DNA from: Conchocele bisecta
Taxonomy: Eukaryota > Mollusca > Bivalvia > Lucinida > Thyasiridae
Length of the DNA stretch: 64,000 bases
Assembly: GCA_029237695.1 (NCBI GenBank)
Contig: CM055273.1
Span: 60,935,968 to 60,999,967 of the forward strand
Direction of reading: 5' to 3'
Numbering within the stretch: position 1 is the first letter of the stretch; each line of letters begins with the position of its first letter. A program made the translations under genes and the position numbers. Shown piece by piece: positions 1 to 64,000 of the stretch. The notes below the pieces were generated by a model. It ran no database searches. It saw nothing but the letters and a program-made list of their open reading frames with translations, and was not told the origin of the DNA.

Positions 1-689
1 TTGATTTTTATTGTACTGTAACCTATTTCATTGTATGTAAGTATTTCCATCCAATACTCCAATTGATTTTGATGGAGTGCCACTTACATAGTTGCTGTAC
101 TTAGCGCATGTTTGGTTACCCTTGTTTCTGTATAAATACTGTCATTTAACCCTTAATTCAGTCCGTCATGGATTAACAATCTGTACAGATTTCAGACCTG
201 TGACAATATTTTGGTATCAGAATATTCCCGGTATCAGAATGCACACATCTGTAGCCGATTTCACTAACATTGCAAAGCATACTTTTCTAGCAAAGTATAC
301 TTTGAGGGAGTAATCATTTATTTTTCCTGAAATGCATTAATTCATATAGAACTAACGAATGCATATATTTGATGATTAAAAGTATGCAGAATTATTATAC
401 TGAATTTATTACATTATCACAGCCAAAATGGCTGTGATAATGTAATAAATTCAGTATATAACAAGAAACGAGGCAAAGCCACGAAGGCCAGGTTTTTTAC
501 AAGAGTAGACACTTGGATAACATAATTATACCCACTTTTTGTAGACTAGATGGCCGTGGCCTGCATGTCGCGCCTTGGGGCGAGGCATGGACACTAAAAA
601 AATAGATATAGTAGATGGAAAAACTTTAACCAAAAAACTTTAACCGGACACACGGACGAACGGACGGACGTATGCCAAAATGCCGACGA

Positions 690-1690
690 TATCGCGCTTT
701 CCGCAAGCAGGTGTGACAATGATGATAAACACCCATGTGAAGTATCAAGGTATTGGGTGAAGCAGTTGCAGAGATATAGTACACGAAAAAACTTTAACAA
801 AAAAAAAAAAGTAATTTGAACTTGACATAGGGCACAGGATCGCGCTTTCCGCAAGCAGGTGCGACAATGATGATATACACCCATGTGAAGTATCAAGGTA
901 TTGGGTGAAGCAGTTGCAGAGATATAGTACACGAAAAAACTTTAACAAAAAAATTCAAAGTAATTTGAACTTGACATAGGGCACAGGATCGCACTTTCCG
1001 CAAGCAGGTGCGACAATGATGATAAACACCCATGTGAAATATCAAGGTATTGGGTGAAGCAGTTGCAGAGATATAGTACACAAAAAAAAATTAACAAAAA
1101 AATTCAAAGTAATTTGACCTTGACATTGGGCACAGGATCGCGCTTTCCGCAAGCAGGTGCAACAATGATGATAAACACCCATGTGAAGTATCAAGGTATT
1201 GGGTGAAGCAGTTGCAGAGATATAGTACACGAAAAAACTTTAACAAAAAAATTCAAAGTAATTTGACCTTGACATTGGGCACAGGATCGCGCATTTCCGC
1301 AAGCAGGTGCGACAATGATGATAAACACCCATGTGAATATCAAGGTATTGGGTGAGCAGTGCAGAGATATAGTACACACGAAAAAACATTAACAAAAAAA
1401 TTAAAAGTAATTTGACCTTGACATTGGGCACAGGATCGCGCTTTCCGCAAGCAGGTGCGACAATGATGATAAACACCCATGTGAAGTATCAAGGTATTAG
1501 GTGAAGCAGTTGCAGAGATATAGTACACGAAAAAACTTTAACAAAAAAATTCAAAGTAATTTGACCTTGACATTGGGCACAGGGGCCGCACGGTTGGGGG
1601 TTAGAATGAAAATATGGATGATGATAAACACCCATGTGAAGTTTCAAGGTAATGGGTGAAGCAGTTGCAGAGATATAGTATAACGAAAAA
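690..1690 (+). repeat. 149-bp tandem array inside H1a, about 7 units
   Basis: ACACCCATGTGAA recurs near 728, 875, 1024, 1173, 1322, 1470 and 1627. Each unit also has GCAAGCAGGTGCGACAATG and GCAGAGATATAGTAC. The other two H1 copies have only two units, so the array has expanded here. Confidence 0.9.
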
Positions 1691-1758
1691 GTTTTAACCA
1701 AAAAACTCTAACCAGACGTACGTTAAAAAGTTAACGTTGAAAATGGCTAAGTCAATTA

Positions 1759-2595
1759 CAGTAGAACTTTGATCGCTCGAACCGGCAACGGAATCGAGTT
1801 TGAGTTCGAGCGATGCATAGTTCGAGGGAATGAAGTTTCAAAAATGTACTGTCACATTCAGTCAAGAAAATCACTTATGTGAATATATGAGATGACCGAT
1901 GTGACATGCCATTGTATATGCATTACATTTGGAGGGAGAAATGAAAAATAACAAATACAATTGTAAAGTTGCTGTTTTATTCAATATTTACATGTAATTA
2001 TACGTCAAATAAACCGCTATGTTCCGCTTTGCGTCTATACATAATACTGGTATTCCCAGTGTCTAAAAATAGCACATAGCACAGTGGTTGGAATAAATAT
2101 ACAAACGGAAAATATAAACAAAACAATGTCAGTATACAATTATAAACACTATAAATTAACGCCTGAAGAATTCAATGATCTCGGTTTGTTTGTTATTGGC
2201 ACATCTTCTGTCAAAATGAATTTTGTTCAAATCACTTAATTAGCGTGGACATCATAACGCCCGTAATTCACGCCGCTATTGTTTGCGATTCGTGATTTAA
2301 TGTCATCCCGCGTCAAGGGAAACTACTCAACGCGACCGCCCGCAATGGTGGAATTCGCACCTCGTTAGACAAACAGCTGATCACAGACTTACCTGTTCGA
2401 GTTATTAGCGGTAATTACCACTGTTTGACCATCCACGGGACTAATCCACAGGTTCGACTGTTCGAGTAATTCATAGTTCGAGTTTAAGGTGTTTTATTAC
2501 ATGAATTATATAGGAAATTTGCCGGGACTGTCTAACCAGTTCGAGTTTTCCATGGTGTTCGAGCCAGACCTGTTCTAGTTATCGAAGTTCTACTG
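1759..2595. mobile_element. 837-bp TA-target DNA element with CAGTAGAACTT termini
   Basis: Ends are CAGTAGAACTTTGAT and its inverted form ATCGAAGTTCTACTG, flanked by TA on both sides. H1 copies b (38597) and c (50991) read straight through as GTCAATTACGTAGAAAT, giving the empty site with a single TA. Repeated CTCGAA motifs lie in the terminal regions. TA target duplication and CAG ends suggest a Tc1/mariner/pogo-type non-autonomous element. No transposase frame seen. Confidence 0.88.
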
Positions 2596-2599
2596 TACG

Positions 2600-3130
2600 T
2601 AGAAATAATAGGTGAAGGTAAAAAAATGATCACATGTTGGATAGTTGTATGTGGTAGGCACCCCTTGGTTATGAAGCTGTGAAAGTTTGGTGGTCCTAGG
2701 TGGTACAGTACCAAAGAAATGGACTTAAACACGAAAACTTAACATTGTAAAGGCGAAAACTTAACATTGAAAATGGCTAAGTCGACTGCACGGAAAAAAT
2801 GGGTGAAGTTAAAAAAAAAAGTAACATGTTGGATAGTGATGTGTGGTGGGTACCCCTTGATTATGAAGCTGTGAAAGTTTGGTGGTCCTAGGTGGTACAG
2901 TACCAAAGAAATGGACTTAAACACGAAAACTTAACATTGTAAACGCAAAAACTTAACATTGAAAATGGCTAAGTCGACTACGCGGAAAAAATGGGTGAAG
3001 TTAAAAAAAAAAGTAACATGTTGGATAGTGATATGTGGTGGGCACCCCTTGATTATGAAGCTGTGAAAGTTTGGTGGTCCTAGGTGGTACAGTAACAAAG
3101 AAATGGACTCAAACACGAAAACTTAACATT
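2600..3130 (+). repeat. 192-bp tandem array inside H1a, 3 units
   Basis: Units contain AACATGTTGGATAGTGAT, TATGAAGCTGTGAAAGTTTG and GGTGGTCCTAGGTGGTACAG, spaced 192 bp. The same array is present with 3 units in H1b and 4 in H1c. Confidence 0.88.
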
Positions 3131-3313
3131 GATTGTGGACGCCACCCGCCCGCCCGCCCGCCGCCCGGCTTTCGCCAATCCAATAGCCTGGATTTTTTTT
3201 CAAAAAACCTGGCTAAAAATTAATAAATTTATCCTAAAATTGAAAATTTCTCTCTCAAAGTATACTATTGCTAGAAAAGTATACTTTGCAATGTTGGTGA
3301 AATAGGCTACTGA

Positions 3314-3907
3314 TTTGAAGTCACCATGCAGCCAAACATGGAAATAACACCGAACGTTGCTCCGTCCATTGACGCGACATCACATTATTTTTACTGCAAA
3401 ATTCCTGCATTACCTGCATCCTTATTATATAATACTTTTGTTTTCAAACGAACAAAATGGAAACTGGGCTAATGCATAGTTCAGACAATTCTTTGGTGCA
3501 ATGAGCAACACAATTAGAGTCCGGTACAATGTACTCGGCACAACTATGAAAATGTAAACAGAAATTTCATGAAAAGATTCATTTTTCAACTGCTCCGTTG
3601 AGACGTTATTTCGTTGCTATAGTTACGCATTACGTGCGAACGGTTTGTCGCAGCAAAGTATGTCCATTTTTTTCAAAACAATTCAATTTGACCAGATGTA
3701 ACTGTCATACAAAGATGAGCACTGTGACAGGTATATTAAACTTTTTATGAAGAAAGTCCAAGAACTTTATGACTGCACCTCGTACAAGCAAGCAGCTAAC
3801 AAGATATTAATTGTAATTTTCCGCGTATGGGCCACCGGCTGAGAAAGGGACTTTATGGCATTAGTAACAGTTGTATAGATTAATCGTCTTTCACATTCAG
3901 TCAGATT
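3314..3907. other. Intergenic/intronic sequence, nothing recognised
   Basis: AT-rich sequence without a repeat copy elsewhere in the window, exon-like splice signals or long open frame that I can see. Confidence 0.5.
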
Positions 3908-4112
3908 TTAACTCTTTCAACACTACAGACCACTTCCCCAATGTTTGTTTGCAAACAGCATAGATCCTGATGAGACGGCTCGTTACGAGCCGTCTCATCA
4001 GGACCTGCACTGTTTGTGTATATTTTCTGATTTTTGACAAACACAAATTCTTGATCAATAATAGAACAGTTCAAAAGTCTACATACCAGTTACTTAGGGG
4101 TGAAAGGGTTAA
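3908..4112. mobile_element. TTAA MITE family M2, copy a
   Basis: Starts TTAACTCTTTCAACAC, ends GGGGTGAAAGGGTTAA, with a central palindrome ACGAGCCGTCTCATCAGGA. TTAA ends and CCCTTTCA termini suggest a piggyBac-type non-autonomous element. Other copies: 22781-23010, 23028-23253, 40407-40643; fragments at 16814-16960, 37014-37090, 39437-39512, 45874-46060, 60780-60921. Confidence 0.85.
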
Positions 4113-4368
4113 TCTAATGATTGAAATATGGCCTTCTCAGTGGTTGAAAGGCGAACAGCCTAGTCCCTGATCAGACTGATTAAACTGGTCACAAATGTCG
4201 TCGTACCTAAGTTACCTTTTGTCAGCTGGCAACCAACATTTAGCTGTATGTAATCAAAGCATGCCTCTACATTTTAGAATACAGTTCAATACACACATGT
4301 ATACTGGACAAACACATACAGGTGAAACTAAGGAGAAAACTACAAGGTGACGGGTAGGACATGCATAC

Positions 4369-4477
4369 CAAGGGCCGCAACCATCGTTTCTTCATTCAGA
4401 CTCCTCGATTCAGCTTTCTGTGGGGAGTCGTCTCCCTTCACCGACAGACTTTCGCGACTTCCATACGGAGAGTTCAG
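4369..4477 (-). CDS. MADD: MADD exon n (SRSLNEE exon), last exon in window
   Basis: 109 bp: 36 codons plus one base. Reads LNSPYGSRESLSVKGDDSPQ, then KAESRSLNEETMVAAL. The TRSLKEENFIASIELW region of vertebrate MADD is the clear counterpart of SRSLNEETMVAAL. The acceptor is CATTTGTAG and the donor G/GTATGC. It joins exon m in phase 0. The next exon (expected to begin around a WNKHQ-like motif) was not found between 1 and 4368, so the gene continues to the left of the window. Confidence 0.9.
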
Positions 4478-4566
4478 CTACAAATGTTAGTATGGCACAC
4501 ATTGTTAACACATAGCATTCAGGTTATATGACTTGGTATCGAATAGATGAATAGTTTATCCTCAAA

Positions 4567-4965
4567 TGTTGTTTGTTTGTTTGTTTTGTTTGTTTGTTGT
4601 GGTTTAACGGCCTATCAACAGCTAAGGTCATTTAAGGCTGGGTCAATGGGTTTAGTACTAAATCCCATATATTACCTGCACAAATGTAAAACCCCAAAAT
4701 CAGAACTGAATATTTACAATACAAAATCTATATATTCAGCCCTGAAATCAGAATAATCCTGATCTCATGCCAGGTCCTCGCCACACCAGAATCACTAGGC
4801 CACCTCCCAAAAGCAGTAGGATCAGAAATAATCTTACTACTTTTATAATGGGCAATAACCCAATTCAACTCCCAGGTAACAAAAGAGACAAAGATAAAAA
4901 CAGTGTGGGCTCAACATACACTCTCAAAGATAAATAAATGTCAGGAAATCTTAATACCCATGTAC
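4567..4965 (+). mobile_element. SINE-like element S2, copy a
   Basis: Starts GTTTGTTTGTTTTGTTTG, then GGTTTAACGGCCTATCAACA, a TAAATCCC segment, ATTCAGCCCTGAAAT and CCAGGTCCTCGCCACACCA. Same module order as the full copy at 27658-28058, where a box-B-like GGGTTCGATCCCG is present. Confidence 0.75.
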
Positions 4966-5409
4966 TTCATTCCATAAGTTACTTGTTAAACACATGATGC
5001 ACAAATGCTGTTAGAGATAGCGAGATGAAAGTTAGTACCGTGAAACCTCTCACGTTCCACTGTAAATTAGGTATATGACCAACTGACCACATACTTTTGT
5101 GTTTTGTAATCATGAAAAGACATTATCACTGAACATACACGTCAGGGGAACCTATCAAAACAGCATGCTTGGCTTTTCGGGGTGTCCGGTATAGAGAGGT
5201 TGCACTGTATCCATACAGATATAACAATTTGCCTTGTATTACGTAATTATATTTCCACACTACGGTACTGTTTGTCAACTATATATAGATAGCAGGCAGC
5301 ATTAAATGTCACAGGTCAAGCAAATATAACAACTATTTCCCAGTTGTTGTTAATCTGACATTCATGACTTTCATTATTGGAAAACAGCTTAAACATGACA
5401 TTAGACAGC
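4966..5409. other. Intron sequence with a Tigger-type TIR fragment
   Basis: Mostly unrecognised. A fragment with GTGTCCGGTATAGAGAGG and TTGCACTGTATCC at 5177-5212 belongs to the D1 family seen at 13096-13333. Confidence 0.5.
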
Positions 5410-5620
5410 TTAACCCTTTTCATGCTGAGAATACGCCATTATGTTTGCGGAAATACTAAATATTTTCCTTCTATTTGCTCAGAAGTATATGTCGCGACCA
5501 CCATTTGAACCGTCTCATCGAGATGGTTCAAATGAGTGGTCACAACATATACTCTCATTCAGAAATAGCAAAAATAAAATATTTAATAAATTTCATACCA
5601 GTAAAGGTGTATTCCTCAAG
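5410..5620. mobile_element. TTAA MITE family M3, copy a
   Basis: Begins TTAACCCTTTTCATGCTGAG, has AGTATATGTCGCGACCACCA and the palindromic core GAACCGTCTCATCGAGATGG with its mirror. The right end is eroded. Related copies: 13610-13744, 32620-32783, 43830-43905. Confidence 0.75.
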
Positions 5621-5769
5621 GAATGTGTTAAACGTGACATTGACCCTACAATGGTCAACATAAAGTTTGTCAGACGGGTATTGTATTGGAAAACAGTTAG
5701 AGACTGCAAACTAGATGTACACAGTTCATCAGATACACATATTGACATCTAACAGTGGTATATAGAAAA

Positions 5770-6130
5770 CCAGATGGCTGCGGCCCTCATGACGAGCCCG
5801 CCGAGAATTTGATAGTCTTGATATAGTGAATTTATTCAAAGTTCAAATGAAATTGGAGTAAGATTTGTGGAGGAATAAGGTATATAAAAACTTTAACGCA
5901 AGTAATTTGACCTTGACCTTGGGAACGAGGGCTGCACGGGTGGGCTATAGAATTAAAATATGGATGATGATAAGAAGTATTTGAAGTTTGAAGTAGATCT
6001 GAGTAAATGTTGGAGATATAAGGTATGTAAAACAATAAAGCAGCATCCGGATGGACACACACATAACACACACAATAACATTGTGATCACTTATGTCTTG
6101 CTTTCCACAAGCAGGCTCAACAAAAAAAAA
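5770..6130 (+). mobile_element. CATGTCGAGCCC-type repeat element H3, copy a
   Basis: 5' end CAGATGGCTGCGGCCCTCAT then GACGAGCCCGCC; internal TTTGACCTTGACCTTGGG and ATATGGATGATGAT units; 3' end TTTCCACAAGCAGGCTC then AACAAAAA. Same organisation as 60116-60742 and 28100-29050. Confidence 0.7.
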
Positions 6131-6410
6131 CAGCGTAGTCTGATAATAGTGAACATCTACACTGATATGGAGCTACACCGACTGCAGACATATATTATAA
6201 CAGTTGGTTTCACCAGTTTGTTGAGGAAACACCATTTCCCCGACTATCAGTGGTGTGAACAAACATCATCTGTAAACGCCCACTCACAACAGTTAATGGG
6301 TACTGATCCAGAATAACATGTCCCCATAGAATATGCAAGAAAACATTAGATCTGTTCCATAGAAAAACATGATAGTACGAGAACAACCGACTTAGCTTGA
6401 CTGAAAACAT

Positions 6411-6726
6411 CAGTAGCCGATTTCATCAACATTGCAAAGTATATTTATCTAGCAAAGTATACTTTGAGGGAGAAATTTTCAATTTAATGATAAATTTATT
6501 AATTTTTATTATACTGAATTTATTACATTATCACAGCCATTTTGTTTTGGCTGTGATAATGTAATCAATTCAGTATAATAATTCTGCATACGTTTAATCA
6601 TCAACTACATGCAGTCATTAGTTCTATACGACATAATGCATTTTCAGGAAAAATAAATGATTACTCCCTCAAAGTATACATTGCTAGAAAAGTATACTTT
6701 GCAATGTTGGTGAAATAGACTACTGA
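6411..6726. mobile_element. Palindromic MITE family M5, intact copy b
   Basis: Ends AGTAGCCGATTTCATCAAC and GTTGGTGAAATAGACTACTG are inverted repeats; the centre is a hairpin ATTTATTACATTATCACAGC with its complement. Serves as the uninterrupted reference for the split copies at 248-3313 and 30243-32078. Confidence 0.88.
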
Positions 6727-6832
6727 TAACCATAACAGTGCAGGACATAATATACAAGAGTATATCAAACGATGCGAAATCTCGCGGCCTAACTTAAATA
6801 TAAATACCCGGAGAAATATTCATAGCATAAAC

Positions 6833-7155
6833 TGTGACTGTGACTGGAGAAATGGGGCTTATGGGACTTGTGACCAATGTAGCTCCTGATCAAATAGCAC
6901 ACTCCTGTAGCCTGATAACGATCTATACTTTCTGTTTGTTTGTTTGTTGAGGTTTAATGGCCTATCAACAGCTAAGGTCATTTAAGGCCGGGTCAATGAG
7001 TTTAGTACTAAATCCCATATATTACTATACTTTCTGTACAACAGGTGTTCCACTGAATGACGACAGTGCAGACCCAGATCAGACTGCGAAGAAACGCAGT
7101 CTGATCTGGGTCTAATCCGTTTGCAAATGTCATAAGCCCTATTTCTGCAGTCAAA
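6833..7155. mobile_element. Palindromic MITE family M6, copy with a SINE inside
   Basis: Terminal TGTGACTGGAGAAATGGGG and its inverse near 7130-7150; core hairpin CAGATCAGACTGCG with CGCAGTCTGATCTGG. Interrupted by the SINE at 6936-7024. Other M6 copies: 20950-21165, 27160-27520, 34386-36650 (with insertions), 39814-40040, 56940-57140, 57560-57790, 57840-58740 (with insertion), 61130-61280, 61495-61735, 62520-62735, part at 62915-62990. Confidence 0.85.
6936..7024 (+). mobile_element. Truncated S2 SINE inserted into M6
   Basis: Contains GTTGAGGTTTAATGGCC, CTATCAACAGCTAAGGTCAT and AAATCCCATATATTA. Flanked by the 13-bp duplication CTATACTTTCTGT on both sides (6923-6935 and 7025-7037). Confidence 0.85.
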
Positions 7156-7545
7156 GCCACATTTCTAGACATTTTTGAGCGCATGTTCAGTTCGTGCAGT
7201 TATTGATATTAGTCAAATGTGTATAACTTTGTATGTATTAAGTTGACCCATCAACACAGCGACAACATTTTTTTTTTTAACTGATCTCCAGGTTATTTCC
7301 TGTTTCAAGTTGTACATGCATTTATGTTACACTGCCTATATAGCAACTACACCAACATGCCATAATAAAAATGGACTAAAATACTGCTTCCCATAGACTT
7401 ACATGCAACACACCTGTTTGGTTTCATTCCATTTATAGTCGAGCTATTCAACGTGACAACATCATTTTAGTTGCAGCTGTAGAAATGCTGTTGCTTTCGA
7501 GATGTAGCATTTCTAAGTTTACAAGATGACACGTCAAATACAAAA
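7156..7545. other. Intron sequence, nothing recognised
   Basis: AT-rich, no repeat partner or exon signal noticed. Confidence 0.5.
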
Positions 7546-7766
7546 TTAACCCTTAGACTGCTATCTTACTTTTGTTGTTGTCTGCTGTTTATTTTCTATT
7601 TTCCATTTTCATCCGACATCAAAAACATGCTTTGACAGCACTTCAGAATCATTTCCATTGGAAATGATTCTGAAGAGCTGTCAAACCATGTTTTTATTGA
7701 GAAATAAGGCACGATATAAAAGCAACAGCAGACGACAATTGATGCGAGTAGCGGTCTAAGGGTTAA
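7546..7766. mobile_element. TTAA MITE family M1, intact copy a
   Basis: TTAACCCTTAGACTGCT at the left and AGCGGTCTAAGGGTTAA at the right; sub-terminal GTTGTCTGCTGTTTATTTTC and AACAGCAGACGACAA; a central hairpin around CATTTCCATTGGAAATG. Best reference copy of M1. Others: 11020-11738 (split), 14860-16566 (split), 19448-19600, 21184-21317 (half), 22269-22456, 44929-45169. Confidence 0.9.
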
Positions 7767-8483
7767 CATTTCAAGATATTAATTTTAGCATTGGCCTCTA
7801 TGGAATTACTAATTTTTCAATCTGATGTAACTTTCAAATTGTGACATTTCACTAACCGAGTGACAGAATTGAAATACAAAAATATCACAGAAAACTTTAT
7901 TCATTAAAATTTACATCACAAAATGTCAGATTGACCGTTTATTTGCTATAAAACAATGTCCGTTTTGCATCGACATCTATGGACATATTATTCATGGCAT
8001 GGTGGTGTACTTATGCTGAAGTTAGTAACCAAACATCAAGCATGTAGCCAACCAGGCAAATTTGTGTTAGGAGATTTAATACACATGAATGCAAGCATTG
8101 TGACCCACACAAGAAACACTTTCATAGTATCTTGGCTCAGCCAGTAAGATCTGCAAGTCTTTCCCAACATTCACCATCACCAGAAACGACCATTGAATCC
8201 AAATTTATATGATCGCCATTGTCACGCAGACTAGCTTATTAAAGCCAGACAGATAATCTTTATATTTTGTTTTTCTCGCATCTTACAAACAACAAATAAA
8301 CAGCCTTTCCGAGTTGTACCGATAGGGAGCCCAGGGGACATTGATCCGCCTTAAGATGCCAATGTGTCTTAAAATGCCAATGTGTCTTACAGATGGAATC
8401 AGGATCTGCAGAGTGGTTAGTATTTATAAGACGAAACTCCCTTTTCTGATTAATGGAATACTGTATTAACACTAAATATTCGG
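7767..8483. other. Intron sequence, nothing recognised
   Basis: No exon with MADD similarity and no repeat partner noticed. Confidence 0.5.
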
Positions 8484-8690
8484 ACACAATTTGCTTTGGG
8501 AAACCCCTATTAAATAGGGGTTTCCCAAAGCAAATTGCATCCAAATACAGTGTTATTGTGATGAAACCAATACTTCCATAATAACCCTAAATATTGGCAC
8601 ACTCACTATTGTGGGGAAATCATATATTTGTATGTATTCCCTCAAATAAATGGTGTCCGAATATTTAGGGTTATTACGGTAATCCATAAA
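8484..8690. repeat. Two adjacent hairpins with ATATTCGGACAC termini
   Basis: 8488-8540 folds on TTTGGGAAACCCCTATT with its mirror. 8575-8688 begins ATAACCCTAAATATT and ends GTGTCCGAATATTTAGGG, an inverted pair. Looks like two overlapping foldback MITEs. Confidence 0.7.
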
Positions 8691-8879
8691 TGAGCGTGGG
8701 ACTATCAAAGTCAGATATTTAGTGGGGAAAGGGTTAAAATGTAAGAATTTTCCATTCATGTGCGACAGAAAAGGTCATCCTGAAGTTGTCCCCTAGAATC
8801 TGAAACCTACGAAGCTGTATAGTGTAGGCACAACACTCCATTTATGATTTTGGAACAAGGCCGGTAGTCTACGCCCACC

Positions 8880-9060
8880 TGACCCATTTATGATCTTGAC
8901 CTCCAGCACCATGTAAGCACTGGCCATCCAATCCCCGTCCCACCCCACCCCCGCCCCTGACTGAGTGTGAGACTAATGTCACTTGTTGCTGCCCGAGGCC
9001 TCGCGGGCCCAGCAGTGGGTGTCGGCCACCTCCAACACCATGTAGGCACTGGCCATCCCA
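8880..9060 (-). pseudogene. Two broken partial copies of MADD exon m plus intron start
   Basis: Copy 2 (about 8956-9059) repeats MASAYMVLEV then DTHCWAREASGSNK and the following intron start, 151 bp downstream of the real exon. It has lost two bases after the AAC AAG codons, giving a stop, and six bases that include the donor. Copy 3 (about 8893-8930) keeps only MASAYMVLEV and then diverges. They are tandem duplications inside the intron and are unlikely to be used. Confidence 0.85.
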
Positions 9061-9108
9061 CCTACCCAGACCCAACCCCGTCCCACAGCACCCCCACCCC
9101 TGACTGAC

Positions 9109-9303
9109 CTCGGGTGTGAGACTGGTGTCACTCTTGTTGCTGCCCGAGGCCTCGCGGACCCAGCAGTGGGTGTGGGCGACCTCCAGCACCATATAGGCAC
9201 TGGCCATCCCGCCCAGCCCGTAGTTCTGGAACGTCGACTCCAGCCCGTGCACAAACGCCTTCAGCAGTGACAGCATGCCCTTGTACACCGCCTTGGAAAT
9301 GCA
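9109..9303 (-). CDS. MADD: MADD exon m (VYKGML / GLGGMAS block)
   Basis: 195 bp, 65 codons, phase 0 to 0. Starts CISKAVYKGMLSLLKAFVHG, continues LESTFQNYGLGGMASAYMVL and EVAHTHCWVREASGSNK, and ends SDTSLTPE. Vertebrate MADD reads VYKGMLDLLK, GLGGMAS and LLEIAQTHYYSKE in this order. The acceptor is GATCTTGCAG and the donor GAG/GTCAGT. It is extremely GC-rich for this window. The 3' half of the exon together with the start of the intron is repeated twice just downstream (8880-9060), but those copies have lost frame or donor. Confidence 0.96.
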
Positions 9304-9663
9304 CTGCAAGATCGATCAATTGAGGATTTCAAATGAGTGGTAACAACATATCCTTTTATGGAGCAATAAACAAATAAACAAAATAATCAGTGTTTTTTTT
9401 ACAATAAAAATATTGTATCCATAGACTTCAATACGTAAACAGATAACCAAGCATACTCGCAATAAACTGTAGATTCTTTAAGTACTTTACACATACATGT
9501 TTTGGCAGAAAATGAAAATTATCTCATATACTTTGAAGAAACAGTTTTGTTGAGAATAAAACAAAATATGCAAAGAACAAAATTTACTTCAGGGCACTGT
9601 AGGCAGGCAAGTACAAGTACAACTGCAGTAATTAGCCACACTTGTTTGCTCTAACCAACGTAC

Positions 9664-9850
9664 CACGTCCTCTATGTGAGTATCATCGTCGGTGAGTTTC
9701 TTATCAAGGTTCTTGTTGAGGCGACTGATCACGAAGTTGCGGTAGTTCTCGTCCTCGAGCAGCTTCTTGACGCGCCCCATCTTGAGCCAGCTGATACCCT
9801 GGCCATCGAGGATACTTGCCACCACCTCCTTCAGGAACTGCTGGTTCTCA
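9664..9850 (-). CDS. MADD: MADD exon l (conserved helical segment)
   Basis: 187 bp: one base plus 62 codons, ending phase 0. It starts ENQQFLKEVVASILDGQG, continues ISWLKMGRVKKLLEDENYRN and FVISRLNKNLDKKL, and ends THIEDV. Very close to the family block with ENQQFLKEVV, SVLDGQGVGWL, VRRLLE and FVLSKLNR. The acceptor is TTTGCCCAACAG and the donor GTG/GTACGT. It is the best conserved part of the central MADD region, the segment that clinches the identity. Confidence 0.97.
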
Positions 9851-10119
9851 CTGTTGGGCAAAGATGGCGAATAGTCCATAAATGACGACAAAAGTTGACA
9901 ACATTTTCATAACAAATGTGGAATGCCATTCCGCATTTGCTCTGAAAATTTCGCCAATTTTTTACATCATTTACAGAATATATAAATATGGTCACATGGC
10001 TCGTCTCAAATGAGGAAAATAAATTGTGCTTTTTTTTTGTACTACCAAAATAACCTTTCCCTGACTTTTCCCTGACGTTTGAAAATTTCCCTGACTGTTT
10101 TACTGACCGTGGGAAGCCT

Positions 10120-10938
10120 GAACAGACCTGTTAGACGTGACATTGGTCTCGGCTGCCTCTGCTGCCCTTTCTGACTTGTACGTCTACTGAACTGACCTGT
10201 TAGACGTCTCCTTGGTCTCGGCTGCCTTCTGCTTGTACGTCTGCTGAACTGACCTGTTAGACGTGTCCTTGGTCTCGGCTGCCTTCTGCTTGTATGTCTA
10301 CTGAACTGACCTGTTAGACATGCCCATGGTCTCGGCTGCCTTCTGCTTGTACGTCTACTGAACTGACCTGTTAGACATGCCCATGGTCTCGGCTGCCTTC
10401 TGCTTGTACGTCTACTGAACTGACCTGTTAGACATGCCCATGGTCTCGGCTGCCTTCTGCTTGTACGTCTGCTGAACTGACCTGTTAGACATGCCCATGG
10501 TCTCGGCTGCCTTCTGCTTGTACGTCTATTGAACTGACCTGTGACACATGCCCTTGGTCTCGGCTGCCTTCTGCTTGTACGTCTGCTGAACTGACCTGTT
10601 AGACGTGCCCTTGGTCTCGGCTGCCTTCTGCTTGTACGTCTACTGAACTGACCTGTGACACATGCCCTTGGTCTCGGCTGCCTTCTGCTTGTACGTCTGC
10701 TGAACTGACCTGTTAGACGTGCCCTTGGTCTCGGCTGCCTTCTGCTTGTACGTCTGCTGAACTGACCTGTTAGACATGCCCTTGGTCTCGGCTGCCTTCT
10801 GCTTGTATGTCTACTGAACTGACCTGTTAGACATGCCCATGGTCTCGGCTGCCTTCTGCTTGTATGTCTGCTGAACTGACCTGTTAGACGTGCCCTTGGT
10901 CTCGGCTGCCTTCTGCTTGTACGTCTGCTTCTTGTTGG
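10120..10938. repeat. 57-bp minisatellite copying the 3' end of MADD exon k and its donor site
   Basis: The marker GAACTGACCTG recurs at 10189, 10246, 10303, 10360, 10417, 10474, 10531, 10588, 10645, 10702, 10759, 10816 and 10873, exactly 57 bp apart, plus one degenerate copy at about 10120. On the minus strand each unit reads QTYKQKAAETKGTSNRSVQ and contains AACAG/GTCAGT, the donor used by exon k. The first codon of a unit is CAG in some copies and TAG in others. Two copies (10531, 10645) carry CAC instead of AAC before the donor. Homogeneity is high, suggesting recent expansion. Confidence 0.95.
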
Positions 10939-10986
10939 TCGCGTGTTTCACCAGGCCTGACTTCTCCACCAGGGCTTTCCTGTTGC
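10881..10986 (-). CDS. MADD: MADD exon k, ending inside a 57-bp tandem repeat
   Basis: 106 bp: two bases, 34 codons, two bases. Reads (G)NRKALVEKSGLVKHATNKK then QTYKQKAAETKGTSN. Vertebrate MADD has GNRRALVDQKSSVIKHS here and NSSENQQ at the junction, which this exon rebuilds: AG plus T of exon l makes Ser before ENQQFLK. The acceptor is TTGTCTCTAG and the donor AACAG/GTCAGT. The last 15 codons are the first unit of the minisatellite that fills the intron behind it. A second identical donor at 10824 would lengthen the exon by exactly 57 bp (19 codons) and stay open. Any later donor lies behind an in-frame TAG. Confidence 0.9.
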
Positions 10987-11019
10987 CTAGAGACAACAAT
11001 GTAGCAACATTCACATGTG

Positions 11020-11738
11020 TCGTCTGCTGTTTATTTTCTATTTTCCATTTTTATCATCAAAAACATGCTTTAAAGGTACATGCCCACGCAGTAGGCACAA
11101 ACTGTTATTTATAGGAATTAAAAAAGTGTATAATTGTGTCACTATTCCACCAGTTCTAAAAATTACAAGTGCCCGCTATACAGATATAATCAATTAGTAA
11201 TATTTATTTTACTGATAGTGACGCGCGGTGGTATCAGGCTATTTTCATATGCAAATGAGGCATGATAGTTTTTAATTATTTATACTAATTAAATGTGTCA
11301 CCTGAAAAAATTATATTTTCTACAGTTTATCAAGTATGATCATTGCACATCCAAAAATACAGAGAATAAATAGTAATGTCCGTTAACATTTTAAGGAAAC
11401 ACAGTTATCGCTTCTGATATCAGTGTGTAAATTTACGGCTAATATAAAATGTATAATAATGCCAATCAATATGTGGAATAACGGTGAATGAATGTTTATT
11501 TTGCCAGAAAATGTGTCAGATGATGTCTGTAAGTAAGTAATATTTTGTGCCTACTGAGCGGGCATGTACCTTAACAGCACTTTAGAATAATTTACAACAT
11601 GCTTTGACAGCACTTTAGAATCATTTTCATTGGAAATGATTCTGAAGTGCTGTCAAACCATGTTTTTATTGAGAAATAAGGCAAGATATAAAGGCAACAG
11701 CAGACGACAATTGTTGTTAGTAGCGGTCTAAGGGCTAA
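11020..11738. mobile_element. M1 MITE split by a TTAA element
   Basis: Left piece 11020-11073 has GTCGTCTGCTGTTTATTTTC to ACATGCTT; right piece 11571-11738 resumes AACAGCACTTTAGAAT and ends GCGGTCTAAGGGCTAA. The break falls inside the M1 palindrome at a TTAA. Confidence 0.85.
11070..11574. mobile_element. TTAA element T1, copy a (about 505 bp)
   Basis: Inverted ends AGGTACATGCCCACGCAG and CTGAGCGGGCATGTACC extended by TAGGCACAAA, flanked by TTAA on both sides. AT-rich interior without coding frame. Copies b 23656-24166 and c 57925-58651. TTAA duplication suggests a piggyBac-type non-autonomous element. Confidence 0.88.
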
Positions 11739-12505
11739 TCTGTTTGATACATTACAATCTCTAAACCGAACACATAGAAAACAAGAAAATATGACACAAA
11801 TATGTCAGCACACAAGTGCCCCCCTGTGGCTCCTCTGGCAAAGTTTTTAATGAGATTGACAGACAAACACACAGTCCAAACAATGAATGCTTCCCAGCTC
11901 TACTGAGACTGGGGGCATAAAAAATACAGTGTACAGTGAAATCGCGATGATTCGAAAGCCCACGGGCATGCACATTTTTTTGGCATCGCATTTTGCAATT
12001 TTGGTATATTTGTCAACTACTGTACCCGTCGGATTTAGGAAATAACGAACACAATAGAGTGTATCCATGTTTTAGATGATTATAGTATTTATTCGCAGAT
12101 TAAAGCTATCAATGACATGTGAAATTAACTAAACTACATGTATTTACAAAACTGTCTTTATTTCAATTGTTATCAAAGGAGAAAATATGCAGTATTTACT
12201 ATAAATAGCGGTGCACATAATTAATGTCGCAGGTGGTTGTGACGTCAGTCGAAACATCGGTGTATGGGCCCAGCTTAAATGATGTTGTTATACAGCGTCA
12301 ATAAAAAAAAGGAATCACGAATCGCAAAATGTTGCGACACAACAAAAGCTGCTCAACGTAGTTTTTGACCAGTGTAAACGCTGATCAACCTGAAGACCCT
12401 CATGCAACTTGATAATGATTTACTATGGTACTATATGCATCATGAATAGCTGTCGAGGACAAACATTTCAGGTCCTGAACTGAATGTGCAGGCCGATTTA
12501 ATGCT
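11739..12505. other. Intron sequence, nothing recognised
   Basis: No convincing exon or repeat copy; a short TCTAAACCGAACAC at 11760 resembles a D1 fragment. Confidence 0.45.
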
Positions 12506-12516
12506 GCACTGATCAG

Positions 12517-12699
12517 TTTGTTTGTTTGTTTATTGGTGTTTAACGGCCTATCAACAGCTAAGGTCATGTAAGGCCGGGCAAACGGGTTCGATCCCGTTTT
12601 AACCTGCTGCATTGGGGGGAAAATTCCAAAATCAGAACTGAATATTTACATCGAGAAACAATATATTCAGCCCTGAAATTAGAATAACCTGACCTGGTG
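12517..12699 (+). mobile_element. 3'-truncated S2 SINE with 11-bp target duplication
   Basis: TTTGTTTGTTTGTTTATTGG, box-B-like GGGTTCGATCCCG, then CAGCCCTGAAATTAG and a stop at ACCTGACCTGGTG. Flanked by GCACTGATCAG at 12506-12516 and 12700-12710. Confidence 0.9.
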
Positions 12700-13084
12700 G
12701 CACTGATCAGAAATTCGGTAGAGAAAATCCTTTTTCTCACAATCAGTCACCTATGCGTAACTAGGAAGTGCGGTATTTCGCAGACAGGTAGAGCGCGGCT
12801 TGGCCTTTGATCATTATAAGTCGGACGCGGAGGTGTCAAAATTAGCCAAACACAAACTTCGACATAAATTTCAAGTCATCGTATAGAAAATAGCGAGAAT
12901 GTGTCCGCAGGACTTGAAAAATGTTTTGAGGGATCGCAGTTTTCGAGGAGTCATTGCAAGTAAAATACATTAAACATATAGGAAAAATTATCGGGACTGA
13001 CACACTATTTCGAGTGAGGCCGGAATTACGAGCCATTACGAGCCATCGCATTTTGAGCTGTATTTGATTTTCCTGGCTTTGGTA

Positions 13085-13335
13085 CAAAACCATCCAGAAC
13101 CTCTCTACACCAGACACCCTGAGGATCTCCCAGGGTGCCGGTTTAGAGAGGTTTTAATATATTTTGATTTTATTTTTTTACTGGTTTTTCTCACATGATA
13201 ATGCTGTTTTCTGCTTAAAAAGCAAATATGCATGGGAGTGCCCTCATACGTGCCTTGCAGTGGAATATCTCTAAACCGAACACTGTCTGGCAATCTCCCG
13301 GGATGTCCGGTTTAGAGAGGTTCCACTGCAATAAA
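13085..13335. mobile_element. D1 Tigger/mariner-like terminal-repeat element
   Basis: AACCTCTCTACACCAGACAC, CCGGTTTAGAGAGGTT, then CAGTGGAATATCTCTAAACC and CCGGTTTAGAGAGGTTCCAC followed by TGCA. Two inverted TIR pairs in a row. Related stretches: 5177-5212, 40125-40165, 40864-40925, 41949-42022. CAGTGGAACCTCT ends resemble pogo/Tigger TIRs (inference). Confidence 0.65.
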
Positions 13336-13484
13336 CATAATTTAATAACCAAATATAATTATTAGAGAAGAATTCACATAGTTTTCTTAAAGCTTGTTTT
13401 CTGATCCACAAACTGATGTTTTCGTAGATAGAAAATGGGTATTGTTCCTTTACACAACTTACTCTTGAACAAATCATTACTCAC

Positions 13485-13550
13485 CTAATGGAGCGAATGG
13501 CTTTGGTGCAGGTTTCTGTCCGGGCATCGGGCTGTTGCCTTTTGGGCCAC
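13485..13550 (-). CDS. MADD: MADD exon j (small Pro/Lys exon)
   Basis: 66 bp: two bases, 21 codons and one base. Translation GPKGNSPMPGQKPAPKPFAP then L. The acceptor is CTAACCTCAG and the donor G/GTGAGT. Splicing to exon k makes Gly followed by NRKALVEKSG, matching the vertebrate GNRRALVDQKS step, which supports both ends. Too small to be recognised alone. Confidence 0.85.
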   Translation of the reverse strand: MAQKATARCPDRNLHQSHSLH

Positions 13551-13609
13551 CTGAGGTTAGAGTTCATAATTAGATTGACTTTATGGGTATATTTATGTTT
13601 GTTGTTTCT

Positions 13610-13744
13610 GAACTTTCTCAATGAAAGTATATGTTGTGACCACTAATTTGAACCATCACAACATATACTTCTAAACACCTATAAAGAAAATATTTAGGAT
13701 GTTCCACAAACGAAACGGCGTATCCTTAGCATGAAATGGGTTAA
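13610..13744. mobile_element. M3 MITE fragment (copy b)
   Basis: AAGTATATGTTGTGACCACT, ACAACATATACTTCT and the end GCATGAAATGGGTTAA; left end missing. Confidence 0.7.
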
Positions 13745-14370
13745 GGAATGGAATTTTACATTGTTCTACATGATCGCATACAGTTTGGGATTAGATGAAT
13801 AGTGGAATATACGTATTCAGCAGCGAAATAACAACATTATATCCTTCCAGCGAAGTACTCCAAAGTGAACTCAAAATCAAGAGATTTGATTGGCTGTGCC
13901 TGAGCAAAGCTCAGCTCAAGTGCTTTGATTGGCTGTACCTGAGTAAAGCTCAGCCTCAACAAATATTATCGCAACAAACATTGCAATTATTCTGAACATA
14001 AAATTTGAGAAAATGCTTGCACAGACCCAGGCTAACTGAGACATTTGGATGTGATCAATACTTTTTTCACAAGTTTGTAAAGATTCCAAATCTTATGTGT
14101 GTTGCACACGTTACAAGATTTTCACCGACATGTGCTGTAAAGTCTTTGTGAATATTATACAACATTACAAGTAAGTTGAAACCTGTATTATTTACCATTT
14201 TGGTTTAAATAGAAGAAGAAAATCAAAGATGTGAAACTGGTAATTTATTCAGACTTGCATAAAAGACATTACAAACAAAAGAACCAATATTGGCCTGGGT
14301 AATTGACAATTTGGCAATTTGGAAATGCAGCTGTCCTGTGTAAATGTGAATGTGTTTCCAGGCTCAGAAA
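13745..14370. other. Intron with a short direct duplication
   Basis: GATTTGATTGGCTGTGCCTG at 13882 and CTTTGATTGGCTGTACCTGA at 13922 with AGCAAAGCTCAGC are a 40-bp tandem pair. The rest is unrecognised. Confidence 0.55.
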
Positions 14371-14379
14371 AACAGATCT

Positions 14380-14740
14380 TACAATAATTCCAGCACAAAA
14401 ATATATACACAATTCCCTAACATTTGATTGGCCCATAGCAAGTCTCTGTCCAAAATTTATATCCCAGTAAACTCCCACGCCGAACTACTTTCCGTAACCG
14501 TGAGGCGCAGTTAAAATAATTCTTAAGAAAACGGAAAATAAACACATTTTCTTGATGAATTTATTTATTATTTATTATTAAGGAATGAATGGCCTTTTTG
14601 TTGAATTTATCGGGGATATAAACTTGGAAAAGTCGCGGGAATACTGGACGAGGCCTTCCGGCCTTCGTCCAGTATTCCCGCGACTTTTCCAAGTTTATAC
14701 CCCGATAAATTCTACAAAAAGGCCATTCATTCCTATAATG
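14380..14740. mobile_element. Long-palindrome element, copy a
   Basis: Front part has ATAATTCCAGCACAAAAAT and AGTAAACTCCCACGCCGAAC; 14584-14740 is a near-perfect hairpin with arms of about 75 bp containing GGAATGAATGGCCTTTTTG and ACTGGACGAGGCCTTCCGG. Copy b at 25330-25695 has the same two parts and a matching TGCTGGAATTATAAG right end of the front part. Confidence 0.85.
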
Positions 14741-14859
14741 AGTGCAACCAGTGTAGCCTCAGATCAACATGTGCTTTCGTGCAGTCTGATCGGGGCCAAC
14801 GCCGTTCGGTATTCAGACTAAACAGTAGAAGCCTTATTGTCAACAGCAAAACAATTATT

Positions 14860-16566
14860 TTAACCCTTAGTATGTGGAAAACAAAAATTGTCGTCTGCTG
14901 TTGTTTCATATTTTGACTTCTTTCTCAATAAAAATATAGTGTAGCAGTACTTTAGAATAATTTTAATTAGAGAAATGATTCTAAAATGCTGCCACACTAT
15001 GTTTTTGTTGAGAAAATGGAAAGTAAACAAGAGGCCCAAATGGGCATGTATCGCTCACCTAAAAGCCTCCATAGTGGTCATCTTGATTTCACAAAGACTC
15101 TTCACATACAACTTCAAATGTTCCACAGAATTTGTTGGTACCTTCTGATCTAACATATATTGCGAATGTGCATGTGATTTACTGCTATACCTTCGATTTG
15201 ATATATAAAATGACCATATTCGGTCAAAAATAAAATTTGACCCCTATTTGACCCCTCGGGCCATGACCATTTTTTAACCCAGAGGCCACCATATGAACAA
15301 ATCTGAATCAGCGTTAACTATCCATCATTCATACAAAGTTTCGTCGAAATCGGCCTGGCGGTTTGTGAGAAGAAGATTTTTTGAACAATTTGACCTACTT
15401 TTCAACGGCGGACATCTTGGATTTGGTGATGACCTCCATTTTAACGAAAATGGACAGGCTTCACCCACAGACCATTACAGTTAAGTTTGGCCAATATCGG
15501 CCAAACAGTTCACAATAAGAATACGTTTGAAATCTTTAGTAAAAGAACAACTTTTTTACCTTTCGGTGGCCATCTTGGATGACAAAATCATCTGATTTAG
15601 ACAAAAAATGCTCCAGAGTGATAGACCAGTCGATACCTTCGATTTGATATATTATATAACCATATTCGGGCAAAAATATAATTTGACCCCTAGTTAACCC
15701 CTCGGGCCACGCCCATTTTTGATCCAGGGGCCACCATATGAACAAATCTAAAACAGCGTTAACTATCAATCATTCACACCAAGTTTCGTCGAAATCGAAA
15801 CCCTGGCCCGGAGGTTTGTGAGAAGATTTTTTTTTGACTTTTTTTTTGACAATTTGACCTACTTTTCAACGGCGGACATCTTGTATTTGGTGATGACCTC
15901 CATTTTAACAAAAATGGACAGGCTTCACCCACAGACCATTACAGTTAAGTTTGGCCAATATCGGCCAAGGAGTTCACAAGAAGAATACGTTTGAAATCTT
16001 TAGTAAAATAACAACTTTTTTACCTTTCGGTGGCCATCTTGGGTGACAAAATCATCTGATTTAGACACAAAATGGTCCAGAGTGATCGACTAGTCGATAC
16101 CTTCGATTTGATATATTATATGACCATATTCGGGCAAAAATATAATTTGACCCCTAGTTGACCCCTCGGGCCATGCCCATTTTTGACCCAGGGGCTACCA
16201 TATGAACAAATCTGAAACAGCGCTAACTATCGATCATTCATACCCAGTATCGTCGAAATCGGCCTGGCGGTTCGTGAGAAGAAGATTTTTTAAGAATTTG
16301 ACCTACTTTTCCATGGCGGCCATCTTGGATTGTCGATGACCTCCATTTTAATAAATCTGAAATGACATCACCCATATATCATCCCTGTGAAGTTTGACCA
16401 ATATCGGCTCAGCAGTTCGGGAGAAGAAGATGATTGAAAATGTTCACGGACGGACGGACGACGGACGACGGACACTTTGCCATAACAATAGCTCACATGA
16501 GCTTTGCTCAGGTGAGCTAAAAATAATCAGCAGACGACAAAATTGAATTTGGATTGTAAGTGTTAA
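14860..16566. mobile_element. M1 MITE split by element H2a
   Basis: TTAACCCTTAGTATGTGG at the left, centre hairpin, then GGAAAGTAAA at 15027; resumes after 16519 with AAAATAATCAGCAGACGACA and ends GTGTTAA. Comparison with the unbroken copy at 22269-22456 (GGAAAACAAAAAAATAAACA then GCAGACGAC) shows where the insertion sits. Confidence 0.82.
15028..16519 (+). mobile_element. CAAGAGG element H2, copy a (about 1.49 kb)
   Basis: Starts CAAGAGGCCCAAATGGGC followed by TCGCTCACCT; ends with a strong hairpin AGCTCACATGAGC / GCTCAGGTGAGCT and then AAAAAT. Inside are about three diverged ~450-bp units with CGGCCATCTTGGATG, CCTTCGATTTGATATA, CCCCTCGGGCCA and AGTTTCGTCGAAATCGGCC. ACGGACGGACGGACGACGG precedes the hairpin. 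A second copy is at 54564-56015. The 5' palindrome GGCCCAAATGGGC and the 3' hairpin argue for a rolling-circle or hairpin-end element (inference). Confidence 0.8.
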
Positions 16567-16813
16567 TTCAACACTGTGACCGTGCACGAAGATCTACAAT
16601 TACTACAAATGCTGCCCTTTTTAGTTTATTGAAGCAACGTGTGGAAATGAATCACTAGAAATGTCAGTCCATGCGTAAATTTCCTACTACAGAAATGCCC
16701 TTGAGGATAAGACATGTACGACTAATTTTTTATATGTCTTCGAAATTTTAAGCATGTCGAGCCTACATGTCGAGCATTGTCAGTGGTAAAAAAACTTAAA
16801 TGAAGATTTTGGA

Positions 16814-16960
16814 TTAACCCTTTCAGCACCACAGGCCTGTTTAGTGGTATTTGCAAAAAGTGTAGATCCAGATGAACCGGCTCGTGACGAGCCGTCTCAT
16901 CAGGATCTGCACTTTTTGCAAGTAATTTTCATATTTTATAGAACAAAACCACCCCCTTTT
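16814..16960. mobile_element. M2 MITE fragment
   Basis: TTAACCCTTTCAGCACCAC and the hairpin GGCTCGTGACGAGCC; right end lost. Confidence 0.7.
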
Positions 16961-17039
16961 CATAAATGGACTGGAATGGACCCCTAATTTTGTTGGGGGG
17001 GGGGGGCATGGCTCCCTCAATAATTCTGTAATAAAGCAC

Positions 17040-17335
17040 GTTTTCTTATCCTAAAACTTGCTGAGAATGCAAGAAATGGCGTTTCACGCCTCTTAGATTT
17101 CAAACATTTCTGGGGGAGCATGCCCCCGACCCCCCTAGCAATATCAGGCCCTTTGAGTCCTCAAGACTGGGCCCTAAGAACGCAGTAAAATGCGTTTCAC
17201 GCCTTTTAGATATCAAAAGTTTACGGGGAGCATGCCCCCGCAACCCCCTAGCAACATCAGGCCCTTTGGGCCCTCAAGACTGGACCCTGAGAATGCAGAA
17301 AATGACGTTTTACACCTCTTAGATTTCCGCCGCCT
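17040..17335. repeat. About 120-bp tandem repeat, 2.5 units
   Basis: GGCGTTTCACGCCTCTTAGA, GGGGGAGCATGCCCCCG, CAGGCCCTTTGAGTCCTCAA recur at about 17080, 17200 and 17310. Confidence 0.8.
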
Positions 17336-17473
17336 ATGGGAAATAATATGCATGAATATGCTCTGAACATTTTGTCAACATCCGACATTATTTATGGAAA
17401 ATATCCGTACGTTTTGTTAATATTTCTTCTGAAGTAAACCACATTGCTTGTCTGATATGATACACCAACTTAC

Positions 17474-17606
17474 TGAAGAACTCAGACAAAGTACTGCTAG
17501 CGTTGTGTGCGAGGTCCGTCAGATCGTTACTCAGCGACGAGATAATGGACGCCGATGACGCATTGACCGTACGGTCCGCGTGTGATTCTCGGTCTACTGA
17601 TAGTGT
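17474..17606 (-). CDS. MADD: MADD exon i
   Basis: 133 bp, 44 codons plus one base. Reads TLSVDRESHADRTVNASSAS, then IISSLSNDLTDLAHNASSTL and SEFF. The short hydrophobic/serine pattern before and after SLSNDL resembles the MSFASSLYRN / SLSNLTL stretch of vertebrate MADD (weak but ordered similarity). The acceptor is GCATATTTCAG and the donor A/GTAAGT. Phase links to exon j, where A plus GT makes Ser. Confidence 0.88.
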
Positions 17607-17844
17607 CTGAAATATGCAAATAGATAATTAATTTAAATATGAATTAGAAATATCTCAGAAAGTATGGCTTGGTATCAATTACAAGTACGCAGATAACCAG
17701 ATGTATAATTCTCCTTACTTTCTAAGCCCTTATTTCACATATTGCAAGATGTACCACCAATAAGTTACATATTACAAGATTTAGTGACAGGAAATGGAAA
17801 ATCAATATTTGAATGAGAGACTGCATTATAAACCTGGCTAATTA

Positions 17845-17955
17845 TAAGTATGTTATTGTTCACATATTGGATTTTTAAGGAACTAAATGTTACGGTCGCT
17901 AACGCTCCCTCGTATTTAATTCCTTAAAAATCCAGAATGTGAACAGTAACTTTCA
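17845..17955. repeat. Imperfect palindrome
   Basis: TTGTTCACATATTGGATTTT with AAAAATCCAGAATGTGAACA around a GGTCGCTAACGCTCCCTCG loop, overlapping arms of about 40 bp. Confidence 0.7.
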
Positions 17956-18089
17956 ATGGAATAAGAGGTACCCTTTGTTTACCAACATGGATGCTTCGAA
18001 TGACGCAACACAATGTTTTTGAATGACACAAGTGTAATGACGCAACGTAAATAAATGTGCGCATTCTGTAGCATAAATAGAGAATAGTA

Positions 18090-18240
18090 GGTTAGTGCCG
18101 TGAATGGGAAAAAATATCTGGCAAGGCTCAGGAAACGGGATGGGCGAGGCTCTGCCGAGCACATCCCGTTTCCGTGCCGCGCCAGATATTTTTTCCCATT
18201 CACGGCACTAACCTACTATTCTATTTATCCCGTCAACACC
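18090..18240. repeat. Long hairpin with about 60-bp arms
   Basis: GTGCCGTGAATGGGAAAAAA to CGAGGCTC pairs with GAGCACATCCCGTTTCC to TTTTTTCCCATTCACGGCAC. A diverged relative at 42925-43032 has TTAGTGCCGTTGAATAT and ATTCAATGGCACTAAT ends. Confidence 0.85.
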
Positions 18241-18398
18241 TACAAATGGCTGTAAAATGCAAAAATTGTATTGACTGGATATCAAAAATGTTTCACGGCA
18301 CCGTGTTTCACGGCACATACGCACTGTGTTGACGGGATAAAACATTATTTAGGATTAAGGTTATGCTCTACTACATTGCTTCCTGGATATACACCTAC

Positions 18399-18786
18399 CC
18401 TGAACGCCTGGCCGGTTTTGACTGGGTGTAGAGAGTTCATGCTTGACCGTTGACTGATGGACGACGGCAGACTATCCACACTTCCCTGAGACACGCAGCG
18501 TGCCCCGGGGTTCGGGCTGGGTGGTGGAACTCGGGGCATCCGTGGGCTCGACGACCCCAGCTCTCGCGGACTAGGAGGTGCCCGATCTCGAGGGCTGGGC
18601 GGGGCTCTATCTCTGGGGCTGGGCGGTGCCCTATCCTTAGGACTTGGTGGGTTATGATAGCCGGGGTTGGATTGTTTTTCGTAGGCGTCAAAGGCGGAGT
18701 TAACACTCTTCTTCAGTGGTTGGATGGGTGGGCGACTGGGCCTAGCTGGCGGCGAACTACCCGCAGACCCGACACTGTCCGCCCGT
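18399..18786 (-). CDS. MADD: MADD exon h (proline-rich linker with PPSPRDRA repeats)
   Basis: 388 bp, the longest exon here: one base plus 129 codons, ending phase 0. It opens RADSVGSAGSSPPARPSRPP, then VNSAFDAYEKQSNPGYHN and an octapeptide repeat PPSPRDRA present about 3.5 times (24-bp DNA repeat at roughly 18562-18650). It closes QGSVDSLPSSISQRSSMNSL and TGQAFR. The acceptor is GTGATATTTCAG and the donor AGG/GTAGGT. It is disordered by composition; the repeated SPR/SPK steps are proline-directed phosphorylation sites and possible SH3 ligands (inference). Vertebrate MADD has a serine-rich disordered linker in the same place. A plus-strand open frame covering this exon is a shadow. Confidence 0.9.
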
Positions 18787-18914
18787 CTGAAATATCACAA
18801 TACATGTACACTGGCTGGCAGACAGAATCTTCAGATGCATGGGATGTTGGCAGACAAAAGGCTTTATGTTTTTAACGTGCCCACTTGTTATGTGGACAGT
18901 GCTATATAGTCGGT

Positions 18915-18985
18915 ACATTGGTGATTGTACGTACACGTATGTGTACGTACGTACATACGTACGTACGTACGTACGTACGCGAGTC
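18915..18985. repeat. ACGT microsatellite
   Basis: Run of ACGT/ACAT/TCGT tetramers, self-complementary and so able to form cruciforms. It sits at the GGACG-repeat end of a reversed H3-type element (19000-19065 contains GGCCGCGGCCATCTAG). Confidence 0.85.
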
Positions 18986-19189
18986 CGGGTTAAAGTTTTT
19001 GGTTCTAGTTTGTCTGTATACTATCAAAGCCTCAGTGGGCGAAACATGTAGGCCGCGGCCATCTAGTGCTTAATGGCGTTTAGAGTCCTGTCTACAGCTA
19101 TGGTCAATTTAGGCCGGGTTAAATGGTATGAGGGGGGGTAATAAAACTATGTATTCAGTCCTGAATATGCATATGCAGCCTATGCTCAA

Positions 19190-19447
19190 TAAATTTAAAT
19201 CCATCAATTAAAATTTCCAGACGATCCTAAATTCGCACTTGCGAACATTTTAGTCGTACAAAGTTTAGTGAACGGGCCCCTGTTGTGTTGTGGTTGAATG
19301 TATTGTGTGTTTATTTGAAATGTATGTTTTTGTCGTGCTACCAAATACCCATGTCTAGCCAATTTGAAGAAAGCAATGAGGATTATTGAATCGAAGAAAT
19401 AGTTCCCAGGACTAGAGAAGAGCTTTAACTTTGCAATTCTGAATTGA
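19190..19447. other. Intron sequence, nothing recognised
   Basis: No recognised repeat or exon. Confidence 0.45.
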
Positions 19448-19600
19448 ATTTTGTCCGCTGTTTATTTTCCATGTTTGCTGGTGAAAACATGTTTTGACAG
19501 TGCACAAGAATCATCTTGAATCCAATGAAGATGATTCTCATGCGCTGTCAAACATTTTTGCTCAGGAATTGGACAAAGGAAAAGTAACAGCAGACGACAG
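19448..19600. mobile_element. M1 MITE copy d (diverged)
   Basis: GTCCGCTGTTTATTTTCCAT, GACAGTGCACAAGAATCATC with its mirror, and AACAGCAGACGACAG. Confidence 0.8.
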
Positions 19601-20949
19601 CTTCAGTTCCGACCTGTAAAATATTAATATTTCAGGAAAGGAGCACGACAGGTAATGACCAGAAGTCAAACAATCGCACAATACACTGACAAAGCATCAA
19701 CACAGGCAAATATTATACGAAGGACGACCATGCTTTGTGCATGCATCCTTATACGAGGGAGGATAAAAAAATATGTGGACTTTTGCTATAGTTTTTTCAT
19801 TACAAGGTGCAGAATCCTGAACGTTTATACCAATGTACATCTAGCAATTGTGCACAAGTCAACATATTCATATTTAAAAAGACTTGAACAGTGCACATTA
19901 TATGTATATCTGTATCCATAGTAACAAGGTATTGGCGCAACCGAAATATTCAAATGGTTTGTTCTGCAATAGTGTAATAGAAAATAAAGTGACCAGAAAA
20001 TGCCGCCGAACGTCGTCTGCTACTATCAGTCATATTAAATGATTCCATTATTTTAGATATCATGGTGCGTGTAGAAATAAACTGAACGACGATTTGAAAG
20101 CGCGTCGCTAAAGGTTATTCCGCAGAAATCATTATTATCAGAATGGCCAGAAAGAAGTGCAATGATGCAGTTTTGCGTGGATCTAGAGTAAACAACAATG
20201 CTTACCTATAGTTGATGGAACATTGGCATAATAAATCATCACTGTGCCGATCGTTGGTATTTAAGTCGCATAACAATTTTTAAACGGGCCGGAGGTGCTT
20301 GCGAACAGCGCAAGGAAACAACATAAACCAATTGCCAACGTAAAACGCGTAGCACCAACATGAGACTACTGTTCACAATAAGAGCCGTCTATCAAAGTAC
20401 GAAACGATTCAGACGACATAGACAGAACATTTGCAGCTGAGTAAGGTTAAGGTGCCTGTCCGAGGAGTTCCCAGGTTACTGACTGACACAGAAAGAGAAT
20501 GATGAAGGCAGCCTCCACATTTCTCAACGTCACTCACGCTAACGTCAGTAACGTCGCGGGGTGGCACCGACATGGATGACATGAATGTTTTCAATGCGTC
20601 AGTGTAAGATAACTACTTGCATACGGTACATGAAATTTCTAACCATCATTGCATATCGTTTACTCTTCCGGATGGTCTAACTTTGATTTCTGTATCACAT
20701 AAAATGTTCAATAAGCAAAAGTCCACATATTATTTGATCACCCCTTGTATATTCTTGAAACTTCTATAATTATATGCACAGAATTGTTTTGGAAGTTCTC
20801 CGCCAGATTCAGTATAGTGTAGAATGTATAGAGCGCATGGTGCTCATCATCCGAGTGTGGCCAGAATAGGCAGTCATGTGGTTACGTGTATGACGTGACG
20901 GGCCGTGGCCGATAGTTGTGGTCAGTTCTAGGCATGACTTGCACCAGAG
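19601..20949. other. Intron sequence with one block shared with 63.6 kb
   Basis: Mostly unrecognised. 20453-20515 (GGAGTTCCCAGGTTACTGAC and CACAGAAAGAGAATGATGAA) recurs at 63614-63672 in the same orientation. Confidence 0.55.
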
Positions 20950-21165
20950 AACACATACCGGTATTTGTGGCTGTGACTCGAGAAATGGGGCTTATGGGCT
21001 TGCGACCAGTGTATATCCAGATCAGCCTGTGCATCTGCACAGTCTGATCAGGATCTGCACAGGTCGCCATTCCATCAGTGAAGCACACGTCAAGCTTCTA
21101 ACGAGCAATATAGATGGCTATCAGGTTACAGCAGTGTGTTATCTGTCAGCCTGAAAGCCAATAAA
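20950..21165. mobile_element. M6 palindromic MITE
   Basis: GTGACTCGAGAAATGGGGCT, the hairpin CAGCCTGTGCATCTGCACAG, and TTCTAACGAGCAATATAGAT. Confidence 0.8.
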
Positions 21166-21183
21166 ATGCAAGTTTTGCTCACA

Positions 21184-21317
21184 GCCAATGGAAATGATTC
21201 TGAAGTGCTGTCAAAGCATGTTGTAAATTATTGTAAACTGCTGTCAAAGCATATTTTTGATGATAAAAACGTAAACAGCAGACGACAAAAAAAATAAGAT
21301 AGCAGTCTAAGGGTTAA
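21184..21317. mobile_element. Half M1 MITE
   Basis: Begins at the palindrome centre (CCAATGGAAATGATTCTGAA) and ends GCAGTCTAAGGGTTAA. Confidence 0.8.
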
Positions 21318-21472
21318 GACTTTCTACAACCATTAACCCCAGCAACACAAATTTTCAGACTGACGTAGAATTTGACTTTCTAAGCCACCCAGCACAAACA
21401 CCAATGTATTTGGCAAGGAAAAATAAAGCTATGTAAAAAACAACAGAAGATAATTCATGTGCATAAACTTAC

Positions 21473-21540
21473 TGTGGCCGAACTGTTCCCATCGTTGGTG
21501 TAATATTTCCAGAGTCGTACATGAACTTGGGACCAATATC
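21473..21540 (-). CDS. MADD: MADD exon g (small linker exon)
   Basis: 68 bp, 22 codons plus two bases. Reads DIGPKFMYDSGNITPTMG then TVRP. The acceptor is GTGATTTCAG and the donor CA/GTAAGT; the two leftover bases combine with the first A of exon h to give Gln. I do not recognise a motif in it. The call rests on perfect splice sites, phase continuity on both sides and its position between two better exons. It could be an alternatively used exon, because 68 is not a multiple of three only if skipped alone. Confidence 0.78.
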
Positions 21541-21949
21541 CTGAAATCACAAACAGCGGTGGTTATACATCTCGATCAACTAGATCGACAGTACTCTACC
21601 TTACAAAACTTGTATTTTATTGTTTACTATTTTATTTCCTGTGGTACACGTGAATCATCTGCTATAAAGATTTGTATCTACTTCTAAAACATTTAATTGT
21701 CAAATTAAAAACAAGAATGGATGATGACAAATAAGTACATGTACATGTATATGTTTCAAGTCAATCCAACTTACGGTAACAGAGATAGGTACATAAAAAA
21801 CATCGGGGAAATACAGTTTTTAGGTGTACACAAATATTTTCTTTTTTATTTCACGACAAAAAGTATATGCTTTGACCGTCTCGGATCATATGGTGGTCAC
21901 ATCATATAAATCTGATGAGAAATAAGTGAATGGGTTTAATGTCCCTGCA

Positions 21950-22200
21950 ACAGCTAATGTCATACGAGACACGCCATGTGATTTTGTAACTTCGGACATC
22001 TGCGTAATTTCATGAAATACGTTTACAAAATTTACAATATTTTCCGTAAATGGCGTCAAAAGTTGACAAAATTATACTCCGCATGTTCTCAACTTTTGAC
22101 TTTATTTATGAAAAGTGTTGTAAATTTTGTAAACTATTTAATGATATGACGCAGGTGTCTGCAGGTACAAAATCACATGGCGTGTCTCATATAGACGGGA
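21950..22200. mobile_element. Foldback MITE with GAGACACGCCATGTGA ends
   Basis: GAGACACGCCATGTGATTTT at the left and AAAATCACATGGCGTGTCTC at the right; internal TACAAAATTTACAATATTTT inverted with AAATTTTGTAAAC. Second copy 59460-59690, fragment 9915-10012. Confidence 0.85.
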
Positions 22201-22268
22201 ATGTGAAATAAAGAAATTATTTGAAATTTTCCATCAGCAAAATGGTTAATCCTCAGAATGTAATGCGC

Positions 22269-22456
22269 TAACCCTTAGAATGTGGGAAACATAAATTGCC
22301 GTCTGCTGTTGCTTTATATTTCATCTTCTTTCTCAATAAAAACATGTGTTCACAGCACTTTAGAATCATTTCCATTGGAAATGATTCTAAAGTGTTGTTA
22401 AAACATGTTTTGATGAGAAAAATGGAAAACAAAAAAATAAACAGCAGACGACAAGA
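22269..22456. mobile_element. M1 MITE copy f
   Basis: TAACCCTTAGAATGTGGG, GCCGTCTGCTGTTGCTTTAT, ATCATTTCCATTGGAAATGA and AACAGCAGACGACAAG. Confidence 0.85.
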
Positions 22457-22780
22457 GTTCAGTAATGTTCCTTCTATCCTTCTATCTGAAGCCTTGAAGT
22501 TGCAGGGTCTGTCGACTACAATTAGTGTTTAATACAAAAGTTCCTCCCATCAAGGCTTTCTAATTACGGAATTAAATGCTACATCTCTTGGTATGAGTCT
22601 GTAATAGAGCATCATTGACGTTGCAGACTTCATTACTAAGTAATCAGTTCTGCCAGAATTACTGCACGTCTAGAGAACAAAGACACCATTATTTCATTAG
22701 AGAAATTCTGACAGAGCATAAATATAAGAATCAGAAGCAAATTGTTACCAACCTAGCAGTAAGAGGAGCTAGCAAACTTC

Positions 22781-23010
22781 TTAACCCTTTCACCCCTAAG
22801 TAGCTGGAATGGATTTTGATATGTTAATTTTGCAACCAATCCAATTGTCACAAAATGATTTTCAGACTAGTCCATTTACGAAAATGGGGTGTTTTTTGTT
22901 CTCAAAAATATGAAAATGAATTGCAAAAAGTTCAGATCCTGATGAGACGGATCTGGATCTACACGTTTTGCCAATACTACTATGCAGGCCTGTGGTATTG
23001 AAAGGGTTAA
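22781..23010. mobile_element. M2 MITE copy (inverted orientation)
   Basis: TTAACCCTTTCACCCCTAAG to TATTGAAAGGGTTAA with GATCCTGATGAGACGGATC inside; TTAA at both ends. Confidence 0.88.
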
Positions 23011-23027
23011 TAAAAACTGCTAAGTGT

Positions 23028-23253
23028 TTAACCCTTTCAACAGTAGAGACCTCTTTTCCACTATTTGCAAACACAGTGCCAAACAGTGTAGATTCTGATG
23101 AGCAAGCTCGTAACGAGCCGTCTCATTGGAATCTGCACCCTTTGTGGATATTTTTTTAATTTTTACAAAATGATTCACTTTTTTGCATAATGTAACAATC
23201 TGAAACTTAACACGAAATAATTCATGTCAGTTACTTAGGGGTGAAAGGGTTAA
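23028..23253. mobile_element. M2 MITE copy, 18 bp after the previous one
   Basis: TTAACCCTTTCAACAGTAG to GGGGTGAAAGGGTTAA, core AGCTCGTAACGAGCCGTCTC. Head-to-head with the 22781 copy. Confidence 0.88.
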
Positions 23254-23430
23254 ACCAAGTTGTGAAGGTCAAAAGGTCATGGCCAGTGTGACATGGATGT
23301 GTGTAATTTGTTCACATGTATGGTGTACTGAAATATTGAAGTAATCCTTTAAAAGAAATATTATGACAGATTGGAGAAACTGCAGCAAACTTCTTAACTG
23401 GACCCATGGACAAACATTGCAAAATACTTT

Positions 23431-23600
23431 TATATACCTCCCGGCCCTATGGAGATCGGGGGCTTAATGCCCCCTATCTCCGTAAGGGCCGGGAGGTATA
23501 TAATACCAAGGGATTTGCAAGGGATACCAAGGGATACCAAGGGATTTGCAAGGGATACCAAGGGATACCAAGGGATTTGCAAGGGATACCAAGGTCAAAT
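23431..23600. repeat. Hairpin followed by a 31-bp minisatellite
   Basis: 23431-23503: ATACCTCCCGGCCCTA with its mirror. 23505-23600: GGATTTGCAAGGGATACCAA repeated at 23511, 23542 and 23573. Confidence 0.85.
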
Positions 23601-23655
23601 CAGCATCAAGAGCAGCTTTGAGGGCAACAGATTTCACTCATGATTAACACATTTC

Positions 23656-24166
23656 TTCAAGGTACATGCCCACTCAGTAGGCACAAACTGTTCTTTATAT
23701 CAGAGACATCATCCGAGACATTTTCTGGCAAAACAAACATTCATTCACCATTACCCCATGTATTGATTGACATTAGTATACATTTTTATATCAGACGTAA
23801 ATTTCCACACTGATATCGGGTGATAACCGTGTTTCCTTAAAATATTAGCTGACATTGCTATTTTATTCTCTGTATTTAATTTTTGATGTGCAATGATCAA
23901 ACTTTATAATCTGTCGAAAATATTATTTGTTCAGGTGACGCATTTAATTTATATAAATAATTAAAAAATATCATGCTTCATTAGCATATGAAAATAGCCT
24001 GATACCACTGCGAGTCACTATCAGTAAAATAATTATTACTAAATGATTATATCTGTATAGCGGGCAGTCGTAACTTTTAGAGCTGGAGGAATAGTGACAC
24101 AATTATACATTTATTTAATTCCTATAAAGAACACTTTGTGCCTACTGAGTGGGCATGTACCTTTAA
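23656..24166. mobile_element. TTAA element T1, copy b
   Basis: AAGGTACATGCCCACTCAG and CTGAGTGGGCATGTACCT ends; TTCA left and TTAA right flank, one TTAA mutated. Confidence 0.85.
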
Positions 24167-24194
24167 CATTCAATGTAATGATACAAAACGATCA

Positions 24195-24968
24195 TAAAGA
24201 AAACTAGATTTGTCAGTAAGCGGGGGCTTACGGAATACCCCCCAGTGTCAGCTCTGACCTAGAATGAATTCCAGCTCGCATACTATCATTTTCAGATAAA
24301 AGACTATGTCAGCACATATGGAGAGTGCGATGGTGGTTCCAGTTGAAAAAAGCAAACTAGACATTCTAAGTCCGTGACCTTGACCCCTGGCATAAATGGG
24401 GGTCATAGGTTTGTTGCAGAATGATGTATGAGTGTCAGAGAAGGGGTGGGTAAAATATGAAAGATTTCCGCAAAGGGAAAGAGAAGTTAAAAGGAAATTT
24501 ACAATTGTTAAGTTTTCGTTTTTTTCTAAGTTTCTAAGTCCGTGACCTTGACCCCTGGCATAAATGGGGGTCGTAGGTTTATTGCAGAATGATGTATGAG
24601 TGTCAGAGAAGGGGCGGGTAAAATATGAAAGATTTCCGCAAAGGGAAAGAGAAGTTAAAAGGAAATTTACAATTGTTAAGTTTTCGTTTTTTTCTAAATT
24701 TCTAAGTCCGTGACCTTGACCCCTGACATAAATGGGGGTCGTAGGTTTGTTGCAGAATGATATATGAGTGTCAGAGAAGGGGCGGGTAAAATATGAAAGA
24801 TTTCCGCAAAGGGAAAGAGAAGTTAAAAGGAAATTTACAATTGTTAAGTTTTGTGACGGACGGAAACACGGAAACACGGAAACTCGGACGGACGGACGGA
24901 TGGACGGACAGATGGACAAGCTGACTCCAGTATACCCCCCCACAACTTCGTTGCGGGGGGTATAATAA
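24195..24968. mobile_element. Element with three 168-bp tandem units and GC hairpin end
   Basis: Head AACTAGATTTGTCAGTAAGC then GGGGGCTTACGG; units at 24371, 24539, 24707 (TCCGTGACCTTGACCCCT, GAATGATGTATGAGTGTCAG); GGACGGACGGACGG run; final hairpin TATACCCCCC / GGGGGGTATA then ATAAAAA. A related element head starts at 24990 and its end is eroded near 25240. Because 168 is divisible by 3, a 245-codon minus frame stays open across it; not a gene. Confidence 0.8.
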
Positions 24969-25329
24969 AAAGTTAAGCTGATCATAAAAAATTACTAGAT
25001 TAAGTGAACAGGGGCTCACGGATATCCCCAGCCGAATATTTTCCAAGTATTTTGTCCTTGACATTTGGCATGAAAGTCACACGAGTGAGCTATAGAATGA
25101 ACATATGGATGATGATTACAAACTATATGAAGTTTCAAGTCAATCTGACTTACGGTTGCAGAGATAATGGGTACCGAAAAACTTTAACACAAATCTTATG
25201 GACGGACGAACAGACGGACGTCTCTACGATGCACCCTTTGAGTGGTACATCCATTGTTTTCAAACAAAAGAATTACCACCTAAGACACAATAGGCTAAAG
25301 TGGTTTACAGAATAAGTTGCCGTATTTTC

Positions 25330-25695
25330 GATTATAATTCCAGCACAAAAATATTTACACAATTCCTTAACATTTGATTGGCCCGTAGCAAGTCTGTCTC
25401 TGTCCAAAATTTAAATCCCAGTAAACTCCCACGCCGAACTACTTTCCGTAACCGTGAGGCGCAGTTAAAATAATTGTCAAGAAAACGGAAAATAAACACA
25501 TTTTCTTGATGAATTTATTTCAAATGCTGGAATTATAAGGAATGAATGGCCTTTTTGTTGAATTTATCGGGGATATAAACTTGCAAAAGTCGCGGGAATA
25601 CTGGACGAGGCCTTCCAGCCTTCGTCCAGTATTCCCGGGACTTTTCCAAGTTTATACCCCAATAAATTCCACAAAAATGCCATTCATTCCTATAA
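25330..25695. mobile_element. Long-palindrome element, copy b
   Basis: 25332-25542 has ATAATTCCAGCA / TGCTGGAATTAT inverted ends. 25543-25695 is the same ~75-bp-arm hairpin as at 14584, with a few substitutions. Confidence 0.85.
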
Positions 25696-25711
25696 TAACC
25701 ATCGTACATAC

Positions 25712-25938
25712 CCTGTTATCCATATTGGGGTTGTTCACAGAGATGGAGTCTGGCTCGGGCGCGTACGTCGGGCTGCAAGGGGCTGAAGAGTCGGACGAGT
25801 CGATGGCGTCGTCGCTGTCGGGCACGGAGAAGGCGGAGTCACTGTTGGGGGCCATCGTGTCGGGGAACTGCAGGTGGTCCGGTGGGTTGTAGATCTTAGA
25901 CTCGTCCACGGCCAGCACCTGGTTCTCTCGCAGGAATG
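25712..25938 (-). CDS. MADD: MADD exon f (variable disordered linker)
   Basis: 227 bp, entering with two bases (CA) that complete TCA with exon e, leaving in phase 0. Translation starts FLRENQVLAVDESKIYNPPD, includes MAPNSDSAFSVPDSDDAIDS and PCSPTYAPEPD, and ends NPNMDNR. This part of MADD is poorly conserved between phyla, so it is assigned by position, phase and composition, not by motif. The acceptor is TTCATTTCAG and the donor AGG/GTATGT. It is GC-rich (codons in C or G) next to an AT-rich intron. A 160-bp palindrome lies immediately after it in the intron (25540-25695). Confidence 0.88.
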
Positions 25939-25949
25939 CTGAAATGAAG

Positions 25950-26110
25950 TGAATGGGGTTTTAACATCCCAGCAACAGCTAAGGCCATACAGGGACAGAA
26001 CCACAGTTTCATCGGACAGACCAGTGGTATGGAAATACTATGAAAGCATTTTTTATGCCCTAGGGTAGGTTTTGAACTTCAGTATTGAAGTCCTGTATTC
26101 TACCCGAGCC
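25950..26110 (-). mobile_element. Partial S1 SINE
   Basis: GTGAATGGGGTTTTAACATC, CCAGCAACAGCTAAGGCC and ACCAGTGGTATGGAAATAC, the tail part of the tRNA-type SINE seen whole at 49560. A second partial copy is at 26990-27135. Confidence 0.7.
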
Positions 26111-26236
26111 CGAGGAATGCTGAAATTGCTATGTAGCCTTATGTGGCTGTGACTGATTAATGAGGTTTTTAGGGGTGTTTCATTGATGGAATGGCGATCA
26201 GTGCTGATAGTACTCATACTGTGCAGATGCAAGTCT

Positions 26237-26344
26237 GGGCCCGGTTGCTCAAAGCTTCTGTTAGCTTAACAGACTGTTAAATCCTTAGCATTGCTAAGGA
26301 TTTAACAGTCTGTTAAGCTAACAGAAGCTTTGAGCAACCGGGCC
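26237..26344. repeat. Near-perfect 108-bp palindrome
   Basis: GGGCCCGGTTGCTCAAAGCT to TTAGCATTGCTAA and back; arms about 52 bp. Inserted into M6-like sequence (GCAGATGC and CAGGCTGG flanks). Confidence 0.88.
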
Positions 26345-26873
26345 CAGGCTGGCAAAAGAAAAATTACATTGTAATCTATGTCAATCTCCATGTACATGTT
26401 ATCTGTGAAACAGCAAATCTCGATATGTCGAAGTAATTCCAATTTTTTCCGAAATTATCAAGAAAACTCTTTGATACTACTTGCTTCTTATATAGGAAAA
26501 CATGTACTTGGGACCAAGAATTTGACTATGAGTTAGCTGAGCCCCGTTTTACTAAACTTTGTAAGACAAAAATGTTTGTACGAAGATCTTTCTAAATTCA
26601 TTTCACACACCCAATAGCTTGAGAGATTGAGGTATCGAGTGTAGACTGTATTAACTGTGAAACTGTACATAGCAAATCTAACTACACAGATCAGTCTCCG
26701 TGTATATTCATCCTTTTCCGAAATGATCAAGAAAACTTACCTGGCATCTTTCAGTTTATTTCAGAGTATTTTTGCCTCACAGAATCTAGTTCCGATTAGT
26801 AACTCCTGCAGTCTACTCCCGCATAACAAGAGTTACTGTTCACGACCACTCGGAATCTAGCAATACAACTTAC

Positions 26874-26984
26874 AGGGCGTGTCTCCGTCGATCTCGGAGT
26901 TGACCATGTCGGTGACAAAGTCAGACAGGGAGGAGTAGGATGAGGACGTGCTCTCTGCTCCATCACTGTCACTCCCACTCTCGT
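26874..26984 (-). CDS. MADD: MADD exon e (acidic/serine linker)
   Basis: 111 bp, enters with two bases of a split codon and leaves with one. Spliced reading is (D)ESGSDSDGAESTSSSYSSL SDFVTDMVNSEIDGDTP. The vertebrate counterpart has DSGSDS, then SSSSYSSLGDFVSEM and DINGDTP, so this is a strong match. It is a low-complexity acidic serine region expected to be disordered, with casein-kinase-like SDSD sites (inference). The acceptor is TTCTATTTTAG and the donor T/GTAAGT, one of the best donors in the gene. Confidence 0.94.
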
Positions 26985-27159
26985 CTAAAATAGAAAGTGA
27001 ATGGGTTTAACGTCCCAGCTAAGGTCAGATAGAGACGGAACCACAGTTTAAAGTCTCAGACCAGTGGGATGGAAATACTATGTAAGTGGTTTTCACGTCT
27101 AGGCTGAGGATTGAACTCACAACCTCCAATGCCATATCCCCATAGGCCACACAGGCGAT

Positions 27160-27520
27160 CTCTCTGTAACTGGAGAAATCTGGTTTATTGACTTTGCGAC
27201 CAGTGTAGATCCAGATCAGACTGTGCATTAGCACAGTCTGATCAGGATCTGCACTGTTCGTAATATCCCCATAGGCCACACAGGCCATCCCTCTGTAACT
27301 GGAGAAATTGGGTTTATTGACTTTGCGACCAGTGTAGATCCAGATCAGACTGTGCCTTCGCAGTCTGATCAGGATCTGCACTGTTCGCAATTCCATAAAT
27401 GGAACACCCTGTCATGCTTCTAACAAGCAATAACGATTGTTATCAGGCTACAGGAGTGTGCTATTTGAACTGAATCTACACCCGTAACAAATCAAATTAG
27501 CCCTATTTCTCCAGTCAGAG
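27160..27520. mobile_element. M6 palindromic MITE, internally duplicated
   Basis: The block GATCTCTCTGTAACTGGAG to CTGCACTGTTCG occurs twice (about 27168 and 27288), each with its own AGACTGTGC hairpin. Confidence 0.8.
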
Positions 27521-27657
27521 CCACATTTATTATAATAGTTGCCTCTGTATAATAGCATCTTCATCTCTAATAGTAGATCCATCTCTAGTAGCTCCCTTCC
27601 AATATTTTCAGTCCAAATAGGTTATTTTCACATACAAAAGCAACTTAACCCTTAGAG

Positions 27658-28058
27658 TTTGTTTGTTTGTTTATTGGTGTTTAACGGCCTATCAACAGCT
27701 AAGGTCATGTAAGGCCGGGCAAACGGGTTCGATCCCGTTTTAACCTGCTGCATTGGGGGGAAAATTACAAAATCAGAACTGAATATTTACATCGAGATAC
27801 AATATCTTCAGCCCTGAAATTAAAATAACCTGACCTGGTGGCAGGTCCATACCACACCAAAGTCACTTGGCCACCTTCCCCTAAAATAGGATTATGAACA
27901 ATCGTAATACTCACATAAGGGGTATAACCAGATTCAACTGTCACATACAAAATGCCAAAGACGTATGTGAGGGCCAAACCAGGTCTCCAGTCGGAATTCC
28001 GGTAAGGATGAACCCCGATCGTTAAATTACCCATCGCTTGCACCCACCTTGCACCCAC
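27658..28058 (+). mobile_element. Full-length S2 SINE with 12-bp target duplication
   Basis: TTTGTTTGTTTGTTTATTGG start, GGGTTCGATCCCG (Pol III box B-like), middle CAGCCCTGAAATTA, tail GATCGTTAAATTACCCATCG. Flanked by TAACCCTTAGAG at 27646-27657 and 28059-28070, so it landed in the end of an M1 MITE. Reference copy for S2. Others: 4567-4965, 6936-7024, 12517-12699, 29696-30095, 3' part 49985-50165. Confidence 0.9.
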
Positions 28059-28099
28059 TAACCCTTAGAGACGAAACTGCTGTCTGCTGTTGTGTTACA

Positions 28100-29050
28100 A
28101 TACAAAATGGCTGAAGCCTACATGTCAAGCCCGCTGAGGGATTTGATGAACTCGGAGTGTATTTATTTGAAGCCTGAAGTAAATCTGAGTCAGTGTTGTG
28201 GAGATATAAGGTCCATAAAAAGTTTGAATGCACATTTTGAAGTCATTTGATCTTGGGCACGAGGGGCACATGGGTAGGCTGGACAATAACTAGAAAATGT
28301 GTTCATAGAACACGGATGCCGCAACCTGCAGCCTCGATAGTAAAAGGGCATCGTTATTACAAAGCTAATACATAGACAGACAATGTGGGCGAACATTATT
28401 GAACTTGGTGAAGAAGTCAAGGAGTTATTTTGAAAAGATTAAAAACGCATTTGCCTTACAAACAAGGTGAACCGAAGTCCCCAGTGACCCTGACCTTGGG
28501 TGTTCGGGCATGGGTCATGTGCAAAACAAAGCACCATCACTAGAAAGACATTGTGGGCAAATATTATTGAAATTGGGGAAGGAGTTGAGGAGTTATTGAG
28601 AAGAACATGTTCGGACGCACAGATGCACGCACACACAGACGTACGGATGGATGCACAGGGATAAAATACAATGCCCTACCCTAATAAATTGGTGGGGGCA
28701 TAAAAATATTGATGACGATACAGTAGAATTGAAGTATATTGTAGTAAGGGTTTGGGAGATATAAGTACTTTAACACAGTTTTTGTAAAAACATTAATGTA
28801 AATTTCAAAGTCATTTGACTGTGACCTTGGGCATGTGGGCTGCATGCATGGGCTATATGATTCACAATCCGGACAGACAGACACACACGCTAAACCCACG
28901 TATACATACACACACGCACTGACACCCAGACATCATTGTGATTAATTGCGTGTATGTGTCGGTTAGTGTGTGTGTCTGTCCGGATTGTGAATCATTATAT
29001 GGCCCAGATCATCACTGTTTCACATTCCGCAAGCGTGCTCGACAAAAATC
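28100..29050 (+). mobile_element. H3 elements (two or more, tandem/degenerate)
   Basis: Starts AAATGGCTGAAGCCTACATG then TCAAGCCCGC; has GACCTTGGGCATGTGGGCTG repeats and CAATGTGGGCGAACATTATT units; a 3' end ACATTCCGCAAGCGTGCTCG then ACAAAAAT at about 29025-29049. Confidence 0.65.
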
Positions 29051-29695
29051 ATTTTCCAAGTAATCTTGTTTGTACTTTAGGAAGTTGAATCATCAAGCAA
29101 AATTATCCCTCTGCCGTTGCTGTTGGAAATTAATGAACATGAAGGAAATACAAATGGAATCTGTAACTGCATTAACCAAACACAAACACAAATTGAAGTC
29201 AATCACAATGTTGCAATTACAATCGTCTTAGATGGGCATAAAATTTGAACGAATACATGGAATGAAACATCAAGCAAAAACTAACATTACAAATTCGATG
29301 CATTACTTAAAGGTATGATTTATGTCAAATTCAACACTGGAAGGTAGACATTTTAGTAAATTGTTTTAAAACAACAATGTAAATGGTAAATGATATGAAG
29401 CTGGCTTTGAACAAGGTAGCTAGCTACGGACGGTACGGGAGTAATTGCAAGCGTTACCGTTCGCAACTAGAGGGTTGTCCTATTTTCGAGCTCTTCGAAA
29501 TGCACTTTCCTGTGTTTTACGGCATTTAAATTCAGACTTCAACTGGTGGTAATCTGTGATCTATGTAAACTCCGTGGCTGAACGGGTGGGTTGCAACCCC
29601 GGAACCCCCCACCCCGACCCCCCCCCCCTCCAGATCCGCCCCTGAGTTAGCCCTCTTTTTCCCCTGACCCCTTCAATTTATATGTAATATTTACT
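29051..29695. other. Intron sequence, nothing recognised
   Basis: Contains a C-rich run (ACCCCGACCCCCCCCCC) near 29610; no exon or repeat partner noticed. Confidence 0.45.
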
Positions 29696-30095
29696 TTTTT
29701 GTTTGTTTGTTTGTTTATTTAATGGTGTTGAACAGCCGATCAAGAACTAAGGTCACTTAAAGCTGGGCCAATGGGTTCGATCCCACGTTCAACCTGCTGA
29801 ATTGGGGGGAAAATCACACAATCAGAATGGAATATTTACATCAAAATAAATACATATATTCAGTCCTGAAATTAGAATAACCGAATCTGGTGCCAGGTCC
29901 ATACCACACCAGTCACTTGGCTCCTTCCACTAAAAGTAATAGGATTATGAATAATCGTGTTACTCATAACCAAATTCAACTCTCACATACAAGAATGCCA
30001 AAGACGTATCTGAGGGCCAAACCAGGTCTCGGGTCAGGATGAATCCCGATCGTTAAATTACCCATCGTATCCTCCCACCTCCTACATTTCTGAAA
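29696..30095 (+). mobile_element. S2 SINE copy
   Basis: TTTGTTTGTTTGTTTGTTTA, GGTGTTGAACAGCCGATCAA, GGGTTCGATCCCACG, TATTCAGTCCTGAAATTAG, TGAATCCCGATCGTTAAATT. Diverged by point changes from the 27658 copy. Confidence 0.85.
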
Positions 30096-30242
30096 ATTCG
30101 AATCCACATAAAAACAGTGTGGCATAGCATTGAATTTTGTCAATTGCAATTTTGAACCAAGGGTAACACTAAATGTCCCCTTCCCTATCGTGATACAAAA
30201 ATTATTGGAGTAATCATTATTACGTCTAATTCTTTATCTAGA

Positions 30243-32078
30243 GCCCTGTAGCCGATTTCATCAAAATTGCAAAGTACAGTCGCACCTGTACTAACGGACA
30301 CCTGTATTAAGCATCTCCCTCCGTTAAGCGGCCATTTTATTTCCCCCCAATGAAAATTACTAAAATGCACCTGTATTATGCGTGAACCTGTCTAACGCAG
30401 CCAACGGCCAGGCAAAATCGTCCATTTTCACTCGAAATCCTCGTTTTAGCGACCATTCTTGGCAAAATATCGGAAATTCTAAACAAAAGTTGGAACCAAA
30501 TTTGTTCAGGTAATCCCCATTTCCCACCCAGTGACCTAAATCTCGCTAAGTGCAGGCCTGCCAAACTGTTTACAATACCATTTCAATTTGTTTTATGACA
30601 CCCGATTGTTTTACCAAATTTTCATCACATCATTACGCGATTCACTAAAATCATGCCTACCCGCTGTAACAATAAAAGTCACGGGTTGATAGTTTCAATA
30701 ATCCCCTAGCCAAACATTGCTTCTGGCTACTATAATTGTCAGTTCAAAACACGTGTTATTCTCGTGGCCAAGTTATTTATACAGTACAGCCAATCGCTGG
30801 TAAGTAAAGGCAGCCCTTAGTGGCATGATTGACAGGTTACTGTGGCGAAAGACGTCGGCAATATATCTATCAGCGATTGATCATGAACCCGGTATAGTTA
30901 ACTCGATCCTCCGAATACTCTCAACCAGACAAACAAACAAACACATGCAAACACGCGTTTTAACAGGCATCAGATGCGAGTTGTTTCTGGCTAGTAAAAA
31001 TAATAAGCTGGGTCGCCCGGTGGCGAATGAATTTCGTAGTTGTCTACACACATTTTTGTCAGCTTATGACGCTTTGTGGGATACCATTTCCGAAATAAAA
31101 ATAGCATCCAATCGTTAGCTTCGAGGCGCCACCTGACGAACCGAGTCGTGACAAACACAGCGGAAGCCCATGATTGCAACTTTCTTTTTCGCCGAAAAGT
31201 GTGAAAGAATTAAATACGAAATCAATATATTCTATATTCTAATGAAATCCTTTGATGCCGAAAACAAATATTGTTTATTACATTACTAACTGTTTATTTC
31301 CACCAAATATGACTAACTGTATTGTAAAAAAACATGAAAAAGTCTGTAAATATCACGGACAATTTCGGCGATTTCGTACCTACGTAGTTTCGTCCTTTTG
31401 CAACTTTTTCCAATCGATGTTAACGTAACCCGATTTTTATGATAATTCACTTTGGTATTAACTAAATATACAGAATTTATGCACATCCAAGTTCATATTA
31501 AAATGATATTTTAAGTGAATTTAAACGGATTAATTTGCTATTCGTCTAAAGTATTTACATAAATTGTTCTGTTTTTATTTCTCCCTATACACTGTACTAG
31601 TTCCATTTATATTTATCTGTTCAAAAAATGTATACATGAACTTAAGACAAATTTGACTGTACATTAATTGGACATATAAATCTATATGGAACAAGTCATA
31701 AGTCGGTCCAAGATGAACCTCCATTAAGCACCCACCTGTGTTAAGCAAGCAATTTTGGACTTTCCCATGGCCGCTTGCTTAAGACAAGTTTGACTGTATA
31801 CTTATCTAGCAAAGTATACTTTGAGGGAGTAATCATTTATTTTTCCCAAAATGCATTATTTCTTATAGAACTAACCGTTGCATATATTTGATGATTAAAA
31901 GTATGCAGAATTATTATACTGAATTTATTACATTATCACAGCCAAATTGGCTGTGATAATGTAATAAATTCAGTATAATAAAAAATAATAAATTTATCCC
32001 AAAATTGAAAATTTCTCCCTCAAAGTACACTTGGCTAGAAAAGTATACTCTGCAATGTTGGTGAAATCGGCTACAGAT
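30243..32078. mobile_element. M5 MITE split by a pogo/Tigger-like element
   Basis: Left piece 30243-30276 ends GCAAAGTA; right piece starts 31797 TATACTTATCTAGC and runs through the ACATTATCACAGCCAAATTG hairpin to GGTGAAATCGGCTACAG. The unbroken 6411 copy reads GCAAAGTATATTTATC at this point. Confidence 0.85.
30277..31796. mobile_element. 1.52-kb pogo/Tigger-like element with TA target
   Basis: Ends CAGTCGCACCTGTACTAACG and AAGACAAGTTTGACTG are imperfect inverted repeats with sub-terminal CTGTATTAAGC / GCTTAATGGAGG-like and GCGGCCATTTT / GGCCGCTTGC pairs, typical of Tigger/pogo TIRs. TA duplicated on both sides. No DDE transposase recognised; longest frame inside (30825-31118) is not informative. 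Confidence 0.8.
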
Positions 32079-32079
32079 G

Positions 32080-32620
32080 CGATACATGTCCATGCCAATT
32101 TGAAGTATGCTGTACTGCATTGTGCACATGAGTGGATAATGAACTGATGCGATACATGTCCATGCCAATTTGAAGTACGCTGTACTTGCATTGTGCGTGA
32201 GTGGATAATGAACTGGTATTACAGATCGGATTACCCGATTACCCGGTAACAAGAAAATATAAATGACTTTAAATAAAATGATCTTCACCAAACATTCCTC
32301 ACGGGCCAGTGGGCGACGAAAAATGAAGTCACGTGCAGAACCTGATCGGTTTTTATTATCAAGTACGCAAATGTGGAACTGACAAGATTTCTTTATCTCG
32401 ACAAAATGCTCAGAATACATACTTTTGTTCAGAAATAAAACAACAATTTTTGGGTCAAAACAATAATATGTATGCTCAGCATAAAACCACCAATGACACA
32501 ATCGTCATTTCACAACCTACTCATTACATGGGGAAATGAAACAAAATCATCAACAAGTTTATGAATATCCTCCGCATTCGGAATAAACCTTTACGGGTAT
32601 GAAATTTCTTAAATATTTTA
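32080..32620. other. Intron with a 70-bp tandem duplication
   Basis: GATGCGATACATGTCCATGC at 32076 and 32146, each followed by CAATTTGAAGTA and CTGTACT. The rest is unrecognised. Confidence 0.6.
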
Positions 32621-32783
32621 TTTTTATTTCTCAATGAAAGTACATGTTGTGACCACTCATTTGAACCATCTCGACGAGATGGTTCAAATGGTGGTCACGA
32701 CATATACTTCGAAGCTCATATAAAGAAAATATGTAGGATTTTCCACAAACATAATGGTGTATCCTCAGCATGAAATGGGTTAA
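32620..32783. mobile_element. M3 MITE copy c
   Basis: TTGAACCATCTCGACGAGAT hairpin, CATATACTTCGAAG, and the end CAGCATGAAATGGGTTAA. Confidence 0.75.
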
Positions 32784-32823
32784 ACACATTAAAACCACCG
32801 ATGACACAATCGCCTACATGTAC

Positions 32824-33040
32824 CTGTAGGATAATCATCGCTGGGAATCTCGGACGCTGAACTGATGGCCGACCCGAGTGACGAGTAGTCATCGTAGACG
32901 ACAAACTCGATTGGTTGCAGCTGGTGTGTGAACCACTTCGCCTTGTCGCCGATGAGCAACGGGTCGAATACGGACGTCTGTACGCGGAGAAACACCACAT
33001 TCTGCGGGCACAGCGACCATTCGCCAAAGAATTCAACGGC
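32824..33040 (-). CDS. MADD: MADD exon d (distal dDENN)
   Basis: 217 bp (72 codons plus one base), phase 0 to 1. It reads AVEFFGEWSLCPQNVVF, then FDPLLIGDKAKWFTHQLQPI and ends SDDYPT. This is the MADD segment with VEYFGEW, FDPALIGDK and HQLQPI. The acceptor is TTTGTTCCAG and the donor G/GTACAT. The donor is supported by phase: the leftover G joins AC of the next exon to give Asp, recreating the acidic/serine string that follows here in MADD. A second possible donor five bases on (T/GTAGGC) would break the phase. Confidence 0.95.
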
Positions 33041-33248
33041 CTGGAACAAATGGAATGGCGAACCATGCAGATCCCTATCTGGCACCCGTTTCACTAACCT
33101 TCGTACAACAAAAATGCTTATACGAAGATTTCTATAAATGTATTTCACAGATTAATGTGATTCACTAATGCTACCAGTTTCCAGCTACATGTAGCCATAA
33201 ATGAATCTGAGGGAATCCACCAAATATTTCCCATCATTAGTTACTTAT

Positions 33249-33592
33249 GCAGAGCTGCAGATAAGTTTTGTATCTAAAGAGTATTATATCTCCATATTTC
33301 AAATTCAATGTATATTTTACTTTTACAAATGTATTATTGATTTTCATCCTTATTAAATAGGAAACAAATGATAAAAATAAAACAAATTTAAAAATTCACT
33401 TATTTGAGCTGCAAAAAGAAAACACTGTAAATGTTCCAACTTTATTACGTTATTTTCACTACTCAAATTGAAAATCAATGCATATTTTCACATTGATGTG
33501 CGTATTTTGTACTCCCATTTTTAATAATCAATGCGTATTCTGCTAAAATAAATGCGTAAAATACGCCAATACGCACTTAATCTGGAGTTCTG
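33249..33592. mobile_element. hAT-like MITE M7, copy a
   Basis: CAGAGCTGCAGATAAG and CTTAATCTGGAGTTCTG ends; ATTCACTTATTTGAGCTGC and several GCGTATTTT / AAATACGC pairs inside. Copies: 34795-36339 (split) and 43438-43759. Confidence 0.8.
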
Positions 33593-33788
33593 TTGATGCC
33601 AACGTTGTTGTAAACTCTAGTTTTCCACTTACAAACTTCTTAGTTTCCATTTCTGCAGTCACAGCCACATATATTCGCTACATAATTGCGGCTGTGACTG
33701 GAGAAGTTGGGCAACCAATGTAAGCGAAAAGTGAGAAGGTTTAACGTCCAAGTCACAGGTAACGTCATAAACAGATGGGACATTGGTT

Positions 33789-33998
33789 TTAACTCTTTGC
33801 ATGCTGGGAAACTTGTGGACTATAAATAGTTCAAAACTAGCGGACAAAAATTCATCATATTTTCTTGTATTTCTCCCCGTAAATATCATGAATATGTCTT
33901 GAATTTCATTGAATTGAGTCCTGAGGACTCAATTCTAATGAAATTTCAAGACATATTCGTTTGGCGGATATTTTCGCCGCTAGCACGCAAAGAGTTAA
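33789..33998. mobile_element. TTAA MITE family M4, copy a
   Basis: TTAACTCTTTGCATGCTGGG and GCTAGCACGCAAAGAGTTAA ends; hairpin centre AATTGAGTCCTGAGGACTCA. Copy b 61768-61995; split copy c 47346-56176. Confidence 0.88.
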
Positions 33999-34409
33999 TT
34001 TTCATCCGATAGATGGGGCTGAAATACTATGGAAATATATTTTCATTCTTTGGGCTTCTTTATCAACCCACCCAGGCTTGGAATAAATATTCTCCACATT
34101 ATTGAGACTGTCACTGTAGAAATGACATTCACGCCAATCCGACTTAAGATACCAGAAAAAAAATTTGGTGTACATAAGAATTGGTGGGAAATCTTTTAAA
34201 TGTTTTATGCCCTCTGAGGGTTATTCCGCATGCAATGACTTGATAATGCAATTAGTTGACTTGTGTAACATATTGATCACCATATTCTGGGTCAGACTAA
34301 TCAATATGGCCATTTCTCAATCAACCGGTCACCTCCATTGGCTATGCTAGGAACTGGCAATCAATATTGCGTTCACTGGTAACTGTATGTGGCTGTGACT
34401 GGAGAAATG

Positions 34410-34607
34410 ACAGTAAAGGTGAATGGGTTTAACGTCCCAGCAACAGCAATGTCATATAGCGATGGGACCACAGTTTAAAGTCTTCCGACAGACCAGTGGG
34501 ATGGCAATACTATGAAAATATTTTGTTGATGCCTAATTGCGAGGTTTGAACCCACAACCTCGGGATTGGAAGTCAGATGTTCCAACCCCTAGGCCACAAC
34601 CCATCCC
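34410..34607 (-). mobile_element. S1 tRNA-type SINE with 14-bp target duplication
   Basis: Read on the minus strand: GGGATGGGTTGTGGCCTAGG (box A-like), GGTTGTGGGTTCAAACC (box B), CCCACTGGTCTGTCGG, and the tail GGGACGTTAAACCCATTCAC. Flanks TGACTGGAGAAATG at 34396-34409 and 34608-34621. Confidence 0.9.
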
Positions 34608-34794
34608 TGACTGGAGAAATGGGGCTTATGGGCTTTGCAACCAGTGTATGTCCAGATCAGACTGTACATTCGCAGTCTGATCAGGATCTGCACTGTTCGC
34701 TATTCCATCAAGGCAACACCCGCTATGCTTCTATTCTAACAAGGAATATAGATTGTAATCAGGCTACATGAATGTGATATTTGATCAGGAGCTA

Positions 34795-36339
34795 CAGCGC
34801 TCCAGATAAGGTGTGTATTGACGTATTTTACGCAATTATTTTAGCTGAATACACATTGATTATCAAAAGTGGGAGTACAAAATACACAAAGCAAATGTGA
34901 AAATATGCATTGATTTTCAAATTGAGTAGTGAAAATAATGTCATAAAGTTGAAAATTCACTTAGTTGAGCTGCAAAAAAGCGAATGTTTGCTTTTTGTAG
35001 CTCAAATAAGTGAATGTTTAAATTGTTATTAGCCGATCTATTTATAGATCGGCTAATATGTTGGTTATCCATCGAATTCTGAAAAAGTTTGTAGCAACCC
35101 TTTTCTCCGCTATTCGGTAATCTACGAACGCGAATTTTTCTGTATCACTTCCAAATTGCATCAACCGATAAAGTTTGCATTTTTGGCAATTATCTCCGTT
35201 TAAAACTTTACTTATAGCCAAATAACACAATTTTGAATACTTAATGAGCTGAACGCCTGAAGAGATTTAACCCGGAAGTTATTGTTGTTGAAGTCCATAG
35301 TTGGCTCTAATGGCCATATACGCCAACATACGCCGATTATTGGGCTAATTTAAAGCTTTTATTTATTAAACAAAACAAGTTTCAGCCACGTATAATCGCG
35401 TAAAATGTGTTTATTTATTCGGCTAATTTATAATCGACCTCTGCTCAAAATCTCCTTACTAGTAACCCCAGCATTTTCGGGTTTATCCCAGCATCTCGGG
35501 TTTATCCCATTGGATCGCGTATGCGCGTCATTTGACGCTAGTTAATATTCACAAAATTTCCAACAATCAAAACGAAGAATTGCCCTTCATAGCCAACTTT
35601 GATTTGTTTACGTATGATGCAGGGATGGCAGGGATGCATCCAGCACGCGCGATTGCGGCAATCCCCCTTAATTATTGTCAATGCCGCAAATTATTGATTG
35701 TCTTGCGCCCGACATCGCGCAAAAAATCACGGATGGGGCACATTAGGCCAATCTGGGCATGTGCCTGAATACGCAGGAGCTTGCGTCTATTTTTAGATGA
35801 CACTGTAACCGCTAGATATATATAGCCCTGGTAGCTCCGCCCACTCGCATGCTGCCACAGAATTCGGACAAACACACACACAGTGACTACAACTTTGTGT
35901 ATTGCGGAGTGTAATTTGTAGATAAATAGAGCATACAGTACAGGTGTTACGCTGGAATATTTCGCAACATAATGGTGACAACAAAACATTGCTGCTATGG
36001 CATTGCTGCTATTGGATGGATTTGGGAACGGGTTTCCAAAACCTGCACAAAATCGAGAAAAATGTCAACGCTGGGTACAGAACTGTGGTCGAAAATAGTT
36101 TACCATTGACAATGTTACCAGAGACACCTACATATGTTCGATGCACTTTACCCTGATTTGATCGGCTAATAACATCATGCTCTGCATGACTTTTCATTTA
36201 TATTTTTTTTATCCTTTGTTCCCTATTTAGTATCGTAATGAATAAAATCAATAATCCATTTGTAAAAGTAAAATATGCAATGATTTTGAAATCAGGGGGT
36301 ATAGTACGCTTTAGACACAAAGCTTATCTGGAGCTATGG
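34795..36339. mobile_element. M7 MITE copy b, split by element D4, 7-8-bp target duplication
   Basis: CAGCGCTCCAGATAAG start and CTTATCTGGAGCTATG end, flanked by GGAGCTA on both sides. Left piece to 35025, right piece from 36174. Confidence 0.8.
35026..36173. mobile_element. 1.15-kb element D4 with TTATTAGCCGATC ends
   Basis: TTATTAGCCGATC and GATCGGCTAATAA are terminal inverted repeats; the first 31 bp are themselves a palindrome (ATTAGCCGATCTA / TAGATCGGCTAAT). Interior has GCGTATGCGCGTCATTTGAC and repeated CGGCTAATTTA. No recognised protein. Confidence 0.75.
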
Positions 36340-37132
36340 AGCTACACTTATCACAAAACCCATAAGCCCCATTTTTCCAGTCACTGTTACATTTCAACAT
36401 TAGTTAGAAACCGAAGATCCCCGACTGGAGAAATGGGGCCTATGGGTTTTGCGACCAGTGTAAATCCAGATCAGCCTGTGTATTCGCAGTGTGATCAGGC
36501 TCTGCACGGTTCGCTATTTCATCAATTAAACACCCGCCATGCTTCTAACAATCAATATAGATCGTTATCAGGCTACAGGAGTGTGATATTTGATCAGGAG
36601 CTACACTTATCACAAATCCCATAAGCCCCATTTTTCCAGTCACTGTTACATATCAACATTAGTTAGCTAGAAACCGGACATCCACAGCTTAGGACCACAA
36701 GATGGAGTCGTCATTATCGGGAAAATAAAACACTATATAGTATCCTGCTGGCTTAGACAGTAAGTCTTTGGAGCTATAAACTTTACAAAATGTCACCAAA
36801 CAATATCAATTAGGAGTTTCCAATGGACCTGTCATTCGTCACCAGGCTAAGTGTGCTGCAATTATGCATTCTGTTGCCATAGAGACCAACACCCCTGAGA
36901 GCTCACAGATGCATAGAATGTCAGCACCAAAAGCATTACTGGGGGATGGACAACAACTGAAAATATTTACCCAGTGATGTGGCCAGTGCAGTGCTCACCT
37001 AACCAAATTTATTTAACCATTTCAACATTACAGACCTCTATGTTAATGTTAGCAAACAATGTAGATGCAGATGAAATGACTAGTAAAGAATTGTTTCGTC
37101 ATGATCCGGATTATTTTAGATGGCTCTGAATT

Positions 37133-38030
37133 ATAATAGAAGAACGCTGCCAATGGCATGTATCCCATCGATGTGGTAGCTGGATCACACAACATGCAGA
37201 TTGATATGGTAAAGAAGTTATAGGAGAATAGAGCAAAGCCCAAAGTTATTTGACCTTGATCTGGGGCAAGGAGGAGCATATTGGGGTGGGAAATTAAAAT
37301 ATGGATGATGATAAACATGCACATGTAGTACATGCGCATGTTTCAAGACAATTGGCTATATAGTAAAGAAGTTATAGGAGAATGGAGAAACGCGCACACA
37401 TTTACTGGACGCAAATTTAAAGTTGTTTGACCTTGCCCTTGGGCATGGCGAAAGTACGGGTGGGATGGGAATGAAAATATTTGTGATTATAAACATCCGC
37501 ATCAAGTTTCAATCAAATTGGTTGTACAGGAAAGAAGTTATAGGAGAATGGAGAAACGCGCACACATTTACTGGACGCAAATTTATTTGACATTGACCTT
37601 GGGCATGGGTGAGGTGGGAAATGAAAACACTGATGTTGATAAACATGCACATGAAGTTTCAAGCCAATCAGTCATACAGTAAAGAACAGAGAAATGCGCA
37701 CGCATTTACTGAACGCAAATTTCATAGTTATTTGACCTTCACCTTAGGCATGACGGGAGCATGGGAGGAGCAGGTAATGCAACTACGGATGATGGGAAAC
37801 ATGCACACAAAGTTTGAAGTCAATTTGCCATACAGAAAAGAAGTTATAAGAGATTCGAGCAACGCGAGAACGCATCGCATCTACTGGACGCAATTATTTT
37901 CAGTTATTTGACATTGAGCTTGGGCATTGAAGGAATGACACTGTGGAGGATAATAAGCATGCAGATAAAGTTTCAAGCCAATCTTTCATATGGTAACCAA
38001 GTTATAGTTTTGATCCCTGTATCCCATTTT
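37133..38030 (+). repeat. Degenerate ~160-175-bp tandem array, about 5 units
   Basis: AAGAAGTTATAGGAGAATGG, TTTACTGGACGCAAATTTA, TTTGACCTTGACCTTGGGCA and GATGATAAACATGCACATG recur. Same vocabulary as H3 units. Ends 18 bp before H1b. Confidence 0.8.
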
Positions 38031-38048
38031 CACTACGCGATGGAATAA

Positions 38049-39229
38049 CAAGAAACGAGGCAAAGCCACGAAGGCCAGGTTTTTTCCAAGCATAGACACT
38101 TGGATAACATAATTATACCCACTTTTTGTAGACTAGATGGCCGTGGCCTGCATGTCGCGCCTTGGGGCGAGGCATGGACACTAAAAAAATAGATATAGTA
38201 GATGGAAAAACTTTCACAAAAAAACTTTAACCGGACACACGGACGTACGGACGGACGTATGCCAAAATGCCGAAGATATCGCGCTTTCTGCAAGCGGGTG
38301 CGACAATGATGATAAACACCCATGTGAAGTATCAAGGTAATGGGTGAAGCAGTTGCAGAGATATAGTACACAAAAAAACTTTAACAAAAAAATTCAAAGT
38401 AATTTGACCTTGACATTGGGCACAGGGGCCGCACGGTTGGGGGTTAGAATGAAAATATGGATGATGATAAACACCCATGTGAAGTTTCAAGGTAATGGGC
38501 GAAGCAGTTGCAGAGATATAGTATAACGAAAAAGTTTTAACCAAAAAACTCTAACCAGACGTACGTTAAAAAGTTAACGTTGAAAATGGCTAAGTCAATT
38601 ACGTAGAAATAATAGGTGAAGGTAAAAAAATGGTCACATGTTGGATAGTTGTATGTGGTAGGCACCCCTTGGTTATGAAGCTGTGAAAGTTTGGTGGTCC
38701 TAGGTGGTACAGTACCAAAGAAATGGACTTAAACACGAAAACTTAACATTGTAAAGGCGAAAACATTAACATTGAAAATGGCTAAGTCGACTGCGCGGAA
38801 AAAATGGGTGAAGTTAAAAAAAAAAGTAACATGTTGGATAGTGATATGTGGTGCGTACCCCTTGATTATGAAGCTGTGAAAGTTTGGTGGTCCTAGGTGG
38901 TACAGTACCAAAGAAATGGACTTAAACACGAAAACTTAACATTGTAAACGCGAAAACTTAACATTGAAATGGCTAAGTCGACTACGCGGAAAAAATGGGT
39001 CAAGTTAAAAAAAAAGTAACATGTTGGATAGTGATATGTGGTGGGCACCCCTTGATTATGAAGCTGTGAAAGTTTGGTGGTCCTAGGTGGTACAGTAACA
39101 AAGAAATGGACTCAAACACGAAAACTTAACATTCATTGTGGACGCCGCCCGCCGCCCGCCCGCCCGCCCGCCCGCCGCCCGGCTTTCGCCAATCCAATAG
39201 CCTGGATTTTTTTTAAAAAAACCTGGCTA
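38049..39229 (+). mobile_element. Helitron-like composite H1, copy b
   Basis: CAAGAAACGAGGCAAAGCC to CCTGGCTAA; two 149-bp units, three 192-bp units and the CCGCCCGCCC tract. Provides the empty site for the 1759-2595 insertion in copy a. Confidence 0.8.
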
Positions 39230-39813
39230 ATAAAAATGGACAACAAATATCTGCTAAGAGATTGATAGATTTGTTCATTGATTGCTTGATTGACTGTTGA
39301 TTGAGATATACATATACAGACATGTCTGTGAAATACAGAATACCCAAAAAAACACTTTCACATTAATATACCCGTCATTGAACTGTTCCCTTCTCATTTT
39401 CAAACTATTTCATCAGACTAAAAGTTCTGATTATATGCAGACAAACACTGCAGATCCAGATGAGCCGGCTCGTTACGAGCCGGCTCATCAGGATCTACAG
39501 TGTTTCCAAATGCTGTTTAACGCAAGTATGGTTGACAGTAAATCTATGCCGCTATAGAATTGCCAATTTCGTCTCTGATTATCACATGCGCAGATGATAT
39601 CAATATTCAGCAAGAGAATCTATATACGGCCCATTTACTGGTAGCAACACAATACATCTGATCTAATCCCCTATTTACATTTCCATCGTCATGGTAACAA
39701 ATAGGTATTTATATATGGGGAACAATTATGCTTTATTCCATTTGTCTCTCGTTTTACTATGAAAGTCTATTAAGATGAGGAAAGAAGGGTGTATATATTA
39801 TGTAGCAACATCA

Positions 39814-40040
39814 TATGTGGCTGTGACTGGATAAATGGGGCTTATGGGATTTGTGACCAGTGTAGCTTCTGATCAAATAGCACACTCCTGTATTGCTTGT
39901 TAGAAGCATTACGGGTGTTTTATGGATGGAATGGAGAACAGTGTAGATCCTGATCAGACTTTGCGGATGCACATGCTGGTATTGATCTACACTGTTCGCA
40001 AAACCCATCAGCCCCATTTCTCCAGTCAGAGCCACATATA
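39814..40040. mobile_element. M6 palindromic MITE copy
   Basis: GTGGCTGTGACTGGATAAAT to CAGTCAGAGCCACATAT with CTGATCAGACTTTGCGGATG inside. Confidence 0.8.
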
Positions 40041-40406
40041 AGTTTGTTATATTTTTAGTGGTTTCAGGCTGATTGGCTGGCTGAACTCATGCTCAAACTC
40101 TCAGCTCATAAAAGGTATACAGTGGAACATCTCTAAACCAAACAGCTAAAGAGGTTACATGGAAGCTTTGAAATCATGGCTACATAAATTAGATACTCAT
40201 AAAAATCCACACACTTGGCTGGTCTTGTTTTAAACTGGTTCTACGGTATAATGACACGTCTTGCAATAATTATCTGAGTATGCGCTTTCTGAACACATTT
40301 TACAAATTCATACTTCAATTTCAGACATATTGATTGACCAGCTACACATTGACCAACCAAACTTGCTGATTTTGCGCATCAGAATAGAGTACATAATCAC
40401 GAGATA

Positions 40407-40643
40407 TTAACCCTTTACAAAGGCCTCTATAGTAGTGTTTGCAAACAGTGCAGATCCTGATGAGTCGGCTCGTAACGAGCCGTCTCATCAGGATCTGCAC
40501 TTTTTGAAAGTTATCTTCATATTTTTTTAGTGAAACACCCCTTTTTATATGCACTAGTTTGAAAATGATTTTGTGACGATTGGATTGGTCAGAAAATAAA
40601 CATATCACAGTCCATTCCAGTTATTTAGGGTTGAAATGGTTAA
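40407..40643. mobile_element. M2 MITE copy
   Basis: TTAACCCTTTACAAAGGCC to GGTTGAAATGGTTAA, core GGCTCGTAACGAGCC. Lies 36 bp beyond the donor of MADD exon c. Confidence 0.85.
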
Positions 40644-40678
40644 TAAGCAGCGGCCCTGGAGTAGAACAAATAGCGTAC

Positions 40679-40837
40679 CTGTGTGCGAGCCAACCGGTGC
40701 GTGAAGTGAGTTCGGACGGGACGAGACTTGAGAAAGCTGTACAGTTGGAACGCCACGACGGGCCGCGGATATAATCGTAACGTCCGCGTATGTTCAGTGA
40801 AGTTCCCTAAAGTGTTGGTCGAATTGAAGAACCGAAC
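40679..40837 (-). CDS. MADD: MADD exon c (dDENN)
   Basis: 159 bp, 53 codons, phase 0 to 0. The translation begins [20 protein letters not shown], continues [20 protein letters not shown] and ends FTHRLARTQ. It matches the dDENN core of MADD, in which the [21 protein letters not shown] and LARTQ motifs occur in the same order. The acceptor is TTATCTTTCAG and the donor CAG/GTACGC. Coding GC is clearly higher than the surrounding intron. No plus-strand gene is needed to explain the open frames overlapping this exon. Confidence 0.96.
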
Positions 40838-40863
40838 CTGAAAGATAAATTTTATTTCATTGT

Positions 40864-42557
40864 ACAGTGGAACCCATCTAAACTGAACACCCTCAGGACC
40901 CTAATGTGTCTAATTTAGATGTGTTTAAAGGTAATATTGTTAGGCTAGCAGCTAAACCCTGGTTGGCAGTTTAGAGTAGACTAAACAAGATACAAGTTTC
41001 AGTTTCTTTATTATTTCTGTCACGCTTGTTTGTCAGGATGGCATTACACTGTAATACTAGCAGTAGCCGAAATGTTAGTGGCTGGAAGAATCAACAACAA
41101 CAACAACAACTAATGACCGAACAAAGTTTTAGTGAAAGTGAAAGTTCTGCATTTCAGCGTTGGTCTGCTCTTTGTGACCGAAGTGACCGAAGTGAGAATC
41201 TGTGTTGCGTCATTCCTTATATAGACACTGGATCTGACAGTCAGCCAATCGGTGACCAGGAAATCTGAGCGTTGACTGTCAAGTTTCCGCCATCTTGGAT
41301 TTGAAAGTAAGGTTTTTAGGCTTTAGATTAGAAATACAGCGTAGATGGTGTCCAGATGATTCTGCATGTCAAAATACATCAGGTAAGTGTAAAGTTGTGA
41401 AGATAAACATGCATTTAATGAGTGACCGCCAAACAGAAAGGCTGCGTGAGTTGACAGTCAAATAATGGTGGTCACGAAACTTTGTAAGCACTGCGGAACA
41501 AATAATTAGAATAATGGAGATATTATGACGTCTGAGATATGATCACCTATGCAAATTACTTAGAAGGAGGGTAGAGCTACCAACATATGTATGTATGACA
41601 CCATGGTAAAGAGGATCCAGCACAAACTGGCCCAATAAAGATGGTCACATGACCTCCACAGAAGTGTCAATCCATGTCAACAGTCAACAAGGGCCATTCC
41701 ATTTCATTCTGTTGTGATTCACACGTCAGAATGTGAATGGTATGGCTTATTTAATAGTTATGTAGTTCATCACCCAAAATATGCATCACTGTGAATGTGC
41801 TTATTAATAAAGTATTAGCAGTAAAAAAATGGCAATAAATCTGATCAAATTGTAAGGATCATTTCCTTACAGTATCATTTCCTTACAGTATATGTCATTG
41901 TCTGTTCATAATAGAAAATGACAAAAATCGGCCATCGAGTGCTTAATTACAATGGAACCTTTCTAAACAGGGACACCTTGGGGACCTCCCAGGGTGTCCG
42001 GTTTAGAGAGGATCCACTGTATCTGAAAGAAAAACGTCTCTAGCAGCTGACAGCACTGGCATTATTGACTTTGTGTTCAGACCAGTGTAGCCCCAGATCA
42101 GACTGGTCAGACCGTCTACTGATATATCACAGTCCAACCTCTCTACAGCAGCGGGAAGGAATACAATTGGCTGTAGTAGAGGTGGCTGTTGTAGAGACGG
42201 GCTATCAATGCTCAGCCACCGACCACATAGTTAGCCCCCACCCGCCCTCCATTCGACCTCCCCACCATTATAATTTATAAACAACCCATTACAGAGTCAA
42301 ACAGCAATTCATGTGCATGTTGGTTGTCCAGAGTTCTGCAGATTCCAAATTACTAGATAACCTTCTTTGAACACCGCCCTGATTCAAACAATTGTCAGCA
42401 ATGCGCAAGTACCAGAACTTTACGTTGCATGGAGATCATGATTGTGCAATCAATTTGTGTGTGATGCAGAATGAAATACCAAGAAACAACAATTTATATT
42501 TACATTCAATTTCAAAAGAAAAAAATTAGAAACATAATATAGGACCCTGAGAAAAAT
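40864..42557. other. Intron, little recognised
   Basis: D1-type TIR hairpins at 40864-40925 and 41949-42022. A plus-strand frame at 41026-41268 starts with a (CAA)n-like glutamine run and has no recognisable domain; not called. Otherwise featureless. Confidence 0.5.
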
Positions 42558-42632
42558 TTAACTAATTAATTTTCGATATTTTTTTGTACGCCTACCAGGA
42601 AGCTGGATACACATAGTATTAATTAGCATTAC

Positions 42633-42803
42633 CATGGCAACCCTGGTGGCTACATCTACGGAGTCGACATCATTGCCATAGATCAGGGGGTTGAAGCCGG
42701 TCTGAGACGAGAAACTTTCCCGCCGCTTCCACATGTCCGAGTTCTGTGCTAGGGCGTCCAGGTTTTTGATTGGCTGAGGGGTCATGCTCATACTGGTTAG
42801 GGC
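42633..42803 (-). CDS. MADD: MADD exon b (start of dDENN region)
   Basis: 171 bp, 57 codons, phase 0 to 0. It starts ALTSMSMTPQPIKNL and ends GFNPLIYGNDVDSVDVATR plus VAM. The NPLIYGNDVDSVDVATRVAM block is almost invariant in MADD and marks the beginning of the dDENN part of the Rab-exchange module. The acceptor is TTGTTTCAG and the donor ATG/GTAATG. It follows exon a across a 13.4-kb intron loaded with the nested elements of 43-56 kb. The variable segment LAQNSDMWKRRESFSSQ between the conserved ends is where the family is loose. Confidence 0.96.
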
Positions 42804-42924
42804 CTGAAACAATTTCGGATGTCAAAGGTGAAAAGGTCAAAGTAGGATACCCATTCAAAGGTATCAACAATTAAAAAAACAAAACTGTTTTCTAATGAAA
42901 GTACTTGTATATAGTAAATACATG

Positions 42925-43032
42925 GTTAGTGCCGTTGAATATAAAATATATTTGGTTCAGCCTTAGACAGATTTATTGGGGCGAGCTTTAGCGAAACGGA
43001 ATATATTATATATTCAATGGCACTAATCATGT
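42925..43032. repeat. Imperfect hairpin related to 18090-18240
   Basis: GGTTAGTGCCGTTGAATATA pairs with TATTCAATGGCACTAATC around a CGAGCTTTAGCG loop. Confidence 0.7.
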
Positions 43033-43437
43033 ATTAATTTATACCGCATACTGAATGTAACTGTTTGAACGTGCGTGATGACATGTTTTGATGTCATTCC
43101 CTTGCCTTACGTCACAAATCAAGCGATGTCATTCAAAGCAAAATGGCGACGTCCACGCTAGGTAGGTTCGGTATTGTATCTGATTAAATCTCCGATTTAT
43201 TTACGATGAGTTTCAATATTGGCTGGCTTTAGACCTCACAGTTGCCATAATAAGCATTAATATCATAATGGACACGTTCTTGTCATTTGTTACTCTAAAA
43301 AATTAGCAAAATTCAGCGGAATCGACATCAATTTACATTTTTAATGAATTAGATAAAAAAAATACATGTAAAGGCAAAAACGGTACTTCATGTATATTAG
43401 GCTACTTCGGGTATATTAGGTTACTACAGGTATAAAC

Positions 43438-43759
43438 CAGAGCTCCAGATAAGCTTTGTGTCTAAAGAGTACTACACTCCCTGATTTCAAAATCATTGCG
43501 TATTTTACTTTTACAAATGGATTATTGATTTTCGTCATTATAGGGAACAAATGATAAAAAAATTTTTTTTTGAAACATTCACTTATTTGAAGTGAATTTT
43601 CAACTTTATGACAGTATTTTCACTACTCAATTTGAAAATCAATGTGTATTTTCACATTGCTGTGCGTATTGTGTACTCAAACTTTTGATAATCAATGCGT
43701 ATTCAGCTAAAATAATTGCGTAAAATACGCCAACAATACGCACCTTATCTGGAGCTCTG
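43438..43759. mobile_element. M7 MITE copy c, intact
   Basis: CAGAGCTCCAGATAAG and CTTATCTGGAGCTCTG are perfect 16-bp inverted ends; best M7 reference. Confidence 0.88.
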
Positions 43760-43829
43760 TATTTATTCAACCCACTTTATTATGCTACATGGAGCAATGG
43801 TTGCGGTATAAATGTTGATACCTCTCATT

Positions 43830-43905
43830 ATAAATAGTCACCTCTCATTTGAACCATCTTGTTGGGACGATTCAAATGAGTGGTAACAACATATACTTCT
43901 TTACA
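43830..43905. mobile_element. M3 MITE fragment
   Basis: ACCTCTCATTTGAACCATCT, GACGATTCAAATGAGTGGT and ACAACATATACTTCT. Confidence 0.65.
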
Positions 43906-43909
43906 GAAA

Positions 43910-44606
43910 TGTGGCCTATCGGCACATAAATGACCCCGCTGGCAGCCAAAGAAAACGAAGCACATTTGAAAACACAGAGGGCCAGAGAATCGTGGATCTG
44001 TCACAGCAAGAAAGCAGACCATCAGAGCAATGTGTGTGTGAAATATCAAGCAGATCCATGCAAGGAAATGACATAATAAGACACTTACCCGAGTTTCGAA
44101 CGCACCAAGTATGACCCTGGGCTTAGCAGGGTAAGGATGATCGTGGATTTGTCACAGGGCGGTAGTGGACCATTAAATCAATGTGTGTGTGAAACATCAA
44201 GCAGATGAGTGCAAGAAAACAGAAATTATAAGACATTTACCCGAGCATTAAGGGTTCGAACGCACCAAGTATGTGGCCTTGACCCTGGGCTTAGCGGGGA
44301 CGGGACGATCGTGAATCTGTCACGGACTGGTATAAAACCATTAAATCAATGCATGTGTGAAATAGCAAGCAGATGAGTGCAAGGAAACAGAAATTATAAG
44401 ACATTTACGTTAAGGTTTCAAATGCACCAAGTATGTGACCTTGACCCAGGGCTTAGCAGGGGCGCAACAATCGAGGATTTGAGCAGATCCGTGTAAAAAG
44501 ACATTTACACGAGCGTTAATGTATCGGGACAGAGAGACATATGGACGGAAGGGACATACGGACGCCCCCCTATATGCCCCCCTCACCATTCGGTGGCGGG
44601 GCATAA
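43910..44606 (+). mobile_element. H4 repeat element with ~150-bp units and GGCGGGGCATAATAAAA end
   Basis: Units carry CGAACGCACCAAGTATG, GACCTTGACCCTGGGCTTAG, GATGAGTGCAAG and ATTATAAGACATTTACCCG. End: GGACGGAAGGGACATACGG, then hairpin CCCCTCACCATTCGGTGGCGGGG and ATAATAAAAAT. A reversed relative is at 52345-52620. Confidence 0.7.
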
Positions 44607-44654
44607 TAAAAATACTTAAAATTTTCAGCCAAGAAATCTAGTACCAGTAAACAG

Positions 44655-44762
44655 GGGGGGGAAAAAGGGGGGGGGGGGGGAGATGTAACAGGAAAGGGGG
44701 GGGGGGAGATTTCCAGGCTTAAGCCTAGGAAATATTCGGGGGAAGATTTCAAGGGGGGAGAA
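44655..44762 (+). repeat. Poly-G/purine tract
   Basis: Several runs of 7-14 G separated by short A stretches; can form G-quadruplexes on the plus strand. Confidence 0.85.
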
Positions 44763-44928
44763 TTTCCTATGACACCGGTATCTCTAGCATGAAATCGGTT
44801 GAAATATATGTTCTTTTTTTTGCTGAGTTACAGCGAATGCGAGTTGCAGCTGGAAACTATGGTAATAAATAGAAGCGGTGTTCAAACCTCGGAATGCACG
44901 TTTTCTAGCCTCAGCTGCTTAACCCTTA

Positions 44929-45169
44929 CACCACTATCTTAATTGTTTTTGTCGTCTGCTGTTTATTTTCTATTTCCATTTTTTATCATCAAAAACATTC
45001 TTTGACAGCACTTTAGAATAATTTACAACATGCTTTGACAGCACTTCAGAATCATTTCCATTGGAAATGATTCTGAAGTGCTGTCAAAACATGTTTTTAT
45101 TGAGAAATAAGGCAAGATATAAAAGCAACAGCAGACGACAATTGTTGTGTGTAGCGGTCTAAGGGTTAA
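44929..45169. mobile_element. M1 MITE copy g, intact
   Basis: TTAACCCTTACACCACT to AGCGGTCTAAGGGTTAA; contains a repeated CATGCTTTGACAGCACTT segment. Confidence 0.88.
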
Positions 45170-45873
45170 CTTGATATCAAAAGACACTAACCTGGTATTC
45201 TTAATGAAGAACAAAATTTCAAATTTAATGTATTAACAACATTGATGTTATACCGTCGTTAGCAGTCAATCAATAATTATTAGCAATTTGAGGAAACAAT
45301 TACATAATGCACATTCTGTATAAAACAGACAATTACATTAAAATGTTTTCTGTAAAATGACACCTTCAGTACGAGTGTTGTGCATTCCGAATGTAATGAG
45401 AAAATTATGAAATATTGTCTGTATTTTTTTAAACACCAATACCAGACATTTATTGATAAAGGATATAGTGCAAATACAGTCGTCTCACATTGTGTGGCTT
45501 GAATAAACAAGTGAATACGATCTCAGACAGATGATATTCCTGTTTGTATTTCCGACACCAATTTCCGATAGACAGATTTCCACATCATCACGACCAGTTC
45601 CTATAAAGCACTTTAAACTTCGCATAAATGGGAGACTATACAATTAGCAGCTATAAATACATGTGCCAGGAGACAAGATTATGCAAACTGCAGGTTATGA
45701 AGACAAATGAGGAAGATCCTTGGAGAACAGGACAATAATTTAGAGCCCATCTAGGAGGTAATATGGCATATACCACGCTACACGGTGATTGATGATGATT
45801 TCCGGTAAATATTGTCTTTAGAGAAAATGCTTCCTTATAGAATTCCGCACGACCATATTATGTTGTTGTACCT
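45170..45873. other. Intron sequence, nothing recognised
   Basis: No repeat partner or exon signal noticed. Confidence 0.45.
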
Positions 45874-46234
45874 TTAACCCTTTCATCCCGAAGTAACTGG
45901 AATGGATTTTGATGTTATTTTTTTCAACCAATCTGACAGTCACAAAATGATTTTTAGACTAGTCGATTTATGAAAATAGGGTATTTTTATTCTCAAAAAT
46001 TGTTTTCAAAAAGTGCAGATCCTGATGAGATGGCTCGTCATTGTTGGCATAAACCGCCCGCTATAGCGGGCTTTCCGGTTCATATGGTTAATATCCTATA
46101 AACTCGGGAACATGTGGCAATTGCACGTTGTGATTATTTTGTTCTTTTTGTCCAATATATTAATTGTTCTTTATTGCCTTGTATATGTATGTCTTTTCAA
46201 ACATAATGGTTAGGTAAGCGGCAGGTTTGTGGTG

Positions 46235-47350
46235 ACGCACTACCAGGTTCAATGCACAGGTGGAAGACTCGGACCTAGGATCCAATACTTGGCTCATTTT
46301 AACAAGAATTCCGCCACGGAAGCGGTATCGCGCCTGCCGAGGCATTTGACGCGGACGACAACGACGCGGACGACGCCAAAAGCGCCGACTATAGTCACGT
46401 CTCTGCTAAAGCAGGTGCGACAAAAACATTACCTAACCCACCCACTTCCATACACTATACCTTACAGCCTTTTTCAAGGTAAGACAGGCTTAATTTCGGG
46501 CTCGCTCAAACACAGCAAGTTTTGATTGTTTCTGCTGATTTACGTCTCTGGCAATAGATTAATGCATTAGGCCACCAAATATATTCTCTTTAAACATCTG
46601 TGTTTAGTATATTGTTAGTTACACGCATTTTAGCTACCAAAATCACAGAGGAATTTCTCTGTCCGAAAGAATCTCACACAACCCGCTTCACGCATCGCCA
46701 CCTGATTGGTTGAGCAAATATAGGAGTATTTAGGATACTCCAGTTCGGGTTTTCCTGTGACGTCATTATTGATCATTGTGCGAATATAACAAAGAAATCC
46801 GAAAGTAAACTTCATGGAAGGCTATGTCGAAATGTCGCAAATCAAAATAAAAGGACATTTTAGATAATTCAAGGTTAGTGGATGATACTTATTAGTTACA
46901 AATTGTAACATTTGAGTTACTGACGTTTATTGCAGTGATCCACGTCAACATGTTGAAACTGTAATGGGATTGCGGCCCTATTTATTAAACATGTAATCTA
47001 TGCTTCCAAAGCCCACAAAAATGTGTGACATTTATTCGGAGATACAATTATCGCCTTTTCTGTGGTAGCTATTTTGCCCGTAACTAACAAAATGCTAAAA
47101 GCAGAGGCTTAAAGTGAATATATTTGAAGACCTAAGACATTTATCGATTACCAGAGACATAAGTCAGTAGAAAAATTGAAATGTGTGGTGTTTGAGCGAG
47201 CCCGAAAATACGGCATTTTGCGAAGCTGTTTCTTACCTTGGAAAAAGGCTGTAAGGTATAGTGTATGGAAATGCGTGGGTGGGGTAACGTTTTTCAAATG
47301 AGCCAAGTATTGGGTACTAGGTCCGAGTCTTCCACCTGTGGTTCAACGCC
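46235..47350. mobile_element. 1.1-kb foldback element with ~300-400-bp inverted arms
   Basis: Left arm CACAGGTGGAAGACTCGGAC, ACTATACCTTACAGCCTTTT, GGGCTCGCTCAAACAC; right arm GTGTTTGAGCGAGCCCG, AAAAGGCTGTAAGGTATAGT, GTCCGAGTCTTCCACCTGTG. Similarity continues inward to CCAAATATATTC. The left arm contains a small insertion (46303-46422). Confidence 0.85.
46303..46422 (+). mobile_element. 120-bp CAAGA mini-element inside the foldback arm
   Basis: CAAGAATTCCGCCACGG start, GACGCGGACGACAACGACGC repeats, small hairpin CTGCTAAAGCAG, end GTGCGACAAAAA. Absent from the right arm (GGCTCATTTGAAAAACG when reversed), so the empty site is in the same window. Confidence 0.82.
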
Positions 47351-47912
47351 CCAGCTGGCGGTGAAAATAACATCCATCAAATTAGGCCTTTTTTTTTTAA
47401 TGACTTGGTTTACTGATCCGCCGCACCTAATTTTGCCGAATTAGAAAAAAATTAAAATTGGCATCTCAATTTTATATTTTTTTTAATTTCCGCCGCCGAC
47501 CACAAAGTCCGTAAAAGGAAATAAAAAAATATTGACTTCGTCAATTTTTCGTCTCACGTTCGCACCGATCCACCGCCGACCACTAAATCTGAAGAAAAAG
47601 CATCGACATCGCCATATTTTCGTCTCCGGGTCCGCGACGTTTCGTCTTACGTGATCGGTATGAAGTTAGTGCTCGCATTTTATTAATTAAAGCGTTTATT
47701 GATACGGATCAACCTCGCTCACTCCTGCCTACAGCACTTAATATCTTTATTTAAGTTTCATTAATAAATAGTCATGCTTTAGAAATCGTATCGGTCCCGT
47801 TATTATTCGTTGATTATATGATCAGCCAACTCAAAATAATACTACACAATAGCGACATGTTCAATGTGCATCAGCAGATAGTCGACAGGTTACGGCAGGT
47901 CCATAAGTAGCA

Positions 47913-47954
<42 letters not shown>
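47913..47954 (+). repeat. Uninterrupted run of 42 G
   Basis: Homopolymer preceded by ATAAGTAGCA and followed by TGGGTTATATA. Strong G-quadruplex potential; length may be affected by sequencing. Confidence 0.95.
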
Positions 47955-47955
<1 letters not shown>

Positions 47956-48480
47956 GGGTTATATATTTCTCAACAACAAAACATGAGAATTGTCTCGCGA
48001 TCTCGCCTTCCGCTATTGAAAATAAGTTTGGCTCCAACTCTATTCTGTCTGAAAATTCGGGCTCATACATGTGTCAAAAGCATGCATGTTGAAATTGCGC
48101 ATGCGTTTGTGTAGACCATAGTTCCAACAGTCGTGCGAGATCGAGAATCAAAAACGCGCTAGCGCATCCATATCCATGCTAGTTATTCCACATCAGCCCA
48201 ATGGAGAGCGGCGCATTGCTAAATGAGGCGTATGTATACACGCTTGCCCCACTGTCATGCAGTGGAATTGGTATCAACGTATTAGTTCGTTCCACCGTGT
48301 GATCGAGTAGCAAATTCTGAGGTACGCAGTTTTTAATAATCTATCGCCATATGGTAGTATTGTACATGTAATATCGTGATATCGTAGTATGTACTCGATA
48401 GCGATATTACGATGGCCTAAATGGAACACCGTAGTGGAGGGTAAAACATTGGGTGTGTCAATGCCTACGATGTGATACAG

Positions 48481-48789
48481 TTATAAATTATATCTAAAAT
48501 CAATTGTCGGTTCGCCCCTCCCAACTTGAACCCCAGACAATGTCGCTGCCCTTGACATGCAATGGGCCTCACTATCGTCGGAACAAGCTGTGGCCGAGAG
48601 TCGTCCACCGCACATACAGCGTGGATACATAAATAATACTCCCGTTTTAAACGGGCGTATAAAACATATGCCGCCGTACACCCACCCCCACCCCCCACAA
48701 CTAGCACACTTGCGACATATCATTTTCGGTCTAAGCGCACACCTGATGGTGTTTACAATCATCTGTTGGTAATCCAGTTTCACGTGCAA
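48481..48789 (-). pseudogene. Cys-rich open frame of insertion A core, unknown
   Basis: 102 codons: HVKLDYQQMIVNTIRC, KMICRKCASC, ACSDDSEAHCMSRAATLSGV. A parallel frame exists in insertion B (53215-53470, plus strand) with the same HVKLDY, MICRKCAS and SEAHCMSRA words. Function not recognised; may be a remnant of a transposon protein or coincidence of DNA similarity. Confidence 0.4.
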
Positions 48790-49559
48790 AGTGTGACTGT
48801 AGAATTCGGCAGGAACAAACGTATCTCAACCACGCTATGTAGTCATAGTTCATATGTGTTTGATCTCTTGATAAAGCAAGATTTGGCAGCACATGCTAAT
48901 CATCTCCAAAGACGATTCTACTATTTTGTCAAAATATGGTTTTGAAAAGAAATACCAATGTATTCAAATTTTCTTTTCACATTTGTTCATTTCTTAATAC
49001 AATAGGTTTGGAAACACCCGAGAATCGTCTCCTTCGACGATTCTAATGTATTGTAAAAAAAAAAACAACATACATGTGTGTATTGATAATTTTTGTCACA
49101 TTTGATTGCTTTCTTAATAATAACACATGTTTTGACAGCACATGAGATTTATATTTTGTACGAATATAGCATTATTGTCGAGCCCGCTTGCGGAATGCGA
49201 TACATATATAGTGATCACAATGACGTCCGGGTGTCCGTGCGTATTTTTAATTGTTGACAGTATTATCAGCGAAAACCGGCGATGTGACATGGAATGAAAT
49301 GTCGAACCTAGCCCAGTCATTCAATGGGGAAACTGCTGGACCGGGCAAACGTTTGACATATTCAGAAATAAACGATTTAATTTGTGTTTCTCGAGTCGGG
49401 TGGAGAGGAAATACGATCGATTACACACCGTGAAAATCTTGTTGGAACGTAAATGTCAAATGTCACGTACACCATTTCAGTTTACCGCCGTTACATCAGC
49501 TGTTATTCTAAGTATGTATGGTCGCTCGTTAGGGGCATTTATTTCCTTCATTTATAAGG

Positions 49560-49745
49560 GATGGGTTGTGGCCTAGGGGTAGAACATCTGACTTCCAATC
49601 TGGAGGTGGTGGGTTCAAACATCGCCCTATGCATCAAAAATATACTTTCATAGTATATTCATCCCACTGGTCTGTCAGATGAGACCGTGTTCCTGTCTCT
49701 ATATGACATTAGCTGGGACGTTAAACCCATTCACTTTCAGTTTTT
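49560..49745 (+). mobile_element. S1 tRNA-type SINE, sense copy
   Basis: GGGTTGTGGCCTAGGGGTAG (box A-like), GGTGGTGGGTTCAAACATCG (box B), CCCACTGGTCTGTCAG, TATATGACATTAGCTGGGAC, ACGTTAAACCCATTCAC and a T-rich end. Looks like a tRNA-derived head with a conserved tail. Confidence 0.85.
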
Positions 49746-50438
49746 TTCCTTCGTTTATACGCGTAGAAACGATAATTAAAAACTTTAAAGTTCTTTTCCA
49801 CCCCGTGAAGGAACGTGAATTTATTCCTCTAAATATTCGTTTCTTGACAGGTCCACGCGATAAGACGAAAACGTTAATTTACATAAAAAATAAATCATTT
49901 CCGATCGTTGCTAATTAGCCCTAGACTAAAAGTGGCAACCAGCGTATGCTCAGATCACATTGTGGCACACCATATTCATTTAGCTGACCCCAAAAGTAAT
50001 ATGATTAGCTCTAATCTTAGTACTTTTTTAATGGGGCATAACAGGATTTAGCTCTCAAGTAGCAGGGGGCCGAAAAATGTACAGGAGGGCCAAGCCATGT
50101 AATGTCGGCATTCAGGTAAGGATGAAAGCCGATCATTAAATTACCCATCACTTGCTCCCAACCAACCACCCACCATGGACGTGAGACGAACGCCGTACTT
50201 AACCAGAATATGAATAAAGATACCAGAAGTAGACATTATCACATTGCTTAATTGATATTTATGTCACGATGTTAGCATGCATTCCTACATTTTAAGTACA
50301 TTGTGTTATACCGTACGTCCTAAATTTCCTATGTTGTGCAGAACGTGAATTTTATTTTTTGCTAATCTCCTACCCTAATTTTTCCTCGATTTTCATTTTT
50401 ATTTTTTTTCGCCCGCCCGATCCAAATTTAAAAAAAAA

Positions 50439-51649
50439 CAAGAAACGAGGCAAAGCCACGAAGGCCAGGTTTTTTCCAAGCATGGACACTTGGATAACAT
50501 AATTATACCCACTTTTTGTAGACTAGATGGCCGTGGCCTGCATGTCGCGCCTTGGGGCGAGGCATGGACACTAAAAAAATAGATATAGTAGATGGAAAAA
50601 CTTTAACGAAAAAACTTTAACCGGACACACGGACGTACGGACGGACGGACGTATGCCAAAATGCCGAGGATATCGCGCTTTCCGCAAGCGGGTGCGACAA
50701 TGATGATAAACACCCATGTGAAGTATCAAGGTAATGGGTGAAGCAGTTGCAGAGATATAGTACACAAAAAAACTTTAACAAATAAATTCAAAGTAATTTG
50801 ACCTTGACATTGCGCACAGGGGCCGCACGGTTGGGGGTTAGAGTGAAAATATGGACGATGATAAACACCCATGTGAAGTTTCAAGGTAATGGGCGAAGCA
50901 GTTGCAGAGATATAGTATCAACAAAAAAGTTTTAACCAAAATATTTAACCAGACGTACGTTAAAAAGTTAACGTTGAAAATGGCTAAGTCAATTACGTAG
51001 AAATAATAGGTGAAGGTAAAATAAATGGTCACATGTTGGATAGTGATATGTGGTGGGCACCCCTTGATTATGAAGCTGTGAAAGTTTGGTGGTCCTAGGT
51101 GGTACAGTACCAAAGAATGGACTTAAACACGAAAACTTAACATTGAAAACGCGAAAACTTAACATTGAAAATGGCTAAGTCGATTGCGCGGAAAAAATGG
51201 GTCAAGTTAAAAAAAAGTAACATGTTGGATAGTGATAATGTGTGCACCCCTGATTATGAAGCTGTGAAAGTGGTGGTCCTAGGTGGTACAGTACCAAAGA
51301 AATGGACTTAACACGAAAAAACTTAACATTGAAAACGCGAAAACTTAAACATTGAAAATGGCTAAGTCGATTGCGCGGAAAAAATGGGTCAAGTTAAAAA
51401 AAAAAAGTAACATGTTGGATAGTGATAGTGGTGGGCACCCCTTGATTATGAAGCTGTGAAAGTTTGGTGGTCCTAGGTGGTACAGTAACAAAGAAATGGA
51501 CTCAAACACGAAAACTTAACATTGATTGTGGACGCCGCCGCCCGCCGCCGCCCGCCCACCCACCCACCCACCGCCCGCCGCCCACCCCCCCCGCCCGCCC
51601 GGCTTTCGCCAATCCAATAGCCTGGATTTTTTTTCAAAAAACCTGGCTA
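50439..51649 (+). mobile_element. Helitron-like composite H1, copy c
   Basis: CAAGAAACGAGGCAAAGCC to ACCTGGCTA; two 149-bp units and four 192-bp units; very long CCGCCGCCCGCC/CCCACC tract near 51530-51600. Inserted three bases inside the right end of insertion A. Confidence 0.8.
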
Positions 51650-53214
51650 AAAATCAGTAAACCAAGTCATTAAAAAAAAAAGGCCTTACGACTATGTTTC
51701 TTATTTCTCTGTAAATATGTCTTGGAATTTCATTAGAATTGAGTCCGGAGGACTTGCAGTACAGGCACCGCGAAACTCGCATATTTTTTGTTATTGCCGC
51801 AATCAATTTAACTTTAGAGCGGAAAATTGCTGCAATCTCTCGCAAAACTTCCCGTGGCCAATTGCGGCATAAGGAAAAAACGCCACAAAGTTTGCGCGGT
51901 GATTCCGCGCTGTTCCTCGGCAAAACGCGGCAAAATAATTGCGGCATTTTGTGACAAAATTACTCGGCAAAATGCGACGAATCACTGTTATTACTTTGTA
52001 CATCGACACAATGACTCAGCAAAAATGCACACAATGACTCAGAGACTCACAAATGCGACGAACCACTGTGTTACTACTTAGTACTTTGTACACACAACCT
52101 CCAGATTTGAAGTCAGGTGTTCTATCCCCTAGGCAACAACCCATCACTTTTAAAAGAAGTAAAGAAATGCCCCTAACGAGCGACCATACATACTTAGAAT
52201 AACAGCTGACGTAACATCGGTAAACTGAAATATCGTACGTGACAATTGGCATTTACGTTCCAACAAGATTTTCACGGTGTGTAATCGATCGTATTTCCTC
52301 TTCACCATATGGAATCCGACTCGAGAAACACAAATTGCATCGTTTATTATGCCCCCCCCCCCCCCACCCACTATATGGTGAGGGTGCATTTAGTGTTACC
52401 GGCGTCCGTACGTACGTCCGTCCCAAAACCTTAACACTCGGGTAAATGGCTTATAATTTCTGTTTCCTTGCTCGGATCTGCTTCACATTTCGCACACGCA
52501 TTGCTCCAATGGTCCTCTACCGCCCTGTGACAAATCCACATTCGTCCCGCCCCCGCTAAGCCCAGGGTCAATGTCACAGACTTGGTGCGTTGGAAACCTT
52601 AATGCCACATTTCTAGTTTTTGAATGTGTCAATTTTTTGCCCGTTCTAACAGTTTCCCCAATTACTATGAGCTAGATGCGACATTTCATTCCATGTTGCA
52701 TCGCCGGTTTTCGGTGATAATACTGTCAACAAATAAAAATAAGGACGGACACACTGACGGTCACCCGGACAGACACCCGGACGTCATTGTGAGAAGTGCA
52801 CTATGTCTCGCTTTCCGCAGACGGGCTTGACAATAATGCTAATATTCGTACAAAATATAAATGGTTTTGTCATGGGAGACTATTCTCATGTGTTGCCAAA
52901 ACATGTGTTATTATTAAGAAATAAATATTTTTTTTGAAGAAAAAAAAACCCATTAGTATCGTCTAATGAGACAAATGTTAAAAGAAAACATGAATACATT
53001 TGTATTTCTTTACAAAGAATCGACTTAGGAGACGATTCTCATGTGCTGCCAAATCTTGCTTTATCAAGAAATCAAACAAATGTGAAAATGCACTATGTCG
53101 AGCTAATGCTTATTATCAATTTATCGGCGATGCGATGGACGTGAGCGACTACATAGCGTTGTTTTGATATGTTTGTTTCTGCCGAATTCTAAATGTTGGT
53201 CACCAGGTCACACT

Positions 53215-53470
53215 TTGCACGTAAAACTGGATTACCGACAGATGATTGTAAACACCATCAGGTGTGCAGCTAGACAGAAAATGATATGTCGCAAATGTGC
53301 TAGTTTTGGACAGGTGGGCACGGCGGCATATTTCTTTATACGCCGTTTGAAAACTATTATGTATCCATGCTGTATGGGCGGTGGACGACTCTTGGACATA
53401 GCTTGTTCTCACGATAGTGAGGCCCACTGTATGTCAAGGGCATCGGCATTGTCTGGGGTTCCAGTACGTA
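53215..53470 (+). pseudogene. Cys-rich open frame of insertion B core, unknown
   Basis: Part of a 140-codon frame (53164-53586). LHVKLDYRQMIVNTIRC, KMICRKCASFG, FFIRRLKTIMYPCCMGGGRL, SHDSEAHCMSRASALSGV. Aligns with the frame in insertion A with substitutions and one indel. No known family recognised. Confidence 0.4.
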
Positions 53471-54563
53471 CATGTATGCGCAAAACTCAAATTTCAACAC
53501 ATCGTGAAAAAGCCGAGGCAAAAACGCGCGATCACAAGGCGAAAACGCGATTTTGCAGTCTCGCGTTTTCGCGATCTTGTGTATAGGTCGACGATGCAAT
53601 ACAGCAACCAATAACACGTATCGAAATATGTTTTCTTTTCAATAAACATGTATTGGCATGGCAGTACATTAGAATCGTCTCCTAAGACAATTATTATGTT
53701 TTTGTTGTCAAGAACTACTGATGTTTTTCCACATTTGTCCAATTTCTTATAAAAACATGTTTTGGCTGCACATAAGAATCGTCTCCTAAAACAATGTGTA
53801 CGTGTACTGTTAGGGACATGTGACAACCTCGCATGTTACCTCGCATGTTCGCGGTTTCTCGCATAGGCTGCGATCGTGAAGCGTGATCGCGAGATTTCGA
53901 GTGCACAACTTATCCCCCCCCCCCGGCTACATACGGGCATGCCGCAACCTGTCGACTGTCAGCTGATGAACATTGGACATGTCGCTATTGTGTATTATGA
54001 TGAGTTGGCTGACGGACGAGTTGGTCGAAGGCCGAAACGAAAGTCGTCGGTCATAAAATCAACGAAAACTAACGGGATCCATACGATTTCTAATTACCTC
54101 TAAGGTAATAATCGCAATTTCCATTTACCGATCTATTGGAATTGAATACTTATGACCGTATTTAAATTTTGATTGGAAAAATATAATATATATACATGTA
54201 TATATATATATATATAAACGTGACATCGGCAATGTAATACATGTGTATAGGCCGATGTTACGATACAGAAGATATGTTCCTTTACTTCCATACACATATT
54301 ACGCCGATTCGCGTGACGATATGTGTCACAGGGCCGTAGCCAGACCTAAAAATGAGACGAGGTGAAAAAAATATTGTAAATGTGTTGGTGATATGTTTGA
54401 CAATTACGCCGCGTTTTGCCACAATTCAATTGGTCATGATTGCCGCAATTGTTTTTATCGATTGCGGGGAATACCGCGGGAGGTTGCAGAGTTTTGCCAC
54501 AAAACAGCAGTTTGCCGCAAAGTGCATGAGATTCCGCGAGGCCGAAAAACTCGGCAAATAAAA

Positions 54564-56015
54564 CAAGAGGGCCATGATGGCCCTAATTCGCTCACCTGAC
54601 TCCATGAACACCAGAGGAGACATTGAGTTCATGTGTTTTAAAAAAATTGTGCTATTTTTAGACGGCGGTCATCTTGGATTAAGTGATGACTCTCATTTTA
54701 CCAAATCTGAAAATGCTTCACCCAAGGATCGGAACTTCCTATGAAGTTTGGCCAGCATCGGCCATGTGGTTCCTGAGAAAAAGACGTTCAAAATCTCAAA
54801 TAAATGGACCTTTTGGCGGCCATCATGGATGACATAATCATCCGATTCCGACAAATATTGCGCCAGAGCAATCGCCTCATCGATACCTTCAATTTGATAT
54901 ATGACATGAGCATATTCGGTCAAAAATAAAATTTGACCCCACGGGCCACGCCCATTTTTGACCCCGGGGTCACCCATGGACCATAACTGTGAAGTTTGGC
55001 TACCATGGGCCAAGAGGTTCATGTAAAGTAGAATTTTTAAATCTCTAATAAAAGAACGACCTTTTCACCTTTCGGCGGCCATCTTGGATGACATAACCAT
55101 CAGATTTTGACAAAAAATTCACCAGAGTGATCGCCTCATTGATACCTTCGATTTGATATATAACATGACCATATTCGGTCACAAATAAAATTTGACCCCA
55201 ATTTGACCCCACGGGCCACGCACATTTTTGACCCCGGGGTCACCATTTTAACAACTTTGAAAGAGCATTGTTCATTGATCATTCCTACCAAGTTTCGTCG
55301 AAATCCGGCTGGCGGTTCATGAGAAGAAGATTTTTTAAGAATTTATGCTATTTTTAGATGGCGGCCATCTTGAAATAGCGATGACCTCCATTTTAATAAA
55401 TCTGAAAAGGCTTCACCCATGGACCATAACTTTTAAGTTTGGCTACCATGGGCCAAGTGGTTCATGTGAAGAAGAATTTTGAAATCTCTAATAAAAGAAC
55501 AACCTTTTGATCTTTCGGCGGCCATCTTGGATGACACAATCATCCGATTTCGAAAAAAAATGCACCAGAGTGATCGCCTCGTTGATACCTTCTATTTGAT
55601 ATATGATATGACCATATTCGGTCAAAAATAAAATTTGACCCCAATTTGACCCAACGGGCCACGCCCATTTTTGACCCCGGGGTCACCATTTTAACAACTT
55701 TGAAAGAGCATTGTACATCGATCATTCCTACCAAGTTTTGTCGAAATCCGGTTGGCGGTTCTTGAGAAGAAGATTTTTGAAGAATTTGTGCTATTTTTAG
55801 ATGGAGGCCATCTTGGATTACGTAATGACGTCATTTTAACAATTTTGTAATCCCCCTACCTAAGGACCATGACCATGAAGTTTGGTGACTATAGGCCCAA
55901 TGGTTACCGAGGAGAAGACGTTTGAAAATGTTCACGGACGACGACGACGGACACATTGCGGTAACAATAGCTCACATGAGCACGACGACGACGGACACAT
56001 TGCTCATGTGAGCTA
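54564..56015 (+). mobile_element. CAAGAGG element H2, copy b (about 1.45 kb)
   Basis: CAAGAGGGCCATGATGGCCC then TTCGCTCACCT; repeated GGCGGCCATCTTGGATGACA, GATACCTTCGATTTGATATA, GACCCCACGGGCCACGCCC; ends GCTCATGTGAGCTAAAAAT. The terminal hairpin is duplicated/rearranged (CTCACATGAGCACGACGACG) compared with copy a. Confidence 0.8.
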
Positions 56016-56220
56016 AAAATATGCAGGTTTTGCGGTGCCTGTACTGTAATTCTAATGAAATTCCAAGACATATTCATGATATTTATTGGGAGAAATAAAA
56101 GAAGCTATAATGAGCTGTCGTCTGGTATTTTTGAACTATTTATAGCCCACACATTTCCCAGCATGCAAAGAGTTAAGTGGGCTCATTTGTCTCCTTTCGT
56201 GATCCTTCTCTCTATTTTAC

Positions 56221-56307
56221 CTGTTTTAGATGATTTTTCAAAATGGTTCCCTCTGGTTCTGGTAAGGGAGGTAACTCGTTGGAGCCACTCATAGATGCAG
56301 GAGTTAT
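56221..56307 (-). CDS. MADD: MADD exon a (end of cDENN module / linker to dDENN)
   Basis: 87 bp, 29 codons, phase 0 on both sides. The translation begins ITPASMSGSN and ends TILKNHLKQ, with the conserved ELPPLPEPEG in the middle. This matches the stretch that follows the cDENN domain of MADD, where vertebrates have a LPILPEPE motif and a KKHLKQ end. The acceptor reads CTTACAG and the donor CAG/GTAAAA. This is the most 5' exon of the gene found here. The preceding DENN exons were looked for up to 64000 without success, so they are probably outside the window. The exon is short, but the phase and motif fit with the next exon make it convincing. Confidence 0.88.
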
Positions 56308-56440
56308 CTGTAAGGAATAAAAACATATAAGGTCAAATATAGAAGACTGATTGATTGGTGGAAGTTTTATATTCTGTCATTCATTCAACAGCAAAGTCAG
56401 ATACAGATGGAAATGCACCTGTATGTGGTGGAACAAAGTA

Positions 56441-56933
56441 CAGTTGAGTACCAGTATCTCGAAGTTGAAGGGAGATCGTATTTTAGTCGAGATAGGACTA
56501 GGATCGAGATAGCGATGAAGTGACATGGTCAAATATTTTGACGATATGCTTAATGAATCGTGTCAAACACTCAAACAAATTGAGGTGGACCAATTGAGCA
56601 AACTACCCGAGGCAGTTGTGAATTTATTTTGTTTTGTTTGATAAACGGTTTTGAAAATTAGTGTTAACCAAACTGATCTTGGCAGCCAGGCGCTTAGGTG
56701 ATTTACCCAAGTGTTTATGTGATCGAGATAGCGAAGTGATTTTTAACGTATTTTTATACGAAGGGGACAGAATGAACAGTCGAAATAGAGAACATATACG
56801 AGTTCGGGCATGTTCGAGATAGCCGAGGAAATTTATATTAAACAAATAAGGATATTTTTCAGGACTTTAGCGAATTATCGAGATAGGGGATATCATCGAG
56901 ATACTGATGTTCGAGGTACTGGTGCTCCGACTG
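56441..56933. mobile_element. 493-bp TA-target element D2
   Basis: CAGTTGAGTACCAGTATCTC and GAGGTACTGGTGCTCCGACTG ends, TA flanks, many ATCGAGATAG repeats inside. Non-autonomous Tc1/pogo type by ends (inference). Lies in the intron or flank just upstream of MADD exon a. Confidence 0.8.
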
Positions 56934-57559
56934 TACATGGATTATGAGTTTTGCGATTCAGATCAGCCTGTGCATCCATCCGCACAGTCTGATCAGGATC
57001 GGCACTGTTCTCCATTCCATCAATGAAACACCCATCAGGCTTCTAACGAGCAATATAGACCATTATTATTAGGTTACAGGAGTGTGCTATTTGATTAGGA
57101 ATTACCCTAAGAGTTAATTACCACAAATCCCACAAGCCCAACTTCAAGTTGTATTTGTTTCATGGTGGTAATTCACCTTGCAATATCTACGGATGTCAAT
57201 GGACAATTATCCTCAGGTTGGGATATTGGGTGTCCAAAAGTAACACATACATCTACTTATTTCTGGCTGTAAATGTGGCAGTGACTGGAAAAATGGGGCT
57301 TAGGAGTTATGTACATTGTAACATCGACATCATTAATATGGGGAAAAAAACTAATTGGTTACATTACATTTTATTCTGGTCTGAGATGGAGACGAGTCGA
57401 TAATAACTATTTGTTGTGTGTTGTTTTTCATTAAAAGCATTTTTGCAGGTGGTCAAATGTAATTAATTTTGGTTTTGGATTATTTGCAGACATGCACACG
57501 GGGCTGCACGATACACTAATTGACATACTGGCCTTGGATTGTCAAATGCATATCCGTAT

Positions 57560-57790
57560 ACATGTGGATGTGACTGGAAAAATGTGCCTTATGGGCTTTG
57601 TTATTAACATAGCTCCTGATCAAATAGCACATTCCTGTAACCTGATAACAATCTATATTGCTTGTTAGAAGCATGACGGTTGTTTCATTTATAGAATGGC
57701 GAACAGTGTAGATCCACATCAGCCTGTGTATTTGCAGTCTACACCGGTCACAAAACCTATCAGCCCCATTTCTCCAGTCACAAATAAGAA
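57560..57790. mobile_element. M6 palindromic MITE copy
   Basis: GTGACTGGAAAAATGTGCCT to CCCATTTCTCCAGTCAC with CCTGATAACAATCTATATTG. Confidence 0.8.
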
Positions 57791-57839
57791 TGACAGTCAG
57801 GGACTGTCAAATACAAGTACAAGGGGATCAAGATCAATT

Positions 57840-58740
57840 GTAGCTGTGACTGGCAAAATGGGGCCAGTGCAACTCCTGATCAGATATCACACTTATGTTG
57901 CCTCATAACGATCTATATTGGTTGTTAAAGGTACATGCCCACGCAGTAGGCACAAACTGTTCTTTATAGGAATTAAATAAGTGTATAATTATGTCACTAT
58001 TCTACCAGTTCTAAAAATTACGAGTGCCCGCTATACAAATATAATCATTTACAAATATAATCATTTATTAATTATCAATTTACTGTTAGCGACGCGCGGC
58101 GGTAACAGTCTATTTTGATAATGTGCGGGGACGACGACTTTCACATCACGGCTTGCGGTGCGCATGCGCAGTATACTACGCGCGCCAGTAGGCTTCCCAA
58201 TATGTAAACAAGAATATCAACATGTCGAAACGTCCAGGACGGAAATTGTATGAAACGGCGTCGGCCAAAAAAAAAGGTGAAATGTCTTGAGGGACAGGCA
58301 GTACAGAGAGAGAGTGGTTAATATTGGCGACCAAATCACCAAATGGAAAGAGTTACGTGGAGATTTAGATTTGGACTCAGAGATTTTTCTTCTCAACTTC
58401 CGATACTTCACTGCGCATGTCAAAGATGTGATATGATTGACCGTGTCACGTGACGCGTATTGGTAAAAATAGCACGAGGTCGGAAAATACCCTTTCTGGT
58501 CGCGGCATATAAAATGCGATTTAACACCAATTAACACACGTCGTAATTGAAAATAACTCGTTAGTGGGTAGACAAATGGCTCATATAAGGCATGACAGAA
58601 AATGAAAAGTAGTAGTACAGTGTAACCTGCTGCGTGGGCATGTACCTTTAAAAGCATACAGTGTGTTTCCTTGATTGAATAACGAACAGTGCAGATCCTG
58701 ATCCTGAGTGGACGCAGCCACAATTGCGTGAGACGAAGAA
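57840..58740. mobile_element. M6 MITE split by T1 copy c
   Basis: M6 at 57840-57924 (GTAGCTGTGACTGGCAAAAT) and 58652-58740 (AAGCATACAGTGTGTTTCCT, CAGTGCAGATCCTGATC). T1 (57925-58651, 727 bp) sits between with TTAA on both sides and AGGTACATGCCCACGCAG ends; its interior is longer than in copies a and b. Confidence 0.82.
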
Positions 58741-58779
58741 TGCTGCATCTGACAGAAGTCAGATTATGCTAGTTACAGT

Positions 58780-59270
58780 GGTGAGAGTGAGTGAGTGAGT
58801 GAATAGGGTTTAACGTCCGCTTTTCTGACATAGAGGTACAAGCCTCAGGGAGTCTACACGCAGACGGGTCAACGGGGTCGAGTCCCGTATCCACCTGTCC
58901 AAGGGGGGTAAATCCCAACTTCAGAACTCAATATTTACAATCAAAATATATATTCAGTCCTGAAATTAGAACAACCTGATCTGGTGCCAGGCCCTCGCCA
59001 CACCAGCATCATTTATCCCATCCCCTAAAAGTAATAGGATTAGCGCTAATCTTACTTTTATATATGGGGCATAGCCCGACTCAACTCTCACATACAAGAA
59101 AGCCAAACATGCACATGAGGGCCAAATCCGGTATAGTGGGTTCCGGAAAGTATGAACCCAATCGTTAAGCCAGTTTAGTCGCCTTTTACGACAAGCAATG
59201 GCTACTGCAGCACTATTCTCAGGATCGATCAGTTGATCCCGCCCCGGTGCCTGCACGGGGCTACAGTGGT
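58780..59270 (+). mobile_element. SINE-like element related to S2
   Basis: GTGAGTGAGTGAGTGAATAG, GGGTTTAACGTCCGC, GGGGTCGAGTCCCGTATCC (box B-like), ATTCAGTCCTGAAATTAG, GTCGCCTTTTACGACAAGC, CCCGGTGCCTGCACGGGG. Shares the middle with S2 but has a different head and tail. Confidence 0.75.
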
Positions 59271-59459
59271 GAGAACAAAAGCTGATCAGTATCTACAATG
59301 GCCAGAAAATAAGCAATCCCAGAGTTGTCAGATCGTGAACCGTATACCATCAACTGAACCTAATTGGACTGGCAGGAGAAATCAATTGTAGGATTGGAAG
59401 TCAAATGAACTGGCATAGGGCAGAGGGCACACGATGGCTGCATTGATTCTGCAGGGTCT

Positions 59460-59690
59460 ATATGAGACATGCCATGTGATTTCGTACCCAATAAGAATCA
59501 AGATGTGCGAAGTATTTACAAAATTTAAGTGACTCGCAAAGTTGACGAAATGTTCTCCGCATTGTCAACTTTCAACAACATTTATTTAAAATATTGTAAA
59601 TTTTGTATAAATATTTTTCTTCAGATATGGCATATCATCAAACATACGGAATCACATGGCTGGTCTCACATGGTTTACTACATGTAGATA
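59460..59690. mobile_element. Foldback MITE, GAGACATGCCATGTGA ends
   Basis: TATGAGACATGCCATGTGAT to AATCACATGGCTGGTCTCAC; second copy of the family at 21950-22200. Confidence 0.8.
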
Positions 59691-60115
59691 CAGGAGAGAT
59701 ACTGGCGGATGTACGACAATGAAGGGAATGAAATGTACACAGAAGGTGACAAATGAACAACATGATCAGGCTCCACTATGACTGGGTAGATGGAGCTGCG
59801 TGTATACTGGTCTCACATCGTCGGCTGGGTTGGCTCCATATCTGACAACAAAGACACCAATCCCAAATTCAAAGAAATTATTTCCCTCCCAATTGGGACA
59901 ACGGGAAATGCAGTGAAACATCTTAATATCTCAAGGGGGGCAATAATTTCTGTATATCTGAGTGATATACCAGTAAACAGTGTTGATACAGGCCATCTAT
60001 GAATACAGGCATCAGGTTGTAATAACAATATGGCTACAAAAGCAAAATACAGAATAAATATTTCAAAAATAACATTCTGTTTTTTTTTTTATTCAACATA
60101 CTCACAAATTGTTCA
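59691..60115. other. Sequence without recognised feature
   Basis: No upstream MADD exon, repeat copy or conserved frame found. Confidence 0.45.
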
Positions 60116-60742
60116 ACCAGATGGCCGTGGCCCGCATGTCGAGCCCGCCACATTTGATGGTCTCGGAGTGTATTTATTTGATGTTTGAATTAAGGATTCA
60201 GGAGATATAAGGTGTAAAAGCTTTAACACAAATTTTAAAGTCATTTGATCTTGGGTATGTGGTCCGCATGGGTGGGTTATAGAATGAAAATATTGAGAAT
60301 TATTTGAAGTAAATCGGAGTAAGTGTTGTGGAGATATAAGGTATGTAAAAACTTTAACACAAATTTCAGTCATTTCACCTTGACCTTGGGCGTGTGGACC
60401 ACATGGGCAGGCTATAGAATGAAAATATGGATGATGAAAAAGAAGTACTGGAAGTTGGAAGTAAATTGGAGTAACAATTGTGGATATATAAGGTATGTAA
60501 AAACATTAACGCAGATTTTATAATAACGCAAACTTATAAAAGTCATTTGGCCTTGACCTTGGGGCACAGGGGCCGCATGAGTGGGACACAGAATGAATAT
60601 ATGGATGATGCCCAATAAGCATACAAAGTTTCAAGCAAGTATGTATCTGAAAACTTTAACGCAAATTTTCACAAAAATTTAACCGGACGTCCTTGTGATC
60701 ACTATGTCTCGCTTACGGTACCGCAAGCGAGCTCGACAAAAA
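60116..60742 (+). mobile_element. H3 element, fullest copy
   Basis: CAGATGGCCGTGGCCCGCAT then GTCGAGCCCGCC; about four ~120-bp units with GTGGAGATATAAGGTATGTA, AAACTTTAACACAAATTT and CACCTTGACCTTGGGCGTGT; end CGCTTACGGTACCGCAAGCG then AGCTCGACAAAAAT. The first and last segments (CATGTCGAGCCCGC and GCGAGCTCGACA) are mutually inverted. Confidence 0.75.
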
Positions 60743-61494
60743 TTGGGAGGTTTGTTGGATATGCATTATCGTAACCTTATATTGTGCATGTCTCATCAAG
60801 ATCTGTACCATTTGTGGATATGTTTAATGTTTATAAAATGACCCCCCTCTTCTGCATAATGGAACAGCCTCAAACTTAATTAACATGGTCCATGTCAGTT
60901 ACTTAGGTGTGAAAGGGTTAACGCTCATTATTATTATTAGGGAGAATTTCCAGAGCAAGATCAGCTATTTACAGCAGCCTGATCAATGGGAGGAGGCCAT
61001 CAATGCTCATAGAATTGACACATTTGCAAAATCTGATGACAGCTATAGTGATTCTGTCAATTTCCTGCAACACAAAACTTGTATCCATCACAGAAATTAG
61101 GCCGCAGCTCTGGGATAATCCAGCTTATCTGGTAAATTGGGTTTATAGGTTTTTGCACAGTTTGATCAGGATCTGCACTGTTCGACATTCCATCAATGAA
61201 ACGCCTGTCATGCTTCTAACAAGCAATATAGATTGTTATCAGGCTAGAGGAGTGCATGTGCTATTTAATCAAGAACTATACCATTTCTCCAGTCAAATTA
61301 AGCAACATATTTTGCTGATAGATATTTTTAATATGAACCATAATCCGGGCTTATTTCATTTTTCTAATCAGTGTAAATGCTGATCAGCCTGTTATCATGC
61401 AGTCCAATAATGGTCGACGTTGTTCACAGTATGTTTAATGGAGCTTTCACTGAAAGTAATTATGGCGATCAATGAACAGGCAACCTTCAGTATT

Positions 61495-61735
61495 TATGGC
61501 TGTGACTGAAGATATGGGGCTTATGTGATCTGTGATCCGTGTAGCTCCTGATCAAATAACACACTCCTGTAAACGGATCTATTATACTTGTTAGAATCAT
61601 GACGGGTGTTTCATTTATGGAATGGCGAACAGTGCAGATCCTGATCAGACTGTGCAGATGCACAGGCTGATCTGGATCTACACCGGTCGCAAAACCCGTA
61701 AGCCACATTTCTTCAATCACAGCCATGTATGATAA
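61495..61735. mobile_element. M6 palindromic MITE copy
   Basis: TGGCTGTGACTGAAGATATG to TCAATCACAGCCATGTA, core AGACTGTGCAGATGCACAGG. Confidence 0.8.
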
Positions 61736-61767
61736 GCTGGATAATACCAGGGCAGTCACAGCCATAT

Positions 61768-61995
61768 TTAATGCTGGGAAATGTGTGGGCTATAAATAGT
61801 TCAAAAATAGCAGATGACAATTCATCATATTTTCTTGTATTTCTCACCGTAAATATCATGAAAATGTCTTGGAATTTCATTAGACCTGAGGACTCTATTC
61901 TAATGAAATTCCAAGACATATTTACAGAGAGAAATAAAACATATAGTCCTAATTCGTTTGGCGGATATTTTCACCGCTAGCTTGCAAAGAGTTAA
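61768..61995. mobile_element. M4 MITE copy b
   Basis: TTAATGCTGGGAAATGTG to CGCTAGCTTGCAAAGAGTTAA; centre TTAGACCTGAGGACTCTATT. The left end has lost the CTCTTTGC part. Confidence 0.85.
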
Positions 61996-62119
61996 ATCCA
62001 ATGCCCTATCCACTAGAATACCAAACCATCGCTTGTTTCGGACTCGGTAGAAACATAAAGAGGTGTCATGCAGCCGATTCCATCATCGATATATAAATTA
62101 TCACACAGCGTGAACATTT

Positions 62120-62415
62120 CGGGTGTCTCTATAACGCACCTAGCAATGAGATTCCTGACCCAAGTGTGGGTAGTGGGGATGGTGGGGTTCTATCTCAGTG
62201 TGACGAGACTGCATAGTAGTTCACTGTAAGAATTCTTTACAAGGTGAAGGACATTTAAATTTAAGTAATGTGATTTCTGTCCCAAGTGTGGGTAGTGAGG
62301 CTGATGTTGGGACGGTGTAGTTCTATCTCAGTGTGATAACAGTACATAGCGGTTCACTGTAAGAATGATTTTATACACATTTTACACGGTGAAGGACATT
62401 AGTCAGATTTATTCA
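62120..62415. repeat. About 140-bp tandem pair
   Basis: CCCAAGTGTGGGTAGTG at 62159 and 62280; TTCTATCTCAGTGTGA and GCGGTTCACTGTAAGAAT-like words follow in both; GGTGAAGGACATT ends each. Confidence 0.75.
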
Positions 62416-62519
62416 GGGATATCAGTTGGGTTGAACAGTATCTACTAAAATTCAGAATCCCTACATTTATAATTATAGTACAGATACCCGGAACACAATA
62501 TTATGTTGTTTGACCTATA

Positions 62520-62735
62520 TTTGTGTGTGACTGGAAAAATGGGGCTTATGAGATTTGTGACCATTGTAGCTCCTGATCAAACAGCACACTCCTGTAGCCT
62601 GATAACGATTTATTATATTGCTTGTGAGAAGCACAACGGGTGTTTCAAACTGTGAGGCTGCACAGGCTGATTTGGATCTACACTAGTCGCAAAACCCATA
62701 AGCCCCATTTTTCCAGTCACAGCCACATATTAGGA
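62520..62735. mobile_element. M6 palindromic MITE copy
   Basis: GTGACTGGAAAAATGGGGCT to TTTTTCCAGTCACAGCCAC, with GCACACTCCTGTAGCCTGAT. Confidence 0.8.
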
Positions 62736-62990
62736 GAGTATGTTGGCTGAGCAGAAACCAATTTTGTCAGCACCTCAATGAGCCCTATATTGTCGTACCT
62801 CAAACAGTGCCTGCATTCCCATTTACAAGTTGATTTACATGTCGAAATACCAGAATAAACGTCATTACCTTCCGTAATCCATTCGGAAAACATATCCAGC
62901 ATGATCCGACAAAACTGGGCTTATCGCATTGTGATCAGTCTAGACCCTGACCAGCCTGTGCATCTGCACAGTCTAATCAGGGTCTATACT

Positions 62991-64000
62991 GTTGAATATT
63001 GAAACAGTGAATCAGATAAAACGAGCAGAGCAAACAATGGGAACTTCATCAAACTGAACGTGTGAGATCAGGATCTACGGTAGTCAGAAAGAAAATGAAC
63101 ATGATTTTGTCACATTGTGGCCGATATCCCAGGAAATGCGCAATGATCGCGTGAAATGATGGCATGAAATGATGGCGTGAAATGACGGCGTGAAATGAAA
63201 TTAGTGCCACATAAACTAAAGGCAGACATTAGTTGCCTTGGCAACGATGCTTAAAGAGCCAATTACATACACCAGCTAGGGATAAAACATAGCAAAATCC
63301 ATGACGAAAACTAATGCTGGTCACAGAAAGTGTAAATACAATTAATGACTACTGTCATTTCGGCTAATTCTGCGCATCGGCTAAAGCGCAATTCACGTCA
63401 AATTTAGCCTAGCGTACGTCATAATAAAATATGTGGATTTTGGAATAAACAAGCTGATTAATTGCTACACTGTGGCACAATTTTATCACATTCCGATAGT
63501 TTGCTAAAACGTAATTCCGATTAAAGTCAAAATGCATAAAATCCTCATACCCTGCTGATGGAATAGCTGTCTTATTTACTAAATTAACTGTTCAACTAAA
63601 ATAGATACGGTTTCTGCCCGATGAGTTCCCAGGTTATTGACTGATACAGAAAGAGAAAGATGAAGGTAGCAACACAACAACATGACGCTCTGACGTCACT
63701 GGATAGTTCTGCTTCAAGTTTAATACCAATTTTGCTATGCTGATCCTGTATGCTGCTCGCCATTTTGTTTACACTACCAGATGCGCAGCATTAGCAGAAA
63801 CAACTATGACGTTGCAAACACGCATGTGATGTCATACATCATACAATTTACGTCACTTACTGACGCCAGAACGTTGACATTTTACCTGCACAGACGTCTT
63901 TGAACTGCGTTGAATATTCAGGAAAATTTTACTGAATATGGAGATGGTACCGACATATAAATTTCTTTGCGCAGAATTAGCCGACACCATTGTACATCTT
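62991..64000. other. Right edge, mostly unrecognised
   Basis: A 14-16-bp tandem run of GTGAAATGATGGC variants at 63151-63198, and the block at 63614-63672 shared with 20453-20515. No MADD N-terminal exon or promoter found. Confidence 0.5.

Follow-up and report, generated by a model that had tools for sequence, protein, structure and literature searches.

We suggest that the minisatellite lying behind one exon of the MADD gene in the bivalve Conchocele bisecta is a lineage-specific mirage, that is, a tandem array built on an exon-intron boundary, and that the spliceosome takes the first of its identical donors while the other copies leave with the intron. We would put the probability of this reading at about three in four. 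The window analysed here is a stretch of 64,000 nucleotides of contig CM055273.1 (GCA_029237695.1), and positions are those of the window unless another sequence is named. Table 1 collects the features.

Table 1. Features of the MADD array and of the other duplicated exon ends of the gene.
Feature	Position	Strand	Basis and remarks
MADD exon k, 106 nt, reading (G)NRKALVEKSGLVKHATNKKQTYKQKAAETKGTSN/S	10881..10986	-	Sequence; homology to bivalve MADD proteins
Next MADD exon (SENQQFLKEVV...), acceptor AACAG/TGAGAACC	9664..9850	-	AG/T joins in phase with all donors
57-bp array	10128..10927	-	TRF, unit listing and unit statistics; unit 1 overlaps the end of exon k
Donor 1 and the 10 intronic bases of unit 1	10871..10881	-	Last exon base 10881, GT 10880-10879; ancestral junction
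Donor 2	10814..10824	-	Last exon base 10824; would add 19 in-frame residues
First in-frame TAG	10811..10813	-	Opens unit 3; included if donors 3-14 are used
Donors 3-13, CAG/GTCAGTTCA, spacing 57	10196..10767	-	Unit listing
Donor 14, CAG/GTCTGT	10126..10128	-	After the degraded last unit; lowest predicted accessibility
Smaller duplication of exon end and donor	8898..9210	-	151 bp, 1.9 copies (TRF 8928-9210) and a short third piece; alignments
Third MADD duplication of exon end and donor	L014 (G000:C9:60917500-60924000), about 3260-2900	-	TRF period 139; outside the window

Structure of the array

Tandem Repeats Finder (TRF) places a 57-bp array at 10169-10926, with 13.3 copies, 94% matches and a score of 1318. 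Read on the minus strand, units 1-13 are 57 bases each and in register (starts 10927, 10870 ... 10243; span 10927-10187), and they are followed by a degraded unit 14, which starts at 10186, carries an insertion and runs over 10186-10128 up to its own donor. In every unit, 47 nt that match the exon-k end lead into a donor, with 10 nt of intron (47 + 10 = 57). The initial annotation had seen at least 13 repeats behind exon k, as the 13 units in register and the degraded fourteenth bear out, and had placed donor 1 at 10881, donor 2 at 10824 and the first TAG at 10813, positions that we recover; its exonic part of 45 bases has to be corrected to 47. The donors of units 1-13 are letter-identical (CAG/GTCAGTTCA, with the +1 G at 10880, 10823 ... 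10196), and donor 14 reads CAG/GTCTGTTCA with its +1 G at 10127. Units 5 and 7 have TGTCACAG ahead of the donor in place of TCTAACAG, and a TAG stands at the start of units 3, 6, 8, 10, 11, 12 and 14.

The array resembles itself far more than chance would allow: 45 is the top self-match score of the 45-nt donor segment, and none of 50 shuffles exceeded 11. A 114-base probe of two units, searched against the 1.89-Gb genome with very common words skipped and only the best candidates scored, lists 9 matches, all of them within the array. Units 1-13 differ from each other by 0-7 of 57 bases (mean 3.1), and units 4-5 and 6-7 form a dimer pattern; together, these differences and the dimers are typical of unequal exchange.

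The MADD locus and the ancestral junction

Of 7591 candidate proteins, 6718 match the joined exon translations at E <= 0.001, and the top MADD matches among the best 120 of these 6718 are those of Ruditapes philippinarum (86% over the queried region), Mactra antiquata (84%) and Mya arenaria (82%). When the Ruditapes protein is searched against the genome, with only the best candidates scored, 26 of 28 matches fall in one minus-strand locus of about 220 kb (C9:60848174-61067763), and the remaining two are 29% identical. Identity in the matched pieces ranges from 49 to 100%, and together they cover the Ruditapes protein from residue 1 to 1734, apart from short stretches such as 717-742, 877-894, 924-957, 1169-1192 and 1598-1629; part of 924-957 (PKPFAPLG) is found near 13.5 kb of the window. 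Judged by homology along its length and by the single orthologous locus, the gene is MADD, a Rab3 GEF and DENN protein, in agreement with the initial annotation, and it appears to be single-copy and functional in this genome.

Among the matches listed, all seven closest proteins (P0001-P0007: five Ruditapes isoforms, Mactra and Mya, hence three species) carry the exon-k segment once, with a junction ..SNS or ..THS/ENQQFLK. The junction made with donor 1, AAC AG/T GAG AAC, matches the SNS/ENQQ of the relatives. Since the relatives carry the segment once and with the same junction, donor 1 preserves the ancestral product. No transcript of C. bisecta was recognised among the best 120 of the 6718 proteins, nor among 11 of the 39 found in a second search.

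Another MADD exon of the window contains an in-frame coding minisatellite (24 bp x 3.1, 18562-18635, minus strand), which encodes PSPRDRAP-like repeats; this part of the protein is not of the same length in Ruditapes.

Search for constraint within the array

Nine of the 57 columns differ between units 1-13. The donor 9-mer contains none of the nine (P 0.19), nor do the 13 bases surrounding the donor (P 0.08); the longest invariant run, of 25 columns, is exonic (P 0.048). As a mark of function, donor conservation is not significant. Seven of the nine variable columns alter an amino acid or create a stop and two are silent in the MADD frame; one column toggles between CAG (7 units) and TAG (6 units). 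With only two silent columns, and one that makes TAG, the later units show no coding constraint, and the CAG at the start of unit 2 is unremarkable. Constraint on the donors or on the reading frame of the copies is thus not significant, at a power that is low with nine variable columns because the units are young or homogenised.

Duplication at exon edges in MADD and elsewhere in the genome

Two further exon ends of MADD have been duplicated together with their donors (Table 1). In the 8898..9210 duplication, the original donor is GAG/GTCAGT with its last exon base at 9109; the second copy has lost the donor and contains a stop, and a second tblastn hit at 9065-8982 supports the duplication. 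At L014, where the last base of the exon is 3260, a second copy lies 163 bp downstream and a third is degraded. The reading QEINKLLNEFESL stays open in this second copy, which also has a good donor (gtgagt) and an acceptor-like ttcttcag and could be a candidate spare or alternative exon. We note, post hoc, that the only two GTCAGT donors among the 25 hand-read MADD donors (9109 and 10881) both lie within tandem duplications; the third duplicated donor is GTAAGT.

We scored such duplications by local alignment of a 45-nt probe around each site against 1.5 kb, at a threshold of 17.5; this value was fixed with the weakest MADD case, which scores exactly 17.5, already in view. Of the 25 MADD donors, 24 were tested (e24 left out; e1 and e14k placed one base off), and three of them have a downstream copy: exon k (score 45), the exon ending at 9109 (17.5) and the L014 exon (30). 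Random positions have a copy in 75 of 600 cases in the window and in 66 of 900 at six other MADD loci (4, 7, 11, 5, 10 and 29 of 150 each), and MADD acceptors in 0 of 21 (P 0.06 at a rate of 12.5%). In a survey of 66 myosin-head exon pieces, from 66 of the 71 matches listed, copies accompany 8 of 65 donors, 7 of 62 acceptors and 81 of 660 random flank positions. These myosin sites are predicted ones, the donors by a human matrix; at L023 and L071 the script-chosen donor falls inside an array, downstream of the likely real donor, and the loci are not all independent, some overlapping and some being near-duplicates (L075 and L077). Three of the eight myosin donor hits lie within a TRF array (L023, L054 and L071), and the other five are local copies without an array. 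At a threshold of 25, copies are found at 2 of 24 MADD donors, 54 of 600 random window positions, 6 of 65 myosin donors and 5 of 62 myosin acceptors. By coverage, no excess of duplication at donors was found (11 of 89 donors versus 7 of 83 acceptors, Fisher P 0.46), and the genome has many tandem duplications, TRF arrays with a period of at least 20 covering 11% of the window. Exon edges are apparently engulfed by tandem duplication at about the general rate of the genome (7-13% in the controls).

The window also contains similar repeats that recur at 691-1705, 2602-3131, 38569-39133 and 50963-51525, with internal arrays of about 149 and 192 bp units; these are perhaps one transposon family bearing tandem repeats.

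MADD is not the only gene with a high-copy array at a donor. At myosin locus L023 (G000:C17 near 10296211), an array of 68 bp x 10.8 copies (93%; 1785-2516 of the reverse complement) repeats the end of a myosin-head exon (..YHYIRQGGEPK/gtaatg), its donor and the start of the intron, an architecture analogous to that of the MADD array. The survey, which covers 211,677 bases, contains 12 distinct arrays with a period of at least 20 and at least 5 copies, where TRF rows that fall together are counted as one array. In four of these 12, the 5' edge in gene sense lies no more than 100 nt from a donor, where 0.75 would be expected (P 0.005, in a 100-nt window picked after the data had been seen and with donors read by eye): L023 at about -42, L071 at +4, L055 at about +14 and L082 at about +75. 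L071 (from 2766), L055 (from 1761) and L082 (from 1768) hold high-copy minisatellites of 29/58, 38 and 41 bp, respectively. By coordinates, only at L066 does an array end within 100 nt upstream of the exon match. It is tempting, if doubtful, to suppose that minisatellites in the bivalve genome arise preferentially at the 3' ends of exons, with donor regions as nucleation points; were this true, mirages would be general in introns and would steadily supply spare donors and new exon ends. The edge excess is post hoc, and coverage gives no excess at donors; we regard it as a lead, not a result.

Predicted use of the donors

All donors of the array are in one phase. Donor 1 gives the 106-nt exon and a downstream intron of 1030 nt, measured from the acceptor at 9850, and the upstream intron is estimated at about 2.5 kb. 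Donor 2 gives an exon of 163 nt and 19 more residues in frame. With donors 3-14 the exon would measure 220-859 nt and include the TAG of unit 3, which would lie 44-683 nt ahead of the junction. The claim of the initial annotation that donors 1 and 2 would yield proteins 19 residues apart with the frame kept is therefore sound. Its claim of a TAG from the third unit onwards needs qualification: several later units lack one, but every transcript made with donor 3 or a later donor contains that of unit 3.

Donors 1-13 would be respectable ones for this gene by the scores used, ranking 5th of 25 (tied) with a human matrix, 4th with the gene's own leave-one-out matrix and 10th by U1 pairing energy (-8.0 kcal/mol). 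We saw no predicted RNA structure that would hide donors 2-13: the predicted unpaired fraction is 0.44-0.65 for donors 1-13, which are about equally accessible, and 0.18 for donor 14. The units were also considered, and rejected, as cassette exons or recursive splice points; positions -16..-4 relative to the AGs within units hold 3-6 pyrimidines, fewer than the 8-11 of six real MADD acceptors, and the 10-nt intronic part of a unit is far too short for a stand-alone intron.

The closest experimental parallel is a set of five minigenes, each with two identical donors (CAG/guaagu) and 365-nt introns, in which, according to the available text, the upstream donor was used exclusively (PMC9225289). 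The same text states that long introns favour whichever of two comparable donors lies upstream; genome-wide, however, the upstream of two near-equal donors wins in only 60% of all events, a tendency, with the long-intron class favouring the upstream site (PMC9225289). As far as that text describes them, the minigenes resemble exon k in having equal donors after one acceptor and introns over 250 nt; they differ in carrying two designed donors in transfected cells, against 13 natural ones in MADD, and the exon-definition rule itself comes from human data. Exon k fits the long-intron situation (106 nt, with about 2.5 kb upstream and 1030 nt downstream), and donor 1 is hence expected; the upstream-only use in the minigenes likewise predicts donor 1, with the extra downstream copies nearly neutral. 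On this comparison, the first donor is most likely the only one used in the MADD intron, and the effect of the array on splicing is probably silent. The initial annotation had instead taken the row for a device of splice choice, in which copy number would directly change the choice, a view that finds no support here: donor conservation is not significant (P 0.19), donors 1-13 are predicted to be about equally accessible, and the minigenes used the upstream donor only.

We envisage that a tandem duplication of a segment straddling the boundary (47 nt of exon, the donor and 10 nt of intron) would have started the minisatellite, and that unequal exchange or slippage would have expanded and homogenised it. 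Exon k, with flanking introns well over 250 nt, would be recognised across the exon, and the donor nearest the upstream acceptor, donor 1, would beat the 12 identical copies downstream. These would be removed with the intron and MADD would keep working, although donor 2 may leak at a low level and give a form longer by 19 residues.

A stronger version of that leak, in which donors 1 and 2 are both used and yield two MADD proteins 19 Lys/Gln-rich residues apart, with selection keeping unit 2 free of stops, seems unlikely to us. Unit 2 is indeed in frame and without a stop, the two donors are identical and of similar predicted accessibility, and the extended exon is of ordinary size. However, six of the 12 units that follow unit 1 have a TAG, so that unit 2 would be expected to lack a stop in half of all cases; identical donors in minigenes gave upstream use only (available text of PMC9225289); and among the matches listed, none of the seven closest proteins has the longer form at this site.

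Considerably less probable is a poison-exon control, in which some transcripts would use donors 3-14, run into the TAG and undergo nonsense-mediated decay, so that array length would set the level of MADD. Any use of these donors would bring in that stop well before the junction, and the donors are decent by all three scores. The model nevertheless needs the long exons given above, the available text of PMC9225289 describes an exon-proximity rule that disfavours downstream donors, and nothing similar is seen in the seven closest proteins among the matches listed, a comparison made at the protein level.

That the assembly has the wrong copy number, or a false array altogether, is very improbable, given that the units differ in a mosaic pattern and that the array takes up 0.8 kb within a 98.8-Mb contig, between MADD exons; the exact number of copies could differ between alleles. 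Least credible of all is that the row is a decoy that titrates U1, or a shield of the intron from early polyadenylation: it does offer 13 good U1 sites in 690 bases, but the donor letters are not significantly conserved, random positions are duplicated at a similar rate, and U1 is far more abundant than any one pre-mRNA, which makes titration by a single pre-mRNA implausible.

Relation to known mirages and significance

Minisatellites over exon-intron boundaries have been described in amphioxus under the name of mirages, in Adh3 (Canestro 2002, via PMC3087553) and in the globins BflGb6 and BflGb9 (PMC3087553). In the available text of that report, the units measure 10-72 bp in Adh3 and 150-160 bp in the globins, and many hold AG/GT signals; the arrays evolve in concert with divergent units at their edges, are unstable in length (in Adh3 even somatically), vary in copy number between haplotypes, and are said not to interfere with regular splicing (PMC3087553). 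The MADD array agrees in having an exon part, a splice signal and an intron part in every unit, homogenised units 1-13 beside a divergent edge unit 14, and a unit size of 57 bp, which falls within the range reported for Adh3. The conserved gene and the junction shared with the relatives would speak for regular splicing in MADD too. The array belongs to another phylum and another gene, and unlike the amphioxus cases it has 13 identical donors, a phase-preserving unit and interrupting stops; its description comes from one assembly. Tandem repeats over exon-intron boundaries also occur in human segmental-duplication genes, with 27 intron modifications (De Grassi and Ciccarelli 2009, PMC2812944). 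According to the available text, those repeats share with the MADD array the form of boundary minisatellites, there able to change splicing, but they concern recent paralogs with RNA-supported new introns, whereas MADD is a conserved gene read here as DNA.

The accessible parts of PMC12783039, PMC4039745 and PMC7931591 show no comparable array. Judged by title and the start of the abstract, the matches listed from a collection of open-access papers include no evident molluscan minisatellite at an exon boundary, and the same collection yielded no description of a minisatellite in MADD. Human introns have reportedly arisen from tandem arrays that gave splice sites, to go by the title of a 2007 study by Zhuo. 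The remark of the initial annotation that no case had been described in MADD agrees with this outcome, but the kind of array was already known, as mirages (available text of PMC3087553).

The finding would extend mirages from lancelets to a bivalve. What is new is the bivalve and the gene, together with the two further duplications in MADD and one high-copy case in myosin. The array also offers a natural test of donor choice by the spliceosome when one acceptor is followed by 13 letter-identical donors, the readout being 19 additional residues or a stop. More broadly, the array suggests that genomes with many tandem repeats can tolerate them at splice sites thanks to exon definition.
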